DNA of 40,811 nt, from positions 1 to 40,811 of IMG/VR virus record IMGVR_UViG_3300020190_001908, one strand, 5' to 3'. This stretch comes from a virus. Below, one piece after another: positions 1-40,811 of this stretch. The translations under genes were made by a program, and so were the position numbers. Each line of letters begins with the position of its first letter. Position 1 is the stretch's first letter. The notes under the pieces were generated by a model. It made no database searches, was not told where the DNA came from, and was given only the letters and a program-made list of their open reading frames with translations.

Positions 1-26
1 ATGATATAAGAACCTTCAAAAATTGA

Positions 27-99
27 CTCCGGGTGCTGGACTCGAACCAGCGACCCAGGGATTAACAGTCCCTTGCTCTACCGACTGAGCTAACCCGGA
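27..99 (-). tRNA. tRNA-Asn (GTT anticodon)
   Basis: Read on the minus strand, this 73-nt stretch folds as a cloverleaf. The acceptor arms TCCGGGT (99-93) and ACCCGGA (34-28) pair perfectly, the D-arm begins GCTC, the anticodon loop reads CTGTTAA between GGGA and TCCC, and the T-arm carries GGTTCGAGTCC. The anticodon GTT decodes Asn. The discriminator is G at 27, followed by TCA, so the CCA end is not encoded and must be added by host enzyme. Its 5' end overlaps the last codons of the upstream small gene. It is the only tRNA I see in the window. Confidence 0.95.
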
Positions 100-251
100 T
101 AACACTTGATAGCATCAGAATGCTTGCAGCGCCACCGAAAGTTGAAGCCCTTGCATGTGCAAGAAACATAAGTACCTTGCTTCTCTACTATGTAGACCTT
201 ACCTTCGGCGGTACGAACACGAAATTTGCGGGTGGCGGCTTGCTTCATCAT
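90..251 (-). CDS. Small SWIM-type zinc finger protein, 53 aa
   Basis: A short gene reading MMKQAATRKF..., with a basic N-terminus. Its core is a C-x-C-x8-C-x-H pattern (Cys31, Cys33, Cys42, His44), which matches the SWIM zinc finger (CxCx(n)CxH), a nucleic-acid or protein binding motif. Nothing else in the protein suggests catalysis. The stop codon TAG at 92-90 lies inside the 5' end of the tRNA-Asn gene, so message and tRNA overlap by 10 nt. There is no Shine-Dalgarno sequence. A promoter ending 6-8 nt before the ATG suggests a leaderless mRNA. The role is unknown; a small nucleic-acid-binding regulator is plausible. Confidence 0.75.
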   Translation of the reverse strand: MMKQAATRKFRVRTAEGKVYIVEKQGTYVSCTCKGFNFRWRCKHSDAIKCYPG

Positions 252-257
252 GCTGCC

Positions 258-286
258 ATACTATACGATATTTTCTAATCTGTCAA
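258..286 (-). promoter_or_regulatory. Sigma70-like promoter, predicted leaderless
   Basis: TTGACA at 286-281, a 17-nt spacer, then TAGTAT at 263-258 (or TATAGT at 265-260 with a 15-nt spacer). The ATG of the SWIM-finger gene begins only 6-8 nt downstream, so transcription should start at or within two bases of the start codon. The -35 lies in the 3' end of the SpeD gene. It belongs to the promoter family with conserved upstream GCCNTTGAC found at 9.4, 21.7, 35.5, 37.7 and 40.8 kb. Confidence 0.65.
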
Positions 287-676
287 TGGTATTTCAAGTA
301 TACCGCGGTGAAATGTGTGGCTATCCAAGCCAATAGCATACCGTTGGCTAGCATTAGAGAGACGGATTTCAATGGCCCTTACGGCCACATTAGGATCGCA
401 AGTACCGCACATGAATACGTCCACGGCAGCATAGCCATATTCCGGCCAAGTATGCACCGAAGCGTGGCTTTCTGCCAGTATAACCACGCCAGTCACACCG
501 CAACCATCACCAAAGCCATGGAAGTTGCTATGCAAAACCGTGGCCCCTGTCGATCTACACGCATCCACAAAGACATCTTCAAGTAACGAAACATTGCAGA
601 GAACGTGGGGCTCAATGCCCCACATTTCCGCAATCACATGACGCCCGAGGCGTTTTACGACCGGGACCTGCAGCAT
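275..676 (-). CDS. speD: S-adenosylmethionine decarboxylase proenzyme (SpeD)
   Basis: A pyruvoyl-dependent enzyme family that decarboxylates S-adenosylmethionine to give the aminopropyl donor for spermidine. The 133-residue protein has the short prokaryotic length and opens with the conserved GRHVIAEMWG segment. Residues 67-83 read ILAESHASVHTWPEYGY: Ser70 is the expected self-cleavage and pyruvoyl residue. His75 and Cys90 (FMCG) follow at +5 and +20, the spacing of Ser63/His68/Cys83 in the Thermotoga enzyme. An in-frame GTG at 739 would add 21 residues without family similarity and overlap the upstream gene by 56 bp, so I chose the ATG 7 nt after the upstream stop. It sits directly after a second SpeD-family gene. 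Confidence 0.93.
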   Translation of the reverse strand: MLQVPVVKRLGRHVIAEMWGIEPHVLCNVSLLEDVFVDACRSTGATVLHSNFHGFGDGCGVTGVVILAESHASVHTWPEYGYAAVDVFMCGTCDPNVAVRAIEIRLSNASQRYAIGLDSHTFHRGILEIPLTD

Positions 677-683
677 TTCGCCG

Positions 684-1043
684 TCAGGCCTGACGAACCA
701 AATAGGTGCGACGAACCTTCGTAGCCTTGAAGAATTCACGTACCAGGTTTACCACAACCTCATTATCAAACTGCTTGCATGAGAACACATCAAGATACAT
801 CGTGTCATTCTCATTCACAAAGTGAGCGCAAATATTACTGGTCTCAATAAGCTGCACAAGGGTATAACCAGCCTTGTTGCCGCTACCAAAATTTACGATC
901 TGCGGCTCGCCATATGCGACCATATCGATATCCTTCACAAGCTTCTTGGTGAAGTTGTAAATCGTATCATGATCTGTGATCGCATTATGATCGCAGCCGC
1001 TACAGTCAAGGATGAGGTGATAACCCCAGTAGGTGTCGTCCAT
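684..1043 (-). CDS. Second SpeD-family pyruvoyl decarboxylase, 119 aa
   Basis: A divergent paralogue of the following gene. The start WGYHLILDCSGC and the segment QLIETSNICAHF are typical of the SpeD-like group found in phages and environmental bacteria. Ser69, His74 and Cys89 keep exactly the Ser/His(+5)/Cys(+20) spacing of the neighbouring SpeD, so self-processing to a pyruvoyl enzyme is plausible. The residue before the serine is Thr instead of Glu. Some SpeD homologues are known to have become arginine or ornithine decarboxylases, so the substrate is open. The ATG at 1043 is preceded by TAGGAGA and was preferred over an upstream start at 1124 that overlaps the previous gene. Confidence 0.82.
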   Translation of the reverse strand: MDDTYWGYHLILDCSGCDHNAITDHDTIYNFTKKLVKDIDMVAYGEPQIVNFGSGNKAGYTLVQLIETSNICAHFVNENDTMYLDVFSCKQFDNEVVVNLVREFFKATKVRRTYLVRQA

Positions 1044-1056
1044 GCCAGTCTTTCTC

Positions 1057-2019
1057 CTAAGGCAGTTTGCTAAAGCTCTCTTGATTGAGCGTATCATAGC
1101 AGGCTGCATACCAGTTGTCAACAAAATTTCTCACGGCAACTTGGTCAAACTTGGGTTCTGCCAACAGCTCTTGCAGGTTGTCGCCTACAACGCGGTTTGT
1201 GACCACATCGTAGTCGGCCCGACCGAATGTGACCACGGGCCTTTGGTGCAATAGTGACTCTAGACCAGTTCCAGAGTTTACTACAACCACGGCCCGTGCA
1301 GACGGTATAAGCTGGTGGATAGAAACGTCATCCATCCAAATTGTGTGCCGGTATTTATTGGCAATTTGTTTCAATGATTCCATCGAACCGGGATTAACTG
1401 GGTGACCCTTGATCACAAGCGGCAGACCAAGCTTATCTGTAGCTTCGCATGTACGAGTGATAGCTTCCTCGACCTTTACTTCGGAGTGATAGCGAATGGT
1501 TTCATCGTGTGGAATCTGGCAGAGATATAGCACATAATCATTCGGTAAAACAACATCCTTGTGATCAGGCTGCTTGAACTTGCTATAATTCTGATAAATG
1601 CGAGTTGCAAGAATATCAAACCCGCTCACATTACTATCACAAGGCTTAGTAAATGACGTAAACGGATAGCCAGATGCGCTTGCACCCCAACCACGCTTGT
1701 CAATTGTAAACAGATACGGGATAACCGTCTGCATATAATACATGATGTTCACACCACCAACAGCAAAATTCTCTGTCATCTTGTGCGGAACATAGCATAC
1801 ATCAGGTGATAGACTCTGAATTAGTTGCGTGGTGAACTGCCAAAGTGGTAGCTCAAGCACTTGCACATTATCACCCCGGCGCTTATGCTCATTGAATACC
1901 ATCGATCTAATATTGAGCCACGGCACACGAACACCAGGAATCGACCCGCGCTCAATTGGCACGGGCCCTTCCTTGAATGTCACATCAAGTCGTGGTGCTA
2001 AAAATAGAACCTTCTTCAT
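1057..2019 (-). CDS. Capsule/LPS-type glycosyltransferase (KpsS/KpsC-like)
   Basis: A 320-residue protein beginning MKKVLFLAPR, with a GT-B type layout. Residues 203-210 (IKGHPVNP) and 248-255 (NSGTGLES, followed by LLHQRPVVTFG) match the nucleotide-sugar-binding signature of capsule polysaccharide synthesis proteins of the KpsS/LpsZ and CDP-glycerol transferase type. It would transfer a sugar to a glycan or another acceptor; the substrate cannot be read from sequence. It overlaps the upstream gene by 4 bp (ATGA), and GGGAG lies about 10 nt upstream of the chosen ATG. It is the fourth gene of a sugar-modification cluster and could modify virion, host envelope or DNA. Confidence 0.72.
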   Translation of the reverse strand: MKKVLFLAPRLDVTFKEGPVPIERGSIPGVRVPWLNIRSMVFNEHKRRGDNVQVLELPLWQFTTQLIQSLSPDVCYVPHKMTENFAVGGVNIMYYMQTVIPYLFTIDKRGWGASASGYPFTSFTKPCDSNVSGFDILATRIYQNYSKFKQPDHKDVVLPNDYVLYLCQIPHDETIRYHSEVKVEEAITRTCEATDKLGLPLVIKGHPVNPGSMESLKQIANKYRHTIWMDDVSIHQLIPSARAVVVVNSGTGLESLLHQRPVVTFGRADYDVVTNRVVGDNLQELLAEPKFDQVAVRNFVDNWYAACYDTLNQESFSKLP

Positions 2020-2795
2020 GACCAAAAAGCTCCCTTGACAGAGGGTAGTTTAGATTCATATTGACGCTTACGCGCAATATACTTGTCATTCTTATCCTTA
2101 CGAGCACCCTTACCAGTCCAGATTGGTGTACCTTCAATGAATTCCCAATCCATAGTAGAACCATCAAATCTGTGAAAGGTCAGACTCTTTTCATAATATT
2201 GATATGTCTGATAGAGTGCAACCTGATCTGTAAACCACACCAGACCATTGGTATTGATACCCCTATGCACCTTCGCTGCAAAATCGCGCGAGCCTTGTGA
2301 ACCAGAATAGTAAACAAGGCCTGCTGCAACTCTGGTACCGAGAGCCTCCCAACCCACGGTACCAGGCAGCGGATCGCGCAAAAATAATCCAACATCTGCA
2401 TCAATCTTTCTTAGCTTTTCATTGAAAAGCGAGTCGATATCAGACAAATACATTGCTCCACCAGCTTCAAGCAATTGTGGCGCAACCAGAAAGCGATTGC
2501 TTGCGAAATATGTACGCAGCACTTCACTATTGGTGCCCGATGGTATCTGAAGCTTTTCAATAGAGAAAGTCATCTTACCTTTTTGTGCCACAGCTTTATA
2601 TCGAATGCGAAGTTGATTTAGCTTCGATAGAGTATCAAATCTTGACTCCGTTGGCATTTCCATCACATGAATATGAATGGAATTGTCAACAATCGCATTC
2701 GATGCTACAAAGGCAGTACCATGTGCATCAAGATATAATCTATCGCATGAGGCCATGACGCATAGTGCATCAGGCTGCTCAAAGAAATCCTTCAT
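2016..2795 (-). CDS. Putative GT-A glycosyltransferase, 259 aa
   Basis: I do not recognise a precise family. The segment AMYLSDIDSLF (residues 114-124) gives Asp119-x-Asp121, the metal-binding DxD of GT-A sugar transferases, preceded by a hydrophobic strand as expected. The C-terminus is basic (GKGARKDKNDKYIARKRQ). The gene lies between two other sugar-transferase-like genes and overlaps both by 4 bp, which supports translational coupling and a shared pathway. Acceptor and donor are unknown. Confidence 0.6.
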   Translation of the reverse strand: MKDFFEQPDALCVMASCDRLYLDAHGTAFVASNAIVDNSIHIHVMEMPTESRFDTLSKLNQLRIRYKAVAQKGKMTFSIEKLQIPSGTNSEVLRTYFASNRFLVAPQLLEAGGAMYLSDIDSLFNEKLRKIDADVGLFLRDPLPGTVGWEALGTRVAAGLVYYSGSQGSRDFAAKVHRGINTNGLVWFTDQVALYQTYQYYEKSLTFHRFDGSTMDWEFIEGTPIWTGKGARKDKNDKYIARKRQYESKLPSVKGAFWS

Positions 2796-3523
2796 CGTCC
2801 TATAATCCTATATGGTACGAATGGTGTATTTGGAATCTGTGCCGAATAACCATTTGCCTTTGCAGAATCCCTCATACCTTGCCATACATTGACAAGGTCC
2901 TGACGCGGATGAGGTTCAGGTGTACCAGTAAACCACTTTGGACGCCACGGCTGAGTTGCCATCTTAGTGAAATGCAAATGCCAAATATCAGCAGGCTTTA
3001 GATCCTCACCATCATGACAATTCCAGCGCATATCAAGTTCCTTCACAAGCTTCTCATTACCGCTAAAAAATCTGATATAACGATGATGCGCTGATGGATT
3101 AATCTTTAGACGTGAAATTGGTGACAGATATTCTTCCATCTTTTCACAATCAAAGACAATAACACAGAATTCGTGACCACCGAAGCGCACACCCCTGCGG
3201 GCTGCCATCGGCTTATCCTCAAGGTCCATATCAAATAGCTCGCTAATATCTCGCATATTGATCATGTCGACATCGGTATAGATTGCGCGACCCTTGAATC
3301 CGCAGACCTCAGGAATAGCCCAGCGAAAACCACTAAACGGAGTTGACCACTCCTGCGTCTCCCATTCACCCCATGGACTATCTTTATCAAGAGTCTGCCG
3401 CATCCATGTGATATCTAAATTGCGCGAGCAATTTGACCGCAGCGAATACTCATAGACCATCTCGGCCTCTGCATCCTCACCGTTAGATGAAGTTCCAATG
3501 AAAAGTCTTACTGAATCGGTCAT
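2792..3523 (-). CDS. Glycosyltransferase family 8-like protein
   Basis: A 243-residue protein with the GT8-type core: FSGFRWAIPEVCGFKGRAIY leads into TDVDMINMRDISELF, giving the Asp84-x-Asp86 metal site on the strand after a hydrophobic stretch. His-rich and Trp-rich segments near the C-terminus (DIWHLHFTKM, QPWRPKWFTG) also fit this family. The ATG at 3523 follows GAGAGG by 8 nt and lies 1 nt after the upstream methyltransferase stop. A longer in-frame reading to 3607 would run into that gene. The product probably transfers a hexose; the acceptor is unknown. Confidence 0.68.
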   Translation of the reverse strand: MTDSVRLFIGTSSNGEDAEAEMVYEYSLRSNCSRNLDITWMRQTLDKDSPWGEWETQEWSTPFSGFRWAIPEVCGFKGRAIYTDVDMINMRDISELFDMDLEDKPMAARRGVRFGGHEFCVIVFDCEKMEEYLSPISRLKINPSAHHRYIRFFSGNEKLVKELDMRWNCHDGEDLKPADIWHLHFTKMATQPWRPKWFTGTPEPHPRQDLVNVWQGMRDSAKANGYSAQIPNTPFVPYRIIGR

Positions 3524-3524
3524 A

Positions 3525-4154
3525 TTACATACCTCTCTTGCGGAAAAACATACCAGTGCGCCCCATGAAACCCTTGGGCATCGTGGAATATGCGCGAACA
3601 TTACCACTCATTTTACCATCATACTCGAAGCCGTTAGCCGCAAAAACACCAATCCAATAATCGATTGATCGACAATTCACATGATGGTGACCGGGCCACC
3701 CCGGAGGCGCTGCGGTGCATATAGCATAATTGCACAGACGAAAGCTATGCATGAAGTTATCGAGATATTTCTCCTCGACATGCTCAAGAAATTCGACAGA
3801 CCATGCTAGATCAAATTGAGTTGTCGGTAATTGTGATAAGCTTACAGGACCAATAGTATAGTCATGAATTGTGATATGATTGGTCTTGCGCTCTACATAC
3901 GGATCACCATCAATACCCCATGATTGAATATTAAGACTCTTGGCCAGCTCGATCATACCACCAGGCCCACAGCCGATATCAAGCATCGACTTGATACCAA
4001 AATTATCTCTAATTATCAGCAGCGCGCCAGGATCAAGATGAGTGCGATTTAGATGTCCGCCCAGATGTGCCGGTGTTACTTTCTCGGCGTCCAGCGATGA
4101 TGTGGCTTGGTTTTCTAAACCACTTTCCGTTGATGTTTGCATTGATATATTCAT
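3525..4154 (-). CDS. Class I SAM-dependent methyltransferase
   Basis: Residues 56-66 (SMLDIGCGPGG) are motif I of Rossmann-fold methyltransferases, and WGIDGDP is the acidic ribose-binding loop. DLAWSVEFLEHV (motif IV region) matches small-molecule and sugar methyltransferases of the Methyltransf_11/23 type. It heads the glycosyltransferase cluster, so methylation of a glycan is the likeliest role. An alternative ATG at 4142 is possible; AAAAGG abuts the ATG at 4154. The N-terminal 40 codons overlap the GIY-YIG gene in another frame, an unusually long overlap for this window. Confidence 0.78.
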   Translation of the reverse strand: MNISMQTSTESGLENQATSSLDAEKVTPAHLGGHLNRTHLDPGALLIIRDNFGIKSMLDIGCGPGGMIELAKSLNIQSWGIDGDPYVERKTNHITIHDYTIGPVSLSQLPTTQFDLAWSVEFLEHVEEKYLDNFMHSFRLCNYAICTAAPPGWPGHHHVNCRSIDYWIGVFAANGFEYDGKMSGNVRAYSTMPKGFMGRTGMFFRKRGM

Positions 4155-4506
4155 CCTTTTCTAACACGTCACGTCGAAATTGTTCTCTGACCTCAGAGTA
4201 ATTTACATCACCTTTGGTGGAATGTACAGATAAAATTTGGCGGTGAAACCTATCTTGCCCAAATTCTTTTACCAAAGCTTTAATCTCATCACCAGAACCA
4301 TAGTATGTTTTCCAATCACTTTCTTCGCGCTTGCGCTTTGTCGCATCTTTCTTTTTTCGCATTGACCAGAAATACTTTCGGCCCACATATTTCTTATCTG
4401 TTATTTTGTCGGTAATGAGATAAACAAACCCGTAGGATTTGCCGATATCACCGCTTGTAAACGGAACACCGTCAAATTCCCACGGGTTGTCATAATCTAA
4501 TATCAT
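4033..4506 (-). CDS. GIY-YIG family endonuclease-like protein
   Basis: Residues 25-44 carry the GIY-YIG core: GFVYL (26-30) followed by KKYVGRKYF (38-46), with the conserved Arg43. WKTYYGSGDEIKALVKEFGQDRF and the later Glu-bearing helix match phage GIY-YIG proteins of the Seg/homing-endonuclease group. It is freestanding and has no evident DNA-binding tail. The ATG at 4506 sits in the 3' arm of a perfect 10-bp RNA hairpin whose loop holds the ribosome-binding site GGGAG. The last 40 codons run in another frame through the start of the methyltransferase gene, and their composition is unlike the family. Confidence 0.78.
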   Translation of the reverse strand: MILDYDNPWEFDGVPFTSGDIGKSYGFVYLITDKITDKKYVGRKYFWSMRKKKDATKRKREESDWKTYYGSGDEIKALVKEFGQDRFHRQILSVHSTKGDVNYSEVREQFRRDVLEKDEYINANINGKWFRKPSHIIAGRRESNTGTSGRTSKSHSS

Positions 4507-4531
4507 AGACGATCTCCCTTAATCGTCTATG
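4504..4531 (-). promoter_or_regulatory. Translation-control hairpin over GIY-YIG start
   Basis: In the minus-strand RNA, CAUAGACGAU (4531-4522) pairs perfectly with AUCGUCUAUG (4513-4504). The 8-nt loop UAAGGGAG contains the zinc-ribbon stop codon and the Shine-Dalgarno of the GIY-YIG gene, and the start codon AUG is the last three bases of the stem. Homing endonucleases of T4 are known to be silenced by hairpins over their ribosome-binding sites, so this is probably a translational off-switch. Confidence 0.7.
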
Positions 4532-4725
4532 TATTCCTCATCTTCATCCTCGTCGTCATCATCTAGATCAAGATGCTCGCCGCAGAATGGACAATACTCT
4601 GGTGTATAAGAAACACCATCTTGATCGCTAGAATAGATTAGAATAAATTCAGCATCACATGATGGGCATGTGATTTCATCTTCTTCCTCGTAATCAAGCT
4701 GCGCGGACTTTAGTCGCTTCTCCAT
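4519..4725 (-). CDS. Zinc-ribbon protein with acidic tail, 68 aa
   Basis: Two CxxC pairs, Cys20/Cys23 (ITCPSC) and Cys45/Cys48 (EYCPFCG), form a classic four-cysteine zinc ribbon, followed by an Asp/Glu-rich tail (residues 52-66). The ATG at 4725 follows a strong AGGAGG by 9 nt and overlaps the end of the NrdB gene by 32 bp. The role is unknown; such phage proteins may be nucleic-acid mimics or regulators. Its last four codons form the 5' arm of the hairpin controlling the next gene. Confidence 0.8.
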   Translation of the reverse strand: MEKRLKSAQLDYEEEDEITCPSCDAEFILIYSSDQDGVSYTPEYCPFCGEHLDLDDDDEDEDEEYIDD

Positions 4726-5920
4726 TTGAGTATGCCTCCTCCCAAGTGCCAGTGAGACCTGCAACCTCATATTCGGTCACGCGGTTCTCAAAGAAGTTGG
4801 TGTGATCAGCACCATTAAGCACCCATTCGAGCCAGGGCAGAGGATTGTCCTTCACCTTGAAGTTAGGCTTAAGACCCAGCTGTAAGAGGCGCCTGTCCGT
4901 TATATAGCGAATATAAGACTTTACCTCATCAGCTGTCAGACCATTGACTTCACCCATTGCATATGCAAGATCAACAAACTTGTCCTCAAGACGAACGGCC
5001 TGTCTGGCCATCTCATAAATCTGCTGCTTAAAGTCATCATTGACAATTCGCGGATGCTCGGCGCAATACGTTCTAAAGAGAAGCGCATTTCCTTCGACGT
5101 GAATACTTTCATCACGAATTGACCACTCGACAACCTTACCCATACCCTTCATCTTACCAAATCGCTGGAAGTTCAGAAGCATGACGAAAGATGCGAATAG
5201 AGCAACACCTTCATTGAATACCGACTTGGCCAATGCGAGACCCAGACCACTCTTGGTGCTGGTATCTGCTTCGGTCATAAAGTCAATCTTGTCGGCCATC
5301 TCTTTGTATTCCATGAAGGCCAGATAGACATCATCAGGTAGACCCAGCGTATCATTCAAAAGTGCATAAGCACGCTGGTGTACGCCTTCACGTGCGGCGA
5401 AAGAGCCGAGCATGTTTCGCACTTCATTATTCTTAAAGTAGGGCACGAACAAGTCATAATAGTTTTTACCGACGGCAACATCGGATTGGGTAAAGAGTCG
5501 CAAGATTTGGGTGACGAATTCCTTATCCGACCCCGCCATCTTTCCAGACTTCCAATCGGTGACATCTTCTCCAAGGTCAATTTCATCCTCGATCCAGTGC
5601 GCTTTTTCATGGCGCTGTGTAATCTCAACTGCCCAAGGATACTGGAAGGGTTTATATACCTTGGAGAATTCCAAGAGCCCACCGCGCTCCTTGACAAGCA
5701 GCTTATCGCCTTGCGCCAGCAGTTCAGTATATCCACCGATACGCTTACCATCGATGAAAATCTGCGGCACAGTATTTACCTTGTGCTGCTGATAGAATGC
5801 ATACCGAATCTCCTCATTATCCATGCGATCTTCGGTATATGTGAGACCTCTGGCCGTCAGCCATTCCTTTGCCTTTTCGCAAAATGGGCAGCCAGTCTTA
5901 GATACAATGCGAATATCCAT
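4694..5920 (-). CDS. nrdB: Class I ribonucleotide reductase beta, N-terminal glutaredoxin fusion
   Basis: The radical-generating small subunit of ribonucleotide reductase, 408 aa. Residues 1-75 are a glutaredoxin: redox pair CPFC (Cys11, Cys14) and the cis-Pro segment TVPQIFIDG. The rest is NrdB: Glu178/His181 (REGVHQRAY) with the radical Tyr185 at the expected +7, Glu237 (NEGV), and Glu271/His274 (DESIH). The Tyr and the carboxylate/His ligands indicate a canonical di-iron tyrosyl-radical enzyme. The built-in glutaredoxin should re-reduce the NrdA C-terminal cysteines, freeing the phage from host thioredoxin or glutaredoxin. The ATG at 5920 follows AGGGA 6 nt after the NrdA stop. Confidence 0.96.
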   Translation of the reverse strand: MDIRIVSKTGCPFCEKAKEWLTARGLTYTEDRMDNEEIRYAFYQQHKVNTVPQIFIDGKRIGGYTELLAQGDKLLVKERGGLLEFSKVYKPFQYPWAVEITQRHEKAHWIEDEIDLGEDVTDWKSGKMAGSDKEFVTQILRLFTQSDVAVGKNYYDLFVPYFKNNEVRNMLGSFAAREGVHQRAYALLNDTLGLPDDVYLAFMEYKEMADKIDFMTEADTSTKSGLGLALAKSVFNEGVALFASFVMLLNFQRFGKMKGMGKVVEWSIRDESIHVEGNALLFRTYCAEHPRIVNDDFKQQIYEMARQAVRLEDKFVDLAYAMGEVNGLTADEVKSYIRYITDRRLLQLGLKPNFKVKDNPLPWLEWVLNGADHTNFFENRVTEYEVAGLTGTWEEAYSNGEATKVRAA

Positions 5921-5925
5921 AGTCT

Positions 5926-7698
5926 TTATCCCTGACATGCAACGCACTCCTCTTGTGACTTATCTTGTGTCTCACTAATATCAATCAACTTATTACGCTC
6001 AACCTTTTTAGAAACATTCTCTGCGCGGTTAGATGATTCTGTACGCAAATAGTATAGACCCTTACATCCAAGCTTCCATGCTGCAAAGTGAACCTTATGC
6101 ATCAATGCGCGAGACTCACCAGCAGGGAAAAATAGATTGAGTGACTGGCCCTGGCAGATATACTTCTGACGATCTGCGGCCTGTTCAACAAGTTCCATCT
6201 GATCAATTTCAATAGCGGTGGCAAAAATACGCTTTTGATATGCGCTCAGGAAGTCCAGATGTTGAATGGAACCGCCATTAGTGATAATACTTGACCAGAC
6301 CTCATCCGTATCTTTACCGAGCATGGTGAGCAATTGCTTAAGGTATTCATTTTTGACCAGGTGAGAGCCAGCGCGAGTGCGATGAGTAAAAGCATTTGCC
6401 TTCCAAGGTTCGATTGAGGGTGAGCACCCATGAACAATTGAGCTGTTTGCATTGGGTGCAATTGCAATCAGATGTGCATTACGCATTCCCGTGCCAACCA
6501 TATCGGGCGCTTCACCACGCTCGGTAGCAAGAGAGCGAGACTCAGCGATAGCCTTCTCCTGAATATCTGCGAATATTTCTCGATTGATTTCCCGAGCTTC
6601 CGGGCTTCCAAATGGTACTCCACGCTGCTGATAATATGAATGCAGCCCCATCGCGCCAAGACCGAGCGACCTCTCGCGTTGCGCCGAGAAACGCGCGCGC
6701 GAAATCTCGTCCCCCGCATTCTTGATAAACACGTTCAGAACATTGTCCAGCATCCGAATCATGTCTCTGACGATATTGGAGTTCTTCCACTCGTCGTACT
6801 TCTCTAGGTTTAATGAAGATAGGCAACATACAGCGGTTCTTTCCTCGCTAGTTGGTAGATGAATCTCATTGCAAAGATTAGATCCATGAATTTTGAGACC
6901 AAGATCCTTGAGAGGCTGCGGCAGACTTGCATTTGCAGTATCAATAAAGTTTAGATAGGGCTCACCTGTGCGATAGCGCACCTCAAGAATGGTTTCCCAT
7001 AGCTTTCGGGCCCGCATAGTTTCACGTGCGGTACCATCATTTGGATCGCGCAAGGCCCACTCACTATCATTTTCAACAGCCCGCATAAATTCATCTGTGA
7101 TATTGACAGCATGATGCAGATTAAGACACTTACGATTTACGTCACCAGTAGGTACACGAATGGTGAGAAATTCCATGATATCAGGATGCGACACGTCAAG
7201 ATAAGCGGCATAAGAACCCTTGCGCGTCTTACCCTGACGATATGCTGTCATATCAGAGTCGACCGTATGCAGAAATGGAATTGGGCCGGGCGCGACATCA
7301 GAAACAGAGCGTACAGATGACCAGTGACCACCCACGCCCCCACCCTTGACAGAGAGCCAGCGTAGCTCGGCTGTGTGATCAATCAGACCCTTTAGAGTAT
7401 CAGGCACATATGTCAGAAAGCACGAAATAGGAAGTGCCTTGACTCGTTCACCTGGTAGTGTTGCATTTGACAGCACTGGCGAAGAATACATGAACCACCC
7501 ATTTGAGGCTGCATCATATAACCTTTGAGCAAGTTCCATATCACCATCAGAGAATGCAACCGCCGCGCGAGCGAAAGACTTCTGCGGTGTATCTTCATTC
7601 TTGCGACAATAATAGTCACGTAGCAGGGTGAGAGAAAACTCTGAAAGTAATGCGTCACGGGAAGTGTCAATAGACACACCCAGGTGGTCAAGCAGCAT
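5926..7698 (-). CDS. nrdA: Class I ribonucleotide reductase alpha subunit, short form
   Basis: The catalytic subunit that reduces ribonucleotides to deoxyribonucleotides. NLCNE (Asn274, Cys276, Glu278) is the catalytic loop, Cys93 and one of Cys291/Cys292 are the active-site redox pair, and GLYYLRT holds the tandem tyrosines of the radical path. The C-terminus ECVACQG ends with the Cys585/Cys588 shuttle. At 590 aa it is much shorter than the 750-760 aa of E. coli or T4 NrdA, and no N-terminal ATP-cone is visible, so dATP feedback inhibition is probably absent. The ATG is preceded by GGAGG. No intein or intron interrupts it. Confidence 0.96.
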   Translation of the reverse strand: MLLDHLGVSIDTSRDALLSEFSLTLLRDYYCRKNEDTPQKSFARAAVAFSDGDMELAQRLYDAASNGWFMYSSPVLSNATLPGERVKALPISCFLTYVPDTLKGLIDHTAELRWLSVKGGGVGGHWSSVRSVSDVAPGPIPFLHTVDSDMTAYRQGKTRKGSYAAYLDVSHPDIMEFLTIRVPTGDVNRKCLNLHHAVNITDEFMRAVENDSEWALRDPNDGTARETMRARKLWETILEVRYRTGEPYLNFIDTANASLPQPLKDLGLKIHGSNLCNEIHLPTSEERTAVCCLSSLNLEKYDEWKNSNIVRDMIRMLDNVLNVFIKNAGDEISRARFSAQRERSLGLGAMGLHSYYQQRGVPFGSPEAREINREIFADIQEKAIAESRSLATERGEAPDMVGTGMRNAHLIAIAPNANSSIVHGCSPSIEPWKANAFTHRTRAGSHLVKNEYLKQLLTMLGKDTDEVWSSIITNGGSIQHLDFLSAYQKRIFATAIEIDQMELVEQAADRQKYICQGQSLNLFFPAGESRALMHKVHFAAWKLGCKGLYYLRTESSNRAENVSKKVERNKLIDISETQDKSQEECVACQG

Positions 7699-7718
7699 AT
7701 GTGCCTCCGATCGTTAAA

Positions 7719-8387
7719 TTATATGTTGATAATATTAGGGAAAATTCTAACAATTTCCCTGGCACATCCCAATGCAACTTCGCGATGTTCCTTCTGAGTC
7801 GAAGGATCGCTTCTAACTTCAATATAGTGTAGCCAAGAACGAATAGAACCCTTCATATAGACACGCGAATTAGTCAGGCCTTCAGGTAGAACTGCTCGCG
7901 CTTGTTCTTTGGCAATACCATTTTTAATTGCCCACTCATATTCACGCTCCGCAGCAAATAGAACACGCTGCTGCGAACGATACCATTCATTCTGTAGATA
8001 AACGTCATCCACCTCAATACTATTCTGACGGTTTTTATTATCTTGCAATCTCGCCTCTCGTGTCACAAACTGCATATCCTTTGTTGGATCAGCATAACGC
8101 TGACTAAACTCTTGGAAAGAAAATGACCGATGGCGAATAATCTGATGGGTGATATCACGCGTGGTGTCAATCTCAATGGTAGCATCTACCATCTCGAGAG
8201 GCGACCAATGCTTGTGCTTCACCAGATACTTAACCAGCTTTTCTGCACTTTCACTATTAAATTGATTGCTTGGATTAGATACTCTGGCACAAAATGCGAC
8301 TAGTTCCAGAGCATTACTGACGCCTTGAGTTTTAATCTCATCCACTGGTTGAGTATAGGAAATTAATTTGACTTTCGGCCCACCCAT
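7719..8387 (-). CDS. thyX: Flavin-dependent thymidylate synthase ThyX
   Basis: Makes dTMP from dUMP using methylene-tetrahydrofolate, FAD and NADPH. The ThyX signature RHRx7S is intact: Arg85-His86-Arg87 ... Ser95 in RHRSFSFQEFSQRY. The C-terminal LPEGLTNSRVYMKGSIRSWLHYI segment carries the conserved substrate-binding Arg. The 222-residue length is normal. GGAG lies 6 nt before the ATG at 8387, which I prefer over the in-frame ATG at 8399. Together with the adjacent nrdA/nrdB it forms a deoxynucleotide supply block. Confidence 0.96.
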   Translation of the reverse strand: MGGPKVKLISYTQPVDEIKTQGVSNALELVAFCARVSNPSNQFNSESAEKLVKYLVKHKHWSPLEMVDATIEIDTTRDITHQIIRHRSFSFQEFSQRYADPTKDMQFVTREARLQDNKNRQNSIEVDDVYLQNEWYRSQQRVLFAAEREYEWAIKNGIAKEQARAVLPEGLTNSRVYMKGSIRSWLHYIEVRSDPSTQKEHREVALGCAREIVRIFPNIINI

Positions 8388-8400
8388 AATAATCTCCATT

Positions 8401-9417
8401 TTAGCATTTCTTCCAGTCACGCAAAGCTAGATTAAGAGCTAGCCCTTGGTGGGTGCAGGTATTTAGCAGAGTCACCACCTCTGAGAGATCCACCCCATCT
8501 ACTACTGACTCATTGATATCTTTATATTTCCAAGTTGATGGCCAAATTACCATAGGAATATTTCTGTTAATCATTTTTTGCATTTGGTCGACCAACTGCT
8601 TATTGCGCGGTTGATTGTCAAATACCAACACAGCCTTATCTTCGGGAATATATGAGAGAGCACGAACCATGTCGGTACCACCAGGCGCAATAGAATTTGG
8701 CACCAGCATCGAGTCGAATTGCCCTTCTAGCACATATACAGTCTTGCTCACATCAACTCGATCGAGGCCATAGACAAGTGGCTCATTATTGATGCGAACC
8801 GTAATATATCGTATTGTGCTATTACCCATAGCACGACCCGTCACACCAGTAAGCTCACCGTTTAGATTACGAAAAGGAATGACAATTCGTTCGTCAGAGA
8901 TAAGCCGATCTTTATAGCCACTGTTTAGCTCCTCACATACTTTCATATCTTTTGCATAATACAAATCGGCAAATCGTGCCTTAGGTATCTTTCGACCCAG
9001 CAGATATTGCAAAGCACGATGTTCCTCGGGTAAAGTCGAAATTTGCACAAGACCAAGATCGGTAAGACGTGGCTCTGCTATAGGTTGCGCTTTAAATTCA
9101 GGTTTAGGAATTAGATACCGTGGTCCGGTATTACCACCTCTGGATTCTTTGAATACCTCAAGACGATATTCTCTGGCCAGAGCAGGATCGACATGCTCTA
9201 TAAGCTTGGACATATTTGTGCTAATACTGCAATTGTGACACTTGAATACCAGAATACCCTTGTTCTGATAGACATACCCACGCGCTTTGGTTCGGCTGTG
9301 ACTTGAGTCACCGCAGAATGGGCAACGAAAATTATACAGCCTATCGCTCTTCCTCTTAAAGAGGCTGAGTTTCATAGACAGCATACCAAGGTATTTGTGA
9401 TCAATATGAAGTTGCAT
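8401..9417 (-). CDS. DNA primase, T4 gp61-like
   Basis: A 338-residue DnaG-type primase. The N-terminal zinc-binding domain has Cys32/Cys35 (RCPFCGDSS) and Cys60/Cys63 (FKCHNC). The TOPRIM catalytic core appears at VYVLEGQFDSM (Glu231 and Asp235), followed by AVLVFDNQPR. It would work with the gp41-type helicase encoded at 22-23 kb. The ATG lies 7 nt after a -10 box and only AAGG precedes it, so the message is predicted to be leaderless or nearly so. Confidence 0.93.
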   Translation of the reverse strand: MQLHIDHKYLGMLSMKLSLFKRKSDRLYNFRCPFCGDSSHSRTKARGYVYQNKGILVFKCHNCSISTNMSKLIEHVDPALAREYRLEVFKESRGGNTGPRYLIPKPEFKAQPIAEPRLTDLGLVQISTLPEEHRALQYLLGRKIPKARFADLYYAKDMKVCEELNSGYKDRLISDERIVIPFRNLNGELTGVTGRAMGNSTIRYITVRINNEPLVYGLDRVDVSKTVYVLEGQFDSMLVPNSIAPGGTDMVRALSYIPEDKAVLVFDNQPRNKQLVDQMQKMINRNIPMVIWPSTWKYKDINESVVDGVDLSEVVTLLNTCTHQGLALNLALRDWKKC

Positions 9418-9424
9418 AGACCTT

Positions 9425-9453
9425 ATAATATATCAAACAGGGTCATATGTCAA
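9425..9453 (-). promoter_or_regulatory. Sigma70-like promoter for primase, near-leaderless
   Basis: TTGACA at 9453-9448, a 17-nt spacer, TATTAT at 9430-9425, then 7 nt to the primase ATG. It shares the GCCTTTGACA context with the CobT-like promoter at 37.7 kb. The next upstream gene (carbamoyltransferase) stops at 9462, just before the -35. Confidence 0.75.
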
Positions 9454-9461
9454 AGGCTAGA

Positions 9462-10904
9462 TTAGAAAATTTTAATAGAATACTTGTTCTGAAAGGTCAT
9501 AGCATCATTCCACGAATTTACAAGAGGTTGCCCTTTGATATTAAGACTTGTATTCATAAGCATCGGGCAACCTGATGCATTATACCATGCTTCAAGCAAT
9601 TCTCTAAATCTTGGATTATTTTCTTTGGTTACTGTCTGCACACGACTTGTATTATCAACATGACATATACCCGGAAATGATTTTGGATCTTTGCATTTCG
9701 ATACAAATTGCATGTATGAACTATCACTAATATCAAAATAAGTTGATGAATGTTCTGCTAGTATTGCTGGCGCAAATGGTCTAAAATTTTGTCGCTTTTT
9801 TATCACATTCATTCTATCTTTTGCATTTTGACCACGTGGATCACATAGCAAACTTCTATTACCGAGAGCCCTGGGCCCAAATTCTGCACGACCATTAGCA
9901 ATACCGACAATATCACCGCGCATAAGATATTTTACTATTCTATCAATGTCTAGCTCTTGATCAATATCTGTACCAAGATATGGACCATTCCATTCTAGCT
10001 TGTCATTCAATAGTGCTGCACATGCACCTATAGAATTACCCGCATCACCTGGGTTAGGCATGATATATACATTGTCATATATCTTAGCTAATAGACTATT
10101 GGCCACACAATTTAGAGCCACACCACCCATGAATACTAGATTTTTGGATTGTAGATGAGTTTTCATCCACTCTGCTGTTTTAGTAAGATAATATTCGACT
10201 ATAAATTGAGCGGATGCAGCAATATCAAACTGACTTGCAGTCCTACCATCTTCCCACCACTGACACCCTCTATGTAAATTGTGCTTTGCTTTAAATCTTG
10301 GTGGATTCCAGTCATCAAAGAATGTCTTTAACATCTTATCAACTAGAGTCGGTTCACCATATGCAGCCATACCCATAAGAATGTATTCATCCTCATTAGG
10401 TTTTAGACCGACATATTGTGTCATTGATGAGTAGAATAGACCTATGCTATTTGGATATCGATAGCTTATGACCTTCTTTAGGTCACGACCAGAAGCTTTC
10501 CATATCGTGACAGTGTTCCATTCACCGATTGAATCAACAACCAATATGGATGCATCATCAAATTTGGAAGTAAAATATCCTGCGGCCGCATGACTTTTAT
10601 GGTGACCGACAAATTCATAATTGATATGACCAAGACCTATAGATGAAAGTACATCTTTATAATTTGACAATATTGGTCGCTCGCCAGAAATTAATCTGCG
10701 ACTTGATTTAAGAAAAGGTCTATCAGAAATTACTATTGTCTTTGGTATGCCATATGAAAGCATTTCCTCAACCATCTGTAGATTGAGACTGCTATCATTT
10801 TTTATGCGAGAATATCTTTCTGAGTGTGCCGCCCAAAGTATTCTATCACCATCAACCAACGCCATGCTTGCATCATGATTATCGCAGTTGACTCCGAGTA
10901 ACAT
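9462..10904 (-). CDS. Carbamoyltransferase, NodU/TobZ family
   Basis: A 480-residue two-domain O-carbamoyltransferase. The N-terminal YrdC/Kae1-like domain opens with LLGVNCDNHDASMAL and has GHHKSHAAAGYF (His101, His102, His105: metal site), DSIGEWNT and FMGGVALNC. The C-terminal domain has GRAEFGPRALGNRS, the carbamoyl-phosphate/ATP-binding signature. It transfers a carbamoyl group to a hydroxyl of a sugar, antibiotic or nucleobase. Some phage members of this family carbamoylate 5-hydroxymethylcytosine in DNA, but I see no dioxygenase here that would make that base. The start at 10904 lies 1 nt after the small peptide stop. An upstream in-frame start at 10934 is less likely. Confidence 0.92.
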   Translation of the reverse strand: MLLGVNCDNHDASMALVDGDRILWAAHSERYSRIKNDSSLNLQMVEEMLSYGIPKTIVISDRPFLKSSRRLISGERPILSNYKDVLSSIGLGHINYEFVGHHKSHAAAGYFTSKFDDASILVVDSIGEWNTVTIWKASGRDLKKVISYRYPNSIGLFYSSMTQYVGLKPNEDEYILMGMAAYGEPTLVDKMLKTFFDDWNPPRFKAKHNLHRGCQWWEDGRTASQFDIAASAQFIVEYYLTKTAEWMKTHLQSKNLVFMGGVALNCVANSLLAKIYDNVYIMPNPGDAGNSIGACAALLNDKLEWNGPYLGTDIDQELDIDRIVKYLMRGDIVGIANGRAEFGPRALGNRSLLCDPRGQNAKDRMNVIKKRQNFRPFAPAILAEHSSTYFDISDSSYMQFVSKCKDPKSFPGICHVDNTSRVQTVTKENNPRFRELLEAWYNASGCPMLMNTSLNIKGQPLVNSWNDAMTFQNKYSIKIF

Positions 10905-10905
10905 T

Positions 10906-11001
10906 TTAGTATATAAACGGATCGTTCTTAGCAATTTTTTTTAGATATCTTTTTCTTTTCCAAATGTATATTAGCTCTTTAATTTTTTCAATAATTTTCA
11001 T
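10906..11001 (-). CDS. Basic 31-aa peptide
   Basis: A tiny gene beginning MKIIEKIKEL, with a Lys/Arg-rich amphipathic sequence (WKRKRYLKK in the middle) and ending PFIY. It exactly fills the space between two genes: its ATG lies 1 nt after the SGNH gene stop, and its TAA lies 1 nt before the carbamoyltransferase ATG. AAAGG precedes it by about 10 nt. This spacing matches the rest of the phage and argues for a real coupled gene. The function is unknown; RNA-binding or membrane-active are possibilities. Confidence 0.55.
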   Translation of the reverse strand: MKIIEKIKELIYIWKRKRYLKKIAKNDPFIY

Positions 11002-11002
11002 A

Positions 11003-11668
11003 TCAAAATGGCCTTTCTTCATAAAGATACCCATGACCGGGATATTCTATTATCAATTTATGTAAAAATGTTGCAAGTTTTTGATTATTTTCATATGTCA
11101 TATGATTTGAATAAAATTCAGTTTCTGTGTTCATTGACAAATATTTGTCAATTGATTGTTTGACGGTAACACCACAATTAAATTTACGAAATTGCTCTCG
11201 ATGTTTTGATACACCATAGAGATGTATGACTTTTTCCACTTGTTTCTTTGCTAGAAATTGATCCAATTCAATAAACCACTGACGTTCAGCCCAATCATGA
11301 AAATTTGCAGAATATAGATGCTTATAATAGTCAGCCGCGGCTTGATATATTGTTCTATTTTCAGAATTTTTTAAAATCTTAGCATGTTTATAAGCACTAG
11401 CCATTGTAAATGGTTTGTTCATATCACTAGGTATTCTACTAGCTTCCGTATGCACAATTATTACAACTTTTGCAGGTTTTGAATTTAATTCAGCAAATAA
11501 ACGATTTCTTATACTCCACCAGTGACAGCCGGGATAACCGCGTCCACGAGGGCGACCTTTTGCAATATCAGTTAATTCAAATAAAAGAGCATTTGGCCAG
11601 TGACCTAAATTGCCTCTTTCTGAACACCAACTATCACCAACAATTAATATATCATCCCAATCGTACAT
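11003..11668 (-). CDS. SGNH hydrolase-like protein
   Basis: A 221-residue protein opening DDILIVGDSWCSERG, where GDSW (Asp12, Ser13) on a hydrophobic strand is the block I motif of SGNH/GDSL esterases. VVIIVHTEASR resembles a later strand, and SNHMTYENN near the C-terminus supplies a candidate catalytic His (block V). Such enzymes often act on acetyl or acyl groups of polysaccharides. Clustered with a carbamoyltransferase, it may tailor a glycan. The ATG is 3 nt after the upstream stop, without a clear ribosome-binding site. The gene is AT-richer than its neighbours, as are the next two downstream genes. Confidence 0.62.
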   Translation of the reverse strand: MYDWDDILIVGDSWCSERGNLGHWPNALLFELTDIAKGRPRGRGYPGCHWWSIRNRLFAELNSKPAKVVIIVHTEASRIPSDMNKPFTMASAYKHAKILKNSENRTIYQAAADYYKHLYSANFHDWAERQWFIELDQFLAKKQVEKVIHLYGVSKHREQFRKFNCGVTVKQSIDKYLSMNTETEFYSNHMTYENNQKLATFLHKLIIEYPGHGYLYEERPF

Positions 11669-11671
11669 GAA

Positions 11672-11905
11672 TTAGTCACCGTTACCATTTCCACCCTTAG
11701 ATGAGCTACTCTTACCAGCAGGCACATATTTACCTAGCGCCTTATAGAATACCTTATCCTGATTGTCTTTAATAAATTGCTTGAAGCGAGTTTTCTTGCG
11801 GCGCAGCATCGCCATTGGTGGTCGACCAGGCTCACCCTCCGGTCCTACGCCTACTCCGGCAATATTACCACCACCGACTGCATTAACTGGTGCGTCCTCT
11901 TCCAT
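11672..11905 (-). CDS. Small conserved phage protein with Gly/Pro-rich N-terminus
   Basis: A 77-residue protein whose N-terminus APVNAVGGGNIAGVGVGPEG resembles short proteins seen in environmental T4-like phages; I know of no assigned function. It continues with a basic centre (LRRKKTRFKQF) and a Ser/Gly/Asn-rich tail. GAGGAGG precedes the ATG, which overlaps the upstream stop as TGATG. Its position after probable structural genes suggests a virion or assembly role, which is inference only. Confidence 0.6.
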   Translation of the reverse strand: MEEDAPVNAVGGGNIAGVGVGPEGEPGRPPMAMLRRKKTRFKQFIKDNQDKVFYKALGKYVPAGKSSSSKGGNGNGD

Positions 11906-12294
11906 CAGATCCTCCTCAGAATCATGACTATGAGAGGATCCATGGGTATATCGGATCCTATTATGGTCTCGTTTTTCTTACCTATACCGTCAATTTTTTC
12001 TGGCCAGTAACCCATCAGAACCAAAAACGGCTTTAAATATTGTAACTGATCGCGCATCTTAAATATAAGCATCTTAGTCATTGCATCACGTTGAAATACA
12101 TTATAGAGTGCTATAAGATGGTTTAGTATATATCTATCTTTTAATTCACCAGTCTTAATATATCTACTCATTAATCTTTGAAGATTGCGTATGCGACCAA
12201 GATCCTCGTGAAATTCTGCCTCATCTACACAGGCTGGATTTTCATAGTGCTTGGCCGCATACAAAATGAAATTGCTGTCATCGATAATATTCAT
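11905..12294 (-). CDS. Conserved T4-like phage protein, 129 aa
   Basis: The sequence ILYAAKHYENPACVDEAEFHEDLGRI and YILNHLIALYNVF look like a helical protein conserved among cyanophage-type T4-like phages near structural genes. No catalytic motif is visible and I cannot assign a function. It starts 4 nt after the upstream stop with no strong ribosome-binding site, so translation is probably coupled. Confidence 0.65.
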   Translation of the reverse strand: MNIIDDSNFILYAAKHYENPACVDEAEFHEDLGRIRNLQRLMSRYIKTGELKDRYILNHLIALYNVFQRDAMTKMLIFKMRDQLQYLKPFLVLMGYWPEKIDGIGKKNETIIGSDIPMDPLIVMILRRI

Positions 12295-12298
12295 GATA

Positions 12299-12703
12299 TT
12301 AGAAGGTCGATAGAGCTACCCTTTTCAATGTTGTTGTATTCACCGCGATATACAGATGTGTATTGGTAAAGAATGCTTGACCGACCTTATAACCTGCGGT
12401 GGCTGCATTGTTAGAACCAGGAGTCGAACGAAGCGTGGTGATAAAGTTATTCACCTTTAATAGGCCGTTCGATGTGATATTGACATTTGACGTAATGACT
12501 GTATTCGAGCAAGTAATTGTCGCATTACCCTTGACGGTCACACGAGAATTGAATACAGTATTTGAGGGTACCGCACCGAAGAAATTCTTTACAGTAATAT
12601 TCTTCGATGTCGGTACACCATTGGGATCATCTATCACAAGCAGCAGGTCCTCGGAAGCCGTAGTCCCCAAAGATGTTAGCTGACTTACCTTTTTATCGGC
12701 CAT
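12299..12703 (-). CDS. Probable virion structural protein, 134 aa
   Basis: The N-terminal segment KKVSQLTSLGTTASEDLLLVIDDPNG resembles the start of fibre or virion structural proteins of T4-like phages, which often begin with a short attachment region of this kind. The rest is rich in Asn, Thr and Val with alternating beta-type segments (TVFNSRVTVKGNATITCSN), as in fibre-like beta structures. GGAG lies 6 nt before the ATG. Exact location in the particle is unknown. Confidence 0.62.
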   Translation of the reverse strand: MADKKVSQLTSLGTTASEDLLLVIDDPNGVPTSKNITVKNFFGAVPSNTVFNSRVTVKGNATITCSNTVITSNVNITSNGLLKVNNFITTLRSTPGSNNAATAGYKVGQAFFTNTHLYIAVNTTTLKRVALSTF

Positions 12704-12718
12704 TCTATGCTCCTACTA

Positions 12719-13438
12719 TTAGCCGCCAGTTGTGGCCGAGCGAACCGTGAATGTGCCGAAGTTATTTGACACAGAACCCGCAATCACATTATTAGCAAGC
12801 TCAGCACCATTTGTACCGAGGTTCAAGCTAATCAGGTTTGCAGTAAATGTGCCAGTTCCGTTGGCCGCGGCAAATGATAGCGTATTTGCATTTACCTTAT
12901 ATGTACCAGCAACACCAGGCACAAAGCGGAATACCAGAGTATTATTCGCATTGATAATATCTGTGCGAGATGTAGAAGAACGAGCATTGGCTGTAGCGAT
13001 TAGTGTATTACCGCTGACAGTATTTGCAATGCGAACACGAATGAAACCTGTACCGCCCTTGTGACGCACCGGCTCATTAAATACGACATATAGATTGGCT
13101 GTGCCTGAGCGCACAAGAGCATTACCACCTGTCGAGTTTGATGAGACGTATACCTGAGTGATTTCCGGAAATCCTAGATGAGATACATTAGCATAGCCAT
13201 CATTGAGAATGCCAGGATTAGCGGCAACTAGAACTTCATCACGCTGACTATTCGCACCATCCTTGTTGATGTTGCGACGACGCACCCAACCTTGTGTGGT
13301 AGCAATTACATTGCGTTTCCAAGACGCTTGACCATCAGTGGCACCACCAAATGGCTGAAAGCCATATTTGATTCCTGCAACTGTATTAGCACCAGAAACA
13401 GTGTTCTGGCTATCTTTCTTAAAGTCCCATAGAGGCAT
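12719..13438 (-). CDS. Probable virion structural protein, 239 aa
   Basis: Begins MPLWDFKKDSQNTVSGAN and contains YGFQPFG and QGWVRRRN, a pattern seen in T4-like phage structural proteins. It continues with low-complexity Asn/Thr/Ala/Gly-rich beta segments containing two Ig-like-looking repeats (FIRVRIANTVSGN and FTANLISLNLGTNG). No enzymatic motif is seen. The ATG at 13438 follows AAAGGA. A candidate late promoter motif (CTAAATA) lies about 57 nt upstream, consistent with a late gene. Confidence 0.62.
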   Translation of the reverse strand: MPLWDFKKDSQNTVSGANTVAGIKYGFQPFGGATDGQASWKRNVIATTQGWVRRRNINKDGANSQRDEVLVAANPGILNDGYANVSHLGFPEITQVYVSSNSTGGNALVRSGTANLYVVFNEPVRHKGGTGFIRVRIANTVSGNTLIATANARSSTSRTDIINANNTLVFRFVPGVAGTYKVNANTLSFAAANGTGTFTANLISLNLGTNGAELANNVIAGSVSNNFGTFTVRSATTGG

Positions 13439-13494
13439 TTGAGTTTCCTTTCCGCTTTTCGTAAGCACTACTCAGCATAATATAAATTACTGGC

Positions 13495-13500
13495 TATTTA
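13495..13500 (-). promoter_or_regulatory. Candidate late promoter, CTAAATAGCC
   Basis: CTAAATAGCC on the coding strand in the 83-nt gap before a structural gene. T4-like late promoters are a lone TATAAATA-type -10 box. The same ten-base string occurs in the gap at 18.04 kb, and TAAATA also occurs in gaps at 20.53 and 29.55 kb. It lacks a recognisable -35. Confidence 0.4.
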
Positions 13501-13521
13501 GCATTTTAACTTTAGGTTTAT

Positions 13522-14109
13522 TCATGTCCGTTTAGTCTTTGATTTGGATTTTGCAATTGTTTCGCGAGCCTTTTTTGTTAGCATCTTTAAACGAGAACGT
13601 GACACGGGGTTATTCGATTTTTTATATGGGCCTTCAAACGGCGGCTTCTCTTGTGTTACAGCCTCGGTAGGCACACAGTTAGGTACCATGCGTCCATTTT
13701 TCATCTTCATTCCTACTGCAGTATAGCCCGACCAGCAAGCTTCTTCTTTGTGGAAATTACCAGCTTTCATTTCATCATGATGTTTATTTGCCATTCTTTC
13801 TGCTGCTTTTTTTCTATCAGCCCCAGAAAACATTTCATGACCCTTTTGACCAGAACCATGTTCTTTAGCATAAGAATCGGCCGCTCTATCAGCATGATAT
13901 TTCCATAATGTTTTTGCTTTTTCGTGATCATATGTTCCTTTTTTGTATTTCTTCTCAAGATTTTTTACCACAGGAACATGAGACGTTTTATAAAGATGTG
14001 CATTATTATCAGCATATGTATGAAGTTCCCTTGCTGCTGTATCGGAATCTTCATTGATTTCTTCTTTAGGCACACAATTTGGTACCATGTGTCCGTCTTT
14101 CATCTTCAT
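13522..14109 (-). CDS. Phage protein with duplicated GMKMKxGxMVPNCVP motif
   Basis: A 195-residue, lysine- and histidine-rich protein. The motif MKMKDGHMVPNCVP at the N-terminus recurs at about residues 133-146 as MKMKNGRMVPNCVP, preceded in the second copy by CWSGYTAVG. Between them is a helical region (LYKTSHVPVVKNLEKKYKKGTYD ... AKEHGSG) of a type common in phage and mobile-element proteins. In the first copy the WSGYTA segment is also encoded upstream in frame but is not translated, because a TGA stop lies just before it and the ATG comes after. ATG 14103, with AGGA 6 nt upstream, is an alternative start. The function is unknown. Confidence 0.62.
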   Translation of the reverse strand: MKMKDGHMVPNCVPKEEINEDSDTAARELHTYADNNAHLYKTSHVPVVKNLEKKYKKGTYDHEKAKTLWKYHADRAADSYAKEHGSGQKGHEMFSGADRKKAAERMANKHHDEMKAGNFHKEEACWSGYTAVGMKMKNGRMVPNCVPTEAVTQEKPPFEGPYKKSNNPVSRSRLKMLTKKARETIAKSKSKTKRT

Positions 14110-14212
14110 TCCTTTCGCAGTATAGCCTGACCAGATGGAAATTCAGAATTTGCTGTCTTATAAACCCTACCTAGAACTTTATTATACCGTATTCGCGTGG
14201 GTCCTCTGCCAT
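14106..14212 (-). pseudogene. Possible 35-aa gene requiring a -1 frameshift
   Basis: ATG at 14212 opens MAEDP but its frame stops after 13 codons. Moving to the -1 frame at GACCCACG gives a 35-residue product containing TRIRYNKVLGRVYKTANSE and FPSGQA, which looks like real coding sequence and ends by overlapping the next start (AATGA). AAGG lies upstream. A deleted C in an original GACCCC run, or programmed -1 slippage, would explain it. The 130-nt gap 14110-14239 holds nothing else that I recognise. Confidence 0.35.
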
Positions 14213-14239
14213 GATTATTAGTCCTTATTTTTCTTTATC

Positions 14240-14806
14240 TTACGAAGCCCTCATCTTACGAAGTCTATCAGTCGCCTTTTGAATACCAGCTTCTCTTGAC
14301 GGCTTTACCTTTTCAGGTGCCAGACCTGCTACCTTAACTGCATATTTACCAAGAGTTCCTGGGCTCAATTCATCGACCTTTTGTTTCTCCTCCTTGGCCA
14401 TCTTGGTTGCAGTCGCATACATCACTTCCTTAGCGCGCTCACCGTAACGCTCCTTGAAGCCGGGCATTTTCTTCTTGAGAGATAGCACAAGCTTTTCTTT
14501 CTTTGACTTCTCGGCGGCGGTTAGCTCGCGCTCGGCAACCTGCTCTGACTCCTTAAGCTTCGGATCGACTTCGACCTTCTCCTTGCGAGTGCCGACGATC
14601 ACACCCATGCGCTCGCCGCTATTTTCCTTCTTCAGGACTCCGCGACCGGCCAGCACGTCCTTGTGCGTGATCTTATCCTTAGGATGAGCAAGCTTTGCAA
14701 GCGCCTTCTCCTTTGGTGTCTCTGGAGTTGTATGCTTCTTCTCCAGAATATTACGGATTGTTTCTAGTAGAGAATCCGAAGATCCCATCTTACGATTATT
14801 AAACAT
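14240..14806 (-). CDS. Lysine-rich phage protein, 188 aa
   Basis: A highly charged, helical protein. Residues about 95-135 (AAEKSKKEKLVLSLKKKMPG, FKERYGERAKEVMYATATKM) form a motif common in phage head-associated and uncharacterised proteins, and VDELSPGTLGKY near the C-terminus is another recurring phage segment. No catalytic residues are apparent. AAGGAGA precedes the ATG. I infer a structural or packaged protein from its context but cannot name it. Confidence 0.62.
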   Translation of the reverse strand: MFNNRKMGSSDSLLETIRNILEKKHTTPETPKEKALAKLAHPKDKITHKDVLAGRGVLKKENSGERMGVIVGTRKEKVEVDPKLKESEQVAERELTAAEKSKKEKLVLSLKKKMPGFKERYGERAKEVMYATATKMAKEEKQKVDELSPGTLGKYAVKVAGLAPEKVKPSREAGIQKATDRLRKMRAS

Positions 14807-14879
14807 TTTACTTTCTCCTTTTGTGAAGTTACAGATTCAAGCCATCTAGCTTTTTAGTGTCTGTTCGAAACTGTGCCAT

Positions 14880-17800
14880 TTACCAAGCCTTGCAAGACCA
14901 ATAACGCGCCTTCCAGCGCGGACCGGGATTATCACAATTGTGACGTGCGCGGAAATTGCTACGACGACTAGGAATGTTCTTCTTAATTGTCATATTTGGA
15001 TCACCAAAGCGTACAATCACAACCTTACCAGCACCATTTGTTGTATAGACCGCAGACTTCTTTGGGCCACCAGGTGTGCGGAATGGTTTATTGAGTGTCA
15101 CCTTGCGACCCTGATATTCGGCCTCGGTAATTTCTAGTTCCTCTTTCTGTACATCATCACACTGACAGTTACCACCGCAACCGCAATCATGCTCATCATC
15201 TTTCTCTTTAACTAAAGCTAGTTCCTCCTGTTCGCGAATACCTGAAAGAGTCTTGCGAATATCCTTGTATGTCTGAGGTGACTTACCTGGATCCTTAGCT
15301 TCTTGTGTAGCCCACGGCACTGGCGCAAGATAGCGTGTATCTTGCTTTGACTCATTCTGACCTGGTGTATCTTTCTTATAGACTCTTACACCAGAGTCAG
15401 TACCAATCTCGCGATGACATGGATCCGGATCACCCTCTGCACGAATCTGCTTATGAACTTTGCGATAAACAATGCGACCGTCTGGTAGCTTTTCTTTCTT
15501 ATATTCAAAATCTGCGGCACGCATCATCTGACCAAATGCTTCATTGACAGACTCTTTGCGAACTCTTGCGGCCAGATCCTTGTCTGCACCACCCCAGGTA
15601 CCACTACCCTTTGTGATAAAAGAATTGACGCGAGCATAGGCCCATTGTTGCTGGCTTGCGCCCGGACGATGTCCTGTTTTCCATGCAGCCATACCGCGAT
15701 TATAGACCTGTCGTAGAATACCTACAGGAATACCTGACTTCTCAGCCTTCTTAGCTAGACCCGAATCAGCAGCTTCCTCTACAGATTTCTTCTGCATTTT
15801 ACGGCGAAGGTCTTGAATTTTCATTTGTTCGCGCTCCCTATCGTGCTTTTTATCTAATGTTTCTTTTTCTCTACGCTGTTTGTCAGCCATTAATTTTGAT
15901 GAACTATAAACTGACTCAAGATCATATCGCGATACTGGAACGGCACTACCGAGCGGCTGAACTGTAGGATCCAATTGAAATGGAGTAAAATCTTTAAATA
16001 TATTTCTATAGCCAGCAGCCTCAGAAAATTCTTCAAACTTCTTATTATAAGATGCTGACAGATAAGAATATCTCACCGGTAATTCTGGCGGATTGAATTG
16101 CATATCATTTGCATAGTATTCGTTAGTTTTTTTCTTCATTGAATCAATAAATTTTCTATATATGTCTGCCTCCGCGCTCTTACCAGCTGCCTTGGCTCTT
16201 TGTTCCATGGCCACAGCAGCCTGTATCTTGTGAGCATGACTGCGGCCACTGTTTTTAATTTTTGTAACGCTGGCTTTGGCATCGGCCACAGTGGCAAACT
16301 TTAGACCTGTAATTGTGCCTTTGGGATTTTCATCTGTATATAAGTCACTATGCTTTTTGCTATTGGCAGGCTGACCAGGCTTTCTTGCTATGCGATTGCC
16401 TTCTGCCGCATTCGGCTGATCTTTGTATTTGTCGTACGAGGCTGCATAACTCTGAATCATCTGATTGTACTCGTCACCAAACTGTCTGCGATATTTTAAT
16501 GTGTGCTTGCTTGTCTTTGTCTTACGATCATCACCGGGTGCAGGTTTATATGCACTAGGATCACTATCAGACATTTTGGTCTGACGATCAAATTGAGCAG
16601 CACGCTTTGAGGCAGTACCCTTGCTTAGTCCAGCAAAATATTTATGACCTTCCATCGAAAGTTCCTTGTCGCCAAGCTCAGAACGGGCAGTAAATAGCTT
16701 TTGTAGATCACCTCTAGCACGAAGTAGTTTATATACAATGTTTTCTACACTATATTCACCACCCTTTGCTAGGCCTGAGCTACGCATTATGCGTAATTCG
16801 GATAGCAATGCATCGATTTCTGATACGTCATTTGTGCGAAGCGCAGTATCAATTTCATCTTTATACTGACGATACTTGCTGCGAACACTTACGTCATCTA
16901 GTGTTGGTCTCTCATTTGTTGGATGCTTTACCCATGCATCCTTCATTATACTATAAACGCCAGAGCTTACTGCAGGTTCTTCGGTCGGCTCAATATACAG
17001 CTCGACCTCAAATCCGCGAATGTGAATTTTATGCGCTTGATTCCATATGCTTTTCTTTGCATCAAATAGCTGGCGCATATAGGCGCGCATCGATGCGCCA
17101 CCTTTTAGCTTTACAATCACATGCAGGTCAATATCACTGTGCATTGTATAGTGATAGCTTGCATTTGATCCAGTAAAGACAATGTCCTTGACATCTAACG
17201 GCACACCGACTGATCGAATAAAGGTATCTGCAATCTTTCGCAATTGAATGCGAACCTCAGGCATGAGACGATCATCTGCGAATAGTGCAGGATTTAATTC
17301 GTCATGCACACCAATAGCTTCGCTTGATTGCGGTTCATCATCACCGTCAGGATCATCCTCATGCTGCATTGATACCGCGGTCTGAGGCATCTCACGATCA
17401 GCAGGAGTAAATGCGGATGTACCACCACCAAACATATCATATTCTTCGATGTGACCCATGCCGGTGCGTACCATCTTCATAACTTTATGAGATGATGACT
17501 TTAGCTTTTCTGGGAGGCCCGATTTGAAGCCTTCGTGGTTATTGTTTTTTGCGTGTTCGCGCATCTTGGAGGCAGACATTCCTTCAGCGCCCTCAGCATC
17601 AGGATCACGCTCTCCGGCTGAATGTACGTGAATTTTATCAAAGTGATATTCCTTGCCATTATAGCGATGCAATAGCTCATGCATCTCTTTATGACGATCA
17701 CCACCAACTACCACATGAACTTCTTTGCGACCTTGCTTATGCAGGTGCTTCATGACATCAATAATTGTCTTATGTGACCCAGACTTAACCGAGTCACCAA

Positions 17801-17990
17801 ATGCTTTGCGAGCTAAACCAACCTTTTGGCTATGTGACAGAGGATTCTTCTTACGATCTTGTGTATGCGATAGATGCACTTCTGCATCTGCACCATGCTT
17901 TTTTGCTATACCGTGAAGATGGTCTACCAGTTTTTGGTGACCAATGGTCGGAGGGTTCATCCGACCAAATGTAATCGCGACAGGCTTCAT
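14880..17990 (-). CDS. 1036-aa multidomain protein with two nucleotidyltransferase domains
   Basis: Residues 1-150 are a cytidylyltransferase/NMNAT-like domain: FGRMNPPTIGH (Thr15-x-Gly-His18) and MSASKMR (138-144) are the nucleotide-binding motifs. Residues 225-345 resemble a Pol-beta-type nucleotidyltransferase: GSNASYHYTMHSDIDLHV gives Gly274-Ser275 and Asp286-x-Asp288, with a third acidic site in EVELYIEP. Later parts are phage-specific modules: about 545-630 (HSDLYTDENPKG...), about 745-805 resembling DUF5824 (VYNRGMAAWKTGHRPG), a Cys cluster near 940 (CGCGGNCQC), and a C-terminal 75-residue module (KPFRTPGGPKK ... ARYWSCKAW). GGAGGG precedes the ATG. It may be a packaged protein injected with the DNA; substrates are unknown. 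Confidence 0.8.
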   Translation of the reverse strand: MKPVAITFGRMNPPTIGHQKLVDHLHGIAKKHGADAEVHLSHTQDRKKNPLSHSQKVGLARKAFGDSVKSGSHKTIIDVMKHLHKQGRKEVHVVVGGDRHKEMHELLHRYNGKEYHFDKIHVHSAGERDPDAEGAEGMSASKMREHAKNNNHEGFKSGLPEKLKSSSHKVMKMVRTGMGHIEEYDMFGGGTSAFTPADREMPQTAVSMQHEDDPDGDDEPQSSEAIGVHDELNPALFADDRLMPEVRIQLRKIADTFIRSVGVPLDVKDIVFTGSNASYHYTMHSDIDLHVIVKLKGGASMRAYMRQLFDAKKSIWNQAHKIHIRGFEVELYIEPTEEPAVSSGVYSIMKDAWVKHPTNERPTLDDVSVRSKYRQYKDEIDTALRTNDVSEIDALLSELRIMRSSGLAKGGEYSVENIVYKLLRARGDLQKLFTARSELGDKELSMEGHKYFAGLSKGTASKRAAQFDRQTKMSDSDPSAYKPAPGDDRKTKTSKHTLKYRRQFGDEYNQMIQSYAASYDKYKDQPNAAEGNRIARKPGQPANSKKHSDLYTDENPKGTITGLKFATVADAKASVTKIKNSGRSHAHKIQAAVAMEQRAKAAGKSAEADIYRKFIDSMKKKTNEYYANDMQFNPPELPVRYSYLSASYNKKFEEFSEAAGYRNIFKDFTPFQLDPTVQPLGSAVPVSRYDLESVYSSSKLMADKQRREKETLDKKHDREREQMKIQDLRRKMQKKSVEEAADSGLAKKAEKSGIPVGILRQVYNRGMAAWKTGHRPGASQQQWAYARVNSFITKGSGTWGGADKDLAARVRKESVNEAFGQMMRAADFEYKKEKLPDGRIVYRKVHKQIRAEGDPDPCHREIGTDSGVRVYKKDTPGQNESKQDTRYLAPVPWATQEAKDPGKSPQTYKDIRKTLSGIREQEELALVKEKDDEHDCGCGGNCQCDDVQKEELEITEAEYQGRKVTLNKPFRTPGGPKKSAVYTTNGAGKVVIVRFGDPNMTIKKNIPSRRSNFRARHNCDNPGPRWKARYWSCKAW

Positions 17991-18035
17991 ATACCCTCCA
18001 CGCACTGGTTTTCCTTAGACTATACAGTGCTAGGC

Positions 18036-18041
18036 TATTTA
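18036..18041 (-). promoter_or_regulatory. Candidate late promoter, CTAAATAGCC
   Basis: CTAAATAGCC in the gap after the DUF6267-like gene, 46 nt before the ATG of the 1036-residue protein. It is identical over ten bases to the candidate at 13.5 kb and resembles the -10-only late promoters of T4-like phages. No suitable -35 is present. Confidence 0.4.
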
Positions 18042-18045
18042 GGGT

Positions 18046-19224
18046 TTAGCCTCTTGTCGCCAGAAGATTGGCGCGACTAAATTCTGCGCGGTCTACAAGC
18101 TTAGTTGGTGCACCATTATGAATTGCTACAAATCCTTCAGGCTTTGTGGCCTGATCACCAATTGTGTGTTGAAATGGTCCTGGATTAGTAGATAGTGCAT
18201 GTACCAGAACATTCTTTGCATTTTGTAGATGGTGATGTACCTCAAATGATTTGTCAATATGATGACTATTTGCATCTAGGTGATCAAGGTCACCCTTTAA
18301 TTCTTGTTGACGCAAAGAGCGAGCCTTGTCAGTCTTTAGTGTTGACATCGCCTTAGCATATCTTGTAGTAATATACTTCTTTAGTCCATCCGTTGATGGC
18401 TTTGTGCCTTGACGCACTGTGTCATTGATATACATCTTGATATGGTCACGATGTCTAGCAACCGCATTGTGAGATGCAGCTGTCATTTGCGATGCAGCAG
18501 CCTTAGCCTTTTTCATATGTGATTCAAATTCGCGCCCCTGCGCTGTTGTATAGCCAGTGCGATCTACTGGATGTTCAACAGAAATCATATGCACATCATT
18601 GTGTCGCTTGAATGTGGATTCATTTGGATCAAATGTAGCTCTCATATTATTGAGAGTTGATCCCAGATACTTGGTATGTACAGCTATACCAATCTTAGAT
18701 GCTGCGACTTTTTTGCCAGCAGGAGAATCCTTAGGTGTTGAATAGGTAATCGTATTAGGCTTGAAGTGAAGTTTGCCGTCTTTATTTTTGACATCTTCTG
18801 GTGTATGCATGATATCACCCTGAAAGACTTGGCCCTTTGGTGTTACCTTTGGTAAATGCGTTAGTGCAGCCTTAAGCTTTGCAACCAGGCCAGGAGCATG
18901 ACCATGATTCATTTCAATATCTTCTGGTGTATAATTTAGTTTTGGCTTGACATTGAATGCAGATTTTGATGCGACAAAAAATTTCTTATTTTCTGGATGA
19001 TAACCAAATACCACAGAAGGTGATCCATCATATTTCATTGTCACTTTGACATTACCGTCTTTACGTCTTAGTTGATCATGCACATCATTTAGTGTTGCGG
19101 CAGCGTGTTTGAATCCCGGCGCCCCAAGATTGATATGATGATCCTCTGCATGTTCAAGATGCTTTAGCTTATCATCCGAAGCTACGGACTCGGCAATAAA
19201 TTTTTTAAAAGAAATATCGATCAT
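18046..19224 (-). CDS. Ligase-fold nucleotidyltransferase-like protein (DUF6267-like)
   Basis: A 392-residue protein of a phage family I recall as DUF6267. Residues 61-74 (VTMKYDGSPSVVFG) contain Lys64-x-Asp-Gly67, the nucleotidylation motif of ATP-dependent DNA/RNA ligases. KPEGFVAIH near the C-terminus matches their motif IV (EGxV), and KLVDRAEFSRA may be motif V. It could be a real but divergent ligase or an enzyme that adenylates something else. Many His residues lie between motifs. The ATG at 19224 is 1 nt after the upstream stop, with GAGAAG upstream. Confidence 0.7.
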   Translation of the reverse strand: MIDISFKKFIAESVASDDKLKHLEHAEDHHINLGAPGFKHAAATLNDVHDQLRRKDGNVKVTMKYDGSPSVVFGYHPENKKFFVASKSAFNVKPKLNYTPEDIEMNHGHAPGLVAKLKAALTHLPKVTPKGQVFQGDIMHTPEDVKNKDGKLHFKPNTITYSTPKDSPAGKKVAASKIGIAVHTKYLGSTLNNMRATFDPNESTFKRHNDVHMISVEHPVDRTGYTTAQGREFESHMKKAKAAASQMTAASHNAVARHRDHIKMYINDTVRQGTKPSTDGLKKYITTRYAKAMSTLKTDKARSLRQQELKGDLDHLDANSHHIDKSFEVHHHLQNAKNVLVHALSTNPGPFQHTIGDQATKPEGFVAIHNGAPTKLVDRAEFSRANLLATRG

Positions 19225-19225
19225 A

Positions 19226-19960
19226 TCAACTTCTCGAAACATTGAATGTAATTGACGTACTTGGTGCTTTGTCTGCGACAACTATTCTTCGACCTCTATC
19301 GGTCTTTGTTTTAGATTTACCATATATTAATGGTAAACCTTGATTGTCAACCTCGTCTTTAGTAAATGGTTGATCTTCCCTACGCTTTCTGGCACGAATA
19401 TAAAGCTTTCCGCCAACTTTTGTATAATATTCGTCTATTGAATACATATTACCATTTAATTTGCATATACCATCTTTATATTCAAATGTAACATCCATTG
19501 GTCCAATATACATAAAATCTATCGGGCCACCAACAGCGGAATTACCCCTTAAAAGCTTTTTTACATCAGCAGGATCAATCAATCCAAATAGCTCAGGAAC
19601 GTCATCACCAGTTTTATATTTTCTTCTAATATATTGCTTTACACCCTCAGCTAAAAAATTCTTAACTAATCCTGGAAGTATTGTTTCTATACCTGATAGG
19701 CCACCACCAGCTAATGATGGTGCACTTTCTCCTTTATTAGACACATTATAATTCTTACCTTGAGTTTTAATAATCACATCGGTATATGGTTCTGAACCAG
19801 ATGATGTTCTTCCAGAATGTTTTTCTGCACCCATCACACCATTGATGCGTTTACCATTTGCACCAATTATTGTTATCGGAGAATTACCATTAGTCTTTAT
19901 AGACCTCTTAATAGCATTAATTACACCTATTTCCTGACGTTCTGCTGATGCTCCGGCCAT
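19226..19960 (-). CDS. Conserved phage protein, 244 aa
   Basis: I do not know a function. It has segments that look conserved among T4-like phages: GVINAIKRSI, GRTSSGSEPYTDVIIKTQGK, SAPSLAGGGLSGIE, and GGPIDFMYIGPMDVTFEYKDG, ending with a basic RARKRREDQPF. The polar EPYTDVII ... NVSNKGE arrangement is reminiscent of nuclease-fold cores (D...xxK), but the match is too weak to call. GAGG lies 6 nt before the ATG, which is 1 nt after the upstream stop. It is AT-richer than its neighbours. Confidence 0.55.
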   Translation of the reverse strand: MAGASAERQEIGVINAIKRSIKTNGNSPITIIGANGKRINGVMGAEKHSGRTSSGSEPYTDVIIKTQGKNYNVSNKGESAPSLAGGGLSGIETILPGLVKNFLAEGVKQYIRRKYKTGDDVPELFGLIDPADVKKLLRGNSAVGGPIDFMYIGPMDVTFEYKDGICKLNGNMYSIDEYYTKVGGKLYIRARKRREDQPFTKDEVDNQGLPLIYGKSKTKTDRGRRIVVADKAPSTSITFNVSRS

Positions 19961-19961
19961 C

Positions 19962-20504
19962 TCATCCCTCAAACTTTTTCATATAGCCCTCAATAAATTC
20001 GGGCGGGATGGGTTTGCTAAAGCGCACCTCTGTGGCCATATAATATTCAGAATCATTCTTTTCTGGATTTGCGGAAGTCCATTTGATATATTCATTCTTG
20101 CTCATCATGCGACGTCTGGCATCACCCATGTTCCCGCGCAGATTGGAATCCATATGACGCTCTGCCCAATCAGCAGGAATCTTTAGCTTTAATACAGCAC
20201 GTTCGCTATGCGGAGTATTTACAGTTTTTGCCGCGGTGCCTCTAAAATGCGCTTCGCCACCGGCGCCAGACATCGCAGCATATCCATGCGCAGTATGAGG
20301 ATCAGGTGTTGTCGAATACATTCCAGTGCTAGGATCTGGTCGATTGATACCAGACTTAAGCATTGATTGAATATTGCGCTCATGGGTTCCATGATAGAGG
20401 ATATAGTGATCACCCTCTCTCCACCACCCACGACGCTTTGTTTGTTTATCGAACGGAAGCCGCTTTGCTTCCGTTTGTTCCATTAACCATCTTTTGAACG
20501 ACAT
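19962..20504 (-). CDS. ADP-ribosyltransferase-like protein
   Basis: A 180-residue protein with the layout of an H-Y-E type ADP-ribosyltransferase. YILYHGTHERNIQSML gives His38 in the YHGT strand, GMYSTTPDPHTAHGYA gives Tyr63 followed by the typical helix, and MATEVRF gives candidate Glu159. T4 uses ADP-ribosyltransferases (Alt, ModA, ModB) to take over host transcription and translation, so host-target modification is the natural guess; the target is unknown. GAGG lies 5 nt before the ATG at 20504. A GTG two codons upstream is possible. Confidence 0.65.
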   Translation of the reverse strand: MSFKRWLMEQTEAKRLPFDKQTKRRGWWREGDHYILYHGTHERNIQSMLKSGINRPDPSTGMYSTTPDPHTAHGYAAMSGAGGEAHFRGTAAKTVNTPHSERAVLKLKIPADWAERHMDSNLRGNMGDARRRMMSKNEYIKWTSANPEKNDSEYYMATEVRFSKPIPPEFIEGYMKKFEG

Positions 20505-20528
20505 GGCCACCTCTTTAGTCTGTAACCA

Positions 20529-20534
20529 TATTTA
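20529..20534 (-). promoter_or_regulatory. Candidate promoter with TAAATA -10 box
   Basis: CATAAATATGG overlaps the stop codon of the upstream gene, 25 nt before the ATG of the ADP-ribosyltransferase-like gene. It resembles a T4-type late -10 box. TTGATG lies 17 nt upstream (20557-20552), so it could equally be a weak sigma70 promoter. Confidence 0.35.
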
Positions 20535-20951
20535 TGAAATTTTTAGCTTTCCATCAACCATGGTAAGCTCGATTGGCTTTCTATTGGTGCGTGTATAGTC
20601 TCGGCCGCCGTCAATGAAAGCGGAACCGTCTTTACTCTGACGATAATCATGACGATAGCCACTAACCACAACTTCACCATCGTCGGCCACTACACCATAG
20701 ATTGGATTAGCAAATGCGGAAGCTGCATTGCAAATCCATGGTCGACCCTCAGAATCGAGATAGATACCGAAGTAATGACTATGCGATGGATTCTTTAGCT
20801 CTGACTGGTAGAATACTTCAACTGGATGCAAGCTCCAGTTACCATCCTTTGTTTTGATAGACCATGCGCCAATGTACTTTGCATTGCGCTTTTCTTCTAT
20901 AATTTCCGTCTTGAGGCTATCATAGAATTTTTCGGGATATGTGATTTGCAT
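20532..20951 (-). CDS. Hypothetical protein, 139 aa
   Basis: I do not recognise this protein. It is a predicted soluble alpha/beta protein with aromatic beta segments (GAWSIKTKDGNWSLHPVEVFY, SHYFGIYLDSEGRPWICN) and an Asp/Gly-rich C-terminal half (GYRHDYRQSKDGSAF). No metal or nucleotide motif stands out. The start overlaps the upstream small gene stop as TAATG, so it is translationally coupled. Confidence 0.6.
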   Translation of the reverse strand: MQITYPEKFYDSLKTEIIEEKRNAKYIGAWSIKTKDGNWSLHPVEVFYQSELKNPSHSHYFGIYLDSEGRPWICNAASAFANPIYGVVADDGEVVVSGYRHDYRQSKDGSAFIDGGRDYTRTNRKPIELTMVDGKLKIS

Positions 20952-21130
20952 TATTCGCGCAACTTATAACAAAAGAAACCCATCTTACCGATAGTTAATG
21001 AATCAAATCCACCATTATTACCGATGCGAGATACAATCTCGCACTGCTCCTTTGAATGCATCAATAGAGCGATACGGTCTGGCTGAGACCCCTCAGAAAA
21101 TATAAGGCTTACCACAACAAGCACCCACAT
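20951..21130 (-). CDS. Small protein with hydrophobic N-terminus, 59 aa
   Basis: Begins MWVLVVVSLIFSEG, a 10-residue hydrophobic stretch that could be a short membrane anchor or the inside of a beta strand, followed by a polar part (QPDRIALLMHSKEQCEIVSR). Both ends overlap neighbours as TAATG (start with the protease stop, stop with the next start), the same coupling used elsewhere in this genome, which makes it a convincing gene despite its size. The function is unknown. Confidence 0.68.
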   Translation of the reverse strand: MWVLVVVSLIFSEGSQPDRIALLMHSKEQCEIVSRIGNNGGFDSLTIGKMGFFCYKLRE

Positions 21131-21636
21131 TATCTAGACCTCCACAAATATTTGTCATTACCAGTTATTTGTGCCCATTTGTTTAGAAGAAGCTTCTCCA
21201 TCTCATAGGCTTCTTTCTCCCACGGATGATCTTCATATGATACTTCTTCACTATTGACACGTTGACCTTTCCAGGTCACAAGATCACTATTGAGAATATG
21301 ATCATAAAGCTCGCGTCTGGCAAACTGCTTGACATGAATAAGCTCATGAGCCAATGTCTTTAGTGTTCTCTTACGCGATGGGCTAGCATATAGACGCACC
21401 GTAAATTCTTTCGGGCGTCTATTATCATCAGTCCATTCGCAGTCTCCATAGATACCCTCGGACTTGTGTAGGTCCTTGATTAGTTTAATTCTAATCGTTA
21501 GGGTATCAGACAGACGATGGTTCATCAGATCACATACCATCCATCGAGCAGCTTGGCGGACAAGGTCCCTATAAGCCCGGCTGTGGCCTCGAACGGAGAT
21601 GTGTGGACCTGACTTTACCATACAGTTCCCTATCAT
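21130..21636 (-). CDS. SprT-like zinc metalloprotease
   Basis: A 168-residue protein with LAHELIHVKQF: the HExxH zinc site (His97, Glu98, His101) of SprT/minigluzincin-type metallopeptidases. A third ligand may come from HPWEKEAYEME. SprT-like proteases cleave DNA-protein crosslinks or act as small secreted peptidases; which applies is unclear. The first ATG (21636) sits 7 nt after a -10 box and would be leaderless. A second ATG (21621) has AGGGA upstream and could be used instead. Confidence 0.8.
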   Translation of the reverse strand: MIGNCMVKSGPHISVRGHSRAYRDLVRQAARWMVCDLMNHRLSDTLTIRIKLIKDLHKSEGIYGDCEWTDDNRRPKEFTVRLYASPSRKRTLKTLAHELIHVKQFARRELYDHILNSDLVTWKGQRVNSEEVSYEDHPWEKEAYEMEKLLLNKWAQITGNDKYLWRSR

Positions 21637-21643
21637 AAAGGTG

Positions 21644-21672
21644 ATTGTATCAGGTACTCGTCAAAAAGTCAA
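21644..21672 (-). promoter_or_regulatory. Sigma70-like promoter for the SprT-like gene
   Basis: TTGACT at 21672-21667, a 17-nt spacer and TACAAT at 21649-21644, with the shared GCCATTGAC context. The first ATG follows after 7 nt. The flanking gap 21637-21696 holds no other feature. Confidence 0.7.
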
Positions 21673-21696
21673 TGGCAAAATAACTAGACGTATATA

Positions 21697-21879
21697 TTAA
21701 GCCCAGCGTTTCTTTGGATGAGAATACCGCTCTGTCTCAATAGGTTCATCAATGGCTTCTTTCTTGGCTCGACGTTCTCGTCGTTCATCTCGCCAATCAC
21801 GATTATAATCTTTAGTTTCAGAAAAGCCATAATCATCGTCATCATAACCACTGCGTTCATTCTTGCGACTCTTACCCAT
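21697..21879 (-). CDS. Small highly charged protein, 60 aa
   Basis: Begins MGKSRKNERSGYDDDDYGF and continues with a dense Arg/Lys/Glu helix (WRDERRERRAKKEA), ending PKKRWA. It looks like a disordered or coiled nucleic-acid-associated peptide. The ATG is 1 nt after the helicase stop and preceded by AAGGTG, so it is coupled to the helicase. A longer reading would only add residues read out of frame from the helicase gene. The function is unknown. Confidence 0.7.
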   Translation of the reverse strand: MGKSRKNERSGYDDDDYGFSETKDYNRDWRDERRERRAKKEAIDEPIETERYSHPKKRWA

Positions 21880-21880
21880 G

Positions 21881-23299
21881 TTACACCTTAAGTCCTGAAA
21901 AATCCTTTCGACCCATTTTCTTGGTCGTCCAGCCCATCTTATCTTCCTCATCACGACGCTGACCAAATTGGGTCTTGTCCATGACAGGACGATCCTCTAT
22001 GATATCAACCTGGGCTGATTGTTCAACATCATAGAGCCGCATTTTTTCTCTATCAACACCGACCACAAACCTGCGATTTATTGCAGGATCTGTATATCGG
22101 TTCTTGAGCTGCTTGACCATAATCTGACTGAGGTCTTGAAGTTCCTCTGTAGAGATTAGAGCAAACATGAAGTCTGCTGTCGCAGGTAGACCAAATGATT
22201 CGGATGTGTCGGTGATATCAACATCCGAGCTAGAATAACCGCTGCGGGTTGTCTGCGTAGCCGATACAATAGGCACGTTTCTCTCGACGGCCAAACCACG
22301 TAGCTCCTCTGCTATAGCCTTGATGTAGGTATAGCTATTGACATTTGATCCCGTCTTAATACGAGATGACATGCAGATATTTAGATAATCGATGTAGATA
22401 ATATCGGGCACAAATGAACGCTTGAGATTGAGTTCATTCAATAGATGTCTGAAGTGGCCCGCATGTGCAGAGGCCGTCGGATATTCCTTGATGATAAGCT
22501 TGCCGGTTGTCTTTGAGCGAAGACCTGCAATCTTCTTTTCATATAAATCGCGAGGTAAAACCTCAAGATCAGGAATAGGTACATTCAGAAGATTGGCATC
22601 AATACGTTCTGCAATCTTCTCCTCAGCCATTTCCATGGTGATATATAAAACATTCTTACCCATCATGAGATTGGCTGCGGCCATATGACACATTGCAAGA
22701 GACTTACCAACACCCGTGCCCGCAAGAATGATATTCAAAGACTTGCGAGATAGACCACCACGAGTAATCTTGTTCATCAGGTCAAGGTCAAAGGGAATCT
22801 TTTCTTCAACACGATGATAGAAGTCAAATCGTTCGGCAAAGTCATCGATTAGATCGTGACCGATATGTGCGTCAAAAGAGACGGCTAATGCATCTGAAAG
22901 TATTTGCGGAATAGAACCCTTGCCGCGATCCTTGTCCTTACCGTCAAGAATTGTGATGCTATCCATAATTGCATTATAGATTGCACGTTCTTGACAGAAT
23001 TTTTCAGTTGCATCAACCAACCACTCCTTCTCCACAGGCTCAGGCGGAGACAGGGAATTAATGATATCAATAACCGCTTGATGTTCTTTGTCACCAAGCG
23101 ACTTGACACTATCAATCTCAATGGCTAGAGCTTCACGGCTAGGTAAAGAATTGTATTTCTCTACGAAGGCAGAGATGTTGGAATAGATCAACTTCTCCGA
23201 CGCATCCGTAAAATATTTATCGCTTACAAAAGGAAGAACCTTGCGAGCGTATTCTTCATCATGAACCAGATGCCTCAGCACCGTTGTTTCGATTCGCAT
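21881..23299 (-). CDS. Replicative DNA helicase, T4 gp41-like (DnaB family)
   Basis: A 472-residue DnaB-type hexameric helicase that unwinds DNA at the fork and partners with the gp61-like primase. Walker A is AGTGVGKS (193-200), Walker B is DIIYIDYLNI, and NVPIVSATQTTRSG is the H3/sensor segment of the RecA-like ATPase. The N-terminus (LRHLVHDEEYARKVLPFV) resembles T4 gp41. GAG precedes the ATG, which overlaps the preceding gene by 41 bp. Confidence 0.95.
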   Translation of the reverse strand: MRIETTVLRHLVHDEEYARKVLPFVSDKYFTDASEKLIYSNISAFVEKYNSLPSREALAIEIDSVKSLGDKEHQAVIDIINSLSPPEPVEKEWLVDATEKFCQERAIYNAIMDSITILDGKDKDRGKGSIPQILSDALAVSFDAHIGHDLIDDFAERFDFYHRVEEKIPFDLDLMNKITRGGLSRKSLNIILAGTGVGKSLAMCHMAAANLMMGKNVLYITMEMAEEKIAERIDANLLNVPIPDLEVLPRDLYEKKIAGLRSKTTGKLIIKEYPTASAHAGHFRHLLNELNLKRSFVPDIIYIDYLNICMSSRIKTGSNVNSYTYIKAIAEELRGLAVERNVPIVSATQTTRSGYSSSDVDITDTSESFGLPATADFMFALISTEELQDLSQIMVKQLKNRYTDPAINRRFVVGVDREKMRLYDVEQSAQVDIIEDRPVMDKTQFGQRRDEEDKMGWTTKKMGRKDFSGLKV

Positions 23300-23597
23300 T
23301 ATGCATCTCTGCGGTTGTTAGAACTACGTGATATAGAATTGAGGCCAGAACGTGCTCAAAATCCTTAAGCATTTCTGGCGTCTGTTCCCAAGCTGACTTT
23401 AGAATCTTATAGGTGAAGGCAAGAACAGCATTACCTTCACCATCATCCATTTCATTTATCTTGACTGTATTGAAATAGAAATTAGTATCAGCAAACTTAC
23501 CATTTGTAATACCGAAGCATAGATGATCCTGCATAGTCGGTTCATCTATGATAGTATATTCAGCCAAGGGCTGATTCGGTATCGACCTCTTCATCAT
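23259..23597 (-). CDS. Conserved T4-like phage protein between uvsX and helicase
   Basis: A 112-residue protein starting at ATG 23597 after GGAGAAT and overlapping the UvsX gene end by 38 bp and the helicase start by 41 bp. It contains HLCFGITNGKFADTNFYFN and YHVVLTTAEMHNANRNN. A protein of similar size sits at this place in other T4-like phages, but I know no function. The position suggests a role in replication or recombination. Confidence 0.72.
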   Translation of the reverse strand: MMKRSIPNQPLAEYTIIDEPTMQDHLCFGITNGKFADTNFYFNTVKINEMDDGEGNAVLAFTYKILKSAWEQTPEMLKDFEHVLASILYHVVLTTAEMHNANRNNGAEASGS

Positions 23598-24633
23598 TAT
23601 TCTCCATCATTTGACCTTGACCATATTTGAACTCTTTACCAGCGGCAGCATCAATTTGATCTAGTAGATCCTTTGTAAAGAACCGCTCAGGATCTTCCTC
23701 AATTTGTTTGCCATAAAACTTACTACCATCAGGCATCTCAAAACGATTTGATACTTTTTTAATTATATCATGTTTCTCAGCCAAGTCAAGAAGTCCATAG
23801 TATCTATTGAGCCCACTATCATAAGATAGCCTTACATCAATAGACTTGTTTTCCTTGGTAAAGCGGCTCTTAGCCAAACGGCAATGAATTATATTACCAA
23901 TAACTTCTGTGCCATCGCGGTCTTTCTTTTTAGATAAAAATACAACCTGCGAGGCTGCATATTTCAAACCCTCACCACCACCCATATCCTTAGTTGGTAC
24001 ATATGCACCAATTACATTGAAGATATGATTGGTAACGAGCAGCGAAACATTGGCCCGAGCAAGCTTAAGAGATAGCGCACGGAATGCACCACGAATAAGC
24101 TGTGAGCGGGTCATGTCTCGCGTATTCTTACCCTCAGAGATATCTTCAATCTCTTTCTCGGTTGACAGCTGACCAAGCGAGTCAAGAACCATAAGCATTT
24201 TCGGGCGCTCCTTCTCAGGCACCTTCAGATAGTTGTCAAGAATTCGCATCGCATGAGTGCGGAAACTTTGCACAGTGGCCTGCTCAGAAATAACCACGCG
24301 GCGAGGATCAATACCACGCGCGATAAACATTTCCTTTGTCACAGCAGCTTCGGTATCATAATAGATCACACCAGCATCAGGATTATCCTTCAGGAATTGC
24401 TGCACCAGACCAAGCACAAAGAACGTCTTACCTGTCGCGCTTTCACCAGCAAAGACAGTAATCTTATTATTAGGCACACCACCATAGATGCTACCAGAGA
24501 GTGCAGCATTCAGCAGGTATGATCCGGTATTCATGGTACCTGCAAACTCTGATGAGTGCATACCATCATCTGCAATGTGGGTATCGACATCGCCAATTTG
24601 CTTGACCATATCACGAAAGAAGTCCTTGCTCAT
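23560..24633 (-). CDS. uvsX: UvsX-like RecA family recombinase
   Basis: A 357-residue strand-exchange ATPase for recombination-dependent replication and repair. Walker A GESATGKT (63-70), Walker B-like MLMVLDSLGQLS, and a GGGEGLKYAASQVVFL segment identify the RecA/UvsX core. The C-terminus is acidic (ENNDEEVDTES), as in RecA proteins. AAGGAG precedes the ATG, which overlaps the upstream stop as TAATG. Confidence 0.95.
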   Translation of the reverse strand: MSKDFFRDMVKQIGDVDTHIADDGMHSSEFAGTMNTGSYLLNAALSGSIYGGVPNNKITVFAGESATGKTFFVLGLVQQFLKDNPDAGVIYYDTEAAVTKEMFIARGIDPRRVVISEQATVQSFRTHAMRILDNYLKVPEKERPKMLMVLDSLGQLSTEKEIEDISEGKNTRDMTRSQLIRGAFRALSLKLARANVSLLVTNHIFNVIGAYVPTKDMGGGEGLKYAASQVVFLSKKKDRDGTEVIGNIIHCRLAKSRFTKENKSIDVRLSYDSGLNRYYGLLDLAEKHDIIKKVSNRFEMPDGSKFYGKQIEEDPERFFTKDLLDQIDAAAGKEFKYGQGQMMENNDEEVDTESALG

Positions 24634-25277
24634 TATCTATCTCCTTGTGTTTCGTTTGATTTGAATTCTGTCATATAGCTATTGTCTGTGATTTGATTAC
24701 GCTTATTTTCTACGGAATATACTGTCATGTCAATCTGATATCCTGGGTTATTCTTAAGTGGCACATCAATCCACGCATCATCATGCCAGATGATTCTATT
24801 GTTTGGATATGCGTAAAAGTTTCCATCATCTACTTTAAACATGTGAGCACACTTATGCTCTGGGGTTTCGCTAAAGTTTGTATCTAATACACCCTTATTC
24901 TCCCATGACCAATCCATAGTAAACATATACTCACCACCCATGCGAGTATTATCACATCGAACAAGCTGTGCGCGAAGGCCAGCCATTCGCGCGCGAATAT
25001 TTACATCAATATATGGGCTAAAGCAGTTCCAGTAATAGCATTCTTCGATTTTTGGAACTGGTGCATCTTTCTTCCAGCAAAAGGCCATCAGAGGACGACG
25101 AGTCCAATTGACGCCATTATCAAGAAATGCCTCAAAGAGAGGCACTCGCTTTTCAAGACTAGCAACACTATGCACATCACAAAGCGAAAATTCACCATGA
25201 CCCTTTTCATGATTATAGAGATATTCATTTCTCATATAACATGTAAATGTGGGCAAATTGTGATTGAGATATGCCAT
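24633..25277 (-). CDS. Conserved T4-like phage protein, 214 aa
   Basis: Lies between DNA polymerase and UvsX and is joined to both by TAATG overlaps. It is rich in aromatic residues and Trp (FTMDWSWENKG, RIIWHDDAWIDVP) and starts LPTFTCYMRNEYLYNHEKGHGEF. A protein of this type occurs in the same slot in cyanophage-type T4-like phages, but no function is known to me. A replication accessory role is inferred from context only. Confidence 0.7.
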   Translation of the reverse strand: MAYLNHNLPTFTCYMRNEYLYNHEKGHGEFSLCDVHSVASLEKRVPLFEAFLDNGVNWTRRPLMAFCWKKDAPVPKIEECYYWNCFSPYIDVNIRARMAGLRAQLVRCDNTRMGGEYMFTMDWSWENKGVLDTNFSETPEHKCAHMFKVDDGNFYAYPNNRIIWHDDAWIDVPLKNNPGYQIDMTVYSVENKRNQITDNSYMTEFKSNETQGDR

Positions 25278-27778
25278 TAGGTGAAAAACTTCTCCAATGT
25301 GGGTCGATCCTCATCTCGCCAACCAATTACGTCGAGGATCGAACGAAGTGGTTCAAGAAATGCCTTATCAAATTGTGTTTTATAGTCTATGTAGCATTCG
25401 ATATCAAACTCGGGTGGTAGCACCGACGGGATAGCCAGAACATTTTCACCTAGCGTATTAGGTATCTTGAGATAACAAAACTTGACCTTCTCACCATCTT
25501 TGATAGTCTGATAAGTCTTATCAAGACCAAGCTGCTTAAGCTTACGATTGTATGCAAGGCTAGCCCGCACATGAATCGGAATGCTTTTCTCTGCGCGAGA
25601 ATATTTTGTAATACCTTGCACGCCACGAGGAAACGAAATGTCTTCGAACGGCAACTTATTGAAATGTTCGCGAAAGGCGACAATAAAGGCTTGAAGCGCA
25701 GCCTCATCCTTATTCATAATGATGTCAAGCGCATCCTTAATGGCCTTGCGACAAGGACCAGGCGTAGATGATTTGACAGCCTCGATGCCCATCATCTTTA
25801 GTTTTGGATTCTCATAGCGCACACCTTCAGAGTCATGTACGTTGAGAATATATCGCTTCTTACCAGTCCAGATACCGCGGTCGGCGATCACCTCGCGCTT
25901 CATCGACATCTTCTGTGCGAAGGCATTCATATGCTCGCGCAGACCAGCATAAATCTTATCGATAATAGGTTCAAAGCCTTGCGATGCAACCTTGTCAAGG
26001 TAATTGACAATCTGTTCGTGTGTAGGATTCTTACCATCAAAAATCTTTTTGACGAGATCATCAAGTGTGATATACAAGCTATCGGTATCAACCGCGATCA
26101 CATAATCCTTGTCAGTTGTGCCAAGTAGCTTATTGATATATTCATTGATCTTGACCTCAGCCCAGCGAATAGAAAGCTGACCACCAACCGTGATGGCCGT
26201 AGCTTGATTGAGGTCATAGAAACGAAAATATGGATTACCGATAGCACCGTAAGCTGAGTTTAGCTGAACCTTCTTTGCAAGTTGCATGTTCTTGTATCGA
26301 GATACAGCCTTCTCATGTTCGCGCCTTTCTTGTGGAGTCTTAGCAGCCTCGACGTCTTTCTGCGCGGCAATCATCTTGCGCTTATATTCAGAACGACTGT
26401 CATACATGCGCTCCATCATCTCAGGTAGAAAGCCCTGCCGTTCATTGCTGAAGTATCTACCATTGGCCGCGAGACTACTGCCCTCGCGAATAGGCGGCGA
26501 AAACTTCGGATCAAGCAGCTTATCAACAGTGATATCTACGCGGTTCTCACGGTCAAGCATCTCGGGTGAGATGTTATATTGCATGATAAGATGCGGATAC
26601 AGAGAATTCAGGTCAAATGAAAGCACCCATTGGTGAGCACCAACCAGAGGCTCCTTGACATATGCACCGACATAGGCCTCATCCTTGCTACCACCGCCAG
26701 TCATCGGCACACAGATTTTCTTCTTCCACAGATGATTGTGGATAAGCACATCCCACATCTTTACCTGTGTGAATACATCAGTATAGTTAACCTTGGCATC
26801 ATAGGCCAGAGCTAGCACCATATCGATTAACTTCATCTTCTCATCGAGGCGGTCGACAAGCTCAACGTCTTTGATGTTATAGTCAATAAACTTCTGATAG
26901 TTTTCCTTGTATAGCTTGTGCAGAGAGCCATATTCGGAGTAATCAAGCTTCTTTTCACCAAGCTCGACATGAGCAATGTGATCGAGGCGATAAGACTCTT
27001 GCTGCGAATACGTGAATTTCTTGTAGAGTTCCAGATAGTCAAGAGTCGAGACACCAGCAATATCAACAGCAGTTTGTGTCTTACCCATGATGTTTGTGGT
27101 GCGCTGCGAGATAAAGCCCCACGGCGAGAGGCGCTTTGCGGCCTTCTCATCAAGAACCTTGGAGATGCGATTGACCAGATACGGAATGTCGAAGAATGTG
27201 ATATTCCAACCAGTGACAATCTCGGGATGATATCCACGCTCCCATTCGATCAAGAATGTCTCCAGCAGGTCACGCTCATCACGGCAGCGAATATATCGCA
27301 CAGCATGATGCGACGGCCGATAGTCACCGCAACCCATTGCAATGATTTTCTTGCCGCGCTTGAGTGTGATTGCCGTAATAGGTTCTTGGGCTAGCTCTGG
27401 AGTCGGAAAGCCATTCTCAGACCCGACCTCGATATCAAGGTTGGCTATCTCAATCAAGTCGCGGTCATACTGAATTTCACCAGGGTATTCTTCATTGAGG
27501 AATGCATACTGGAATCGCGGCAAACCATAGATATCAAAATTGGATACATCACTGTATTTTTCAATGAAGTCTTTGGCCTCGCGAATGCGCTCAAACTGCA
27601 TGGGTTCAACTGCATTCCCAAACATATTGTGCCAACCAGATTTAGAGTGCCCACCCTTGGATGGCACAAAAAGCGTTGGTTGATACTTGATGCGGTCGGA
27701 GAAGCGGATACCATTCTCGTAACCACGTACGTGAATGGTATCACCGATTTGAAAGGCAAAGGTATAGAATTTTGTCAT
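25277..27778 (-). CDS. Family B DNA polymerase, T4 gp43-like
   Basis: The phage replicase, 833 aa, slightly shorter than T4 gp43. The 3'-5' exonuclease has NLDIEVGSE (Asp115, Glu117) and GWNITFFDIPYL. Polymerase motifs are SFDLNSLYPHL (motif A, near 391), KKVQLNSAYGAIGNP (motif B, near 508) and AVDTDSLYITLDD (motif C, near 565). No intein or intron is present. The -10 box lies exactly 6 nt before the ATG and there is no ribosome-binding site, so it is predicted to be translated from a leaderless mRNA. Confidence 0.97.
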   Translation of the reverse strand: MTKFYTFAFQIGDTIHVRGYENGIRFSDRIKYQPTLFVPSKGGHSKSGWHNMFGNAVEPMQFERIREAKDFIEKYSDVSNFDIYGLPRFQYAFLNEEYPGEIQYDRDLIEIANLDIEVGSENGFPTPELAQEPITAITLKRGKKIIAMGCGDYRPSHHAVRYIRCRDERDLLETFLIEWERGYHPEIVTGWNITFFDIPYLVNRISKVLDEKAAKRLSPWGFISQRTTNIMGKTQTAVDIAGVSTLDYLELYKKFTYSQQESYRLDHIAHVELGEKKLDYSEYGSLHKLYKENYQKFIDYNIKDVELVDRLDEKMKLIDMVLALAYDAKVNYTDVFTQVKMWDVLIHNHLWKKKICVPMTGGGSKDEAYVGAYVKEPLVGAHQWVLSFDLNSLYPHLIMQYNISPEMLDRENRVDITVDKLLDPKFSPPIREGSSLAANGRYFSNERQGFLPEMMERMYDSRSEYKRKMIAAQKDVEAAKTPQERREHEKAVSRYKNMQLAKKVQLNSAYGAIGNPYFRFYDLNQATAITVGGQLSIRWAEVKINEYINKLLGTTDKDYVIAVDTDSLYITLDDLVKKIFDGKNPTHEQIVNYLDKVASQGFEPIIDKIYAGLREHMNAFAQKMSMKREVIADRGIWTGKKRYILNVHDSEGVRYENPKLKMMGIEAVKSSTPGPCRKAIKDALDIIMNKDEAALQAFIVAFREHFNKLPFEDISFPRGVQGITKYSRAEKSIPIHVRASLAYNRKLKQLGLDKTYQTIKDGEKVKFCYLKIPNTLGENVLAIPSVLPPEFDIECYIDYKTQFDKAFLEPLRSILDVIGWRDEDRPTLEKFFT

Positions 27779-27784
27779 GCCGCC

Positions 27785-27813
27785 ATTATATACGATTTTT
27801 ACTTGCGTGTAAA
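27785..27813 (-). promoter_or_regulatory. Sigma70-like promoter for DNA polymerase, leaderless
   Basis: TTTACA at 27813-27808, a 17-nt spacer, TATAAT at 27790-27785, then GGCGGC and the polymerase ATG. A start site 7 nt after the -10 would be the A of the ATG itself. The -35 overlaps the end of the preceding gene. Confidence 0.75.
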
Positions 27814-28122
27814 GGGTATAATGTTCTCGTTTTTAGGTAGTTCATCAGTTTCTAGTTTAGCATTGTATCCTGTGATCATCTCATTATCAGGTTCATAGGT
27901 AAAAAGAATATTGCTTGCAGCGATGCGAATATTCTTATTTATAGTAAATGGAATATAGTCTGTTATTCCGACGGAGGGCGCACCTGAGCTATTAGTCATC
28001 CCAACCAATAGCCCAGGATATGCAATTTCCCATGCATATGCTATAGTATTATAGCGCGCATGGCATACTATATCTTCGCCTGTGATTAGCTTGAGACCAA
28101 TCACAGGCCATTCGCGTGACAT
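27799..28122 (-). CDS. Conserved T4-like phage protein, 107 aa (Sm-like?)
   Basis: Begins REWPVIGLKLITGEDIVCHA and ends ILFTYEPDNEMITGYNAKLET. Cyanophage-type T4-like phages carry short proteins with this opening (KLxTGEDI) and closing (EPDxxxxxxYN), and the pattern resembles an Sm-like beta barrel. No function is known to me. The start overlaps the endolysin stop as TAATG. Confidence 0.65.
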   Translation of the reverse strand: MSREWPVIGLKLITGEDIVCHARYNTIAYAWEIAYPGLLVGMTNSSGAPSVGITDYIPFTINKNIRIAASNILFTYEPDNEMITGYNAKLETDELPKNENIIPFTRK

Positions 28123-28772
28123 TAGTGATTGCCTACTACACCTAGAATTTTATGATAGTGATGCTCGCGATCAGCAAGACCAAGATCACCACCATTGACA
28201 AGCTTTGTCATCTTGCGAACATCACCAGTGTCAGCAACTTCATTTAGGCCGCGCGACTTCCAGAACCAAGCAGCAGAACGAACAGCACCTTCCGGAGTCT
28301 CTAGATATGCAGGATCAGAAACTAGATCCTTACCAAGACCCTGACCGCAGCGCGTATAATTGCTACGACCCGTTAGCTGAATTAGACCGCGACCACGGAA
28401 GGCCCAACCGTCACCCTTATTTACATTACCAAGATTTTTTGCACCCCATGCACCACCATAGATAATATTTGCGATACCTTCCTGATTAGCAGGCTTCTTA
28501 GTTGCATCATTACGACCAACCTCAGCAGCCTGAGAAGCCATGATGCGAGAACCAAAGAGAGCAGTCAGAGCCGATGCCTTGTAATTTAGGTTCTCCTTAA
28601 TCGCACTAAACTGAGCGGATTCATGAGCAACCTGAGACAGAAACCCTGCGACTCGCTTTGGTGTATTGATTTCAAATTCCCCACAAGCAGCAACAAGAGC
28701 ATCAGCATACTTGTTTAGATTGTCCTTATTAGCCTTCGGAAAACACTTGTGCAGGATTTCTGCTGTAAGCAT
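28122..28772 (-). CDS. Endolysin, glycoside hydrolase family 19-like
   Basis: A 216-residue lysozyme/chitinase-type endolysin for cell-wall degradation at lysis. RVAGFLSQVAHESAQFSA carries the catalytic Glu51, and WAFRGRGLIQLTGRSNYTRCG is the GH19 substrate-cleft signature. The rest (LVSDPAYLETPEGAVRSAAWFW) fits phage GH19 lysins. There is no signal peptide, so it would need a holin, none of which I identify here. AGGAGA precedes the ATG. Confidence 0.92.
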   Translation of the reverse strand: MLTAEILHKCFPKANKDNLNKYADALVAACGEFEINTPKRVAGFLSQVAHESAQFSAIKENLNYKASALTALFGSRIMASQAAEVGRNDATKKPANQEGIANIIYGGAWGAKNLGNVNKGDGWAFRGRGLIQLTGRSNYTRCGQGLGKDLVSDPAYLETPEGAVRSAAWFWKSRGLNEVADTGDVRKMTKLVNGGDLGLADREHHYHKILGVVGNH

Positions 28773-28783
28773 TAGGCGTTCTC

Positions 28784-28939
28784 CTAACGATTGTTCGAAT
28801 TTAATTCATCTAGTCTGGCTTGTAGGAGCTGTCTGTGTTCCTTAGCAATCCGATGGTCGGCTAGCATATAAGAAACCTCTTGGCTCTCACACCACTCTGT
28901 ATATATTGTGCGTATCTTTGACATTACTCTGTGAAACAT
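28784..28939 (-). CDS. Small helical protein before endolysin, 51 aa
   Basis: Begins MFHRVMSKIRTIYTEW and is probably helical throughout, ending LQARLDELNSNNR. GGAG lies 6 nt upstream of the ATG. The ribosome-binding site follows immediately after a strong terminator, so expression needs read-through. It has no transmembrane segment, so it is not an evident holin. Function unknown. Confidence 0.65.
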   Translation of the reverse strand: MFHRVMSKIRTIYTEWCESQEVSYMLADHRIAKEHRQLLQARLDELNSNNR

Positions 28940-28950
28940 CTCTTTCTCCA

Positions 28951-28986
28951 AATGAAAAATGGGGAGAGGGATTCCACCCTCTCCCC
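28951..28986 (-). terminator. Rho-independent terminator after hsp20
   Basis: On the minus strand GGGGAGAGGG (28986-28977) pairs perfectly with CCCTCTCCCC (28970-28961) around a 6-nt loop, followed by ATTTTTC. It lies 20 nt after the Hsp20 stop and directly before the ribosome-binding site of the 51-aa gene. Confidence 0.9.
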
Positions 28987-29005
28987 TTGGCAAGAGCACT
29001 AGGGC

Positions 29006-29482
29006 TCAGCCATTTAATTGCTGAGGATCTGACTTTCTAGACTTCTTTGACGATTCACCGTCAGCAATATCCACCTTTCGAGGCTTCTTGCTATCTGGAA
29101 TCACATTCTCAAGCCAGACCTTCAAGAGACCGTTGATAATCTCCGCGTTCTGAACTTCAATTGAGTCGGCCAGATGGAACTCACGCTTGAATGCGCGGTC
29201 GGCAATACCCTTATATAGATAAGTAGACTTCTCATCATTCTTGGTCGCGCCACGAATGAACAGCTTGTTATCCTGAAGCTCAATCTCGAGGTCTGAGCGA
29301 CCGAAGCCGGCAACAGCCACTTCGATCACATATTTGTTTTCATCGACCTTGGCAATGTTATAGGGTGGCCAGCCAGGCACAGCTTTAGTAAGATTTTCTG
29401 TGGCTTCAAGTATACGCTTTTGCATATCACCAAAGCCAACAGTGAACATGTCCAGCTTGGACAGATCGCTTAGTAGTACCAT
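29006..29482 (-). CDS. Small heat shock protein, Hsp20/alpha-crystallin
   Basis: A 158-residue holdase chaperone of the IbpA type, common in T4-like phages of marine and alphaproteobacterial hosts. The alpha-crystallin domain spans roughly residues 38-130: YNIAKVDENKYVIEVAVAGF, LEIELQDNKLFIRG, AFKREFHLAD and NGLLKVWLEN. The tail is Lys/Ser-rich. The strong GGAGG ribosome-binding site lies in a 6-bp hairpin. A terminator follows the gene. Phage Hsp20 is thought to help virion protein folding, consistent with its candidate late-type promoter. Confidence 0.95.
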   Translation of the reverse strand: MVLLSDLSKLDMFTVGFGDMQKRILEATENLTKAVPGWPPYNIAKVDENKYVIEVAVAGFGRSDLEIELQDNKLFIRGATKNDEKSTYLYKGIADRAFKREFHLADSIEVQNAEIINGLLKVWLENVIPDSKKPRKVDIADGESSKKSRKSDPQQLNG

Positions 29483-29483
29483 G

Positions 29484-29500
29484 TTATCCTCCTTGGATAA
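29484..29500 (-). promoter_or_regulatory. Hairpin over Hsp20 ribosome-binding site
   Basis: In the mRNA, UUAUCC-AAGGA-GGAUAA is a perfect 6-bp inverted repeat that buries part of the AAGGAGG Shine-Dalgarno, ending 1 nt before the AUG. A second hairpin (AGCATC/GATGCT, 29540-29518) lies upstream in the same leader. The arrangement resembles RNA thermometers that control small heat shock genes. Confidence 0.5.
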
Positions 29501-29545
29501 GCGAGGGTTAATAAAATAGCATCCCCGATTGAGCGATGCTGTCTA

Positions 29546-29574
29546 TATTTATCAGGAAGTCATCCCTCTGTCAA
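29546..29574 (-). promoter_or_regulatory. Promoter for hsp20 (TTGACA-17-TAAATA)
   Basis: TTGACA at 29574-29569, exactly 17 nt, then TAAATA at 29551-29546 in GATAAATATAG. It fits a sigma70 promoter, and the -10 alone fits the TAAATA late-type motif seen at 13.5, 18.0 and 20.5 kb. The -35 lies within the end of the MazG-like gene. It would give a leader of about 60 nt. Confidence 0.65.
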
Positions 29575-29958
29575 GGGCAAATCAGTCATCTCAGGTAATA
29601 AAAAAGAGAGGTCTGGTGATGAATATGTTGACGGCTTCATGACCTTACCGTTCTCGTCCTTGATACGTTTACCGTCAACAAACTTGCTCATATTAGAGCG
29701 ATGAACCTCGGCAAAGCACTTATCAAGATCGATACCAAATGCGTGACCAGCACCGTATACCACATATAACAAATCGGTCAATGCATCGGCGATCTCGATG
29801 ATATCTTCATTCACCATACCTTCTTGAAGCTCAGTGAGTTCTTCATCAATTAGCTTATATCTCAATAGACGAATCTTATCTTCAGGCCAGGTAGGTGTTG
29901 TATGCACATCTTGTTCGGCTACTCTCATGAAGTCGGCCACCATAGCAAAATTACTCAT
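29560..29958 (-). CDS. MazG-like nucleoside triphosphate pyrophosphohydrolase
   Basis: A 132-residue all-helical NTP-PPase (MazG/PRA-PH superfamily). The metal-binding residues are in IDEELTELQEG (ExxE) and IIEIADALTDLLYVVYG (ExxD), followed by GIDLDKCFAEVHRSNMSKF, a signature of phage members. It would hydrolyse NTPs or (p)ppGpp-like nucleotides, possibly cleaning the pool or altering host stress signalling. AAGGA precedes the ATG. Confidence 0.9.
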   Translation of the reverse strand: MSNFAMVADFMRVAEQDVHTTPTWPEDKIRLLRYKLIDEELTELQEGMVNEDIIEIADALTDLLYVVYGAGHAFGIDLDKCFAEVHRSNMSKFVDGKRIKDENGKVMKPSTYSSPDLSFLLPEMTDLPLTEG

Positions 29959-29959
29959 A

Positions 29960-30412
29960 TTAATTCCTTACATTGTCACCAAGAGTCGAGTGTAGAAACC
30001 ACCCATGTTTCTTATGAGCACCCATGCGCTCAGAAAGAAAATCAGATACATCATGCGCCATTGCAGCCTCGGCTGCATCATATGCAATTTTAATTGACTG
30101 TAAAACTTTAGCATTGTCAACTGCCAGAGTAAGAATCATCTCTTTTGCTTCAGGCACAGTCTCAAGTTCAACAAGTGTTGTCAGTTCTTTGAATCGACCT
30201 AAAGTACCAGGAGCATATGCACCGGATGCGCGAATATATTCGCCAAGTGGATCGATTGCACCATGAACGTCGTTATAGATATTACCAAATAAACCATGAT
30301 ACTGAACGAAATCGGGGCCCTGAACATTCCAATGGAAATACTGAGCCTTGACAGCAAATACATATGTATCGGCTAGTGCTACTTTCAAAGACTCAATAAA
30401 GTAGTCAGTCAT
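29960..30412 (-). CDS. Dps/ferritin-like protein
   Basis: A 150-residue four-helix protein of the Dps family. KAQYFHWNVQGPDFVQYHGLF supplies the His and the following NDVHGAIDPLGEYIRASG the Asp/Glu residues of the inter-subunit ferroxidase site. Dps proteins bind iron, detoxify peroxide and may coat DNA. A phage copy could protect replicating DNA or the host from oxidative damage. The start overlaps the RegA stop as TAATG. Confidence 0.92.
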   Translation of the reverse strand: MTDYFIESLKVALADTYVFAVKAQYFHWNVQGPDFVQYHGLFGNIYNDVHGAIDPLGEYIRASGAYAPGTLGRFKELTTLVELETVPEAKEMILTLAVDNAKVLQSIKIAYDAAEAAMAHDVSDFLSERMGAHKKHGWFLHSTLGDNVRN

Positions 30413-30813
30413 TAGTTACTCCTTTTCTTTCCAATAGTATATTTTGCTTCCAGAATCCAATCACTCTTTTCCTTGTGTGAGAGGACTTTGATCTGTGATA
30501 TTGGTGCGACCTTATCTTTAGTCATATCAGGATTCACGACCTCCACCAAATTCCATTCCTCAAGGAGATTAACAATTGTATTCCGACGCATTTCATCTTC
30601 TTCGGCAAAGTTAGTAGGCTTACCATCAAGAGCAAATAGCTCTTTAAAATGTACGATGAAATACCTACGTTGCTTGTGAAGAATGTGGCAAGACTGATAT
30701 AGTGTCTGGTCTTTTCGTGATGCGACACCAATACGCGTAAGTGTCTCCCTAATCTTTAGGAAGTCCTCAGGATTCTTCAGTCTTACCTCTACCATTTCTG
30801 CTATATCTATCAT
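30412..30813 (-). CDS. regA: RegA translational repressor
   Basis: A close relative of T4 RegA, which binds start regions of early mRNAs and blocks translation. The 133-residue protein keeps the diagnostic LKNPEDFLKIRETLTRIGVA, TLYQSCHILHKQ, YFIVHFKELFALDG and EEDEMRRNTIVNLLEEW segments and ends with AKYTIGKK. It has a short insert (NPDMTKDKVAPISQ) relative to the T4 core. The ATG at 30813 follows GGAG by 3 nt and overlaps the gp62 gene end, as in T4 gene order 45-44-62-regA. Confidence 0.95.
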   Translation of the reverse strand: MIDIAEMVEVRLKNPEDFLKIRETLTRIGVASRKDQTLYQSCHILHKQRRYFIVHFKELFALDGKPTNFAEEDEMRRNTIVNLLEEWNLVEVVNPDMTKDKVAPISQIKVLSHKEKSDWILEAKYTIGKKRSN

Positions 30814-31219
30814 CAGCTCCACCCTTCTTAGTCCTATCATGGATTACGGCGAGCTGATCATTCGTTAGGACAGTCAGATAGTCCCTAGCTCGATTATAGT
30901 TACACGCATAGTATTCCATGACAGCATTAATATTGTTATCATCCGAAGGCTTTGGCCATTTGCTTGCGCCTCGGCGTCTAGACCTCACTGTATTTATGAG
31001 ATAGTCATGTTGTAACCGGTTATCTAGATGACCGCGCTGATTCATCTCATTTGCATAGAGAATAGTATCGATATGAAATGACAGAGCCTTATTGACAAGG
31101 AATGGCACGTAGGTCTTATTAGCAACCTCCGCATCATCTTTGAAATAGTCATGCTTGGATTCACCAATGGCCTTGACCATATCAAATACACCAAGCTTAG
31201 TTTCTTCTGTCATTTCCAT
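30767..31219 (-). CDS. Clamp loader small subunit, T4 gp62-like
   Basis: A 150-residue protein located between gp44-like and RegA genes, exactly where T4 gene 62 lies. Segments such as YVPFLVNKALSFHIDTILYANEMNQRGHLDN match gp62, and the tail is basic. With four gp44 subunits it would load the sliding clamp. The start is ATG 31219 or ATG 31213; the latter overlaps the upstream stop as ATGA. Confidence 0.9.
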   Translation of the reverse strand: MEMTEETKLGVFDMVKAIGESKHDYFKDDAEVANKTYVPFLVNKALSFHIDTILYANEMNQRGHLDNRLQHDYLINTVRSRRRGASKWPKPSDDNNINAVMEYYACNYNRARDYLTVLTNDQLAVIHDRTKKGGADDRYSRNGRGKTEES

Positions 31220-32154
31220 TCACAATCCATCATAATCTGGGTAAGACATGCTGCCAGATTGATTTCAGGATTGACAACAAACCCAGATTTGTATTGATAG
31301 TCGGCTAGGATAAGAACCAGATTAGGAATACTTGCAGGCTTCATGTAGTCATATGCACTATCATAAAGCTGACGATAGACAGTATTCTGATCAAGAGTTG
31401 TATTCTGACCAACCCAACTGCGCATCGAGGTGAAGTCTCTCTCCTTGAGCATCTTGATTAGACCCTGAAGGTCTGCATCAGAGATATTGGCCAGCACTCC
31501 AGCATCAATGGTACCCTTGGTAGAATATCGCTGAAGCTCATTAAGAACTCGACGCCAATCAGGAAAATACTTCTTGATAACCTCAGCAACAATCTTCTTG
31601 TCGAATTCGATATTCTCAGAAGAAAGAATACCGCAAGCACGCGACATGAATTGCGCTGCGATAACCGGCTTATCCTTACCGCTAATCTTGAAGTCGATAG
31701 TCGAACACCTGGAGTGCAGGGGTGCGATAATCTTATTCTTGAAATTGCAGGTCAGAATAAAACCGCAGTTGTGTGAATACTGCTCCATGAAATTACGGAG
31801 AGCAGGTTGAGTGTGATGCGTCAGATAGTCGGCCTCATCGAGGATAACATACTTGCGACCACCCCAAAGAGATACCGTTGATGCATAACCCAGAATGCGA
31901 GTCCTGAGAACATCAATGTTACCTTCCATCGAGCCGTTGACAATAATATAGTCGGCACCGATTTCTTGAAACATTGCTTTGGCCACGGTAGTCTTACCGA
32001 TGCCAGCAGGACCAGACAGCAAAAGATTAGGAACTGTCTTGTCATCTACAAATTTCTGAAATGTATTCTTCAATTCATCTGGGAGAATACATTCCGCAAT
32101 AGTCTTGGGTCGATACTTCTCGACCCACAGAAATTCACTCTGATTCATCTCCAT
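31210..32154 (-). CDS. Clamp loader ATPase, T4 gp44-like
   Basis: A 314-residue AAA+ ATPase. WVEKYRPKTIAECILP is the typical RFC/gp44 N-terminus, Walker A is GPAGIGKT (48-55), Walker B is VILDEAD (103-109), and the arginine finger region reads APLHSRCSTIDF. It opens and loads the clamp onto primed DNA. Several ATGs crowd the start: I chose 32154, which has AAGGTG 6 nt upstream; 32148 and 32175 are alternatives. It overlaps the preceding gene. Confidence 0.95.
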   Translation of the reverse strand: MEMNQSEFLWVEKYRPKTIAECILPDELKNTFQKFVDDKTVPNLLLSGPAGIGKTTVAKAMFQEIGADYIIVNGSMEGNIDVLRTRILGYASTVSLWGGRKYVILDEADYLTHHTQPALRNFMEQYSHNCGFILTCNFKNKIIAPLHSRCSTIDFKISGKDKPVIAAQFMSRACGILSSENIEFDKKIVAEVIKKYFPDWRRVLNELQRYSTKGTIDAGVLANISDADLQGLIKMLKERDFTSMRSWVGQNTTLDQNTVYRQLYDSAYDYMKPASIPNLVLILADYQYKSGFVVNPEINLAACLTQIMMDCEWK

Positions 32155-32392
32155 CGTCATCACCTTCATCATCATCCAATGTGTCTGTTGCTAGACCATC
32201 AGCAATACTGTAGAAAATCATTGCTGCTTGATCAGAACCAAGACTTGTCACATACCCTTTGGTAATAACTGCGGTCATAGCTGCAAGCAGCTCTAGCTCT
32301 CGATCCTCCATTCGGGATGACTCCAACAACTTGTGAAGCCAACCCATTAGCATGGTTGAAGTGATATAATTCACTTCTTTGGAGTCGAACAT
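32135..32392 (-). CDS. Small acidic protein between clamp and clamp loader
   Basis: An 85-residue helical protein (NYITSTMLMGWLHKLLESSR) with a strongly acidic tail (DTLDDDEGDDDGDESE). It overlaps the clamp gene by 22 bp and the gp44-like gene by 20 bp, so it is translationally tied to the replisome operon. T4 itself has no gene here, but cyanophage-type T4-like phages do. No function is known to me. Confidence 0.7.
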   Translation of the reverse strand: MFDSKEVNYITSTMLMGWLHKLLESSRMEDRELELLAAMTAVITKGYVTSLGSDQAAMIFYSIADGLATDTLDDDEGDDDGDESE

Positions 32393-33024
32393 GCGACCCA
32401 ATACTCGATGTCACCAGCCTTAGACTTGAAGTGTGCCATACCGTTAGTGACAGCAACCTCATAGTCACGAGGCAGAAGCTTCAGGTTCTCAATGTCAAAG
32501 ATAGCCTTGTAGTCATTGGTCGCATCACCAACTGCATATTCGGTGCTATCGGAGATATCTTCAAGCACATTGGTGCCTGAGAGATAAGACTTACCATCCT
32601 TACCATACAAAAGCACGTTCGGAAGACCAAGACCTGCGGTAAGCTTAAGAACCCAATTCAGAGCGTCATTATTGATAGTAAAGGTCGCATCGACACTCGG
32701 AAGCTTAGGATCGCGTGCAGGTGGATGCGTCACAGTGGCGACGCCACCATGAAGCACACGAGTAGATGCGCGCGAGTTACTAATGACCGTATGCTTGTCC
32801 GTGAATTCAAGTTCAGGATTATCATAGGCCGTAAGAACCATGATGAATTTTGTCAGATCATTGACAGCACACTCAATCGGAAAGGTCTCCTTGACATTCG
32901 CTGAAGCCAAGATGGTGCTCTTGGAGTGAATGGTTCGAAGATTACTACCCGGCCGAATGAGCAGCGATGGATTGATCGCTGCAAAATTCTTTAGGATTTC
33001 GATAGTCTCATTTGACAGTTGCAT
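32371..33024 (-). CDS. Sliding clamp, T4 gp45-like
   Basis: A 217-residue processivity factor that trims to a ring tethering the polymerase and recruiting late transcription in T4. The sequence opens MQLSNETIEILKNFAAINPS and shows the two-domain beta-clamp pattern, with SKAGDIEYWVACS at the end. GTGGAG lies 6 nt upstream of ATG 33024. A sigma70-like promoter about 20-30 nt further upstream starts the replication operon. Confidence 0.93.
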   Translation of the reverse strand: MQLSNETIEILKNFAAINPSLLIRPGSNLRTIHSKSTILASANVKETFPIECAVNDLTKFIMVLTAYDNPELEFTDKHTVISNSRASTRVLHGGVATVTHPPARDPKLPSVDATFTINNDALNWVLKLTAGLGLPNVLLYGKDGKSYLSGTNVLEDISDSTEYAVGDATNDYKAIFDIENLKLLPRDYEVAVTNGMAHFKSKAGDIEYWVACSTPKK

Positions 33025-33052
33025 GATATACTCCACAGGTTAGAACATGATT

Positions 33053-33081
33053 ATTATACATTATATTAAGGGAATTATCAA
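33053..33081 (-). promoter_or_regulatory. Sigma70-like promoter for the clamp/replisome operon
   Basis: TTGATA at 33081-33076, a 17-nt spacer and TATAAT at 33058-33053. It gives a leader of about 22 nt with a normal GGAG ribosome-binding site, unlike the leaderless promoters elsewhere. The -35 overlaps the stop codon of the preceding glycosyltransferase. Confidence 0.75.
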
Positions 33082-33950
33082 CCCTTAAAAGCATTTGCAA
33101 GCTTCTTAGCCTTACCAAGTGCTTCAACGTCAGCAGTAGCAGATGCACCGATCTGTGCAAGATCAATCAGACTACCACTAAATGTATAGGTTCCAGTGTG
33201 ATTCAGTCGCATCCACGGGCAAAGCCAAGTCTTAAGACCAGCACGTGCTGCATACTGGCAGAACATATAATCCTCAGACAGATAACGCTTAGTCGCAGGA
33301 TCGATTACAGTATCAAAGAAGGCCATAATCTCACGGCTACCATCAAAGTGTTCCGTGCGAACATGATCGGGTCGATACATCAATTCAGGATATGCAGCCT
33401 GATATTTGACAAGTGTTTCCCGCTTGATCATCATGAAGCCTGTACCACCTTCAAGAACTTCTACGGGTTCATCAAGGCGAATGGATGTGGTCTGTTGTGT
33501 AGGATTAAACACATAGTCACCCACATAAGCTTCAAGGCTATTAGCATCCTTGTCAGCGAAACCCTTATCGACAGCCCGCTTGATCTTTTCCCATGAGATG
33601 CACTTCTTTGGATATGGCGCGCAGACAATATCCTTACCCGGCTGATTAGCAATGACGGATAGTGCAATAACGTCGCTCGGATCAAAACCAATGTCCGAGT
33701 CAATAAACATTAGGTGGCTATACCCGCTGCGAAGAAAATCATCAACCAGATAGTTACGAGCGCGGGTAATGAGGCTTTCATTGAAGAGGTAAAAGAATTC
33801 AATATCCATACCATATTCTGCACCGATGCGGGCCAGATCGGCAGTACCCTTTGCAAATTGCCCGGTGCAGCTACCACCATACATCGGAGTGGCAACAAAA
33901 ATCTTATTCTTACGCAGCTCCTCAATGGAGACATTAATTTCAATAGCCAT
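33078..33950 (-). CDS. Phage GT-A glycosyltransferase, 290 aa
   Basis: FVATPMYGGSCTGQFAKG at the N-terminus, ESLITRARNYLVDDFL and HLMFIDSDIGFDP (Asp84-x-Asp86 metal site) identify a GT-A glycosyltransferase type common in T4-like phages of aquatic bacteria. EGGTGFMMIKRETL and SEDYMFC fit the acceptor-binding half. The substrate is unknown; DNA bases, virion proteins or host glycans are all possible. AAAGGGG lies 6 nt before the ATG. Confidence 0.82.
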   Translation of the reverse strand: MAIEINVSIEELRKNKIFVATPMYGGSCTGQFAKGTADLARIGAEYGMDIEFFYLFNESLITRARNYLVDDFLRSGYSHLMFIDSDIGFDPSDVIALSVIANQPGKDIVCAPYPKKCISWEKIKRAVDKGFADKDANSLEAYVGDYVFNPTQQTTSIRLDEPVEVLEGGTGFMMIKRETLVKYQAAYPELMYRPDHVRTEHFDGSREIMAFFDTVIDPATKRYLSEDYMFCQYAARAGLKTWLCPWMRLNHTGTYTFSGSLIDLAQIGASATADVEALGKAKKLANAFKG

Positions 33951-34000
33951 GGTATACCCCTTTCATACCAAACATATAGCATATGTAGGGTGTAAAATAC

Positions 34001-34029
34001 AAATAGGGCCGGAGCCAAAGCCCCGACCC
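34001..34029 (-). terminator. Rho-independent terminator
   Basis: On the minus strand GGGTCGGGGC (34029-34020) pairs, with two G-T wobbles, with GCTCCGGCCC (34015-34006) around a 4-nt loop, followed by TATTTGTATTTT. It lies about 20 nt after the stop of the small helix-turn-helix-like gene and ends the CobT-CobS transcription unit. Confidence 0.85.
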
Positions 34030-34050
34030 TTAACTTACCACAAGTAGCTA

Positions 34051-34308
34051 TTAGGCCGAAGCAAGGGCCCGATAACCAGCCGCAATCACTTCGCGGCGAG
34101 GAGCACCGAGGCGATACAGCGTCACCTCGTGGTTGTTACCCAGAGTCTTGCGATTAGCATAGACCGGGTAACCCTGGAAGCGCAGGCTGGAGGCCGTTGC
34201 GCTCAGGTTTTGGATACCGAAGCGGCTGCGAGCCTGACCCTCGGTGATGTCACGACCCGACATCAGGTAGTTAAGCAGACGTTCAGTCTTGGTAGTCTTA
34301 CAGGTCAT
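34051..34308 (-). CDS. Small winged-helix-like protein, 85 aa
   Basis: TERLLNYLMSGRDITEGQARSRFGI looks like the first helices and turn of a winged-helix DNA-binding domain, and NLSATASSLRFQGYPVYAN fits the recognition helix and wing. It may regulate phage transcription, but no partner is evident. GAAAGGTG lies 8 nt before ATG 34308, preferred to the in-frame ATG 34326. A terminator follows. Confidence 0.65.
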   Translation of the reverse strand: MTCKTTKTERLLNYLMSGRDITEGQARSRFGIQNLSATASSLRFQGYPVYANRKTLGNNHEVTLYRLGAPRREVIAAGYRALASA

Positions 34309-34353
34309 AGTATATACACCTTTCATGTATGATAGTGTTGTATAAATGCTTCA

Positions 34354-35508
34354 TCAGAACGGGATTTCATCACCCTTAGGTTCTTCAGAAGCCTCTGGAG
34401 CAGGTTGCTCCGGAGCCTTGGGCAGGGTCGGATCGACCTTGCGATAGAGGTCGAGGAAGGACTTCTTAGTCTCCTCGTCAAAACGATTGATGCACATCGC
34501 GATGGCTTGGGTGCGATCATCAAACAGCTTGTAGGCCTTGATGATATGGGTCAGGCGGCGAGTGGAGATAACCTCATCGGCTGCACCCTCGGCGAAGGTG
34601 CGACGGATAACGTCAGCCCAGGCCACAAGATGTTCAATGAAGCCATCAATCTCAGGAGTGCGCTGTTCAAATTGCGCCTGCAGGATCTTGGTCTCAATCT
34701 TGGTATTCGGATAGTCCTGCTCGATGGTGATCGGGAAACGCTCAAGTAGCGCATCGTCAAGCATGGATGCAGCAACATAGCGACCATCATCGGAGCCACG
34801 ACCCTTGGTGTTGGCCGTCACGAAGATATTGAAACCTTCAGCAGGATACACAACCTCACCAGTCTTTTTGACGAAGTAAGGCTTACCCTCAAGGATACCC
34901 TGGAGGCACATCGCCTTGGTCGGATCGGCGCGGTCAGCCTCGTCAAGCAGCATGATTGCACCGAGTTCCATGGCACGAAGCACCGGGCCCTTGAGAAACT
35001 TGGTCTCACCGTCAATCAGACGAAAGCCACCAATCAGGTCGTCCTCGTCAGTCTCACGGGACATCTGAATGCGGATCATCTGCCGCTTCTGGCGAGCGCA
35101 GGCCTGCTCGACCATGAAGGTCTTACCATTACCAGAAAGACCCGAGATAAACACAGGAAAGAAGGTGCGGCTTAAGATAACCTTCTCAACCGACTTGAAG
35201 TCGCCAAAGGGGACGTAGGTCTTGTCCTTCTCCGGAATCATCACATAGTCATGGTCAGACTGAGCATTTGGATCAAACTTCTTGGGCCTGTAATTGGTCA
35301 TAGGAATAACCTGTGCGGCGTGTGCGATGGAAGGCAGCTGATACTTACCACGATCGGATGAGACAAGCGAGGAGAAAAATCTCTGGCGCGGCCGAGGAAG
35401 CCCAAGCTCGCTAGCCAGCTCGACTAGAACCTTCTTAGCCACAGTAGCTTGCTCGCCAAAACGAGTGGTGGCGGTTCGCAGAAGCAGGTCACGATTAGAG
35501 GTATTCAT
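34354..35508 (-). CDS. MoxR/CobS-like AAA+ ATPase
   Basis: A 384-residue ATPase of the CobS/MoxR group. Walker A is GLSGNGKT (123-130), Walker B is IMLLDEAD (185-192), and NIFVTANTKGRGSDDG is the sensor 1 region. CobS with CobT forms the cobalt chelatase in cobalamin synthesis; phage copies are common in cyanophages, but their role is unsettled and may be a protein-remodelling ATPase acting with the VWA partner upstream. GGAG lies 6 nt before ATG 35508. The Pro-rich extension upstream to 35589 overlaps the promoter and is not coding. Confidence 0.9.
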   Translation of the reverse strand: MNTSNRDLLLRTATTRFGEQATVAKKVLVELASELGLPRPRQRFFSSLVSSDRGKYQLPSIAHAAQVIPMTNYRPKKFDPNAQSDHDYVMIPEKDKTYVPFGDFKSVEKVILSRTFFPVFISGLSGNGKTFMVEQACARQKRQMIRIQMSRETDEDDLIGGFRLIDGETKFLKGPVLRAMELGAIMLLDEADRADPTKAMCLQGILEGKPYFVKKTGEVVYPAEGFNIFVTANTKGRGSDDGRYVAASMLDDALLERFPITIEQDYPNTKIETKILQAQFEQRTPEIDGFIEHLVAWADVIRRTFAEGAADEVISTRRLTHIIKAYKLFDDRTQAIAMCINRFDEETKKSFLDLYRKVDPTLPKAPEQPAPEASEEPKGDEIPF

Positions 35509-35533
35509 CACTGTCTCCATTGTGTATGCGTGC

Positions 35534-35562
35534 ATTATAATAGGTAATGGGCGATTAGTCAA
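35534..35562 (-). promoter_or_regulatory. Sigma70-like promoter for the CobS-like gene
   Basis: TTGACT at 35562-35557, a 17-nt spacer and TATAAT at 35539-35534, in the shared GCCATTGAC context. The leader would be about 19 nt and includes a GGAG site. The -35 covers the last codons of the CobT-like gene. Confidence 0.75.
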
Positions 35563-37687
35563 TGGCAACTTTGGTGGCCTTACCGGCAATCATGTCGATA
35601 AAGCGCACGAGCATGGAGCGGCTCATAGTCCGCTTGTTGCTTGCCTTGATAAAAGCCTTAGCCAAACGGTTGGCAGTAATATTACCCTCAATATCGTCAA
35701 GGTTCATGTCCTCAACATTAAGGTGCTTACCGCCCATGATGGCAAAGAATTCTTTCGCGCCAAGAACCTCAGAAAGAACCAGATGCTTCTCCTTACGGAG
35801 ACGATTGGCCTGCTCGGCAGTCAAGTTGGTAAGATGGTTGATATCATTCAGAGAGTTCATCAAGCGAAACACTGCCACATTGATATTCTGCTCGACGCGA
35901 AGATTGCGAAGCAGATAGGCCGTGGTCTCATGGTTTTCAGTCACATAAGATTGGCGCATAGTCCGCTTGTCGCGGAGAATGCGACCACCCCAAGGGCGAC
36001 CACCATTGACCGTAATACCATCAGACTCCCCATCTGTCAGAAAGATGGAGTGGACAATATCCAGCTTGGCATTCTTGCGGAAGTCGCGCACAATACCGTG
36101 GGCTAGAATAATGGTATCATTGAGCGGCGTGGAACCCAGACCAAACCACGCCGCAAAGATATCCGTATAGCTATAGTCCCGGTTATAACCACGGCGAATA
36201 TTAAAGGATGCACCATATTCATGCATAAACCTAGCCATATCAAGATATGCGCTGCGCGTCATCTTATGATTGAACAATTCCATAAGGGCAAAGAAATTAT
36301 TTTGCACAAACATTTCATTCTTGTCGCCACCAATAGTCTTAGTGGGGCCGCGGCGGCTCCAATTAGGATTGAGCGCGGTGGTGAATGCATAGACCTGATG
36401 GGCGATACCAGTCTTGCGGCAAAACTCGACAAGCGAGAGAAGCTGCTGCATGGTACCTTCCATATTGGATTGCATCGACCCAGAGAAGTCGATAAACATC
36501 ACCATACCATGATTCTTGCCGTTTGGTAGAGTCGTAAGCCGACGGAAGATATCCTCAGAAAACTTGTATGAATGAACCTTATTCGGATTGATAACACCCG
36601 TCTTGGATTCTTTGGCGCGAGCATAAGATGCCGCAGCCTTCTTCATCTCAAATTCTTTGACCATATAAGACACGACCTTGGAATTGCGCGACACAAATTC
36701 CTTGTATCGTTCAATCATGCCAGTCTTGGTCTTATCTGTGGCCTTAGATAGAGATGTATTCAGGCTATCAAGAATGGTCGTATAGGGGATGATGAAACTA
36801 TTATATTCATCACGTACCTCAGGCACATTGATATACGTCACGTCCTTGAGGATGCGCGGATCAATATGCTTCTTGGTAAGGTTCTGATCCATTTCATCTT
36901 GAGTAGATGCGGAGATGTCGGTCTTGTTTAGACCTTGCTGACCCTTACCCGCACCCTTGGACTGCATACCGTCACCGTCGGCTTCATCACCATCATCACC
37001 ATCAATTTCAATGAAGTCATCAGCTTCCTCACCATCTTCGGCAAACTGCCAAGACTCGAGGTCACTTCGAGTCTCCATGTGTTCATCACGACGTTCTTTG
37101 GCAAACTTAAGAATTTCGCGCGCCAGCTCAACCACATCATCGAAGGTGGACGTGGTTTCCATCTTGAAGATAAACTTGCGCTCGTCATTATCGAATGGAA
37201 CGTCAATAACCTGACCTGCCTTAAAATGAACATTCAGGCGATCGATAAAGGAGCAGCGATTGATCGGGCGCTTTTTGATGAGGCCGAAGAAATCTTCATC
37301 AATCAGATACTTGGCTGCAATGTCATAGTCAGACCGACCACCAGGAAACTTACCCTTCATCTTGCGGTCGATACGCGCATCTTCAACGACATTAACATAG
37401 CCGCGAAGATACTTGTCGTCATCCTTGACGACCTTCATCCAACCATCTTCTGGGGTAAAGAGGGCATGACCAACCTCGTGCAAGGCTAGCATGTGATATA
37501 CAGGCTCTTCCATATTCTTCCACATAGGAAGCGTTAGAAGGCGGCGCTGAAGGTCAAAGGATGCGGTCACCGCCGGCGAATGCTCAACGATGATATTTTC
37601 TGTAGCCAAGAGACGCGCAAAGCGGTCAAGACCCTTGGTTGCGGTCATAAGGGCCTTGATACCCTGGTCGATTTGTCTGTCTTTCAT
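35555..37687 (-). CDS. CobT-like VWA-domain protein with zincin motif
   Basis: A 710-residue protein. The C-terminal half is a von Willebrand A domain with a complete MIDAS start DFSGSMQ (near residue 395), as in CobT of cobalt chelatase. The N-terminal region has LALHEVGHALFTPEDGW: the HExxH zinc site (His70, Glu71, His74), with NVVEDARIDRK about 25 residues later offering a third ligand. An Asp/Glu-rich linker (about 215-240) separates the two. It probably works with the CobS-like ATPase as an ATP-driven chelatase- or protease-like machine. The -10 box is 6 nt from the ATG, so the mRNA is predicted leaderless. Confidence 0.88.
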   Translation of the reverse strand: MKDRQIDQGIKALMTATKGLDRFARLLATENIIVEHSPAVTASFDLQRRLLTLPMWKNMEEPVYHMLALHEVGHALFTPEDGWMKVVKDDDKYLRGYVNVVEDARIDRKMKGKFPGGRSDYDIAAKYLIDEDFFGLIKKRPINRCSFIDRLNVHFKAGQVIDVPFDNDERKFIFKMETTSTFDDVVELAREILKFAKERRDEHMETRSDLESWQFAEDGEEADDFIEIDGDDGDEADGDGMQSKGAGKGQQGLNKTDISASTQDEMDQNLTKKHIDPRILKDVTYINVPEVRDEYNSFIIPYTTILDSLNTSLSKATDKTKTGMIERYKEFVSRNSKVVSYMVKEFEMKKAAASYARAKESKTGVINPNKVHSYKFSEDIFRRLTTLPNGKNHGMVMFIDFSGSMQSNMEGTMQQLLSLVEFCRKTGIAHQVYAFTTALNPNWSRRGPTKTIGGDKNEMFVQNNFFALMELFNHKMTRSAYLDMARFMHEYGASFNIRRGYNRDYSYTDIFAAWFGLGSTPLNDTIILAHGIVRDFRKNAKLDIVHSIFLTDGESDGITVNGGRPWGGRILRDKRTMRQSYVTENHETTAYLLRNLRVEQNINVAVFRLMNSLNDINHLTNLTAEQANRLRKEKHLVLSEVLGAKEFFAIMGGKHLNVEDMNLDDIEGNITANRLAKAFIKASNKRTMSRSMLVRFIDMIAGKATKVAID

Positions 37688-37693
37688 GCGGCG

Positions 37694-37722
37694 ATTATAC
37701 TATGATAATGGCCGCATGTCAA
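37694..37722 (-). promoter_or_regulatory. Sigma70-like promoter for CobT-like gene, leaderless
   Basis: TTGACA at 37722-37717, a 17-nt spacer, TATAAT at 37699-37694, then CGCCGC and the ATG. The predicted start site is the A of the ATG. The context GCCTTTGACA is shared with the primase promoter. Confidence 0.78.
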
Positions 37723-37746
37723 AGGCTAATTGTGGTTAGTTGGGTC

Positions 37747-38430
37747 TCACTTGATGGCGATAAAGCCAGTAAATGCGTGGTTTTGCCAGAAAGAATCCAC
37801 GCTGTTAAAGCCAGCCTCATTACACATAGAAATCAGCTCATCTCGCGTATTTGGCTTCATCATATGGCGAAGGGTGCGCTCCTTGTCCATAATATCATCA
37901 GTGGTGAAGGATTGACGCTTGAAGTCATAATAAGTGAAGGTACGAATCTCGTGGATTCTAGCCGAAGAGGCTACAGTCTTTTCTGCAAAGATAAATGCGC
38001 CACCAGTATGCAGGCCATCATAAATGCGATTGATTACATCCTGACGGTCGCGCTGCGGCATGAATTGCAGAGTAAAGATAGATGTCACCAGCGAGCAATT
38101 GTAAAATTGATAGTCGCGAACATCACATCGAACATATTCAAGCCACTTATCGGGATCAAGGTTTTGCATATCTTGTTCAAAGCCTGCGTAGAAATCTTCC
38201 TCAACCTCAACACCGACATAGGTGGCGCGTGGCGCAAAGGTATTTTGCTCCATCATAGTCTTGATAAGCTTACCAGTCGAACAACCAATATCGACAACCT
38301 GCGTATCATCTTCTACGAAATACTGTGACATAGAAAGCACATCATTCCACAGATCACCATAGTGGCGAATGGATGCATTGATGTGATTGTCAAAGCCCTC
38401 ATCGCGAGTAGCAAAAGTAAACTTGGTCAT
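37747..38430 (-). CDS. CmoA-like carboxy-S-adenosylmethionine synthase
   Basis: A 227-residue Rossmann-fold protein with clear similarity to bacterial CmoA, which converts S-adenosylmethionine and prephenate to carboxy-SAM. VVDIGCSTGKLI (45-56) is the cofactor motif. SIFTLQFMPQRDRQDVINRIYDGL and GGAFIFAEK match CmoA (FTLQF...SERQALLDKIYQGL, GGALVLSEK). YYDFKRQSFTTDDIMDKERTL keeps the CmoA DFKR and the Arg (here Arg185, E. coli Arg199) that, as I recall, holds the carboxylate. In bacteria CmoB uses the product to modify tRNA; no CmoB-like gene is here. It overlaps the DNA methyltransferase gene upstream by 4 bp. Confidence 0.88.
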   Translation of the reverse strand: MTKFTFATRDEGFDNHINASIRHYGDLWNDVLSMSQYFVEDDTQVVDIGCSTGKLIKTMMEQNTFAPRATYVGVEVEEDFYAGFEQDMQNLDPDKWLEYVRCDVRDYQFYNCSLVTSIFTLQFMPQRDRQDVINRIYDGLHTGGAFIFAEKTVASSARIHEIRTFTYYDFKRQSFTTDDIMDKERTLRHMMKPNTRDELISMCNEAGFNSVDSFWQNHAFTGFIAIK

Positions 38431-39593
38431 GATGTAGCCTCCTTATAGGGTTTCAATACTCGTTCATATACTCGATTGGCAATCTCAGCCATAACTTTTG
38501 GTGCGACCATACGACCAATACGCTCGGCCTTCTGGTCAAAGGTACCCGTTAATTCATAATCTTCAGGTAGACCTTGCAGGCGCTTCAATTCGCGGATTGT
38601 GAACTTGCGGTCCTCCGCCCAATGAAAAAGCCCCGCTCCTGATCGCTTTGATCCATTCGCAGTCAGGGTCGGGCATGGCATGTTGGCACATGTTCTGATT
38701 AGGGTGAAATAGTTTTCGTCCGGATTCAGTTCGGTCGGTATCTCTGGTGAACATGGATTGACTCTCTTATCAGGGTTTTTAGGAAGAATTGAAAGCCAGT
38801 GTCTCTGGTTTTCGGAGTTATTCTGTACATAGTCTTTTAGCATTTGTATCTCATCATTGTCAACGGCTACGTCGGATAAAGCCGCGGCCATTGTGATATG
38901 ACGTGAAGTTGGTTCAGGAATAACTTCATGCTTCATGTTTATGGTATGCAAACCTATTGTATCTGCGACATCTTGTCGAACACATACAAAGAAAGTTCTA
39001 GGTCTTTCTTGTGGTACACCATAATCCTTTGCGCTTAGAACATCATAGGTTACAAGATAGCCTGGCGGAATAGCACGAAATGCATTGATGAATTCATTAA
39101 GCTTAGGTATAGCCCTACCAATAGTCAGGCCGCGTACATTTTCGGCGATAATAACCTTTGGTCTAATATCAATTGCAATACGAATAAATTCAAAAAATAG
39201 ATCCTCGATATTCTCAATCTTCTTACCATCGCTGTATAGCTTGGTCTTATTCCAATTCTTATATCGCTTACCTGCAGTGGAAAATGCGGAGCATGGTGGA
39301 GAGCCATCAAGAATATCAATCTCACCAGGCTTGATGCCGACAGGATCCATAAGATCCTTACCAGTCAAATTTTTGATATCACCAGGAATGACAAGGGTAT
39401 CTGGAAAATTATGAGTATATGTCTTGATGGCTTCTTCAACAAATTCATTTACGCATAATACTTTACCGCCGGCAAGGCGGTAGCCCATCGAGGAGCCACC
39501 ACCACCGGCAAATGTCGAGATAACCTTAAATCTCTGACGCGCAGATAAATCTTGCACATCTTGCATAACATATGGTTGATATTCAGTTATCAT
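38427..39593 (-). CDS. Cytosine-C5 DNA methyltransferase homologue 1, motif X Asn replaced by Arg
   Basis: A 388-residue C5-methyltransferase fold. Motif I is STFAGGGGSSMGYRLAGG, motif IV is DGSPPCSAFS with catalytic Cys101, motif VI is IIAENVRG, and motif VIII is QERPRTFFV. The target-recognition region lies between about residues 225 and 325. Motif X reads AERIGRMVAPKV: Arg361 replaces the near-invariant Asn of IGNxV. In engineered M.MpeI, replacing the equivalent Asn374 with a basic residue gives activity with carboxy-SAM. Together with the CmoA-like gene that follows, this suggests a cytosine carboxymethyltransferase. It overlaps its neighbours by 4 bp on both sides. Confidence 0.93.
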   Translation of the reverse strand: MITEYQPYVMQDVQDLSARQRFKVISTFAGGGGSSMGYRLAGGKVLCVNEFVEEAIKTYTHNFPDTLVIPGDIKNLTGKDLMDPVGIKPGEIDILDGSPPCSAFSTAGKRYKNWNKTKLYSDGKKIENIEDLFFEFIRIAIDIRPKVIIAENVRGLTIGRAIPKLNEFINAFRAIPPGYLVTYDVLSAKDYGVPQERPRTFFVCVRQDVADTIGLHTINMKHEVIPEPTSRHITMAAALSDVAVDNDEIQMLKDYVQNNSENQRHWLSILPKNPDKRVNPCSPEIPTELNPDENYFTLIRTCANMPCPTLTANGSKRSGAGLFHWAEDRKFTIRELKRLQGLPEDYELTGTFDQKAERIGRMVAPKVMAEIANRVYERVLKPYKEATS

Positions 39594-40744
39594 GCGCGAT
39601 ATGGAACCAGAACATTCTGATAGATATTTGATGCAAGCGCAGCCATCATCTTAGGCGCAACCATGCGACCGATGCGCTCGGCCTGCTGATCAAATGAACC
39701 AGATAATTGATAGTCATCAGGTAGACCCATAACACGCTTTAGCTCTGGTACAGTAAGCTTGCGGTTTCTTTCATAGTGTAGCACACCAGATACACCTCGC
39801 TTCTGACCAGCCTGAGTGACAGTCGGTGACGGTAGATGCGGCGCAGGTCGAATCATATTGAATAGCGAGGCCTTTGGATTTACATCGCGAAACTCAGGCA
39901 TTGAAGGCTTTGTATGCTTAGAGGGGTTGAAAGGAAGCATCTCAACCCACTTTTTCTGCCAGCAGTTTTGCACATAATCTTCAAGCATCTTTGCCTGATC
40001 ATTATCATTGATAAGACCTTCAAATGCTTCGGCAATAGAAATATGTTCTGGTCGCTGCTTATTCACTTTTGGAAATACAGTATCATGTGCATTGAACATA
40101 TGAATACCAACCTTGTCTGCGACATCATGGCGAATGCAAACAAAGAAGGTGCGTTCACGCGATTGAGGTGTACCAAAGTCAGCAGCACTCAATACCTGAT
40201 AGGTAACAAAGTATCCAGGTGTAACTTGCTCAAATGCATTTCGGAATTCATTTAGCTTACCAACGGCCTCACCCATGGTGATACCCTTGACGTTTTCTGC
40301 AATAATAACCTTAGGCTGAATCTCACTAGCGATGCGAATGAATTCAAGAAACAAATCTTCGATGTTCTCAACCTTCTTACCATCGCTGTAAGTCTTTTCC
40401 TTATTCCAACCCTTCTCGCGCTTACCAGCTACAGAGAATGCGGAGCAAGGAGGAGAACCATCGAGAATATCAAGCTCACCTGGCTTTAGCGCAGCAGCGG
40501 CTAGCAAATCTTTACCAGTGATACCTTTGATATCACCAGGAACAATCTTGGTATCTGGAAAATTCATCGAATAGGTCTTGATGGCCTCTTCGACAAATTC
40601 ATTGATGGCAATGACCTTGCCGCCAGCGAGGCGATAGCCAGTGGAGCTACCACCACCACCAGCAAAGGTAGACACCACAGTAAACAGCTCGCGAGCAGAG
40701 CTGTTTTTGACATCTTGAACGGAGTATGGCTGATATTTTGTCAT
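39590..40744 (-). CDS. Cytosine-C5 DNA methyltransferase homologue 2, motif X Asn replaced by Arg
   Basis: A 384-residue paralogue of the next gene, about half identical by eye. Motif I STFAGGGGSSTGYRLAGG, motif IV DGSPPCSAFS (Cys100), motif VI IIAENVKG and motif VIII QSRERTFFV are complete, so it should be active. The recognition region (about 225-320) differs from homologue 1, suggesting another target site. Motif X is AERIGRMVAPKM with Arg360 in place of Asn, the same change as in homologue 1. No restriction endonuclease is nearby, so self-modification against host defences fits better than a restriction system. It is the first gene of the operon, with a leaderless-type promoter. Confidence 0.93.
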   Translation of the reverse strand: MTKYQPYSVQDVKNSSARELFTVVSTFAGGGGSSTGYRLAGGKVIAINEFVEEAIKTYSMNFPDTKIVPGDIKGITGKDLLAAAALKPGELDILDGSPPCSAFSVAGKREKGWNKEKTYSDGKKVENIEDLFLEFIRIASEIQPKVIIAENVKGITMGEAVGKLNEFRNAFEQVTPGYFVTYQVLSAADFGTPQSRERTFFVCIRHDVADKVGIHMFNAHDTVFPKVNKQRPEHISIAEAFEGLINDNDQAKMLEDYVQNCWQKKWVEMLPFNPSKHTKPSMPEFRDVNPKASLFNMIRPAPHLPSPTVTQAGQKRGVSGVLHYERNRKLTVPELKRVMGLPDDYQLSGSFDQQAERIGRMVAPKMMAALASNIYQNVLVPYRA

Positions 40745-40750
40745 GTAGCT

Positions 40751-40779
40751 ATATTATACCTTATTGAACAAAATGTCAA
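40751..40779 (-). promoter_or_regulatory. Sigma70-like promoter for the methyltransferase-CmoA operon
   Basis: TTGACA at 40779-40774 with TAATAT at 40756-40751 (17-nt spacer) or TATAAT at 40758-40753 (15-nt spacer). The ATG lies 6-8 nt downstream and no ribosome-binding site is present, so a leaderless mRNA is predicted. It has the same geometry as the SWIM-gene promoter. Bases 40780-40811 may include the last codons of a gene beyond the window, but this cannot be decided. Confidence 0.7.
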
Positions 40780-40811
40780 TGGCTAACTAAAGAATTGATT
40801 TAGTGTTGGTG

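Follow-up and report, generated by a model that had tools for sequence, protein, structure and literature searches.

The closest described systems fall into two groups. The endonuclease genes I-TevI and segB of phage T4 and mobE of phage Aeh1 lie in nrd or comparable operons and have a stable hairpin over the start; a late promoter inside the 5′ arm yields hairpin-free late transcripts on which the ribosome-binding site (RBS) is exposed (PMC2988022). The translationally coupled pairs f1 VII-IX, MS2 coat-lysis and rpmI-rplT combine a short stop-start distance with a strong Shine-Dalgarno (SD) sequence and an inhibitory structure that ribosomes can open; of the two accepted models of coupling, one has the upstream ribosome unfold structure at the downstream RBS (PMC12548453). 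The hairpin described here, at the start of a GIY-YIG nuclease gene, likewise covers an endonuclease start in an nrd operon, and likewise has a short stop-start distance, a strong SD and a structure that a ribosome is predicted to open. It differs from the T4 and Aeh1 cases in that the end of the upstream gene forms the 5′ arm, with the stop codon of that gene in the loop. It differs from the coupled pairs in that both arms are local and that stop and SD share the loop of one short hairpin; coupling is a prediction in this case.

The stretch of DNA analysed, hereafter the window, comprises positions 1 to 40,811 of the IMG/VR record IMGVR_UViG_3300020190_001908. On its minus strand a perfect 10-bp stem, CAUAGACGAU / UAAGGGAG / AUCGUCUAUG, runs from 4531 to 4504; as DNA this 28-mer reads CATAGACGAT TAAGGGAG ATCGTCTATG. 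The 5′ arm CAUAGACGAU (4522..4531) lies in the last codons of a small zinc-ribbon gene, which specify Y-I-D-D. The 8-nt loop UAAGGGAG (4514..4521) consists of the stop codon UAA (4521-4519) and the SD sequence GGGAG (4518-4514), and the 3′ arm AUCGUCUAUG (4504..4513) terminates in the AUG of the GIY-YIG gene (4506-4504). An earlier note had described this stem at the same place, with GGGAG in an 8-nt loop, the AUG at the stem end and the zinc-ribbon coding end as 5′ arm. All of this is confirmed on the minus strand, and the zinc-ribbon stop falls within the loop.

The upstream gene of the operon encodes a fusion of glutaredoxin and NrdB, the small subunit of ribonucleotide reductase (4694..5947, minus strand, given as the longest ORF with a GTG start). 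The N-terminal glutaredoxin domain lies within the same ORF (PF00462 at 14-70, PF00268 at 97-369). It is followed by the zinc-ribbon gene (4519..4725, minus strand), whose start was chosen by a GGAGG SD inside the nrdB end. Its 68-aa product has an acidic tail and gave only weak zinc-ribbon matches in profile searches. The GIY-YIG gene (4033..4506, minus strand) encodes 157 aa and belongs to the SegE family (PF19835, E=1.9e-41; phrog_447, E=7.8e-49). The PF19835 match is a full-length family match of 141.6 bits (cut-off 25) over residues 9-125, and the catalytic residues FVY, Y40-G42, E105 and N122 are invariant across 19 family members. The GIY-YIG ORF shares 122 nt (4033-4154, minus strand) with the next ORF, a methyltransferase (3525-4154, from its first ATG). 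Many phage records name the phrog_447 GIY-YIG protein ‘NAD synthetase’, among them NC_015287 SSSM7_239 (L122) and NC_048802 HWC58_gp184 (L121). The name has apparently been passed on from record to record in error, as those proteins match the PF19835-type GIY-YIG.

T4 SegE belongs to the PF19835/phrog_447 family, to which the window protein is a full-length match; SegE has 205 aa rather than 157. Its gene, a proven homing endonuclease gene, lies between inh and uvsW (PMC2988022), whereas the window gene follows nrdB. T4 denA (endonuclease II) is also a GIY-YIG gene just downstream of nrdB, as in the window, but in sequence DenA falls in a different GIY-YIG subfamily: it does not match PF19835, and its only match is to the general GIY-YIG model. 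Orthology to DenA was therefore rejected, the shared place having no further support in sequence. A search of PDB chains with a profile of the window family returned none except I-TevI, at E=0.59. A SegE-type GIY-YIG member follows nrdB in approximately 61 of the 80 contigs retrieved by NrdB alone, several of the others being short, and copies at other genomic places occur in Moby and S-SSM7. Because a family member follows nrdB in most relatives, the window nuclease gene is a stable neighbour of nrdB and not an obvious sporadic insertion. The gene belongs to the GIY-YIG family, but its description as a freestanding homing endonuclease is unproven, given the place downstream of nrdB kept in most relatives and the lack of a recognised DNA-binding domain in the window protein.

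Folded in isolation, the 28-mer reaches -13.5 kcal/mol (z = -6.3), a stability found in 0/200 shuffles; folding also permits an extra U-G pair, leaving 6 nt in the loop. Opening the GIY-YIG start costs 20.6 kcal/mol, against a maximum of 17.5 kcal/mol among the 48 other called gene starts. Of random window ATGs, however, 9/300 match this cost and 5/400 fold as well locally. The rarity of the structure within the window is therefore modest evidence, and conservation outweighs the single sequence. Perfect stems of at least 10 bp with a 3-12-nt loop number 3 in the window, compared with 0.4 +/- 0.5 in 40 shuffles. A GC-rich perfect 10-bp hairpin, GGGGAGAGGG...CCCTCTCCCC, at 28961-28986 (minus strand) is followed by ATTTTT and is an ordinary intrinsic terminator. 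There is also a perfect 10-bp hairpin at 28078-28108 (minus strand), about 13 nt inside the ORF after the endolysin gene, these two overlapping at TAATG. At the GIY-YIG start a terminator reading was ruled out, as the stem has no U-tract after it.

The hairpin is present in 22/22 close IMG/VR contigs (L001-L021, L027), whose nucleases are 81-100% identical. The set resolves into about nine hairpin variants, which form the nine rows of an 11-pair table; pairs were counted anchored at both stem ends because MAFFT alignment misplaced the arms owing to loop indels. The 5′ arm is almost invariant in the clade (CATAGACGAGG; CATAGACGATT in the window), and the 3′ arm occurs as ATCGTCTATG, CTTCGTCTATG, CCTCGTTTATG, CCTCGTGTATG and CCTCGTCTATG. 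Variation is confined to three pairs: pair 5 is G-C, G-U or a G-G mismatch, pair 10 is U-A, G-U or G-C, and pair 11 is U-G or G-C. By this table the loop is 6 to 11 nt long, with the SD always inside it or at its edge. Despite the indels the AUG forms the stem end in every variant and the stem energy holds between -13.5 and -17.9 kcal/mol. A check for covariation of the arms was proposed in the earlier note. Pairing is kept, through G-U pairs and in one lineage, that of the window, through changes on both sides of the stem; that such changes are limited to this lineage is due to the coding 5′ arm, which hardly varies. In one subclade (L007, L012, L013 and L014) the stem contains the G-G mismatch. 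Overall, the proposal of an RNA hairpin that sequesters the RBS and AUG is supported by pairing conserved in all close relatives.

The inverted repeat is absent from relatives outside the clade. A scan with the exact hairpin pattern matched two near-identical contigs and no others, and a search for further clade haplotypes returned only contigs of the existing set. In the nearest outgroup (L049, L050), TAT ATA GAA GAG stands at the place of the 5′ arm, without a hairpin. The cultured Methylophilales phage Melnitz (L039) has the nuclease family member after nrdB and the gene order of the window; it was considered as the nearest cultured counterpart and rejected, its gap being +2 and the hairpin absent. 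Between the zinc-ribbon stop and the GIY-YIG start lie 12 nt in the window, and 11-14 nt across the clade. Overlapping stop and start codons are the usual layout of coupled genes. Outside the clade the zinc-ribbon and GIY-YIG genes overlap or nearly so in many relatives (-1, -4, 0, +2), again without a hairpin; gaps of -7 to -32 in distant relatives were left out, the automatic starts probably being wrong. Relatives with a gap of 15 (L061, L073, L108, L110) also have no hairpin, so the gap alone does not require one.

We consider it probable that the conserved mRNA hairpin shuts the nuclease start, and that translation of the GIY-YIG gene depends on translation of the zinc-ribbon gene within the nrdB operon. 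When no ribosome is on the zinc-ribbon gene, the 10-11-bp stem (about -14 to -18 kcal/mol) would keep the AUG and block entry of the 30S subunit. Because the loop contains the SD, full pairing extends only to the AUG and to some of the 30S landing site. A ribosome ending the zinc-ribbon gene would sit at the stop codon in the loop and cover the 5′ arm; the stem would then be melted and GGGAG exposed, and the same ribosome or a following 30S subunit could initiate at the AUG, 12 nt on. In constraint folding, masking the 5′ arm freed the SD but the AUG only in part, and a mask over the whole ribosome footprint freed both, in support of the earlier suggestion that zinc-ribbon translation would open the hairpin. 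The two genes lie in a single operon and a single direction, with the stop near the downstream start. Coupling is favoured because opening by the upstream ribosome could be modelled, because the gap is 11-14 nt and because other relatives have the overlapping layout of coupled genes. The hairpin, the conservation of its pairing and its place relative to stop, SD and AUG were computed here, and its opening is a modelled result. We infer that the hairpin represses the nuclease in vivo and that coupling is the main release.

The principal alternative, which we regard as unlikely, is a temporal switch of the T4 type, in which early and middle transcripts that read through nrd carry the folded hairpin, whereas those from a late promoter in the 5′ arm lack it, which restricts the nuclease to late expression. 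This is the established design of I-TevI, segB and Aeh1 mobE (PMC2988022), and the earlier note had likened the window to T4. The likeness holds for a predicted, conserved hairpin of -13.5 kcal/mol that sequesters the start, but not for the promoter, no recognisable late promoter being found in the window 5′ arm. The best match there, AATACATA, is correctly placed at the base of the arm, but it agrees with TATAAATA at only 6/8 positions, a level reached by 30% of random 60-mers and hence that of chance; against CTAAATAG it also scores 6/8, reached by 18% of random 60-mers. By comparison, a list of 50 T4 late sites includes 32 perfect ones and nine with A at -13, and most others deviate at a single position (PMC2988020). 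Moreover, AATACATA overlaps the conserved Tyr-Ile codons, and its conservation is therefore no evidence of a promoter.

T4-type late transcription probably exists in the window clade, because a 155-kb relative that carries the window hairpin encodes a gp55 homologue (E=5e-19) and because TAAATA-containing promoter-like motifs occur elsewhere in the clade. The motif CTAAATAG is enriched upstream of genes in that relative (L129-L136 of G001) together with the window (7 against 0.3 expected), and is possibly the late promoter of the clade; TTGACA, of the -35 type, is likewise enriched in the same sequences. Outside the clade, in L034, L107, L207 and L033, TATAAATA, CTAAATA or AATAAATA starts a hairpin whose end is the nuclease AUG, and in L107 and L207 the nuclease gene follows an ORF with zinc-ribbon cysteine pairs. 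On these motifs, some members of the nuclease family outside the clade show the T4 design, and the T4 analogy therefore suits such relatives better than it suits the window. A weak, non-consensus late promoter within that arm of the window hairpin is unlikely, and it and coupling are not mutually exclusive.

A stable hairpin at a gene junction of an operon could instead be an element of RNA stability or processing, protecting or marking the end of the nrd message, with any effect on translation incidental. Such an element would not need the AUG at the stem end or the SD at the loop, yet this register is kept in all variants despite the indels, and we think this reading improbable. Still less probable is chance complementarity, maintained through shared ancestry and the protein-coding constraint on the 5′ arm. 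About 3% of random window ATGs equal the start in opening cost, and the 5′ arm does encode a conserved YID(E)D tail. However, nrdB fourfold sites are invariant at only 22/115 among the ten hairpin haplotypes and 45-50% identical in distant pairs, and between subclades separated to that degree the non-coding 3′ arm stays complementary through indels and substitutions. Outside the AUG, 5/8 positions of the 3′ arm never vary, which at the nrdB fourfold-site rate has a binomial probability of about 0.009. Synonymous sites of the 5′ arm are also without variation. The codons TAC ATA GAC are free of synonymous substitutions across 16 distinct sequences, and the GAG that follows is invariant except in the window, when most upstream D and E codons vary. 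Lastly, a DNA palindrome acting as operator or nuclease site with no RNA role would fit the perfect 10-bp inverted repeat of the window and the fact that I-TevI regulates its own expression at a DNA site ahead of its gene (PMC2988022), but it is hardly credible given that G-U pairs in three relative groups break the symmetry of the DNA and not the pairing of the RNA, and that loop length changes in others.

Translational coupling thus remains our preferred reading, and the window hairpin probably adds to the known class of RBS-sequestering, coupling hairpins. Its biological reason would be that expression of the nuclease is kept low and linked to the nrd operon. In this group of environmental T4-like phages the hairpin offers a well-conserved, readily testable case of a sequestered start codon. 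A hairpin alone is no ground for naming such genes homing endonucleases. It is one of several start-codon hairpins within a single nuclease family. We tentatively suggest that the nrdB-adjacent nuclease family of T4-like phages may have gained such hairpins repeatedly and by different routes: as late-promoter hairpins in some lineages, and here with a 5′ arm embedded in the last codons of the adjacent gene, so that the nuclease would be linked not to a late promoter but to translation of that gene. The occurrence of both late-promoter hairpins and a coding-embedded hairpin suggests that selection has favoured silencing of the nuclease on nrd read-through transcripts on more than one occasion.
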